NCBI GenBank assembly: GCA_021323795.1
Contig: JAJPKH010000070.1
Location: 1 to 34,071, forward strand
DNA: 34,071 nucleotides
Source: Acidiferrobacteraceae bacterium
Lineage (GTDB): Bacteria; Pseudomonadota; Gammaproteobacteria; Acidiferrobacterales; Sulfurifustaceae
Direction: 5' to 3'
Under the pieces are notes generated by a model, which searched no databases, was not told where the DNA came from, and saw only the letters and a list, made by a program, of their open reading frames with translations. Shown in pieces: positions 1 through 34,071 of this stretch; the first letter of the stretch is position 1, and the number at the start of each line of letters is the position of its first letter. The position numbers and the translations under genes are program-made.

Positions 1-326
1 ATGACGAAGCTCATCGCCAAGGCGGGTGTGCCGGCGACGAGCAGCACATGCACGACGGCGGCGACGGTCCGGGGGCGCCGCAGCGGGCTGCCGGCGAGCA
101 CCGGCAGCAGTTGCATGAAGGCGCCGAGCATAACCAGGGTCAGAAAGCCGAGTGTCAGCAGGTGGGTAGCGGCGAGTAATGCCGGGCTCCAGCGCGAGCC
201 GAGCGTGGACGGGCCGCCGACCAACAGCACGATCGCCGCGGCGGCGCCAAAAACGGGTGCGGTAAGAAAGAAGCGCAACGGAACGTGGAAGGGCGGCGCT
301 TGATCCAGCCGCAAGCCGGCGTTCAT
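1..326 (-). CDS. Integral membrane protein, N-terminal part (cut by window edge)
   Basis: The reading frame from the ATG at 326 is open to the window edge (108 codons visible). About three hydrophobic segments can be seen: around residues 19-40, 48-75 and 85-108. The second contains THLLTLGFLTLVMLGAF followed by QLLPV. A histidine at the start of a helix and a GAxxQLLPV turn recall heme-copper-oxidase subunit I-like or NnrS-like membrane proteins, which are often found beside DUF2249 and hemerythrin genes in denitrifiers; that assignment is family recollection. The start overlaps the stop of the DUF2249 gene by four bases (ATGA), so it is probably translated by coupling at the end of the bzdV-dch-had-oah-gcdH unit. 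No role in aromatic degradation can be shown. Gene reality is fairly sure, family uncertain. Confidence 0.6.
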   Translation of the reverse strand, partial: MNAGLRLDQAPPFHVPLRFFLTAPVFGAAAAIVLLVGGPSTLGSRWSPALLAATHLLTLGFLTLVMLGAFMQLLPVLAGSPLRRPRTVAAVVHVLLVAGTPALAMSFV

Positions 327-577
327 TTCGCCGCCGCCGGATCACGCGCGTCACCGGCGGCCGTGTGCCAGATGACGATTTCGTACTCGGTCACGCGACC
401 GCGCTGCGTGTCCCAACTGAATCCGTGCTCTTGCAGCCACGGATAAAGGAGCAACGGCTCGCGGTGATGCAGCACCCGCAGGCGGTCGCCGGGAGCGAGC
501 GTTTCGAGCGCGGCCAGGACGCGCTCCAGCGGTTCGCACGGCGGCAGATCGCTGACGTCGAGCACGTGTTCGTTCAT
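323..577 (-). CDS. DUF2249 domain protein, small TusA-like fold
   Basis: An 84-residue protein. The N-terminal stretch DVSDLPPCEPLERVL fits the DUF2249 signature (D-x-R/S-x-L-P-P-x-E-P). The family has a SirA/TusA-like fold; the Cys of PCEPL sits near the place of the TusA active cysteine, but a sulfur-transfer role is not established. The C-terminal half (WLQEHGFSW, then YEIVIWH) is the usual ending. The start overlaps the hemerythrin stop by four bases and its own stop overlaps the next start by four bases, so it is the middle of a coupled hemerythrin-DUF2249-membrane protein trio. Such trios occur near nitric oxide and oxygen metabolism genes in denitrifiers. Its function is unknown. Confidence 0.75.
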   Translation of the reverse strand: MNEHVLDVSDLPPCEPLERVLAALETLAPGDRLRVLHHREPLLLYPWLQEHGFSWDTQRGRVTEYEIVIWHTAAGDARDPAAAK

Positions 578-1041
578 GATCCGCCGACGCCGTTGGCCTC
601 GAGCTCCGCGATCAGTGCGTTTTTCTCCGGCGTCAGGGCTTGCTCCATCATCGGATAGAGCATGTTTTCCTCCTTGACGTTGTGCTGTTGCAGAAGCATG
701 AGCAAGGTCTCCGCGAGACCGAGATATTGCTTCGCCTCGCGCCGCTCGAGTGCGGCCTGCATCTTGTCGAAAAGCTCGCGCATCATTTGGTGTTCGGTCC
801 GCATAACCTCGGTCGGACCGGAGCGCATGCCGGTCTTGTCCTCGAACTTCGGGAACAACAGCTTTTCCTCGACGGACAAATGGCGCTCGGTTGTTTCGCG
901 AAAGCGCGCGAAGCCGGTCGCCGCCGCGGCGAAATCGTCGCGCGCCACGGCGGCCTCGGTGTCGGCGAACAGCCGGTCGCAGTACTGATGATCGTGCGTG
1001 AGCATTTCCTGTAATGAATCAAATTTCATATCGGTACCCAT
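574..1041 (-). CDS. Hemerythrin HHE-domain protein
   Basis: A 155-residue four-helix-bundle protein with the diiron ligand pattern of bacterial hemerythrins: H16-x-H18 in the first helix, H54-xxx-E58, H84 and H120-xxx-E124. It should bind two irons and could bind O2 or NO, or serve repair or sensing. The ATG at 1041 shares one base with the gcdH stop (TAATG), pointing to translational coupling. A second in-frame ATG lies at 1029, and neither has a clear Shine-Dalgarno. Placement directly behind an oxygen-sensitive ring-reduction operon suggests oxygen or NO handling, which is inference. A second hemerythrin gene lies at the far end of the window, behind boxA. Confidence 0.85.
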   Translation of the reverse strand: MGTDMKFDSLQEMLTHDHQYCDRLFADTEAAVARDDFAAAATGFARFRETTERHLSVEEKLLFPKFEDKTGMRSGPTEVMRTEHQMMRELFDKMQAALERREAKQYLGLAETLLMLLQQHNVKEENMLYPMMEQALTPEKNALIAELEANGVGGS

Positions 1042-2270
1042 TACCCCGTAAACGCCGCTATCCCCGTCATCGCCCGTCCCAAAATCAACGCATGCACATC
1101 GTGCGTCCCCTCATACGTATTCACCACCTCGAGATTCACCAGATGGCGGATCACCCCGAACTCATCGGAAATCCCATTGCCCCCGTGCATGTCGCGCGCG
1201 AGGCGCGCGATCTCGAGCGCCTTGCCGCAGGAGTTGCGTTTCAGGAGGGAGGTGATCTCCGGCGCCGCCTTGCCTTGATCCTTCAGACGCCCCAGGCGCA
1301 GGCACCCTTGAAGCCCGAGGGTGATCTCCGTCTGCATATCCGCGAGCTTCTTCTGGATCAGCTGATTCGCCGCGAGCGGGCGGCCGAACTGCGTGCGCTC
1401 CAAGGTATAGCGCCGCGCCGCGTGCCAGCAGAACTCCGCCGCCCCGAGCGCCCCCCAGGCAATCCCATAGCGCGCGGCATTCAGGCAAGTGAAGGGACCT
1501 TTGAGCCCCGAGACCCCCGGGAGCTCGTTCTCCGAGGGCACGAACACCTGATCCATCACGATCTCCCCGGTAATCGAGGTCCGCAGGCCCACCTTCCCAT
1601 GAATGGCCGGGGCCGAGAGCCCCTTCATGCCTTTCTCCAGGAGATACCCCCGGATCACCCCTTCCTCGTTCTTGGCCCACACGAGAAAGACATCCGCGAT
1701 CGGGGAGTTGCTGATCCACATCTTCGCGCCCGAGAGCGTGAACCCCCCGGGGGCCCGCCGGGCCCGGGTCTCCATCCCGCCCGGATCCGACCCGTGGTTC
1801 GGCTCGGTCAACCCGAAGCAGCCGATCAACTCCCCCCGGGCGAGCTTCGGGAGGTATTTCTCCTTCTGCGCGTCGCTCCCGAACTCATAGATCGGGAGCA
1901 TGACGAGGGAGCTCTGCACGCTCATCATCGAGCGATAGCCCGAGTCCACCCGCTCGATCTCGCGGGCAATCAACCCGTAGCAGACATAGTTCAGCCCCGC
2001 CCCCCCGTACGCCGGGGGCAGCGTCGGCCCGAGTAACCCGATCTCCCCCATTTCGCGAAAGATCGCGGGATCGGTGCGCTCGTGGCGAAACGCCTCGAGC
2101 ACCCGGGGCATGAGGCTCCCCGCGCAGTACGCCTGCGCGGCGTCGCGGATCAGGCGCTCGTCTTCGCTCAGTTGTTCTTCGAGGAGGAAGGGGTCGGACC
2201 AGTTGAACGTCGGAGCGGATCGTTTCGCCCGCGCACCCGTGTCGACTTCGTGGTTTCCGAATAGAGTCAT
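1041..2270 (-). CDS. gcdH: Glutaryl-CoA dehydrogenase (acyl-CoA dehydrogenase family)
   Basis: A 409-residue FAD enzyme that oxidises and decarboxylates glutaryl-CoA to crotonyl-CoA, the last special step of the lower benzoyl-CoA pathway, in the cytoplasm. Family marks are [17 protein letters not shown] and [12 protein letters not shown] (flavin and substrate loops), then [18 protein letters not shown] and a C-terminal [16 protein letters not shown] carrying the catalytic glutamate. [11 protein letters not shown] and YEGTHD are typical of glutaryl-CoA dehydrogenases rather than short-chain acyl-CoA dehydrogenases. The frame stays open upstream to 2516, but that stretch lies inside oah and looks non-protein-like. 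The ATG at 2270 overlaps the oah stop (ATGA) and gives the usual family length. The hemerythrin start follows with a one-base overlap. Confidence 0.93.
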
Positions 2271-3394
2271 TTGGGTTTCGCCATCACTTGTTCGGCGAAC
2301 GTGTCGTCGAATAGCGCCCCTTGAGCGACGAGCTGGCGATACTTGACGAAATCGATCACGTCCTTGCCGGTTTCTTTCTTTGACGCGAAGGCATTGAAGC
2401 CGAGCCAAGCCTCGTGATTCATATTGGCGGCGAGCCAATGACGGTTGGCGAGCTTCATCTGGTCCCAGAAAAATTTCTTCTTGGCGCGGATGCCGTCGAT
2501 CGACTTCATCAGGCAATGCGGGAACAGATTGGTGAACTTCCAGATAATGGCGTTCACTTCCTTGTCCAACAGTTCGAAGTCGATCTGGGACTGCGCCATC
2601 AGTTCCTTCGCCTTGATTGCCTGGTCTTTTCCCACCGGCTCGCCATAGACGATTTCACCGTCGGCCACGTACGTGTCGGTGCGCACGAGCGGGTTACGAA
2701 TCCAGCGCTCGTCGTTTTTTAATACCGGAACCGCCGCCGTAATGAGGCCCTTGGCCTTCATTTTGTACGCGCTCCACGTTTCGCACGAGATGCAGTTGTA
2801 CATGGCGTCTTCGAGGGACAAGAACCACGGAAGAAAATCGGTCGATCCGCCGTCCGGCGCCGAGCCGTGCTTGGGACCGGCTTGGCCATAGACGGCGAGA
2901 TCGGAGGAGATCGTCAGATCGGTCGCCATGCCGATCTCCTGGCCGCCGGCGACGCGCATGCCGTTGACGCGGCAGATCACGGGTTTTTTGCAGTTCAGGA
3001 TGCCGTCCACCATGGCGTTGAACAAATCCATGTACTCGCCGTATTCGTTCGGGCGGCGCGAATAGTAAGCCGCATATTCGGCGGTGTTGCCGCCGGTGCA
3101 AAACGCCTTGTCGCCGACCGCGGTGAACACGACCGCCACGATGCGGCGATCGGAGGACGCTTTTTGAAAACCGGCGATCACGCCCTTTACCATTTCGGTG
3201 GTATACGAATTGTACTGCGCCGGGTTGTTCAACCAGATCCAGGCGGAATAGAGTCCCTCGGCCTCCCGGCCGCCGGCGTCGACGATCGGGCGCTCCTCAT
3301 AAATGACGCCCGGCGCTTCGCGGCGGAAATGACCGTCGTCGAGAAGCTGATGGTTTTTCAGCTTGTCGTCGCGGCGTAACCAATTCATAGCCAT
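2267..3394 (-). CDS. oah: 6-oxocyclohex-1-ene-1-carbonyl-CoA hydrolase (ring opening)
   Basis: A 375-residue crotonase-superfamily enzyme (Oah/BamA/BzdY). It adds two waters to 6-oxocyclohex-1-ene-1-carbonyl-CoA and opens the ring to 3-hydroxypimelyl-CoA. The family is recognised by [20 protein letters not shown], by [17 protein letters not shown] (oxyanion-hole region) and by [20 protein letters not shown], a run highly specific to Oah. The length matches the family. An AGGAG sits nine bases before the ATG at 3394, which therefore beats the second ATG two codons on. The gene is separated from had by 30 bases, and its stop overlaps the gcdH start. Confidence 0.96.
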
Positions 3395-3424
3395 TGTTGT
3401 CTCTCCTGATTGCGTTGCGTTCGC

Positions 3425-4492
3425 TCAGAAATCCGGTGTCAGCACCACGCGTTTCTTAAGCGCGCCGTGATGCGCGTCCTCGAAGACGCGTTGAATCTCG
3501 CGCATGGGCAGGACCTCGACGAAGGGTTCCAGCGCGATCTTCCCGTTCACGCACATTGCCAATACCTCCGGATAGGCGGAGGGCGGGCAACCCCACGTGC
3601 CGATCAGTTCCGCGTCGAAAGCCATGAGCTTGGAGAGCATGTAGGACGTCTCGTCGGTGCCGAAACCGACCACGACCAGCGTGCCGACGAAGGAGAGCAG
3701 CGCCAGCGCCAGCTCCTGTCCGGGCTTGGTGCCCGTGACCTCGAAAATTTTCCAGCCGTAGTTGGCCGGCAGACGGTTTTCCTTGCAATAACTCTTGAAC
3801 AGCTCTTTCACTTCCTTCGGGTTTTTGCCCTTGGGGTTGATTGTGAAATCGGCCCCGTAGCCTTGCATGAAGCGCAGCTTCTCGTCGTTGATGTCGATGC
3901 CGATCACCGCCTTGGCGCCCATGCCTTTTGCGACCTGAGTCATGAAACCGCCGACGCCGCCGGCGGCGCCGATGACGATGACGAGATCGCCGGGCTTCAC
4001 GCGGGCGCGCCGCGCCGCTTGATAAGGTGTGGTGACGGCGTCGGCGATCACCGCCAGATGTTCTAGGCGCATGCCCTTGCGATCGCCGACGGCGCACAAG
4101 TCCCGCGCCGGCGCCGGAATGTGGCTCGCGAACCCGCCGTAGATGCCCATCGAGTTGCCCGGCATTTTCTGGTTGAGGCAACGGTTCGGCCGGCCCATGC
4201 GGCAGATGTCGCAATCGTTGCAAGGCAGCACCGCCGGTACGATGACTTCTTTCCCGCGCAACGCGGAGTCGCCGGCCACGACGACGCCGACGATTTCATG
4301 GCCGAGGATGAGCGGCGGTTTTTGAATCGTCGGCACGCCCATGTAGAAATAGGAGAGATCCGTATGGCAGACGCCGCAGCCTTTGATCTCGACCAGCACT
4401 TCGCCCGGCTGGAGCGCCGGCATCGGAATTTCGGCGCGCACCAGTTTGCCGGGTGCGGCCATCTGCCAGGCTTGAATGGTTTGCGGAATCAT
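3425..4492 (-). CDS. had: 6-hydroxycyclohex-1-ene-1-carbonyl-CoA dehydrogenase
   Basis: A 355-residue zinc-dependent medium-chain dehydrogenase (Had/BzdX) that oxidises 6-hydroxycyclohex-1-ene-1-carbonyl-CoA with NAD. Visible are the catalytic zinc region GCGVCHTD (Cys39) and GHE (His65-Glu66), four structural-zinc cysteines at 91, 94, 97 and 105, and a Rossmann loop GAAGGVGGF. Position between dch and oah fits the pathway order. The frame is open back to 4768, but that part lies inside dch. Two starts are possible: ATG 4510, overlapping the dch stop by four bases, and ATG 4492. The second has AGGAG six bases upstream and begins at the natural N-terminus MIPQTIQAW, so it is preferred. Confidence 0.94.
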   Translation of the reverse strand: MIPQTIQAWQMAAPGKLVRAEIPMPALQPGEVLVEIKGCGVCHTDLSYFYMGVPTIQKPPLILGHEIVGVVVAGDSALRGKEVIVPAVLPCNDCDICRMGRPNRCLNQKMPGNSMGIYGGFASHIPAPARDLCAVGDRKGMRLEHLAVIADAVTTPYQAARRARVKPGDLVIVIGAAGGVGGFMTQVAKGMGAKAVIGIDINDEKLRFMQGYGADFTINPKGKNPKEVKELFKSYCKENRLPANYGWKIFEVTGTKPGQELALALLSFVGTLVVVGFGTDETSYMLSKLMAFDAELIGTWGCPPSAYPEVLAMCVNGKIALEPFVEVLPMREIQRVFEDAHHGALKKRVVLTPDF

Positions 4493-4506
4493 TTGCGCTC
4501 CTACTG

Positions 4507-5280
4507 TCATCGGTTTTTCCACACGGGTTTGCGCTTCTGTAGGAAGGAGGTCAGCCCCTCCCGGGCGTCTTCGGTCGCCATCAGCTCTTGCAGATAAATC
4601 CGGTCGGCGCGCGCGAGCCCATCGAGGAACGGCCGGCCCTGCGCCTCGCGCAGCGCCTTCTTGGTCAGGATCAGCACCGTCCGCGACAACGCAAGAAACC
4701 GATTCACGTACGCGCGCGTCTCCGCGGCGAAATTTTCCTGGGGAAATACTTTGGTGACGAGTCCGCACTGCAAGGCTTCGTCGGCGCTCAGGCTTTCGCC
4801 GCCGAGCACCAGCTCATACGCCTTGCCGCGGGCAATGAGTTTGGGTAGCAGCGCCGCCGCGACGGGCGGAAATACGCCGAGCTTGATTTCCGGCTGGCCG
4901 ATCTTCGCGTGGCTCGCCGCAATCACCATGTCGCAGCTGATGGCGAGCTCGCCGCCGCCGCCGAGCGCCACGCCGTTCAAGGCGGCGATCGTCGGGATGG
5001 GCATCTCGTCCACGCGGCGGAAAATGCCACTGAACGTATGAATCATGCGTTCCACTTTGTCCGGCGTGTGATCGGCGACTTCCACGCCCGCCGAAAACGC
5101 CTTCGTGCTGCTGCCGGTGATAAGGAGCGCTTTCGCCTCGTGATCCGCCGCGGCCGCTTCGAGCGCTTTTTGAAGCTCCTCCATCGCGGCGATATCGAGC
5201 ACGTTGTAAGGCGGCTTATTAATAGTGAGCGTGATCAAGCCGGCGTCGCTGCTATAGGTAATGAGCTTGTCGTTCGCCAT
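4507..5280 (-). CDS. dch: Cyclohexa-1,5-diene-1-carbonyl-CoA hydratase
   Basis: A 257-residue crotonase-family hydratase (Dch/BzdW). It adds water to the dienoyl-CoA made by benzoyl-CoA reductase, giving 6-hydroxycyclohex-1-ene-1-carbonyl-CoA. Visible are the N-terminal INKPPYNVLDI, the oxyanion-hole segment FSAGVEVADH and the second signature LNGVALGGGGELAISCD, then GQPEIKLGVFPP. Length and motifs are typical. The start has AGGAG six bases upstream, and that Shine-Dalgarno overlaps the TAG of bzdV eight bases away, so the two genes are coupled. Downstream it abuts had. The order bzdV-dch-had-oah equals bzdVWXY of Azoarcus, as recalled. Confidence 0.95.
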   Translation of the reverse strand: MANDKLITYSSDAGLITLTINKPPYNVLDIAAMEELQKALEAAAADHEAKALLITGSSTKAFSAGVEVADHTPDKVERMIHTFSGIFRRVDEMPIPTIAALNGVALGGGGELAISCDMVIAASHAKIGQPEIKLGVFPPVAAALLPKLIARGKAYELVLGGESLSADEALQCGLVTKVFPQENFAAETRAYVNRFLALSRTVLILTKKALREAQGRPFLDGLARADRIYLQELMATEDAREGLTSFLQKRKPVWKNR

Positions 5281-5288
5281 GGTCGCTC

Positions 5289-7820
5289 CTAAAACAAGTC
5301 GTCCAGCTCGCTCGATCCGCCGCCCGGCATCTTACCGTACTGCTGCAAGTAGGCCTGGATCAGCTGGCTCTCGCGCTGGGTGTACATCGGCGCTTCTTCG
5401 TAGACGAAGTGCTTGGCCGCCTGATTTTTGCCCAACTGTTCCACCAGCCCGGCGCGAATATTTTCCGTTCCCTTGATCATCAGGACGTTCTTGTCCGCAT
5501 CGAGCAACTGGAACACCCCGGCCGCCGCGGTGACGGCGGCGACGGTGGAATCGGTGAAATCGAGCCACGCCTCGGGCGGCAACACCATGTCCTGGATTTT
5601 CGCCGCGAGGTTGCACTTGAGGCAGCGGCTCGCCTCGAAGCGGGCCATCGCGTCGTCGTAACCTTTTTCGATCTCGTCCCAATTGGCGCGCGCGCCCGGC
5701 GCGAGCATGATCGGATGAACCTTGCGGCGCTGATTGAAACCGTCCTCGCGGCCGATGTGCGGGTCGGTGTCCCAGTCATCCGGCAGGAGCTTCTCCTCGA
5801 TGTCGCCGTCGCCGCCGAGCTGCCTGTCGATCGCCGCCGCCGCGATGCGTCCTTGGGCCACCGCGTCGATCAACGTCGCCGGTCCGAGCACGCAGTCGCC
5901 GCCGGCGTACACGCCGGGGCGACTGGTGAGCAGGGAATCCTCGCGTACGGTGATGCGACCGCGGGCGTCCGTCTGTACGCCGAAGCCCGCGAATTTTTTC
6001 GGATGCTGGCCGACCGCGGCGATGACGAGATCCACCTCCTCGGTGAACTCGCTGTCGGGCACCTCGATCGGCCGGCGGCGGCCGGAGGCATCCGCTTCGC
6101 CGAGCTGCATCTTGGCGTAGGTGATTTTCAATCTCGACGTGCCCGCGGGATTCGCCTCGATCTTCTTCGGCGCGAGGAGAAAGCGCAGGTTGACGCCTTC
6201 ATCGATGCAACCCTGGATCTCTTCTTCCCGCGCCGGCATTTCGCCGCGGGTGCGCCGGTAAATCATGTCGACGACGTCGGCGCCGAGGCGGCGCGAGGAG
6301 CGCGCATTGTCGGTGGCGACGTTGCCGCCGCCGATTACGGCGACGTGCTTGCCGGTGGAGACGCCGGCGCCGGGCGTATTGACGAGCCGCATGGTGGCGG
6401 CGCGCAGGTAAGTCGGGCTGTCGAGAACTTGCGGAAGATCATCGCCCGGCACGCCGAGCTTGTCGCCGTCCTCGCAACCGGTGCCGATGAACACGGCCTC
6501 GAAGCCCTGCGCGAACAGGTCGTCGAGACTTTCGACGCGCGCACCGAAGCGAAATTCGACGCCGAGCTTTTGCACTTCGCCGACTTCGCGGTCGATTACC
6601 GCGATCGGCACGCGATAAGAGGGAATGCCGTAGCGCGCCATGCCGCCCGCCGCCGCTTGGGCGTCGAAGACGGTGACCGCGTGGCCTTTCTTCGCGAGGT
6701 AGTAGGCGACGGTCAATCCGGCCGGGCCCGCGCCGATGACGGCGGCTTTCTTGCCGGTTGGGGGCAGCTGTTTCGAATGGGCGCGCCATAGGCCGGTGTC
6801 GTTGTCGTCGGCGACGCGCTTGAGCGTGCGTATCGATAAAGGATCGTCGAGCATACCGCGACGGCAAGCCGACTCGCACATGGCGAAACACGCGCGTCCG
6901 AGAATGCCCGGAAAGGGCAGCTTCTCGCGCACCACGGCGGTCGCCTCGCCGTACTTTCCTTCCGCCGCGAGCTGCACGTAGCGCGGCACATCAATGCCGG
7001 CCGGACAGGCGGCTTTACACGGAACTTGCGTTTGTTCGAGTCGCGCCGGATCGAGAGTGCGATCGATCAGCGCGCCGGTGGGGCAGACCGCAACGCATGC
7101 CCCGCAGAACTTGCAACCCGATTCGATCAACGTCGGGTTGATGGTGCCGACCCAGGTGCGGCCGCCGGTGTTCTTAATCTCCAGACAACCGACGCCGCGC
7201 ACGTCGTTGCAGGCGACGAGGCAGCGCCGGCAGTCGATGCACAAGTTGTAATCGCGATCGTAGAACGGCTCGTTCTTGATCACCGGCAGTTTCACGTGCT
7301 TGTACGCCGGCGTGGTGTTGGGTATGCCGATGTAGTCGGACACCTTGCGCAGCTCGCAGTGGTTGAAGATCGCGCAGCAGCGCTGTTCGGGCGCATTGCC
7401 GTACGAGCACTGGGTGCGGCTGCAACCGTCGCGCTGCGGGCACGTGAGGCAAACGTGCGGATGATTGCCGAGGATCGCGCCGATGCGTTCGCTACGGCGC
7501 TTGTCGATGGCGGGCGAGCGCGTCACCACGCTCATGCCGTTCGCGACCGCCACCGCGCAGGACTTCACCAGGCCGCCGACGCCGGCGATCTCAACGACGC
7601 ACACATCGCAGCCGCTGTCGCCGGTGCAGGCCGGCGGCAAGTCGGGATGCGCGCAAAGTGCCGGGACATATATGTTCGCCGCCGTCGCGGCGGCGAGCAC
7701 CGACACGCCGGGAGGGGCGCTGACGGGTTTGCCGTCGATGGTGAGCTGCACCCGCGGCCCGGGCGCTGCCTCGCCGTGCGGCTGTTTCCACCATGTAACG
7801 GCGGGTGGGGACACTCCCAT
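5289..7820 (-). CDS. bzdV: NAD(P)H:ferredoxin oxidoreductase BzdV-type, multi-cluster flavoprotein
   Basis: An 843-residue soluble iron-sulfur flavoprotein that probably feeds reduced ferredoxin to benzoyl-CoA reductase. Domains in order: NuoG-like [2Fe-2S] domain (Cys56, 71, 74, 88); His-Cys3-type [4Fe-4S] region (H120/H122, C124, C127, C133); two ferredoxin [4Fe-4S] motifs (C194/197/200/204 and C236/239/242/246); a GltD/NfnB-like part with CKAACP at 268-273, FAD loop GAGPAG 363-368, nucleotide loop GGGN 497-500, FAD site GGD 640-642 and RCLKC 732-736. Residues 768-843 form an extra tail resembling a degenerate GIY-YIG domain. ATG 7820 has GAGGAG eight bases upstream; the GTG at 7856 has no Shine-Dalgarno. 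The product ends in acidic residues plus LF. It heads the leftward operon behind an FNR-type site. Whether NADPH or NADH is the donor cannot be seen. Confidence 0.88.
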   Translation of the reverse strand: MGVSPPAVTWWKQPHGEAAPGPRVQLTIDGKPVSAPPGVSVLAAATAANIYVPALCAHPDLPPACTGDSGCDVCVVEIAGVGGLVKSCAVAVANGMSVVTRSPAIDKRRSERIGAILGNHPHVCLTCPQRDGCSRTQCSYGNAPEQRCCAIFNHCELRKVSDYIGIPNTTPAYKHVKLPVIKNEPFYDRDYNLCIDCRRCLVACNDVRGVGCLEIKNTGGRTWVGTINPTLIESGCKFCGACVAVCPTGALIDRTLDPARLEQTQVPCKAACPAGIDVPRYVQLAAEGKYGEATAVVREKLPFPGILGRACFAMCESACRRGMLDDPLSIRTLKRVADDNDTGLWRAHSKQLPPTGKKAAVIGAGPAGLTVAYYLAKKGHAVTVFDAQAAAGGMARYGIPSYRVPIAVIDREVGEVQKLGVEFRFGARVESLDDLFAQGFEAVFIGTGCEDGDKLGVPGDDLPQVLDSPTYLRAATMRLVNTPGAGVSTGKHVAVIGGGNVATDNARSSRRLGADVVDMIYRRTRGEMPAREEEIQGCIDEGVNLRFLLAPKKIEANPAGTSRLKITYAKMQLGEADASGRRRPIEVPDSEFTEEVDLVIAAVGQHPKKFAGFGVQTDARGRITVREDSLLTSRPGVYAGGDCVLGPATLIDAVAQGRIAAAAIDRQLGGDGDIEEKLLPDDWDTDPHIGREDGFNQRRKVHPIMLAPGARANWDEIEKGYDDAMARFEASRCLKCNLAAKIQDMVLPPEAWLDFTDSTVAAVTAAAGVFQLLDADKNVLMIKGTENIRAGLVEQLGKNQAAKHFVYEEAPMYTQRESQLIQAYLQQYGKMPGGGSSELDDLF

Positions 7821-7874
7821 GCGTGGTTCTCCTCGACTCAGTCCCGGCGCAACCACCGGGGTTCAGGCGGGGGA

Positions 7875-7888
7875 TGCACAATAATGCA
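7875..7888 (-). promoter_or_regulatory. BzdR/BoxR-type operator upstream of bzdV
   Basis: TGCA at 7875-7878 and 7885-7888 are separated by six bases. Read on the minus strand it is TGCATTATTGTGCA, sharing TGCATTATNNTGCA with the operators at 8061 and 28115. It lies at about +11 to +24 of the predicted leftward transcript, a place suited to repression. Confidence 0.72.
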
Positions 7889-7905
7889 TGCCACCAACGC
7901 AAAGG

Positions 7906-7911
7906 AGTGTA
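7906..7911 (-). promoter_or_regulatory. Predicted -10 element of the bzdV promoter
   Basis: On the minus strand this reads TACACT (TAnnnT). Counting seven bases on puts the start near 7899, exactly 41.5 bases from the centre of the FNR-type site at 7934-7947. No -35 hexamer is needed at a class II FNR promoter. Confidence 0.5.
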
Positions 7912-7933
7912 TGCGAGATTTTCTGCCTGCTAT

Positions 7934-7947
7934 TTGACCTACATCAA
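7934..7947. promoter_or_regulatory. FNR/AcpR-type site for the bzdV promoter
   Basis: TTGAC-CTAC-ATCAA matches the FNR consensus TTGAT-N4-ATCAA with one mismatch. Its centre (7940.5) is at -41.5 of the predicted leftward start, the class II activator position. Confidence 0.65.
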
Positions 7948-8012
7948 GTTGAGACCGAAAAACACGTGCTTCAATAAGCCGTGATAGCTAGGAAGAAAAA
8001 GTGTGATAGTTC

Positions 8013-8026
8013 TTGATTTGGGTCAA
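8013..8026. promoter_or_regulatory. FNR/AcpR-type site for the bzdN promoter
   Basis: TTGAT-TTGG-GTCAA matches TTGAT-N4-ATCAA with one mismatch. Its centre (8019.5) is at -41.5 of the start predicted from TACCAT at 8049-8054. This should restrict reductase expression to anoxic conditions. Confidence 0.7.
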
Positions 8027-8048
8027 ATCGCGATGCGGAGTAGTTCTC

Positions 8049-8054
8049 TACCAT
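8049..8054 (+). promoter_or_regulatory. Predicted -10 element of the bzdN promoter
   Basis: TACCAT has the TAnnnT form and puts the start near 8061, which is also the first base of the downstream operator. CATGAT at 8052-8057 is an alternative. Confidence 0.5.
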
Positions 8055-8060
8055 GATACA

Positions 8061-8074
8061 TGCATTATCCTGCA
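8061..8074 (+). promoter_or_regulatory. BzdR/BoxR-type operator at the bzdN start site
   Basis: TGCATTATCCTGCA is TGCA-N6-TGCA and sits inside a longer inverted repeat ACATGCA/TGCATGT (8058-8077). It covers the predicted transcription start, so a bound repressor would block initiation. It shares its core with the sites at 7875 and 28115. Confidence 0.77.
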
Positions 8075-8105
8075 TGTCATCGACGAACCGGCGAGGGGAG
8101 TAACA

Positions 8106-9242
8106 ATGAGCGGACTGTTCGACCAATTCAAGCAGTGGTACGACAAGCGCCACGATTACGCCCGCGCCTGGAAGGCGCGCACCGGCGGTACGGTGGTCGC
8201 GACGATGTGCACCTATACGCCCGAGGAGCTTCTGATCGCCGCGGGGATGTTACCGGTGCGCGTGCTCGGCGCGCACGAGCCGCAAAACGTAACCGAGCCG
8301 CATATCTTCGGTATGTTCTGTCCCTTCTGCCGCGATTCGCTGGCGCAGGGATTGCTCGGTCGCTACGCGTACGCCGAGGGCGTGACGCTGACGCAGTCCT
8401 GCATCCAGTACCGCCAGACCTTCAATTCCTGGCGCGCGCACGTGCCGACGGTCAAGTGGGATTACTACCTGCCGATGCCGAACGAGGTGCAATCGCCGCA
8501 CGCGAAGAAACTGCACCGGGAGGAAGTACGAAAGTTCCGCGCCTTCCTCGAGACGACGCTCGGCCGCAAGATTCCCGACGCCGATTTGAAGCAGGCGATC
8601 GAAACGGTGAACAAAAACCGGCGGCTGCTAAAGCAGCTGTTCGACTTCCGCAAGGAGGAAAATCCGCGCGTCACCGGCCTCGAAGCACTGTACGCGTCGA
8701 TCACCGCGCAGTTCATCGATAAGGCGGACCACAACCGCGAGCTCGAGCGAGTGATCGCGGAGGTCAAGAAGCGCCCGAACGACCGCGACGAGGGCGTGCG
8801 CCTCATGACCATCGGGAGCGAGAACGACGACTGCGGCTTCATGGCGATGATCGAGTCGGTCGGTTGCACCATCGTGATCGACGATCAATGCTCGGGCACG
8901 CGCAACTTTTGGAACGAGGCGCAGATCAAGGACGATCCGATCGTCACCATCGCCGACCGTTATTGCGAGCGCCCGGCCTGTCCGACCAAGGACTATCCCG
9001 CGCACACGCGCTTCGATCATGTGTTGAAGCTCGCCAAGGACTACAACGCGCGCGCGGCGATTTTCCTGCAACAGAAGTTTTGCGATCCGCACGAGGGCGA
9101 CTATCCGGATCTTAAGAAGCATCTCGAGTCGAACGGCATCCCGACGCTGTTCCTCGAGTTCGACATCACGAATCCCTTGGGACCGTTCCGTATTCGCGTC
9201 GAGGCGTTTTTGGAAACGCTGCGCGAAGAAGAATTGTTCTGA
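8106..9242 (+). CDS. bzdN: Benzoyl-CoA reductase, bzd-type, subunit N (BcrC-like)
   Basis: A 378-residue subunit of the active-site half of ATP-dependent benzoyl-CoA reductase, which reduces benzoyl-CoA to cyclohexa-1,5-diene-1-carbonyl-CoA. It belongs to the 2-hydroxyglutaryl-CoA dehydratase D family. Iron-sulfur ligand candidates are Cys35 (MCTYTPEEL), Cys72 and Cys75 (FCPFC), with later cysteines in [11 protein letters not shown] and [10 protein letters not shown]. The frame is open back to 8013, but that stretch covers the promoter and operator. ATG 8106 has GGGGAG seven bases upstream and fits family length. It is first gene of the rightward operon. The bzd rather than bcr class is chosen because both ATPase subunits further on are short. 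The product ends in EEELF. Confidence 0.94.
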
Positions 9243-9262
9243 CAACAACTCGAGGAGCCGAC

Positions 9263-10579
9263 ATGACTGCGCCGCAAAGATATCCCACCAAGCCGCTCGA
9301 GCTGTGGAAGAAGGCGAAGGAGTTGCGCGAGAAGTATTATCTCGACTACGCGCGCGCGAAGGAGAAGGGCGGCATCCGCTGGTCCGGGAGCGCCTGGGCG
9401 CTCGACGCGATTCCCGAGGGGCTCGGCACCGACGTGTATGCGCTCACCGGCGAGCCCTACGCCGCGACCGTGGCGCACGATGCGAAGTTCAACAAGCAAT
9501 GCCAGGATGCGGCCGAAGCCGCCGGCTTCGCGCGCGACCTGTGCGCGTACATGCGCACCTACTGGGGCTCGATTTATATTAATAAGTATATTTTCGGCGG
9601 CGAATTTCCCAAGCCCGATTTCAATTTCCAGACGCAGATCTGCTGCTCGCACAGCAAGTGGTACCAGCATGCCGCGCTTTTGGAGAAAGTGCCGTCATTC
9701 TTCATCGACGTCGGCGTGGGACCGCATAAGGATCTTGACGAGGCGCGCATCACGTACGTGGCGAACCAGGGGCTCGACGCGATCAAGTGGATGGAAGGCG
9801 CCACCGGTCGCACCTACAACGACGAGCTCTTCATCGAGGCGGTCAAGAACGAAATGCGCTCGACCTCGCTGTGGGCGGAGATATGTGCGCTGAACAAGGC
9901 GGTGCCCGCGCCGCTCGATGAGAAAACCATGTATTCGCTCTACGTGCTGGCGACGCTCAACAAAGCCAAGCGCTGGTGCGCGGATTTCTACGCCGAGCTG
10001 CGCGACGAGGTCGCGGAGCGGGTCAAGAGCGGCATCGCCGCCGTCGGCAACGAGCGCTGTCGCGTGATGTCCGACACGCAGCCGCCGTGGGCGTTCCTCA
10101 AGATTTTCCGCTATCTCGAGGAATTCGGCGCGGTCTCGATCGGATCGCTTTATACCTTCGGACTCGAGGGCATCTGGGAGACCAAACCCGACGGCACGTG
10201 GGGCCCGCGCACCACGCCGATGGACAAGGGGGTGGAGATCAAGACACGCGAGCAGGCGATGCGCCTGTACGTCGAGTGGAACCTGTCGAAGCCGCAGTGG
10301 CAGCACTTCTACGACCCGCGCCTCAAGACCGAGATGATGAAGACCATCGTGCGCGAGTGGAAAGTAGACGGCGTGATGCTGCATCTCAACCGCGGCTGCG
10401 AGGGATTGTCGATCGGCATCATGGAAAACCGCCTCGGTCTCGCGGCGGCGGGAATTCCGGTAATGACGTTCGAGGGCAACATGGGTGACGACCGCGAGTT
10501 CGACATGGTGCGTACGCAGAACCGGGTGGATTCGTTCATGGAGACACTCGGGCTGAAGCGCAGTTTCGTTCACGCCTAG
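9263..10579 (+). CDS. bzdO: Benzoyl-CoA reductase, bzd-type, subunit O (BcrB-like)
   Basis: A 438-residue partner of BzdN in the catalytic half of the enzyme, same dehydratase-related family. Visible marks are [12 protein letters not shown] with paired cysteines, [21 protein letters not shown], and near the C-terminus [13 protein letters not shown] and [12 protein letters not shown], all characteristic of this subunit. GAGGAG lies six bases before the ATG. The gap from bzdN is 20 bases and to bzdP 15 bases, so one transcript is expected. Length matches BcrB/BzdO. Confidence 0.95.
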
Positions 10580-10594
10580 CGAGGAGACATCGAC

Positions 10595-11401
10595 ATGTAT
10601 ACGGCAGGCATCGACATGGGAGCGCGCTCGGTCAAGGTGGTTTTCCTGGAAGAGCTCAAGGTCGAGGGGGCGCCGCAGCTCAAGTGGGGCGTGAAAAAGA
10701 CGCACATCATGTTCCCCGAAGACCTGGACATGGACGTCGCCGCCGAAAAGGCCTACACCGAGGCGCTGCAATTGGCGGGCCTCGCGCGCGAAGCCGTCGG
10801 CCGGGTCGTCGCGACCGGCGCGGGGCGCAAGCAGGTGAAGTTCGCCCAGGACAACGTGACCGAGGTTAGCGCCGGGGCGCGCGGCGCGGTATTCATGCAC
10901 CCCTCGGCGCGCACCGTGATCGACGTGGGCGCCGAGGAAGGGCGCGGGATCAAAGCCGCGCCCGACGGCAAGGTCGTCGACTTCGCCGGCAACGAGAAGT
11001 GCGCCGCCGGCGCGGGCGCCTTCGCCGAATCGATGTCGCGCGCGCTGCAGCTCTCGCTCAAGGATTTCGGCGAAGCGAGCCTGCGCTCGGAGAAGACCAT
11101 TCCGATGAATGCGCAGTGCACGGTGTTCGCGGAGTCCGAGGTGGTATCGCTGATTCACGCCAACACGCCGAAGGAAGACATCGCCAAGGCCGTGCTCGAC
11201 GCGGTGGCGTCGCGCGTGTGCGCCATGGCGCGGCGCGTGGGCATCGAGGAGGACGTGGTGTTGATCGGCGGCATGGTCCACAACCCGGGGTTCGTGAGAT
11301 CGCTCCAGGGCGCGCTCGGCGTGGACAGGGTATTGCTCCCCGATCTTCCGGAATACGTGGGCGCTTTGGGCGCGGCGCTGATCGCCGCAGAAATCCATTG
11401 A
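10595..11401 (+). CDS. bzdP: Benzoyl-CoA reductase, bzd-type, ATPase subunit P
   Basis: A 268-residue ASKHA-fold ATPase subunit. Together with BzdQ it binds ATP and a bridging [4Fe-4S] cluster and drives electrons from ferredoxin to the catalytic half. Seen are the phosphate-1 loop GIDMGARSVKVV, NEKCAAGAGAF (cluster cysteine), a second cysteine in QCTVFAESEV and the adenosine loop GGMVHNPGFV. The phosphate-2 region reads VIDVGAEEGRG instead of the GGQDxK of the partner. I recall that variation as normal for BcrD-like subunits. A good Shine-Dalgarno (GAGGAG) precedes the start. Confidence 0.93.
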   Translation: MYTAGIDMGARSVKVVFLEELKVEGAPQLKWGVKKTHIMFPEDLDMDVAAEKAYTEALQLAGLAREAVGRVVATGAGRKQVKFAQDNVTEVSAGARGAVFMHPSARTVIDVGAEEGRGIKAAPDGKVVDFAGNEKCAAGAGAFAESMSRALQLSLKDFGEASLRSEKTIPMNAQCTVFAESEVVSLIHANTPKEDIAKAVLDAVASRVCAMARRVGIEEDVVLIGGMVHNPGFVRSLQGALGVDRVLLPDLPEYVGALGAALIAAEIH

Positions 11402-11411
11402 GGAGGCCGCT

Positions 11412-12341
11412 ATGACGACATCGGCTTTTGCTACGACGGCCGCGACCGCAGGAGAGAAGAAGGAGTACTGGCGCTGGGAAGAGAGCGCCTGGGTCGACGA
11501 GACCATGAACTGGCGCGACGCGAAGTTCATTACCGCCGGCATCGACGTCGGCTCGGTATCGTCGCAGGCGGTGGTGGTGTGCGACGGCAAGCTTTTCGGT
11601 TACAGCTCGATGCGCACCGGCAGCAACAGCCCCGATTCCGCGCGTAATGCCATCAAGGCGGTGATCGAGAAGTGCGGCATGACGCTCGACAACATTCACT
11701 TCGTGGTCGGGACGGGGTACGGGCGCGTGAACGTGCCGTTCGCGCACAAGGCGATCACGGAAATCGCCTGCCACGCGCGCGGCGCCAACTTCATGGGCGG
11801 CTCCGCCATCCGCACCATCCTCGACATGGGCGGTCAGGACTGCAAGGCGATCCATTGCGACGAGAAGGGCAAGGTCACGAACTTTCTCATGAACGACAAG
11901 TGCGCCGCCGGCACCGGCCGCGGCATGGAAGTGATCGCCGATCTGATGCAGATCCCGATCGCCGAGCTCGGGCCGCGTTCCTTCGACGTCGACGAGGAAC
12001 CGGCGGCGGTGTCGTCGGTGTGCGTGGTGTTCGCGAAATCCGAAGCCCTGGGCCTGCTCAAGGCCGGGTGGAGCAAGAACAAAGTGGTGGCGGCCTACTG
12101 CCAGGCCATGGCGGAACGGGTAGTGGCGCTGCTCGAGCGCATCGGCGTGGAAAAGGAGTTCTTCATCACCGGCGGCATCGCGAAGAACCCCGGCGTGGTC
12201 CGGCGCATCGAGCGGATACTGAAGCTCGAGGCCGTCAAGACGAAGTACGACAGCCAGATTGCCGGCGCGCTCGGGGCCGCGCTGTTCGGCTACACGCTGG
12301 TGCAAAAGCAGGGCGTGCCGGCCAAGGCGGCCGCCTCGTGA
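11412..12341 (+). CDS. bzdQ: Benzoyl-CoA reductase, bzd-type, ATPase subunit Q
   Basis: A 309-residue ASKHA ATPase, partner of BzdP. After an N-terminal extension of about 40 residues rich in Trp and acidic residues come GIDVGSVSSQAVVV (phosphate 1), ILDMGGQDCKAI (phosphate 2), NDKCAAGTGRGMEV (cluster cysteine), VCVVFAKSEA (second cysteine) and TGGIAKNPGVV (adenosine). The length near 300 residues, not the roughly 430 of Thauera BcrA, places the enzyme in the Azoarcus bzd class. GAGGAG lies six bases before the ATG. The stop overlaps the GTG start of the ferredoxin gene by four bases. Confidence 0.94.
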   Translation: MTTSAFATTAATAGEKKEYWRWEESAWVDETMNWRDAKFITAGIDVGSVSSQAVVVCDGKLFGYSSMRTGSNSPDSARNAIKAVIEKCGMTLDNIHFVVGTGYGRVNVPFAHKAITEIACHARGANFMGGSAIRTILDMGGQDCKAIHCDEKGKVTNFLMNDKCAAGTGRGMEVIADLMQIPIAELGPRSFDVDEEPAAVSSVCVVFAKSEALGLLKAGWSKNKVVAAYCQAMAERVVALLERIGVEKEFFITGGIAKNPGVVRRIERILKLEAVKTKYDSQIAGALGAALFGYTLVQKQGVPAKAAAS

Positions 12342-12622
12342 TCGCCAATTACGGCTACAAGGACGGATCGGGCGAGTATTACATCTCGATCGATACCGAC
12401 AAGTGCCTTCAGTGTCCGGTAGAGCAGGCCTGCACCAGGGCCTGTCCGAAAAACATGTTCGAGATCATTACCGACGACTACGACGATCAGGTTGCCGCCA
12501 TCAAGCAGGCGCACCGCCGGACGCTCGCCTACGACTGCACGGCGTGCAAACCCGCGGGCGGTTACGCGAGCCTGCCGTGCGCCAGCGCCTGCACCGCCGG
12601 CGCGATCAAGCATTCCTGGTGA
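12338..12622 (+). CDS. bzdM: 2x[4Fe-4S] ferredoxin, electron donor to benzoyl-CoA reductase
   Basis: A 94-residue ferredoxin translated from a GTG that overlaps the bzdQ stop (GTGA). Two cluster motifs can be read: Cys23/26/32/36 (C-x2-C-x5-C-x3-C) and Cys67/70/81/85 (C-x2-C-x10-C-x3-C). Both differ from the classic C-x2-C-x2-C-x3-C spacing, and about 30 residues separate them. That unusual spacing is expected for the low-potential ferredoxin of this pathway, as I recall it. Gene order bzdNOPQM equals that of Azoarcus. It probably links BzdV to BzdPQ. Confidence 0.88.
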   Translation: MIANYGYKDGSGEYYISIDTDKCLQCPVEQACTRACPKNMFEIITDDYDDQVAAIKQAHRRTLAYDCTACKPAGGYASLPCASACTAGAIKHSW

Positions 12623-12647
12623 GCACAACAATGGTGAGAACGACTAT
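12618..12647 (+). repeat. Imperfect tandem 15-base repeat carrying two start sites
   Basis: GGTGAGCACAACAAT at 12618-12632 is followed directly by GGTGAGAACGACTAT at 12633-12647 (12 of 15 identical). Each unit ends in AT and is followed by G, giving ATGs at 12631 and 12646, each with GGTGAG seven bases upstream. Confidence 0.75.
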
Positions 12648-12939
12648 GGCAACGAAGCATCGCACTATTCCAATCCGGCAAGCGAGCATGAGTCGGGAGC
12701 TCGAATTGCAACGGCAGGGATGGACCCGGCAGACGACGATCGGCGAGCCGCGCCTGTCGGAGCTGGTCGATACCTACCGTGGGCTCGGCTACGACGTCGA
12801 GGTGATCGAGCACCGCGTCGAGAACGGCGACTGCAACAGCTGTTTCGAAGCGGGCAAGGAGATCGGCATCGTGTACGGGGATATTTACCTGCGTCGCAAA
12901 CCCGAGGGGCAGCCACCGGAGAAGGACGAGCTGTTTTAA
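12631..12939 (+). CDS. Small conserved-looking protein with a CxxC pair, unknown function
   Basis: A 102-residue protein from ATG 12631, or 97 from ATG 12646, or 83 from ATG 12688. I do not recognise it as a characterised family. Seen are a basic N-terminus, RQTTIGEPRLSELVDTYRGLGYDVEVIEH (a helix-strand unit), then a Cys68-x2-Cys71 pair, a strand IGIVYGDIYLRRK and a charged tail ending KDELF. The ending resembles those of BzdV (DDLF) and BzdN (EELF). Two near-identical 15-base units at 12618-12647 each supply a Shine-Dalgarno-like GGTGAG and an ATG, so the start is ambiguous. It follows the ferredoxin by eight bases. A metal or iron-sulfur role is only a guess. Confidence 0.75.
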   Translation: MVRTTMATKHRTIPIRQASMSRELELQRQGWTRQTTIGEPRLSELVDTYRGLGYDVEVIEHRVENGDCNSCFEAGKEIGIVYGDIYLRRKPEGQPPEKDELF

Positions 12940-12977
12940 CGCCCGATCGCGCGGGCTTCCTACAACGGAGACGACCT

Positions 12978-13427
12978 ATGGCACAGGAACCGAAGATTCG
13001 CGTCATGCGCAGTTCCGACCTGGCGGCAATCGTCGCCATCGATCAAAAAGTGTCCGGCCAGAATCGCGAGGAGTACTACGGGCGCAAGATGCTCACCTTG
13101 CTCGACAAAAGCCATACCATCAATTCCTCGCTGATCGCGGAGCTGGACGGCAAGGTGATCGGTTACATCATGGGCGACATTTATTTCGGCGAGTTCGGGA
13201 TTCCCGACGCGACCGCCACGATCGACACCATCGGTGTCGATCCCGCGCTGCAGAACCGCGGCATCGCGAGCGATCTGGTCGAGCAGTTCGTGATGAACAT
13301 GAAGGCCGCGGGCGTGAATAAGATCTACACCCTGGTCAACTGGAACGACTTCGCGCTGGAACGCTTCTTTGCGACGCACCGATTCGTTCCCTCGAAGCGC
13401 ATCAATCTGGAATTGACGCTCCCTTGA
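12978..13427 (+). CDS. GNAT-family N-acetyltransferase
   Basis: A 149-residue GNAT protein. The N-terminal IRVMRSSDLAAIVAID, the central strands SLIAELDGKVIGYIMGDIYF and the acetyl-CoA loop GVDPALQNRGIASDLV (Q-x-x-G-x-A, residues 92-97) are classical, followed by YTLVNWNDFALERFFATHRF typical of RimI-like members. Substrate is unknown. GGAG lies eight bases before ATG 12978. It stands between the CxxC protein and the PHP protein in the anaerobic operon. Aryl-CoA ligases in Rhodopseudomonas are switched off by lysine acetylation by Pat and the GNAT KatA (known from literature). A similar role on the ligase encoded at 24310-25941 is possible but inferred. Confidence 0.88.
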   Translation: MAQEPKIRVMRSSDLAAIVAIDQKVSGQNREEYYGRKMLTLLDKSHTINSSLIAELDGKVIGYIMGDIYFGEFGIPDATATIDTIGVDPALQNRGIASDLVEQFVMNMKAAGVNKIYTLVNWNDFALERFFATHRFVPSKRINLELTLP

Positions 13428-13446
13428 TTCCCTCGGAGGCGATGCA

Positions 13447-13461
13447 ATGAGCGCCACCTAG
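13447..13461 (+). other. Four-codon minimal ORF before the PHP gene
   Basis: A strong GGAGG six bases before an ATG opens a frame reading Met-Ser-Ala-Thr-stop. The PHP start at 13478 lies 16 bases beyond its stop in another frame and has only GGAG one base away, too close to work well. The mini-ORF may deliver ribosomes for re-initiation, or may be the remains of a lost start. A ten-base palindrome CGTACGTACG lies at 13464-13473. Confidence 0.4.
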
Positions 13462-13477
13462 ATCGTACGTACGGAGC

Positions 13478-14119
13478 ATGTGGATCGACACCCATTGCCA
13501 CACCAAGTATTCCTACGACAACTGGCTCGAGCCGGTCGATTTGATCAGGCGCGCCCGTGACATCGGGCTCGCCGGCGTCGTCATCACGGAGCATCATTCG
13601 TACGACGCGTCGGCGCCGGTCGAGCGCATCGGCCGCGAGGAGGGGATACTCGTGTTGCGCGGCGTGGAAATCTCGACCGACCAGGGCCATCTGCTCGCTT
13701 ACGGCGTGGCGGACGACGGCTGGAACATCTGGGGACGCGATACCTACCTGCCCATGCCCGCCGTGATCGAGCGCGTGCTCGAGCTCGGCGGCATCTGCGT
13801 GCCGGCGCATGCCTACCGCCGGGTCGGCGTCGCGAGCCTGCTCGACCGCATTTTCGAGTTACGCAATATCGCCGCGGTCGAGACTCACAACGGCAACAAC
13901 CAGCGCGAGGACAACCAGCTCGCGATCGACGCCTCGGCGCGCCTGCAATTGCCGACGCTCGGGGGCAGCGATTGCCACAAAGCGAACGCGGTCGGTCGCT
14001 GCGCCACGGAATTTCTCGCGTCCGTCACCGACATGGCGAGCTTCATCGCCGCCGTGAAGGCGGGCGCCTGTCGCGGGCATTATTTTCTCGGCGAGCGCCA
14101 AACGGGCAGGGCCGCATGA
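13478..14119 (+). CDS. PHP-domain metal-dependent phosphoesterase-like protein
   Basis: A 213-residue PHP-domain protein. Metal-binding motifs are complete: DTHCHTKYS (His6, His8), ITEHHS (His39/40), GVEIS (Glu64), GHLLAYG (His71), PAHAYRR, ETHNGNN and [12 protein letters not shown]. It should therefore be a working hydrolase with two or three metals, acting on a phosphoester or related bond. The substrate is unknown. The N-terminus begins directly with the first metal motif, so the start cannot lie further in, and an in-frame stop at 13448 prevents a longer one. Its stop overlaps the hcrC start by four bases (ATGA), tying it to 4-hydroxybenzoyl-CoA reductase. Confidence 0.85.
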
Positions 14120-14598
14120 AATCGCTGGTGCGGCTGCGCGTCAACGGCATCGCGCGCGAGGACGCGGTGCCGGACAACCTGCTGTTGCTCGATTATCTGC
14201 GGGAAACGCTTTACCTCACCGGCACCAAGCAGGGCTGCGACGGGGGCGAATGCGGCGCGTGCACGGTGCTGGTGGACGGCAAGCCGCGTCTCTCCTGTTT
14301 GACGCTGACGGCGGCTGTCGCCGGGCGCGAGGTGGAGACGATCGAGTCGCTGGCGCGGAACGGGCGGCTGTCGCGTCTGCAACAGGCGTTTCACGAAAAG
14401 CTCGGCGCGCAATGCGGGTACTGCACGCCGGGGATGATCATGGCGGCCGAAGGGCTGCTGCGCAAGAACGCTTCTCCTTCCGTCGCGGAGATCCGCGCGG
14501 CGCTCGCCGGCAACCTTTGCCGCTGTACCGGCTACGTGAAGATCGTCGAATCCGTGCAGGCGGCGTGTGCGCCGCCAAATGGAGTAACCCGCACGTGA
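14116..14598 (+). CDS. hcrC: 4-hydroxybenzoyl-CoA reductase, gamma subunit (2x[2Fe-2S])
   Basis: A 160-residue xanthine-oxidase-family iron-sulfur subunit. The plant-type [2Fe-2S] motif is Cys41, 46, 49, 61 and the second cluster is Cys100, 103, 135, 137 (CGYCTPGM and CRCTGY). It passes electrons between the molybdenum subunit and the flavin subunit during reductive removal of the para-hydroxyl of 4-hydroxybenzoyl-CoA, giving benzoyl-CoA. The start overlaps the PHP stop and its stop overlaps the GTG of hcrA. Assignment to HCR, not another hydroxylase, rests mainly on the special FAD subunit two genes on. Confidence 0.92.
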
Positions 14599-16937
14599 AC
14601 CCGTTCAAACACAAAGGCGCCGGACAACGCATCCCGCTGGTCGATGGAATCGAGAAAGTCACCGGCCGCGCGCGTTACACCGCCGACCTCTTCGCTCCCG
14701 ACGCGTATGTCGGGCGCATCTTTCGCAGTCCTTACGCGCACGGTGACATCCTGCGGCTCGACGTTTCCGAGGCGCGCGCGCTCCCCGGTGTCATCGCTAT
14801 CATCACCGGCGAAGCCTGCGACCAGCCGTACGGCGTGCTCCCGATCGCCCAGAACGAATTCCCGCTGGCGCGCGGCAAGGTGCGTTACATCGGGGAGCCG
14901 GTCGCGGCCGTCGCCGCGATCGACGACGCCACCGCGCGCGAGGCGCTCAAGCGCATTCGCCTCGAAGTGCGCGAGCTACCCGCCTATTTCGAGCCGGAGG
15001 CCGCGCGCGCGGCGGGCGCGGTGCTCCTGCACGACAACCGCGCGGGCAATCTCGAGCGCGAGGTGCATCACGAGTTCGGCGACGTCGCGGCCGGCTTCGC
15101 CGCGGCGGATCTGGTGCGGGAAGAGACCTATCGTTGCGCGGAAGTCGTCCACGCCCAAATGGAACCGCATGCCGCCATGGCGGCGTACGACGCGGAGCGC
15201 GATCACCTCACCATGCATTCGGTGACGCAGGTGCCTTATTACGTGCACCTGACGCTCGCGCGCTGCCTCGGCATGGACGCGGCGCGCATTCGGGTCATCA
15301 AGCCCTTCGTCGGCGGCGGTTTCGGCGCGCGCGTCGAGGTGCTCAATTTCGAGATGGTCTGCGGCCTGCTCGCGCGCGCGGCTCGCGGCACCGTGCGCAT
15401 GACGCTGAGCCGCGAGGAAAATTTTCTCACCCACCGCGGCCGGCCCCAGAGCCACACGCGCGTCAAGATCGGCATGCGCCGCGACGGCGTAATCACGGCT
15501 TGTGCCATGGAAATGACGCAGCGGGGCGGCGCGTACGGCGGATACGGCATCGTGACCATTCTCTACTCGGGCGCGCTGCTGAGCGGCATTTATGCTATTC
15601 CCGCGGTGAAGTACGACGGTTATCGCGTTTACACCAACACACCGCCGTGCGGCGCCATGCGCGGGCACGGCACCGTGAACGCGCGCCATGCGTTCGAGAG
15701 CCTGCTCGATACCATGGCGAAGGAGCTTGGGCTCGATCCGATCGAAGTGCGGCGCAGGAATTTGCTGCGCGCGCCGACCGAGACCATCAATGGGCTGAAG
15801 GTGATGTCGTACGGTTTACCGCAATGCCTCGATGCCGTGGAAGGCGCGAGCGGCTGGCGCGATCGCATCGGCCGGCTGCCGAAGGGGCGCGGGCTCGGCA
15901 TCGGCTGCTCGCACTTCGTCAGCGGCTCGGCCAAGCCCATTCATTTCACCGGCGAGCCGCACGCGACGATTATTCTCAAGCTCGATTTCGACGCCGCTAT
16001 CACGATTCTCACCGGCGCGGCCGATATCGGCCAGGGTTCATCCACGATTCTCACGCAGGCGGTGATCGAGGTGCTCGGCGTCGACTACGCGCGTATACGC
16101 GTCATCGCCAACGACTCCGCCATCACGCCGAAGGACAACGGTTCTTACTCTTCGCGCGTCACCTTCATGGTGGGCAACGCCGCGGTGCAGGCGGCGGAAA
16201 ATCTGAAGAAGATTCTGGTTGAAGCCGCGGCGCGACGGCTGCAAGCGGCGCCGGAGTCGATCAACTGTATGGGCGAGATCTATTGCGTCCACGGCGATTC
16301 GAACCGTTCCGCGAGTTTCAACGACGTGGTCGCCGAGGCGCTCAAGGGGACGGGGACGATCACCGCCAAGGGCACGTTCACGTGCCCGGTCGAATTTCAA
16401 GGCGGGAAGCACAAGGGCGGCGCGGTCGGCTCGACCATGGGTTTTTCGTACACGGCGACGGTGGCGGAAGTGAGCGTGGACGAAGAGCTCGGCACCGTGA
16501 AGGTGGAAAAGGTTTGGAGCGCGATGGATTGCGGCCGCGCCATCAACCCGCTGTCGGTGGAAGGACAAGTGCAGGGGTCGGTGTGGATGGGGATGGGCCA
16601 GTCCTTGTCCGAAGAAACCCGTTACGAAGACGGCCGCCATATCGACGCGAGCCTGCTCGAGTATCACGTGCCGACGATCGTGGAATCGCCGGACGTCGAG
16701 GTGCACATCGTCGAGAGCATCGACCCGAACGGTCCGTTCGGCGCCAAGGAAGCGAGCGAAGGCGCGCTCGCGAGCATGCCGGCGGCGGTCGTGGCGGCGG
16801 TGGAGAATGCGATCGGCGTCAGGTTTACCGAGCTGCCGCTCACCCCCGAGCGTGTGTTGAAAGTGCTCGCCGATCGCAAGCGCCGCGAAGCGCGGCGCCG
16901 GCGCGCCGAGCCGGCGTACGAAGAAGGAGCGGCGTAG
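14595..16937 (+). CDS. hcrA: 4-hydroxybenzoyl-CoA reductase, alpha subunit (molybdenum cofactor)
   Basis: A 780-residue molybdopterin subunit of the xanthine oxidase family, carrying the active site. Seen are [15 protein letters not shown] at the N-terminus, [13 protein letters not shown] (cofactor loop), [22 protein letters not shown] and the C-terminal [13 protein letters not shown] with the conserved active-site glutamate. Size agrees with Thauera HcrA. The GTG start at 14595 overlaps the hcrC stop (GTGA) with GGAG ten bases upstream; the open frame before it is hcrC sequence out of frame. The C-terminus is a basic tail rich in Arg. Confidence 0.93.
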
Positions 16938-17908
16938 TGGAACCGCTGCCCGATTTTCAATTGCTGAAGCCGCGCTCCGTTGCGGAAGCGGTCACGGCGC
17001 GAGCGGCGTCCGCGCACGCGCGCTTTCTCGCGGGCGGCACGGATCTGCTCGCGAACTTGCGCAGCGGGCTGATCGAGGTCGATACGCTGATCGATCTCGG
17101 CGCCATCCCGGAGCTGCATCGGCTCGGGGCGCATGCCGACGGGATACGCATCGGGGCGGGCGTGACGCTCGAGGAACTCGCCGCGCACCCGCAAGTCGCG
17201 CGCGACTACCCGGCGCTCGCGCAGGCGGCCGCCGGCGTGGCCGGACCGACGCACCGCGCCGTCGCCACGGTCGGCGGCAATCTTTGTCTCGATACCCGCT
17301 GTCGCTTTTACAACCAAAGCGAATGGTGGCGCGCCGGCAATCAGCATTGCCTCAAGCTCGCCGGCGATACCTGCCGCGTCGCGTTGAAGGCGGATCGCTG
17401 CTACGCCGCCTTCAGCGGCGATCTCGCGCCGGCGCTGATGGTGCACGGTGCGATCGCCGAGATCGCGGGAGCGCAAGGGCGGCGCGAGCTGCCGCTCGGC
17501 GAACTCTACACGGACGAGGGACGGGCTTATTTGAATCTCGCGCCGCACGAGCTGCTCGTCGCGCTGCGCCTGCCGGCGGCCGGCGGTTTACGTTCAGGTT
17601 ACGAAAAAATCCGCATCCGCGCCGCGATCGATTTTCCCTTGACGGGCGTCGCCGTCGCGTTACGCCGCGACGGCGAGCGCGTCGGCGAGCTTTGTGTCGC
17701 CGCCACCGGCACCGAATCGCGGCCGCTCCGATTCGCCGGCTTGGAGGTGTTGCAAGGCATGACGCGCGACGCGGCGCTGGTGACCCTCGATAAGTTGATC
17801 CGCAAGCAGCTCGGGATGATGGAGACGCACCTGGTTTCCGCCGGTTACCGGCGCCGCGCCACGCTGGTGGTGGCGAAGCGCCTGGTGCAACGGCTGTTCG
17901 CCGCGTAG
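16937..17908 (+). CDS. hcrB: 4-hydroxybenzoyl-CoA reductase, beta subunit (FAD plus [4Fe-4S])
   Basis: A 323-residue flavin subunit. FAD motifs are FLAGGTDLLANLR and TVGGNLCLDTRC. Between them and the rest is the insertion that distinguishes HCR from other family members: Cys122, Cys138, Cys146 and Cys155, the same numbers I recall as [4Fe-4S] ligands in the Thauera enzyme. The extra cluster reverses the usual electron flow, allowing reduction. The start is GTG 16937, overlapping the hcrA TAG by one base, with AGGAG eight bases upstream. Gene order here is gamma-alpha-beta. It is the last gene of the rightward operon, ending five bases from the convergent thioesterase gene. Confidence 0.94.
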   Translation: MEPLPDFQLLKPRSVAEAVTARAASAHARFLAGGTDLLANLRSGLIEVDTLIDLGAIPELHRLGAHADGIRIGAGVTLEELAAHPQVARDYPALAQAAAGVAGPTHRAVATVGGNLCLDTRCRFYNQSEWWRAGNQHCLKLAGDTCRVALKADRCYAAFSGDLAPALMVHGAIAEIAGAQGRRELPLGELYTDEGRAYLNLAPHELLVALRLPAAGGLRSGYEKIRIRAAIDFPLTGVAVALRRDGERVGELCVAATGTESRPLRFAGLEVLQGMTRDAALVTLDKLIRKQLGMMETHLVSAGYRRRATLVVAKRLVQRLFAA

Positions 17909-17913
17909 CGGTT

Positions 17914-18348
17914 CTACGGTACTTGAAACTGTTCGACGCGGGCTCGCACGTCGGGCCGGAACGGGATGGCGCCGTTCGTTTCGAGCGACGCCTGCACGAT
18001 GATCAGCGTGGCGCGTACGCGTTCTTCGCCGGTTTTGCTGTGCACCGATATCGCGAGCGTGAGCGAGCTGTTACCGAGCTTTTTGACCGCCAAGCGCATG
18101 AGGAGACGCTCGCCTTGCCGGCTGGGCGCGAGGAAATCCGCCTCGACGTGCGCGAGCGGAATGCCGAGATTGTCTTTGAGATGAAGGTCGGCGAAGTCGA
18201 TCCCGATGCCTTCGTTGAACCAATCCTCGACGAGCTCGTTGAACAATAGAAAATACTGCGGATAAAAAACGATTCCCGCCGGATCGCAGTGCTGCAGGCG
18301 AATCAACTTTTCGCGCTCGAACGGTCCGCGTCTGATATTACCGTGCAT
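17914..18348 (-). CDS. Acyl-CoA thioesterase, 4HBT (hot-dog) family
   Basis: A 144-residue hot-dog thioesterase. LQHCDPAGIVFYPQYF holds the catalytic aspartate of the Pseudomonas-type 4-hydroxybenzoyl-CoA thioesterase and YbgC group. The frame is open upstream to 18474, but GAGGAG five bases before ATG 18348 and the family N-terminus fix the start. The likely role is release of CoA from benzoyl-CoA or other aromatic CoA esters when they build up, as proposed for thioesterases in benzoate clusters. It closes the boxD-ligase-transporter operon and lies 34 bases behind the hydrolase gene. Confidence 0.88.
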   Translation of the reverse strand: MHGNIRRGPFEREKLIRLQHCDPAGIVFYPQYFLLFNELVEDWFNEGIGIDFADLHLKDNLGIPLAHVEADFLAPSRQGERLLMRLAVKKLGNSSLTLAISVHSKTGEERVRATLIIVQASLETNGAIPFRPDVRARVEQFQVP

Positions 18349-18382
18349 GTTTACTCCTCGCAAAAATTCTCGGTGGTGTCGC

Positions 18383-19189
18383 CTAGGTACCGGTCGTGAT
18401 CCGCGGCGCCTTCCCGGCGCTCGCGGGGCGGCGGATTTTTTCCACGAACCGCGCGACCGCTTCCAGTACCGCACTCGGCTTATCGCGGTGCGGCGAGTGG
18501 CCGCAATCCGGTAATTTCACGAGTTCCGTGTCCGGCAGCTGCCGCGCGATGCGGTCGATTTGTTCCATCGTGCCGTACTCGTCGTTTTCGCCCTGAATCG
18601 CGAGCACCGGGCAGCGGATGCGCGGCAGAAATTCCTCGATATTCCAATTTAAAAAGTCCGGGTTCAACCAAACGTCGTTCCAGCCCCAGAACGCCGAATC
18701 CGGATCCGCATGGTAGCGCGCGAGCTTCGCTCGCAAGTCGGTCGTTTCGTACATTTGCTTGGCGGCCCGGATGCTTCGAATGGATAGATCTTCCAGCATC
18801 ACGTGCGGCGCCATGACGATCAGGCCGGTCAACGCGCGTGCGCCGCCGCCGGCGCAGATGATGGCGATCGACGCGCCGTCGCTGTGGCCGAACAGAATCG
18901 GTTTGTCGATCTTCAGTTTGTCGAGCAGCTCCGGAAGCGCCTTCAAGCCTTCGTCGTGCATGAAACTCGCATGCCGCGACGCCGTGAGCGGATCCGATTG
19001 CCCGTAACCGTAACGCGAATAGACGAGGGCGGGACAGCCGGTGGCGCTGACGACCTGCGTCGGAAAATCGCGCCACATGGACACCGACCCGAGTCCTTCG
19101 TGCAGGAACACGATGACCGGAGCGGCGGCGTCCGTGGAAGGAATGAGCTGGTACTCGAGGCGATGCCCTTGAACCGTGACAAAATCCAT
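18383..19189 (-). CDS. Alpha/beta hydrolase
   Basis: A 268-residue alpha/beta hydrolase. Oxyanion region is HEGLGS (30-35), the nucleophile elbow GHSDGAS puts Ser at 103, the acid is in GENDEYG and the histidine in CGHSPHRD. The fold resembles meta-cleavage-product hydrolases and esterases. Its substrate is unknown; hydrolysis of an aromatic ester or thioester, or of a lactone formed from the box pathway, are options. The ATG overlaps the livF stop by one base (TAATG). A C-terminal extension of about 15 residues follows the last helix. Confidence 0.85.
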   Translation of the reverse strand: MDFVTVQGHRLEYQLIPSTDAAAPVIVFLHEGLGSVSMWRDFPTQVVSATGCPALVYSRYGYGQSDPLTASRHASFMHDEGLKALPELLDKLKIDKPILFGHSDGASIAIICAGGGARALTGLIVMAPHVMLEDLSIRSIRAAKQMYETTDLRAKLARYHADPDSAFWGWNDVWLNPDFLNWNIEEFLPRIRCPVLAIQGENDEYGTMEQIDRIARQLPDTELVKLPDCGHSPHRDKPSAVLEAVARFVEKIRRPASAGKAPRITTGT

Positions 19190-19902
19190 TAAACACCCAA
19201 ATGCTTGTGCAAAATATCGGAGCGCGACCGTAGCTCGGTGCTCGGACCTTCAAATACGATGCTTCCTTTCACCAGGATGACGTTGCGATCGGTGATCGCC
19301 GTTACCGCGCTGTGATTCTTGTCGACAATGACGGTGGCGATGCCGCTCTCGCGAATCTGGCGGATGATGCGCCAGATCTCGACGGCGATGAGCGGCGCCA
19401 GTCCTTCGGTCGCTTCGTCGAGGATGAGCAGATCCGGATTCGTCATGAGCGCCCGCCCGATAGTGAGCATCTGCTGCTCGCCGCCCGAGAGCTGGGCGCC
19501 GCCGTGGTGCAGCCGTTCGGCCAGCCGGGGAAAGGTGGCGAGAATCCGTTCGAGCGTCCAGTGGCGCTTGCCGTCGACGCTCGGGCGCGCCGCCATCACC
19601 AGGTTTTCGCGCACGCTCAGGTTGGGAAAGATGCCGCGTCCTTCCGGAACATAGGCGATGCCGCGGCGCGCGACGGCATGAGGCGGTGCGTCGGTCATGG
19701 CGCGGCCGCGCACGTGCAGCTCGCCGTGGCGGCTCGGTACCAGCCGCAGCAGACTGCGAATCAACGTGGTCTTGCCCATGCCGTTACGGCCCATCAGGCC
19801 GATGGTTTCGCCGCCGCGCACCGTGAAATCGATGCCGCGCAAAATGTGGCTCGCGCCGTAGTACGTGTGCAGGCCGCGGGCCTCGAGGAGAACCTCAGAC
19901 AT
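19189..19902 (-). CDS. livF: ABC transporter ATP-binding protein, LivF-type
   Basis: A 237-residue ATPase. Walker A GRNGMGKTT, signature LSGGEQQML and Walker B LLILDEATEGLAP are in place, with the LivF features LHTYYGASHILRG and AYVPEGRGIFPNL. It powers uptake with LivG through the LivH/LivM pore. It overlaps livG by eight bases, and GAGGA lies before the start. Family members next to benzoate-CoA ligase are thought to carry benzoate or other aromatic acids rather than amino acids; that is contextual here. Confidence 0.92.
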   Translation of the reverse strand: MSEVLLEARGLHTYYGASHILRGIDFTVRGGETIGLMGRNGMGKTTLIRSLLRLVPSRHGELHVRGRAMTDAPPHAVARRGIAYVPEGRGIFPNLSVRENLVMAARPSVDGKRHWTLERILATFPRLAERLHHGGAQLSGGEQQMLTIGRALMTNPDLLILDEATEGLAPLIAVEIWRIIRQIRESGIATVIVDKNHSAVTAITDRNVILVKGSIVFEGPSTELRSRSDILHKHLGV

Positions 19903-20656
19903 GACGTTCCTCGTCCTCCCCCAAGTAAACTTGTTTCACCGCGGCACTCGCCCGGATCTGCTCCGGCAGGCCGCTTTCGAGCACCTGGCCGTTGGCCATC
20001 ACGGTGATGCGATCCGCCACCGCGAACACCGCGTCCATGTCATGTTCGACGAGCATGACGGCGTGATCCGCCGCGAGCTTGCGCAACAGCTCGACCATAC
20101 GCGCCGATTCTTCCGCGCCCATGCCGGCGAGCGGCTCATCGAGCAACAACACGTCGGGATCGGTCGCGAGCACCATGGCGATCTCGAGCTGGCGCTGTTC
20201 GCCGTGGCTCAACGTGGCGGCGACTATTTCGCCGCGTCCGGCGAGGCCCGCTTGTTCGAGCGCGCGTTCCGCGGCGGCGGAGACCGCTCGGTTGTGCAGC
20301 GCATTGGCGAAGATGTTGAACGGGCGCGCGTCGCGCGACTGCGCGGCCAGGCGGCAGTTCTCGAACGCCGTGAAGCTCGGGAAGATATTGGTTTTCTGGT
20401 AGCTGCGTCCGACGCCCATGCGCGAGCGGCGGTCCATGCTCAGCGCGGAGATGTCGCGCCCCTTATAACGGATGGTCCCCGCGGAAAGCGGCAAGTCGCC
20501 GGAGAGCAGATTGATAAGCGTGGATTTGCCCGCGCCGTTCGGTCCGAGCACGGCGTGCAGTTGACCGCGCTGCAGTTCGATGGAGACGTTATTCACGGCG
20601 GCGAGCCCGCCGAAGTGACGGGTCGCGCCGGCGGCGGAAAGCAGGGCCTCAGCCAT
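19895..20656 (-). CDS. livG: ABC transporter ATP-binding protein, LivG-type
   Basis: A 253-residue ATPase with Walker A GPNGAGKST, the LivG-like signature LSHGEQRQLEIAM, Walker B LLLDEPLAGMG and the family segment GVGRSYQKTNIFPSFTAFEN. It pairs with LivF. The start overlaps the livM stop by eight bases and the stop overlaps livF by eight bases, so the transporter genes are tightly coupled. Confidence 0.92.
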   Translation of the reverse strand: MAEALLSAAGATRHFGGLAAVNNVSIELQRGQLHAVLGPNGAGKSTLINLLSGDLPLSAGTIRYKGRDISALSMDRRSRMGVGRSYQKTNIFPSFTAFENCRLAAQSRDARPFNIFANALHNRAVSAAAERALEQAGLAGRGEIVAATLSHGEQRQLEIAMVLATDPDVLLLDEPLAGMGAEESARMVELLRKLAADHAVMLVEHDMDAVFAVADRITVMANGQVLESGLPEQIRASAAVKQVYLGEDEERHV

Positions 20657-21638
20657 GCTTCGCCTCCGCCACCACGGGCTTCTTGACTCCGCGGGTCTTG
20701 AAACGATCGGCGAGGCTCGCGAGGCCGCCGGGGAAGAACAGTACCACCAGTACGATCAGGCCGCCCATCAACAGTTGCCAGTGCTTGGTGAGAGCCGAAA
20801 AATATTCTTGCATCATCACGAATGCAAACGCGCCGGCAATGGGGCCGTACAACGTGCCCATGCCGCCCAGGATCACCATCAGCAGCACGTTGCCGGACTG
20901 GTGCCAGCTCAGGATTTCCGGGTTGACGAAGCCGAACTGGCACGCGGCGAGATAACCCGCGAGGCCGCCGAGACCGCCGGCGATCGTGAAGCTCGCGAGC
21001 TTGTAGCGCAGGACCGGATAGCCGAGCGACCACATGCGATGCTCGTTGACTTTGATTCCGATGAACGCGCGCCCGAGCGGCGATTGCAGCAGGCGTCGCA
21101 GGAACAGATAGACCAGCAGCATCAGCGCGAATACGAAATAGTAGAAGTGCCGGGTATTCCCCAGGTCGAACAGCGTGTAACCGGCGAGCTTCGCTTCGGG
21201 CTTGAAGTTGAGGTAGGTGCCGTCCGAGCCGCCGCCGAGCCCGGTGTCGTGGAACAGAAAATAAACCATTTGCGCGAACGCGAGCGTCACCATGATGAAG
21301 TAAATGCCCTTGGTGCGCAGCACGAAGAGGCCGATGACGAAGGCGCTCGCCGCCGCGATCAGCACCGACGCGGGGAGCGTCAGCCACAGGCTCGCCGCCT
21401 CGTACTTGGGCGAAATCAGAACGACCGCGTAGGCGGCGATGCCGAAGTAGGCGGCATGCCCGAAGCTCACCAGCCCGGTGTATCCGACCAGCAGGTCGAG
21501 GCTCATGGCGAAGATCGCCATGATCATGATCTTGGTGACGAGCTCGATGTAGAACGGGGAGTTGGCGAGCGGAAATAGCGCGATCGCGAGCGCGCTGGCG
21601 AGGAAAGTGGCTTGCAATGTCTTGGGTAACGGCGTCAT
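20649..21638 (-). CDS. livM: ABC transporter permease, LivM-type
   Basis: A 329-residue inner-membrane permease with about eight to ten hydrophobic helices. LLVGYTGLVSFGHAAYFGIAAY and IGIKVNEHRMWSLGYPVLRYKLA are the LivM hallmarks, and GGMGTLYGPIAGAF lies near the end. The C-terminus is a short basic cytoplasmic tail. It begins one base after the livH stop, implying coupling, and overlaps livG. Confidence 0.92.
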   Translation of the reverse strand: MTPLPKTLQATFLASALAIALFPLANSPFYIELVTKIMIMAIFAMSLDLLVGYTGLVSFGHAAYFGIAAYAVVLISPKYEAASLWLTLPASVLIAAASAFVIGLFVLRTKGIYFIMVTLAFAQMVYFLFHDTGLGGGSDGTYLNFKPEAKLAGYTLFDLGNTRHFYYFVFALMLLVYLFLRRLLQSPLGRAFIGIKVNEHRMWSLGYPVLRYKLASFTIAGGLGGLAGYLAACQFGFVNPEILSWHQSGNVLLMVILGGMGTLYGPIAGAFAFVMMQEYFSALTKHWQLLMGGLIVLVVLFFPGGLASLADRFKTRGVKKPVVAEAKHG

Positions 21639-21639
21639 T

Positions 21640-22506
21640 TCACGCGCGCCGGAACAGACCTTCGGGCCGCCACAACAGGATCGCGGCCATCAAGAGGTAA
21701 ACCGCGATGCCGGCGTAGTCGGGGACGAACACTTTTCCGAACGTGTCGGCAAAGCCGATCAGCAAGGCGGCGACCAGCGCCCCCCATACCGATCCGATGC
21801 CGCCGATCACGACGACGACAAACGAGAGGATCAGCACCTGATTGCCCATCCCCGGAAACACCGAAGAGACCGGCGCCGCGAGCATGCCGGCGAAGGCGGC
21901 GAGCGCCATGCCGAGCGCGAACACCAGCCGATAAATGAGATTGATGTTGACGCCGAGCGACTGCGCCATCTCGCGGTTGGTGTTGCCGGCGCGGATCATC
22001 ATGCCGAGCCGGGTGCGCTGGATGAAGAGATACATCGCGCCGGCGATCAGCAGACATACGCCCGAGATGAACAGACGGTAGACCGGGTAGCTCTGGTTCT
22101 CCGTCAGGGGAATCGAATAATTGAGGAACGCCGGGATCGGGACGCCGTGTACGTCGTCGCCGGCGATAATGCTGCGCAGCTCCTCGAAGATAAGGATCAA
22201 GCCGAAGGTAAGCAGCACCTGCTCCAGGTGTTCGCGCCGGTACAGCCGGCTGAAAAGCAGCCACTCGAGTACGATACCGAGGATCACGCTCAGGATGATA
22301 CCGAGCAGGATCGCGAGGAATAGATTGCCGGTCAGCGCGGACAACGAGAAGGCCATGTACGCGCCGATCATGTAGAAGCTGCCGTGGGCGAGATTGATGA
22401 TGCCCATGATGCCGAAGATGAGCGTGAGCCCGCTCGCTACGAGGAACAGCAACAAGCCGTACTGAATGCTGTTCAGTATCTGGATTAAATAAACAGACGC
22501 ATCCAT
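21640..22506 (-). CDS. livH: ABC transporter permease, LivH-type
   Basis: A 288-residue inner-membrane permease with LivH marks: QILNSIQYGLLLFLVASGL, IINLAHGSFYMIGAY and GMMIRAGNTNREMAQSLGVN. The ATG at 22506 is preceded directly by TATAGAAG, so a Shine-Dalgarno at normal distance is missing. This is unusual beside the strong sites of its neighbours. The upstream region carries a 16-base tandem duplication, a hairpin and a decayed binding-protein gene, so the original leader may have been rearranged. Confidence 0.9.
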   Translation of the reverse strand: MDASVYLIQILNSIQYGLLLFLVASGLTLIFGIMGIINLAHGSFYMIGAYMAFSLSALTGNLFLAILLGIILSVILGIVLEWLLFSRLYRREHLEQVLLTFGLILIFEELRSIIAGDDVHGVPIPAFLNYSIPLTENQSYPVYRLFISGVCLLIAGAMYLFIQRTRLGMMIRAGNTNREMAQSLGVNINLIYRLVFALGMALAAFAGMLAAPVSSVFPGMGNQVLILSFVVVVIGGIGSVWGALVAALLIGFADTFGKVFVPDYAGIAVYLLMAAILLWRPEGLFRRA

Positions 22507-22510
22507 CTTC

Positions 22511-22542
22511 TATAAAATGCGAAAAGTATAAAATGCGAAAAG
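22511..22542. repeat. Perfect tandem duplication of a 16-base unit
   Basis: TATAAAATGCGAAAAG occurs twice without a gap, at 22511-22526 and 22527-22542, just upstream of livH. Two perfect copies suggest a recent slippage event or a repeated AT-rich control element. Confidence 0.9.
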
Positions 22543-22558
22543 GGCGGATCATCCGCCC
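22542..22558 (-). terminator. Hairpin before livH, possible attenuator or terminator
   Basis: GGGCGGAT and ATCCGCCC flank a single base, an eight-base perfect inverted repeat (in practice a six-pair GC stem with a five-base loop). On the minus strand it is followed by TTTTCG, a weak U-tract. Hairpins between a binding-protein gene and its permease genes commonly lower permease expression. The T-run is short, so full termination is doubtful. Confidence 0.5.
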
Positions 22559-22575
22559 ATACGGTATCGCGAAGG

Positions 22576-22804
22576 TTACGTACTCGACTCGCGACCGCCG
22601 AGCTTGCCGCCGTGCTCGGCCGCGCCGAGTTTGAACCCGTCGGTGGTTTCATTCCCGAGCGACGCATAGGTGCCGGAATAAGGCATTAGCTTCGGCGGCT
22701 GCGCGAACAGCGCTTGTGCCGGAAGCAAGCAATTCCGATGCTGACGGCGGTGCCATCACGGCACGACGAATAAAACGGGACCGAGAATTCAACGCGTCAT
22801 TCAT
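22576..22804 (-). pseudogene. Remnant of a second ABC substrate-binding protein gene
   Basis: The minus strand carries a start region with AGGAG before ATG 22804, a signal-peptide-like stretch (RSRFIRRAVM) and then, in another frame, LMPYSGTYASLGNE, TTDGFKLGAAEHGGKLGGRE and a stop at 22576-22578. The intact neighbour reads MLPYTGTYASLGNT, IANAFKLAVAESGGKLAGRE at the equivalent place. Homology stops after GRE, so only the first quarter of a paralogue remains, with a frame break near the signal peptide and the rest deleted. With the non-coding stretch to 22991 it fills a gap of nearly 490 bases between the binding-protein gene and livH; apart from a small GGGC/GCCC hairpin near 22823 I see nothing else there. 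Confidence 0.8.
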
Positions 22805-22991
22805 TGCACTCCTGCTATAAAGGGCGTGAGCCCTCTTTAGGCAAAAAGTGCGCCCCCCTTTCTATACCTATATATGTAACGCAACGTGCACCGCGTGCCG
22901 CAATCATGACGGCGGCACTACTTGCCACCGCCATGATGTCTGCGCCTCCGCGCTGTTTATCCGCGCTCTCAGCTAGCGTGATGCAGTGCTG

Positions 22992-24191
22992 CTATAGCTT
23001 GCACCCATGGGCCGGGTCCGCCAGCGCCTTCACGGCGATACCCGTCGACTTGTTCTCCTTACCGTTCACCTGACGGGCGTAAAAATCCTGTACCGGATTA
23101 TGGGCCTTGGAGAGGGTAAAGGTGCCGCGCGGGCTGTCGATCTTGGCGGCGCCCATCGCTTTGTACATCTGTTCCTTCTTGCTGACGTCGCCCTTTACCG
23201 CTTCGAGGCCGATCCGCAGTAGTTGCGCGGCGTCGTATCCTTGGACGGCGTAAACGTCGGGCTCGGCGTTGTACGCCTTCTTATAAGCCGCGCGAAACGC
23301 GTTGTCCTTCGGCGTGTTCAAGCCGTCGGCGTAGTGCAGCGCGGTAATGATGCCCTGTGCGTCCGCGCCCTGCGCTTCGAGCGTGCCGTCCGTTAAGAAT
23401 CCCGTGCCATAAAGCGGAATCTTGCCTTTCAGCCCGGCCGCGGCGTAATCCTTCACGAACTTGACGGCACCGCCGCCCGCGAAGAACACGAAGACCGCGT
23501 CCGGCTTCAGCGACGCGATCTCGGTAAGGAACGGTTGAAATTCGACGTTGGGGAAGGGGAGCGTCATTTCCTTCAGCACCTTGCCGCCGCCTTTCTGAAA
23601 CGCTTCTTTGAAACCGTCGACCATTTGCTGTCCGGCCGCGTATTTCCACGTCAAGGTCACCGCGGTCTTGTATTTCTTATCGGCCATGATTTTGCCGGTC
23701 GCATAACCGGGCTGCCAGTTGCTGAACGAAGTGCGGAAGATGTTCGGCGCGCAGAGCGGGCCGGTGATCTCATCCGCCCCGGCGTTCGGAACGATCATAA
23801 GGGTGTTGGTCTCGCGCGCGATTTTCGCCATGCCGATGGCGACACCCGAGTGCACGGTACCGACCAGGACGTCGACCCGGTCGCGCTTAACCAGCTTGTT
23901 GGTGTTCTCCGGGGCCTTGGCGGGATCCGATTCGTCGTCCACCGTGTAGTACTCGATCTCCCGGCCCGCGAGCTTGCCGCCGCTTTCCGCCACCGCGAGC
24001 TTGAAAGCATTGGCGATCGTGTTCCCAAGGGATGCGTACGTGCCGGTGTAAGGAAGCATAAAGCCGACTTTGATTTTGTCCGCTGCCTGGGAAGGTGTAA
24101 GCGGCAGCACGCCGACCATCGCGACTGCGGTCGCGAGCAGGCCGCGCATGATGACGCGCCGTTTCCCCCCGTTTTCTTTTTCGGTCTTCAT
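22992..24191 (-). CDS. ABC transporter substrate-binding protein (aromatic acid type)
   Basis: A 399-residue periplasmic binding protein of the Leu/Ile/Val-binding (peripla_BP_6) fold. A signal peptide is clear: basic residues KRRVIMR, a hydrophobic core and TPSQAADK, with probable cleavage after SQA. The mature part begins IKVGFMLPYTGTYASLGN, typical of the branch that also binds aromatic acids. AGGAGG lies eight bases before ATG 24191. It follows the benzoate-CoA ligase gene by 118 bases, in which no gene is seen, and feeds the LivHMGF system. Benzoate is the expected ligand from context, not from binding-site residues. No lipobox cysteine is present. Confidence 0.9.
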   Translation of the reverse strand: MKTEKENGGKRRVIMRGLLATAVAMVGVLPLTPSQAADKIKVGFMLPYTGTYASLGNTIANAFKLAVAESGGKLAGREIEYYTVDDESDPAKAPENTNKLVKRDRVDVLVGTVHSGVAIGMAKIARETNTLMIVPNAGADEITGPLCAPNIFRTSFSNWQPGYATGKIMADKKYKTAVTLTWKYAAGQQMVDGFKEAFQKGGGKVLKEMTLPFPNVEFQPFLTEIASLKPDAVFVFFAGGGAVKFVKDYAAAGLKGKIPLYGTGFLTDGTLEAQGADAQGIITALHYADGLNTPKDNAFRAAYKKAYNAEPDVYAVQGYDAAQLLRIGLEAVKGDVSKKEQMYKAMGAAKIDSPRGTFTLSKAHNPVQDFYARQVNGKENKSTGIAVKALADPAHGCKL

Positions 24192-24309
24192 ATTGAATTC
24201 CTCCTAATGCTGGCTTTGGTTGGAAATGATTCACTCTTGTTGGTGCGAAACCCGTTAGCGGCGCCGTAGCCGCAAGAAAAGAACCGCCGGCCCCTGTCGT
24301 GCCTGCGGC

Positions 24310-25941
24310 TCATTGCGTCGTGGCGCTGCGCGGCTCGCTCGCGGTTTTGGCCGACTGCGCCGCGGTGCGCAGCTTGAAGCGCTGAATTTTCCCCGTGGGG
24401 GTTTTCGGCAACTCGCCGATGAATTCGATCCAGCGCGGGTATTTGTAGGGCGCGAGTCGTGCCTTCACGTGCTGTTTCAATTCATCGGCGAGTTTCGGCG
24501 ACGGGCTGTGTCCGGGTTTGAGCACGACGTAGGCGTACGGCTTGATCAGCTTCTCCTCGTCCTCTTTGGCGACCACGGCCGCTTCGAGCACGGTATCGTG
24601 CGAGATCAACGCGGATTCGACTTCCGCGGGCGAGACGTAAAGGCCGCTGACTTTCAACATGTCGTCGCTGCGTCCCTCGTAGATGTAATAACCATCGTCG
24701 CGCTGCGTGTACTTGTCGCCGCTGCGAGTCCACGGTCCCTGAAAGGTGTTGCGCGTGCGCTCGCGATTGTTCCAGTAAAGAATCGCACTGGTCGTACCGC
24801 GGATCTGCAGTTCGCCGGTTTCGCCCTGCTTCAACGGGCGGCCCTCGTCGTCGACGATACGCACTTCGTAACCGGGAACCGGTTTACCCGTCGTTCCGTA
24901 CTTTACTTCGCCGGGACGATTCGAAAGAAAAATATGCAGCATCTCCGTCGAGCCGATGCCGTCCAGAATATCCACGCCGAAATGGGCGCTCCAGCGCCGG
25001 CCGATATCCTCCGGCAGCGGTTCGCCCGCCGAGGTGCAGCGGCGCAGCCGCAACTCATCGGGCCGGGGCAGTTCCGGGCTCGCCAGCATGGCGGCATACG
25101 CGGTCGGGATGGTGCAGAAAATGGTCGGCTGATATTTGCGCAGCCGCGCGAACATCGCGGCCGGCGTCGGCCGCTCCGCCATCAGCACTGCGGTCGCTCC
25201 GACGCCGAGGGGGAAGGAGAGCGAGTTGCCCAAGCCATAAGCGAACGGAAGTTTGGACGCGGAGAAAATGACGTCGTTCTCATTGATGCCGGCGATAGGG
25301 CGCGCGTACAGCTCGACCGTTTGCATCATGCTCGAGTGGATGTGAACCGTCCCTTTGGGCGCTCCGGTCGAGCCGGAGGAATACAGCCAGAAGCAGATAT
25401 CATCCGCCGTCGTCGGCGCCGCTTCAAAACGCGGCGGCGCTTTGGCGAGCGCCGCCGACATCGACAGATGCTCGCCGGCGTCGCCGCCCGACACGATGAC
25501 GTGTTTCAGGAAAGGCAACTTGCCGAAAAGCGACTTGAACGCCGCAAGCAGCGGCGCCGACACGACCAGCGCGCGGGCGCGGCTGTCGCTCAGCATGTAT
25601 TCGATATCGGCGGCGGTGAGCAGCGTGTTCGCGGCGATGGGCACGATGCCCGACTTGACGGCGCCGAGAAACGCGGTGGGGAAATCAATGGTGTCGTGCA
25701 GACAGAGCAGTATCCGCTGCTCCATCTGCAATCCCATGCCGACGAGCGCGTTGGCAAAACGATTCACCCGTTCCGACAAGTCGTTGTAGGTATAAGAGCC
25801 GCTGTCGTCGATATACGCGACTTTGGATCCACGCCCGGCTTGCAAATTACGCTCGATGAGATCGTGCGCCGCGTTGTATTCGCGTGGTATGTCGATGATG
25901 GGAGGACTGACGCTGTGATCGGCTGAGCTCAACTTCGGCAT
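24310..25941 (-). CDS. bclA: Benzoate-CoA ligase
   Basis: A 543-residue AMP-forming acyl-CoA synthetase that turns benzoate, ATP and CoA into benzoyl-CoA, the common substrate of both ring-cleavage routes. Phosphate loop YSSGSTGAPKGTVH, adenylation motifs FCTIPTAYAAML and DGIGSTEMLHIFLSN, hinge YEGRSDDMLKVSGLYVSP and the C-terminal catalytic-lysine motif PKTPTGKIQRFKL are all present. DGIGSTEMLHIFLSN is typical of benzoate-CoA ligases. The frame is open to 26079 within the neighbouring gene. ATG 25941 has AGGAG ten bases upstream and the family N-terminus. The PxxxxGK lysine is the residue acetylated in related ligases (literature). Confidence 0.93.
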   Translation of the reverse strand: MPKLSSADHSVSPPIIDIPREYNAAHDLIERNLQAGRGSKVAYIDDSGSYTYNDLSERVNRFANALVGMGLQMEQRILLCLHDTIDFPTAFLGAVKSGIVPIAANTLLTAADIEYMLSDSRARALVVSAPLLAAFKSLFGKLPFLKHVIVSGGDAGEHLSMSAALAKAPPRFEAAPTTADDICFWLYSSGSTGAPKGTVHIHSSMMQTVELYARPIAGINENDVIFSASKLPFAYGLGNSLSFPLGVGATAVLMAERPTPAAMFARLRKYQPTIFCTIPTAYAAMLASPELPRPDELRLRRCTSAGEPLPEDIGRRWSAHFGVDILDGIGSTEMLHIFLSNRPGEVKYGTTGKPVPGYEVRIVDDEGRPLKQGETGELQIRGTTSAILYWNNRERTRNTFQGPWTRSGDKYTQRDDGYYIYEGRSDDMLKVSGLYVSPAEVESALISHDTVLEAAVVAKEDEEKLIKPYAYVVLKPGHSPSPKLADELKQHVKARLAPYKYPRWIEFIGELPKTPTGKIQRFKLRTAAQSAKTASEPRSATTQ

Positions 25942-25967
25942 ATAACCGTGTCTCCTGCGGCGGTTCG

Positions 25968-26438
25968 CTAGTTTGCTTTCGTGAACTCTATCGCGCCGTC
26001 GGGCAGCAAGTAGAGCACGAGGGCTTTGCCGTCGCTGACTGTCGGGTAGTGTGCGCTGTTCGGGCCGTAGACCAACCAACCGGCCCCGTGTCCGTCGAAT
26101 TTCGCCGCCGGAGTGAGCGGCATGATCATGTCGATTTCGCCGTTCGGATGGCGGTGATGCGGACCCTTGAGGTCGTTCATTTCCACCACATCGACGCTGT
26201 AGCCGTGCAGATCGGGGCTCGGTTTAATTACCCGTCCGAACTTGATACCGCCGGCCTCGCGATTGCACATCCACCCCGCCTCGACCGCGGCGCGACAGGC
26301 GCGGAAGACGTTCTGAAACGCCTCGCCGTTCGCCGGAAACGCCTGGTTCAGGTCTGCCTCCAATTTCTTGTCCAGAGTCTTTCCTTGGATGCGCTTCGTG
26401 ATCGGCGCGATCAGATCGCGAAACTGCTCGGGGGTCAT
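25968..26438 (-). CDS. DUF4863 family protein (4-hydroxylaminobenzoate lyase-like)
   Basis: A 156-residue protein of the DUF4863 family, whose named member is 4-hydroxylaminobenzoate lyase PnbB (recollection). A cupin-like metal site is suggested by GPHHRHPNGEIDMI, followed by AGWLVYGPNSAHYPTV. GAGGAG lies seven bases before the ATG. It stands between boxD (45 bases upstream) and the benzoate-CoA ligase gene (26 bases downstream), a context that argues for a role in aerobic benzoate or epoxide metabolism rather than nitroaromatic breakdown. That role is not established. Confidence 0.8.
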   Translation of the reverse strand: MTPEQFRDLIAPITKRIQGKTLDKKLEADLNQAFPANGEAFQNVFRACRAAVEAGWMCNREAGGIKFGRVIKPSPDLHGYSVDVVEMNDLKGPHHRHPNGEIDMIMPLTPAAKFDGHGAGWLVYGPNSAHYPTVSDGKALVLYLLPDGAIEFTKAN

Positions 26439-26470
26439 GATCCGCTCCTCGAAGATTATTCGAACACCTT

Positions 26471-26484
26471 AGCGCTTAAGCGCT
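26471..26484. repeat. Perfect 14-base palindrome between boxD and the DUF4863 gene
   Basis: AGCGCTTAAGCGCT is its own reverse complement and ends at the last base of the boxD stop codon. It could be a protein-binding site or a small mRNA hairpin. It has no T-run and is unlike the TGCA operators. Confidence 0.6.
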
Positions 26485-28055
26485 TAATTACGCAACTCAA
26501 CCCCGCGCTCGGCAAGCGCTTTGAGTCTGTCCTCCGGGCCTTGGATGGCGCTGCGGCGGTGATAGAAGGCGAGCGCCCGCAAGCCGCCCAATTCCTCTCC
26601 GCCGCCCGCGCGGCCGGGACCGCCGTGCAAGGACATCGGCATCACGTTTCCATGGCCGGTATGCGATTGGCCGACGGCGGCGTTGACGGCGAGGATCCGT
26701 CCGTGGCTGTCGGCCAGCTCGAGGGCGGCGGATTCAAGGACGTTGGCATCGCCGCTGAACACGGACGCGACAAGCGAGCCCTGACCCAGGCGGGCGATGG
26801 CGAACGCTTGCGGCAAATCCAGGTAGGGAAGCAGGGTGGCGACCGGCCCGAACACTTCAACGTCATGTACCGCGCGCGAATGCAGCGGGTCATCGCACGA
26901 CAGCAGCGTCGGCGGAACGAATGCGCCGGTCGCCACGTCAGCGTCGATCGGCCTGAAGTCCTTCCCGCCGCTATCGAACAATACGCGGGCTTCGCGCTTC
27001 AGCCGCTCGATGCCTTCTTGAGCGGCGCGTTGCTGCGACTTGCTGACGAGAGGCCCCATGCGCACGTCTTTGTTGCGCGGGTTGCCTACCGCTACTTTGG
27101 CGAGCCGGCTGATCAGCGCTTCGGCTAACGCATCCTTTTGCGAAGCAGGGACGAGGATGCGCCTGATGGCCGTGCACTTCTGTCCCGCCTTGAGTGTCAT
27201 TTCGCGCGCGACTTCTTTCACGAGCAGATCGAACTCGGCGGTTCCGGCTTTGACGTCCGGTCCCATCAAGGTGGCGTTGAGACTATCGGCTTCGACGTTG
27301 ATGCGGGTCGAGGCGCGCACCACCGCCGGATGGGTACGAATGCGCGCGGCGGTATCGGCCGAGCCGGTGAACGAAATGACATCGGCCGCGGTCACATGAT
27401 CGAGCAGATCGCCGGCGGAGCCGCATACTATAGAAAGGGCGCCCGGCGGGAGCACGCCGGCCTTAATCACGTCTTCCACCATGCGTTGCGTGAGCCATGA
27501 CGTTGCGGTGGCGGGCTTCACGAAAACCGGAACGCCGGACAACAACGCGGGCGCGGCTTTTTCCCACAGGCCCCACGCCGGGAAGTTAAAAGCGTTGATG
27601 AGTATCGCGGCGCCGCGGATGGGCACCGCGATGTGCAAGCTTTGGAACGCTTTATCCTTGCTCAAGGGGACGGGAGCGCCGTCGATCAAGAACCGGGCGT
27701 TGCCCAGGGCGGCGGCCGCCCGCGCGTAGTACTTCAGGGTGAAGATGGCGCCGTCCACGTCGAAGCTGGTGTCTGCTTCCGTGGAGCCGGAATTGGCGAG
27801 AGAAATTTCGAAATAAGAACTGCGGTTCGCAGTGAGAACTTCCGCGACTTTGCCGATCAACCCCGCGCGTTCCGCGAACGTCAGTTCTCGAAGCGCGGGG
27901 TTGCCGACGCGGCGCGCATGATCAAGCGCGGCGGCGAAGTCGAGTCCTTCGGTGGACGCGCGACCAAGCTCGGTGCCCAGGACCGGATCAATCAGTGCGG
28001 TGCCCGGCCCGTCGCCGGCAATCCAATGCCCACTTACATAGTTCTGGAGTTTCAA
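26484..28055 (-). CDS. boxD: 3,4-dehydroadipyl-CoA semialdehyde dehydrogenase
   Basis: A 523-residue aldehyde dehydrogenase of the PaaZ/BoxD type. It oxidises the semialdehyde made by BoxC with NADP to 3,4-dehydroadipyl-CoA. NVEADSLNA carries the general-base glutamate and [10 protein letters not shown] the catalytic cysteine. [15 protein letters not shown] and [25 protein letters not shown] are PaaZ/BoxD signatures. Only the dehydrogenase domain is present; the PaaZ hydratase domain is absent, as in BoxD. The start is TTG 28055, reading (M)[10 protein letters not shown] as expected, with GGGTGG about eight bases upstream. It is first gene of the leftward operon, divergent from boxR. Confidence 0.93.
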
Positions 28056-28096
28056 AATTTCCCACCCTCAAATCTTGCGAAAGTGAATTATAATGC

Positions 28097-28125
28097 TTGA
28101 ATCAGTTTTATGAGTGCATTATTAT
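28097..28125 (+). promoter_or_regulatory. Predicted sigma-70 promoter of boxR-boxCBA
   Basis: TTGAAT at 28097-28102 and TATTAT at 28120-28125 are 17 bases apart. The start would fall near 28132. The -10 overlaps the operator, so the regulator should repress its own gene and boxCBA. Confidence 0.6.
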
Positions 28126-28128
28126 GCA
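28115..28128 (+). promoter_or_regulatory. BzdR/BoxR-type operator between boxD and boxR
   Basis: TGCATTATTATGCA is TGCA-N6-TGCA and shares TGCATTATNNTGCA with the two bzd sites. It covers the rightward -10 and lies over the -35 region of the leftward boxD promoter, so one site can repress both directions. Confidence 0.77.
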
Positions 28129-28177
28129 TACTCCGTCCCGATTGGCAACAGCGTGCCTGCACTTTATAGAGGTCGAT

Positions 28178-29080
28178 TTGGCGCAGCCATCGTCCGCCGA
28201 CTTGAAAGGTTCTAAATCCGTAGCCTCCACCAATGCCCCGGGAGACACGGAATTTCTCGCGGCTCTCGGTAAGCGCGTGCGCGAGTTACGCGAGCAGCGC
28301 GGCATGGCGCGGAAGGTGCTCGCCCGGGACGCCGACGTTTCGGAGCGCTATTTGGCGCAGCTCGAGGCGGGGGCGGGCAACGTGTCGATCGTGCTGTTAC
28401 GCCGCATCGCCCAAGCGCTGGGTGTGTCGCTTGCGGAATTGTTAAGCGAGCAGGGGCGCACGGTGGAGCACCGGTTGATCCGGCGGCTGCTCGAGCGATT
28501 GCCGGAACATCGGCTGGAAGAAACGATTTTCCGTTTGATGCGGGAGTTGGGCGGGCAGGAATCGGCGCGCAAGCAACGCATCGCGTTGATCGGGCTGCGC
28601 GGCGCGGGGAAGACGACGCTCGGCGGTCTGCTCGCTGCGGAACTGCACGTTCCGTTCATCGAGTTGGATCGCGAGATCGAACGCGAAGCCGGCATGGCGC
28701 TGAGTGAAGTGTTTCTGCTTTATGGGCAGGGCGGTTACCGCCGCATGGAGCGGCGGTGTCTCGAGCACGTCATTGAAACGCAGGAGCACGGCGTCATTTC
28801 GGTGGGCGGGGGCATCGTCTCGGAACTCGACACCTACAATCTTCTGCTTTCGAATTGCTTCACCGTTTGGCTGAAGGCATCGCCGGAAGAACACATGATG
28901 CGCGTCGCCGCCCAGGGCGACCTTCGCCCGATGCAGGACAACGAAGAGGCGATGGAAGACTTACGGCGCATTCTGAATGCGCGCCAAGCGCTGTATGCGA
29001 AGGCGGACGCCGAGGTCGACACTTCCGGACAGACGCCGGAAGAAAGTTTAAAGAGATTACGTCAAGCCGTACTAGCTTGA
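28178..29080 (+). CDS. boxR: BzdR/BoxR-type transcriptional regulator (HTH-XRE plus shikimate-kinase-like domain)
   Basis: A 300-residue repressor sensing benzoyl-CoA in its family. Residues about 25-90 are an XRE helix-turn-helix (KRVRELREQRGMARKVLA, then VSERYLAQLEAG). Residues about 133-300 form a shikimate-kinase-like domain with Walker A GLRGAGKTT (139-147), the effector-binding part. The start is the main doubt. TTG 28178 has GAGG five bases upstream, follows the predicted promoter and gives the BzdR length of about 300. An in-frame ATG at 28124 lies inside the operator and upstream of the predicted transcript start, so it is less likely. BoxR and BzdR cannot be told apart by eye; neighbours favour BoxR. 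It is the only such gene in the window. Confidence 0.9.
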   Translation: MAQPSSADLKGSKSVASTNAPGDTEFLAALGKRVRELREQRGMARKVLARDADVSERYLAQLEAGAGNVSIVLLRRIAQALGVSLAELLSEQGRTVEHRLIRRLLERLPEHRLEETIFRLMRELGGQESARKQRIALIGLRGAGKTTLGGLLAAELHVPFIELDREIEREAGMALSEVFLLYGQGGYRRMERRCLEHVIETQEHGVISVGGGIVSELDTYNLLLSNCFTVWLKASPEEHMMRVAAQGDLRPMQDNEEAMEDLRRILNARQALYAKADAEVDTSGQTPEESLKRLRQAVLA

Positions 29081-29098
29081 TTCGGTCAGGAGAATGTC

Positions 29099-30784
29099 AT
29101 GGTCCAAGTTGCTTTGAAAGCCGAAAGCGAATCCAAACAAATTATCGACTACGAAACCCACCCGGATCGATACGTTCACTGGCGTCTGTCTTTCGAGGGT
29201 CCGGTGGCGAAGCTCGCGATGGACGTCAACGAAGATCGCGGATTGAAACCGGGCTACAAGCTCAAGCTCAATTCTTACGACCTCGGTGTCGATATCGAGC
29301 TGTACGACGCGCTGCAGCGCATTCGTTTCGAGCACCCCGAGGTTCGCAGCGTCGTGATCACCAGCGCCAAGGATCGTATTTTCTGTTCCGGCGCGAACAT
29401 CTTCATGCTCGGTCTTTCATCGCACGCGTGGAAGGTCAATTTTTGCAAGTTCACGAACGAAACGCGCAACGGCATCGAGGACTCCAGCAAGTACTCCGGC
29501 CTTAAGTTCATCGCCGCCTGTAACGGTACGACCGCGGGCGGCGGTTATGAACTCGCGCTCGCGTGTGATGAAATTATCTTGATCGACGACCGCTCTTCGG
29601 CGGTGAGTCTTCCGGAGGTTCCTTTGCTCGGCGTGCTGCCGGGCACGGGCGGGCTGACGCGCGTCACCGACAAGCGCAAAGTCAGGCGCGATCACGCCGA
29701 TATTTTTTGCACCACGGTAGAGGGCGTGCGCGGAACGCGCGCGAAGGAATGGCGGCTGGTCGACGACGTCGTGAAGCCGGCGCAGTTCCAGGATCACGTC
29801 AAGCGGCGGGCGTTGGAGCTCGCCGCGCAAAGCGACCGTCCGCAGAACACGAAGGGCGTGGCGCTTGCGCCGCTCAAACGCACGATCGACCAGGCGGGTT
29901 ATCACTATGAGTTCGTCGATGTCCAATTCGATCGCGCCTCGCGCCGTGCGACCCTAACGGTGTCCGCGCCCGACAAAGCTCAGCCCCAGGACGTGAACGA
30001 CATTCTCGCCGCCGGCGCTTCGTGGTGGCCGCTGCAAATGGCGCGCGAGCTGGATAACGCCATCCTCATGTTGCGCACGAACGAGCTTGAGCTCGGCACG
30101 TGGATATTGCAGACGCGCGGGAATGCGGATCTCGCGCTGGCCGTCGATGCGACGCTCGCGCGGCACCAGGACAACTGGTTCGTGCGGGAGGTCATCGGCA
30201 TGCTGCGCCGCACGCTCGCCCGTCTCGACGTCAGCTCACGCACGTTGTTCGCTCTGGTCCATAAAGGCTCGTGCTTTGTGGGTACGTTGTTCGAGTTGGC
30301 GCTGGCGGCCGACCGTAGCTACATGCTCGCGTTACCCGACGACGCCGTCGATGCGCCCGTCATTCAATTGTCGCAGATGAACTTCGGCGCGTTTCCGGCC
30401 GTGAATCACTTGGCGCGGATCGAGTCCCGCTTTTACGGCGAACCGGATGCCATCGCCAAAATACAGGCGGCCGTGGGGCGCAAGCTCCATGCTAACGAGG
30501 CCTTGGAGCTCGGCTTGGTCACCGTCACGCCGGACGAGCTCGATTGGGACGACGAGATCCGCATCGCGCTCGAAGAGCGCGGCAGCCTTTCCCCCGACGC
30601 GCTGACCGGCATGGAAGCGAATCTGCGCTTCGGCGTCGGCGAAACCATGGAGACGCGCATTTTCGGTCGCTTGTCCGCGTGGCAGAACTGGATCTTCGTC
30701 CGACCGAACGCGGTCGGCGAGGCCGGCGCGCTGAAAGTCTTCGGTAGCGGTAATAAAGCGAAATTCAATTGGGAACGAGTTTGA
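29099..30784 (+). CDS. boxC: Benzoyl-CoA-dihydrodiol lyase / 2,3-epoxybenzoyl-CoA dihydrolase
   Basis: A 561-residue crotonase-superfamily enzyme that hydrolyses 2,3-epoxybenzoyl-CoA, releasing formate and 3,4-dehydroadipyl-CoA semialdehyde. The N-terminal half has crotonase segments RIFCSGANIFMLG and ACNGTTAGGGYELALACDE; the C-terminal half (LVHKGSCFVGTLFELALAADR) repeats the fold, as in BoxC. PEVPLLGVLPGTGGLTRVTDKRKVRRD is diagnostic. Length agrees with the family. AGGAG lies six bases before the ATG, 18 bases after boxR. Confidence 0.95.
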   Translation: MVQVALKAESESKQIIDYETHPDRYVHWRLSFEGPVAKLAMDVNEDRGLKPGYKLKLNSYDLGVDIELYDALQRIRFEHPEVRSVVITSAKDRIFCSGANIFMLGLSSHAWKVNFCKFTNETRNGIEDSSKYSGLKFIAACNGTTAGGGYELALACDEIILIDDRSSAVSLPEVPLLGVLPGTGGLTRVTDKRKVRRDHADIFCTTVEGVRGTRAKEWRLVDDVVKPAQFQDHVKRRALELAAQSDRPQNTKGVALAPLKRTIDQAGYHYEFVDVQFDRASRRATLTVSAPDKAQPQDVNDILAAGASWWPLQMARELDNAILMLRTNELELGTWILQTRGNADLALAVDATLARHQDNWFVREVIGMLRRTLARLDVSSRTLFALVHKGSCFVGTLFELALAADRSYMLALPDDAVDAPVIQLSQMNFGAFPAVNHLARIESRFYGEPDAIAKIQAAVGRKLHANEALELGLVTVTPDELDWDDEIRIALEERGSLSPDALTGMEANLRFGVGETMETRIFGRLSAWQNWIFVRPNAVGEAGALKVFGSGNKAKFNWERV

Positions 30785-30816
30785 GTCCCGTCCGTCACTA
30801 GGAGTAGGAGTTTGGC

Positions 30817-32241
30817 ATGAGCATCAACTACAGCGAAAAGATTCCGAACAACGTCGATCTGGCGAGCGATAAGACGTTGCAGCGCGCCCTCGAGCACTGG
30901 CAGCCCGGCTTTCTCGATTGGTGGAAGGACATGGGACCGGAGGGCTCGCTCAATTACGACGTTTATCTGCGCACCGCGGTGAGCGTCGAACCGGGCGGTT
31001 GGGCGCATTTCGGCTATGTCAAAATGCCGGACTACCGTTGGGGGATTTTTCTCAATGCCGCCGAGCAGGATCGCACGATTCACTTCGGAGACCACAAGGG
31101 TCAGCCGGCGTGGCAGGATGTCCCGGGCGAACATCGCAGTAACCTGCGCCGCATCATCGTCACGCAGGGCGACACCGAGCCCGCATCGGTCGAGCAGCAG
31201 CGTCATCTGGGCCTCACGGCTCCGTCGCTCTACGACCTGCGCAATCTGTTCCAAGTGAACGTGGAGGAAGGGCGGCATCTGTGGGCGATGGTGTATTTGC
31301 TGCACCGTTACTTCGGCCGCGACGGCCGTGAAGAAGCGGAGGCGCTGCTCGCGCGCCGCTCCGGCGATCGGGACAACCCGCGCATTCTCGGCGCGTTCAA
31401 CGAAAAGACGCCCGACTGGCTGTCGTTCTTCATGTTCACGTACTTCACCGATCGTGATGGGAAGTTCCAGTTGAGCGCGCTGGCGGAGTCGGGCTTCGAT
31501 CCACTCGCTCGCACCACCAAGTTCATGCTGACCGAGGAAGCGCATCACATGTTCGTCGGGGAATCGGGCATCGCGCGCATACTGCAGCGCACCTGCGAGG
31601 TGATGGCGCAACACAAGACCGACGATCCGGCGAAGGTGCGCAGCTTCGGCGTGATCGACCTGCCGACGATACAGCGCTATCTCAACTTCCACTACAGCGT
31701 GACGATCGATTTGTTCGGCGCCGACGTGTCGTCCAACGCCGCGACGTTCTACAGCAGCGGTCTCAAAGGCCGCTACGAAGAGACCAAACAGAGCGACGAC
31801 CACATTCTGAAGGGCGCGATGTATCCCGTGCTCGAAGTCGTGGACGGCAAGCTGGTGGAACGCGAGGCACCCATGCTCAACGCGTTGAACGAAAAGCTGC
31901 GCGACGATTTCATCCGGGATTCGGTCGCCGGCGTGGGTCGGTGGAACAAAGTCATGCAAAAGAACGGCATCAATTTTCAGTTGAGCGTTCCCCACAAGGC
32001 GTTCAACCGCCAGATCGGGCCGCTGGCCGGCATCAAAGTCGCCCCCGATGGTCGCGTCGTGAGTCAGGCGGAATGGGACGCGAACGCGAAAAAATGGTTG
32101 CCCACGCCCGAAGATCGGGCGTACGTGGCGTCGCTGATGGGCCGTGTGGTTGAGCCGGGGAAGTTCGCCAATTGGATCGCGGCGCCGGTGATGGGCATCA
32201 ACAAGCAGCCTGTCAATTTCGAATACGTGCGCTTTAATTAA
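30817..32241 (+). CDS. boxB: Benzoyl-CoA 2,3-epoxidase, oxygenase subunit B (diiron)
   Basis: A 474-residue class I diiron oxygenase that inserts one oxygen atom into benzoyl-CoA to give the 2,3-epoxide. Putative ligands are Glu121, Glu151-xx-His154, Asp212 and Glu241-xx-His244, each one higher than the numbers I recall for the Azoarcus evansii enzyme. [27 protein letters not shown] and [10 protein letters not shown] are clear. GGAGT precedes the start. It depends on BoxA for electrons. Length is as expected. Confidence 0.96.
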
Positions 32242-32279
32242 CCCGGGTGTTGGCGAGAGACATCGAGGCAGATCGAGCT

Positions 32280-33506
32280 ATGGGACGTGACGACAGTGCG
32301 GAAATCGCGCGCCAGCACGTAATCGATCCGGAAATTTGCATCCGCTGCAATACGTGCGAAGAGACATGCCCCATCAAGGCGGTCACGCACGACTCGCGCA
32401 ACTACGTCGTCGATTTCAATATCTGTCGAGGCTGCGGGGATTGCATCGCCCCTTGCCCCACGGGCGCGATCGACAATTGGCGCCAGGTGGTGAAAGCAAA
32501 GGCGTATACGCTGGAAGAACAATTCTCGTGGGACAGTCTGCCGCCGCAGGAAGAGTTGGCGGGCGCCGCGGACGCGGCACTGCCCGACGACGTCGAGCGG
32601 CTCACCCAGGAAGCGCGCGCCGGACAAGGCGGCACCGCCCCGGCGCCATGGTCGGCGGAGACTCCGCGCGTCAATTTATACAGTTTGCAGAAACCCGCGA
32701 TCGCGACGGTGACGGCGAACTTCAAGCTGACGGATGAGGGGTCGAGCAGCGACATCCGGCACATCATATTGGATTTCGGCAACACCGCGTTTCCGGTGCT
32801 GGAAGGTCAATCGATCGGCGTAATACCGCCGGGCACGGACGCGAACGGCAAGCCGCATCACATCCGGTTGTACTCCGTCGCCAGCCCGCGCGACGGCGAG
32901 AAGCCGAATCACAACAATTTGTCGCTCACCGTTAAACGCGTCACGGAAAACCACAACGGCCAGTCGATCAAAGGTCCTGCCTCAAATTATCTGTGCGATC
33001 TGAAGAAGGGCGATCAGGTCAAAATCGTCGGCCCCTACGGTTCCAGCTTTCTGATGCCGAACCATCCGGGTTCGAGCCTGCTGATGATTTGTACCGGCAC
33101 CGGCTCCGCCCCCATGCGCGCCATGACCGAGTACCGCCGGCGTCACATGGCGCAGAAAGAAGGCGGCGCGCTCATGCTCTTTTTCGGCGCGCGCCGCCCG
33201 GGCGAGCTGCCGTATTTCGGTCCGTTGACGAAGCTGCCGAAGGATTTCATCGACGTCAACTTCGCGTTTTCGCGGGAACCCGGCAAGCCGAAGACGTACG
33301 TCCAGGACATGATTCGCGCGCGCGCCGCCGACGTGGCGCGATTTCTGAAGGATGACAATTGCTACATCTATATTTGCGGGCTGAAGGGCATGGAGGACGG
33401 CGTGAAAGTGGCGTTTCGCGAGGTGTGCGACGGTCATGGAATGAATTGGGACGCGTTGCAGCCGGAATTGCTGGCGAAGGGGCGCTTTCACGTGGAAACG
33501 TATTAA
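32280..33506 (+). CDS. boxA: Benzoyl-CoA 2,3-epoxidase, reductase subunit A
   Basis: A 408-residue iron-sulfur flavoprotein passing electrons from NADPH to BoxB. It begins with two [4Fe-4S] ferredoxin motifs (Cys20/23/26/30 and Cys49/52/55/59), followed by a linker and a ferredoxin-NADP reductase module with RLYSVAS (FAD), [18 protein letters not shown] (nucleotide) and a C-terminal [12 protein letters not shown]. The start is uncertain. ATG 32280 has GAGG 11 bases upstream; GTG 32247 and TTG 32250 would add 10-11 residues closer to the boxB stop at 32241. Confidence 0.93.
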
Positions 33507-33517
33507 GCGAGGCGCCC

Positions 33518-34071
33518 ATGCAGCCGGTGGCCGTGCGAATCATTCGAGAAGAGCACTCGGCGATGGCCGCGGTGCTTTACAGTTTGCGGTATTTAGTGCG
33601 AAAGATCGGCGAGGGCGACAAACCCGATTTTCGGCTGCTGCGTGCGATGCTGGATTACGTCGTCGAGTATCCGGAACGCTGGCATCATCCCAAAGAGAAC
33701 GACTACCTCTTCGCGACCTTGCGCGAACGCAGCAAGGAAGCGGTACCGGTCATCGAGGCGCTGGAAGCCGAGCACGTGCGAGGCGACCGCATGGTCAAGG
33801 AACTCACCCGCGCCTTGATCCGCTATGAGACGGGCGGCGACGCGGAATACGCCGCGTTCGCGGCGGCCGTCGAGGCGTTCGACGATTTTCACTGGAAACA
33901 TATGCGCAAGGAAGAGGAAGTCCTGCTTCCGCTTGCGGAGCAATCGCTCACCGATACCGATTGGCGGAAGATCGGCGACGCGTTCCTCGAAAACGACAAT
34001 CCGCTGTTCGGCCTTAAGCCCAAGGAAATGTCTGAAGAGTTGTTTCAGCGCATATTGACGCTCGCGCCGCC
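33518..34071 (+). CDS. Hemerythrin HHE-domain protein, 3' end beyond window
   Basis: The frame from ATG 33518 is open to the window end (184 codons seen). GAGG lies five bases before the start, 11 bases after boxA, so it belongs to the boxRCBA transcript. Diiron-type residues are His13, His56-xxx-Glu60, His86 and His128-xxx-Glu132, as in HHE proteins. After residue 140 there is an extra tail (DTDWRKIGDAFLENDNP) seen in longer bacterial hemerythrins. Oxygen binding or supply near the epoxidase is a possible role, not shown. Confidence 0.82.
   Translation, partial: MQPVAVRIIREEHSAMAAVLYSLRYLVRKIGEGDKPDFRLLRAMLDYVVEYPERWHHPKENDYLFATLRERSKEAVPVIEALEAEHVRGDRMVKELTRALIRYETGGDAEYAAFAAAVEAFDDFHWKHMRKEEEVLLPLAEQSLTDTDWRKIGDAFLENDNPLFGLKPKEMSEELFQRILTLAP

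Follow-up and report, generated by a model that had tools for sequence, protein, structure and literature searches.

The window, that is, the whole stretch of 34,071 nucleotides analysed here, carries two divergent bzd operons. Their first genes, bzdV (ATG at 7820, leftward) and bzdN (ATG at 8106, rightward), are separated by a gap of 285 bp, within which both FNR-like sites described below are located. The right operon starts with bzdNOPQ, the genes of a bzd-type benzoyl-CoA reductase, and 4-hydroxybenzoyl-CoA reductase genes are found further right. The left operon contains an acyl-CoA dehydrogenase gene in addition to the genes listed in Table 1. The same contig carries a box cluster at a distance of 20 kb, with boxD read leftward and boxR, boxC, boxB, and boxA read rightward.

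Table 1. Genes and regulatory features of the two bzd operons and the box cluster (positions in the window).
Feature	Position	Strand	Basis or remark
oah, 6-oxocyclohex-1-ene-1-carbonyl-CoA hydratase	2267-3394	-	TIGR03200, above cut-off
had, 6-hydroxycyclohex-1-ene-1-carbonyl-CoA dehydrogenase	3425-4480 (start approximate)	-	TIGR03201, above cut-off
dch, dienoyl-CoA hydratase-like	4507-5280	-	TIGR03189 is the best-named match, below cut-off; place in operon
bzdV-like NAD(P)-dependent oxidoreductase with N-terminal ferredoxin-like domain	5289-7820	-	NCBIfam; first gene of left operon
BoxR/BzdR-type operator TGCA-N6-TGCA	7875-7888	-	+12 to +25 of leftward promoter; motif from PMC6449761
Predicted leftward transcript start	7899	-	inferred from -10 position
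-10 hexamer TACACT	7906-7911	- (complement)	22 bp downstream of leftward FNR-like site
FNR-like site, bzdV promoter	7934-7947	-	TTGACCTACATCAA forward, TTGATGTAGGTCAA in promoter orientation
FNR-like site, bzdN promoter	8013-8026	+	TTGATTTGGGTCAA
-10 hexamer TACCAT	8049-8054	+	22 bp downstream of rightward FNR-like site
Predicted rightward transcript start	8061	+	inferred from -10 position
BoxR/BzdR-type operator TGCA-N6-TGCA	8061-8074	+	+1 to +14 of rightward promoter
bzdN, benzoyl-CoA reductase subunit N	8106-9242	+	TIGR03190, above cut-off; first gene of right operon
bzdO	9263-10579	+	TIGR03191, above cut-off
bzdP-like activase subunit	10595-11401	+	TIGR00241, above cut-off; position between O and Q
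bzdQ	11412-12341	+	TIGR03192, above cut-off
boxR/bzdR-type repressor, XRE and shikimate-kinase-like domains	28097-29080	+	NF006015, above cut-off; true start probably further in
BoxR-type operator, box divergon	28115-28128	+	TGCA-N6-TGCA

The two FNR-like sites of the gap are separated by 65 bp, and TTGACCTACATCAA and TTGATTTGGGTCAA each deviate from TTGAT-N4-ATCAA at a single position; read outward, both have the form TTGATNTNGGTCAA. Thus, their positions and sequence bear out the sequence-only reading, which had claimed two such sites with one mismatch each. In class II FNR promoters of E. coli, a TTGAT-N4-ATCAA-like site at -41.5 takes the place of the -35 element. The centres of the window sites fall at 7940.5 (left) and 8019.5 (right), and both -10 hexamers are of the TAnnnT type, occupying -12 to -7 relative to the predicted starts. 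This agrees with the further claim that each site is centred 41.5 bases from its start; the starts are predictions from the hexamers, and the distance is exactly 41.5 because a six-base discriminator was assumed. On the inward sides of both sites, no TAnnnT was found within the 40 nt scanned. The -10 hexamers are weak, matching TATAAT at four of six positions. Counted from the predicted starts, the leaders would be 79 nt long for bzdV and 45 nt for bzdN, and both genes have good ribosome-binding sites (GGAG in the case of bzdV). Together, a near-consensus box, a -10 hexamer about 22 bp after it, and a four-cysteine FNR encoded in the genome mark both arms as putative class II FNR promoters.

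Four proteins of the genome exceed the cut-off for the Crp-type helix-turn-helix. One of them (L082, G000:C150) is a true FNR, which scores 262 bits against the Fnr model (cut-off, 228) and has FNR crystal structures as its best structural relatives. It carries a C-x2-C-x5-C motif, the fourth cysteine in ETSEVCEIP, and an ETVSR recognition helix, and all four cluster cysteines are thus present. Across the genome, the pattern TTGAT-N4-RTCAA gave 23 forward and 21 reverse matches, as compared to 1 for the reversed control pattern, and a TAnnnT at 21 to 23 nt on either side accompanies 9 of the 23 sites listed. Judged by eye from their sequences, the genes that follow these sites include those of a universal-stress-type protein, a cbb3-type oxidase subunit, a cytochrome cd1-type nitrite reductase, and a multihaem cytochrome. 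Two further proteins, L081 and L083, have the same ETVSR recognition helix without the N-terminal cysteine cluster and are therefore possible alternative readers of FNR sites. Dnr/FixK-like proteins bind TTGAT-N4-ATCAA, and if another such member of the Crp/Fnr family read the activating sites at -41.5, the cue might be NO, nitrate, or another signal, and the gate would be respiratory rather than set by oxygen itself. We consider this unlikely, given that a true FNR is encoded in the genome and that both AcpR and E. coli FNR activate the homologous promoter of Azoarcus (PMC6678401).

That promoter, PN of Azoarcus sp. CIB, drives bzdNOPQMSTUVWXYZA. AcpR, a member of the FNR/CRP superfamily, binds it at -41.5 and is required for its activation without oxygen, E. 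coli FNR substitutes for AcpR in vitro, and BzdR represses PN via TGCA operators until benzoyl-CoA is present (PMC6678401). BoxR, the BzdR paralogue controlling the box genes, acts on PN too (PMC4424350), and the motif of both repressors is ATGCACTATAGTGCAT (PMC6449761). We found TGCA-N6-TGCA three times in the window against 0.35 expected. Genome-wide tests, carried out as pattern and family searches, located TGCAYTATNNTGCA at only three places in the whole 3.35-Mb assembly, namely, the two bzd promoters and the box divergon. Between 7801 and 8110, no TGCA was detected beyond one exact operator per promoter, and the OR1-OR3 triplet of Azoarcus sp. CIB is not present. Of the mirror-image layout that had been proposed, the spacing between FNR site and -10 is indeed symmetrical, but the operators depart from it, the right one occupying +1 to +14 and the left one +12 to +25. 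In most divergent relatives (see below), the operators are one-mismatch forms, with no exact TGCA-N6-TGCA. The genome also encodes a second BoxR-like protein (L114, G000:C114:2742-3563), which is 48% identical to the BoxR of the window and whose gene adjoins that of a short-chain dehydrogenase.

At the box divergon, no FNR-like site with fewer than three mismatches was found, which confirms the earlier statement that the box promoters have none. This region (28085-28128) has a perfect TATAAT near the BoxR operator, whereas the -10 hexamers of the bzd promoters are weak; this difference would be in line with activator-independent transcription of box.

We drew gene maps for 80 relatives of BzdN from a scan of one genome per species. 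The divergent bzdV/bzdN order of the window recurred in 12 of them (L001, L002, L003, L004, L006, L007, L009, L010, L011, L012, L018, and L020), and all 12 have two FNR-like sites, one ahead of each gene. Because both sites are kept in every relative with the same gene order, the paired-promoter pattern is very probably real. An outward TAnnnT at 22 to 23 nt accompanies all 26 sites, including those of the window, while an inward one at 21 to 23 nt was found at only 1 of 26. The outward hexamers of the relatives are mostly TAGAAT or TAAAAT, those of the window being weaker. Their spacing from site to -10 is 22 nt on the right and 22 to 23 nt on the left, where it is mostly 23 as compared to 22 in the window. 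From locus to locus, the two sites lie between 61 and 383 bp apart, with no helical constraint; therefore, the arms have been kept and the spacer has not. All 13 divergent loci keep a run of four to five T (in promoter orientation) that begins or ends 15 nt ahead of the left FNR site, at about 7958-7962 in the window, and is reminiscent of an UP element.

The gene order also matters for the site ahead of bzdV, which is present in 13 of 13 divergent loci but in none of the 40 loci with a co-directional bzdV (at most one mismatch, 350 nt before bzdV). Upstream of bzdN, an FNR-like site within 300 nt was found in 51 of the 80 relatives, and the TAnnnT that follows the site is most frequent at 21 nt (13 loci) and 22 nt (14 loci). 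The PN-type bzdN promoters of Aromatoleum/Azoarcus belong to the 21-nt set and thus have nearly the spacing of the window.

These observations bear on whether both sites drive transcription. One of them could do so alone, with the other serving as a looping, repressing, or accessory site; the window sites are 65 bp apart, so that an interaction is physically possible, and the left -10 of the window is weak. However, each site has its own outward -10 in 13 of 13 loci while the intervening distance varies over the range given above, and a site accompanies bzdV only when the gene is divergent, which makes this explanation very improbable. Chance matches or decayed, non-functional sites, which the single mismatch per site and the weak -10 hexamers of the window might suggest, are scarcely credible and were rejected: under a first-order Markov model, the 285-bp gap is expected to hold only 0.015 sites with one mismatch or none, 0 of 5,000 shuffles of the gap yielded a pair of such sites, a TAnnnT exactly 22 nt outward of both sites has a P of ~0.00015 (~0.001 if 21 to 23 nt are allowed), and both arms are deeply conserved throughout a clade from which the window branches off early.

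In the BzdN tree, a single supported clade (100/99; 23 rows) takes in all divergent loci; the window and L005 branch early within it, and some of its members have other layouts. The two arms of one locus are 24 to 53% identical around the -10, mostly in the -10 itself and the AATGC that follows; with this degree of identity, the left promoter may or may not have arisen as a copy of the right one. An AACC-N13-GGTT inverted repeat fills the stretch from the right FNR site to the -10 in L008 and in all divergent relatives but L012 (11 of 12); L005, L016, and the window lack it too. Another regulator may bind there. A different arrangement was seen in the Sulfuritalea-type clusters (L023, L024, L029, L042, L047, L053, L056, and L057), where the divergent genes boxR and bzdN have one FNR-like site between them. 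Toward boxR, a TATAGT-like TAnnnT is located only 10 nt from the site and in most clusters forms part of a BoxR-type operator; toward bzdN, some clusters have a TAnnnT at 22 to 24 nt. The 10-nt spacing would suit repression of box, and one site could then turn box off and bzd on.

For the window, we propose that the 285-bp gap holds two separate sigma70 promoters, which would fire outward and independently of each other. The FNR of the genome, active only without oxygen, would activate each of them from -41.5 in place of a -35 element, touching RNA polymerase in the class II manner at both. BoxR bound to TGCA-N6-TGCA at or just after the start would block each promoter until released by benzoyl-CoA. 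An AND gate of anoxia and benzoyl-CoA would then act equally on bzdNOPQ, for ring reduction, and on bzdV-dch-had-oah, for electron supply and modified beta-oxidation, while the box promoters would have the BoxR gate only. The sites, their spacings and conservation, the FNR and BoxR genes, and the exclusive genome-wide operator set were all seen in the analysis; from them we infer the start points, binding, activation, repression, and regulatory logic. That the gap contains two independent class II FNR promoters, each with a BoxR operator, and that box is under BoxR alone, appears highly likely to us. What speaks against it are the weak -10 hexamers of the window, the 23-nt left spacing of most relatives, the degenerate operators of most divergent relatives, and the two Crp/Fnr proteins with the same recognition helix as FNR. 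The presence of TGCAYTATNNTGCA at all three promoters and of an FNR site at the bzd promoters only leads to the scheme of FNR plus a benzoyl-CoA repressor for bzd and the repressor alone for box, which is a well-supported prediction from sequence. The idea that oxygen control is laid on top of shared benzoyl-CoA control for the reductive route only is likewise supported as a prediction by the footprint in 13 of 13 loci, the encoded FNR, the similar spacing in Aromatoleum/Azoarcus, the published activation of PN from -41.5 (PMC6678401), the operator set, and the box divergon lacking an FNR site.

The tetranucleotide profile of the contig correlates with that of the other contigs of the genome at 0.993, and wrong binning was set aside on this basis. 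Within the family of the window (Acidiferrobacteraceae), to which genome G018 with locus L019 also belongs, bzdN was found in 2 of 20 genomes; the pathway is therefore patchy in the family. The BzdN of the window groups with betaproteobacterial BzdN. Together with the patchy distribution, this grouping suggests horizontal transfer.

In the divergent-bzd lineage, a full second promoter with FNR and BoxR elements appears to stand before bzdV, placing the same gate on both halves of the pathway. We lean toward the view that the splitting of the operon went along with a copying of its regulatory logic, through either promoter duplication or convergent building. If true, this would be a recurrent and testable case of an operon split accompanied by such copying. 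The predicted oxygen gate stands before bzdV only where the gene needs its own promoter (13 of 13 versus 0 of 40). From sequence alone, and with strong comparative backing, the two-promoter scheme predicts how a bacterium with both the oxygen-dependent box route and the oxygen-independent bzd route would choose between them, with a shared benzoyl-CoA gate and an oxygen gate on bzd only. The literature searched, which comprised papers available without subscription, contained no account of paired FNR sites at divergent bzd operons.

As compared to the class II FNR promoters of E. coli, the window adds a predicted ligand-released repressor and has two divergent copies. The AadR/BadR/BadM system of Rhodopseudomonas palustris (cited in PMC4424350), which controls benzoyl-CoA reductase genes, similarly combines an Fnr-family activator with pathway-specific regulation but differs in its specific regulators, BadR and BadM, and in its gene set. 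The BoxR/BzdR regulons surveyed in Betaproteobacteria share the ATGCACTATAGTGCAT-like operators and the arrangement of boxR-boxCBA opposite boxD and a ligase; in contrast to the window, bzd genes occur in only one surveyed genome, and the term FNR is absent from the survey (PMC6449761). The closest counterpart is PN of Azoarcus sp. CIB, which has the FNR/AcpR site at -41.5, a sigma70 -10, TGCA-type operators, bzdN as the first gene, and benzoyl-CoA as the inducer (PMC6678401, PMC4424350), all of which are seen or predicted here as well. PN, however, is a single promoter whose one operon is co-directional, and it comes with three operator regions and a bzdR of its own. In the window, the operon is split, bzdV-dch-had-oah would be served by a second, mirror promoter, and the BoxR-type regulator of the contig is encoded in the box cluster 20 kb away. 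Thus, the mechanism is already known from PN; what appears to be new is its second, divergent copy, and with it the promoter type studied in Azoarcus is extended to a layout of two divergent operons.
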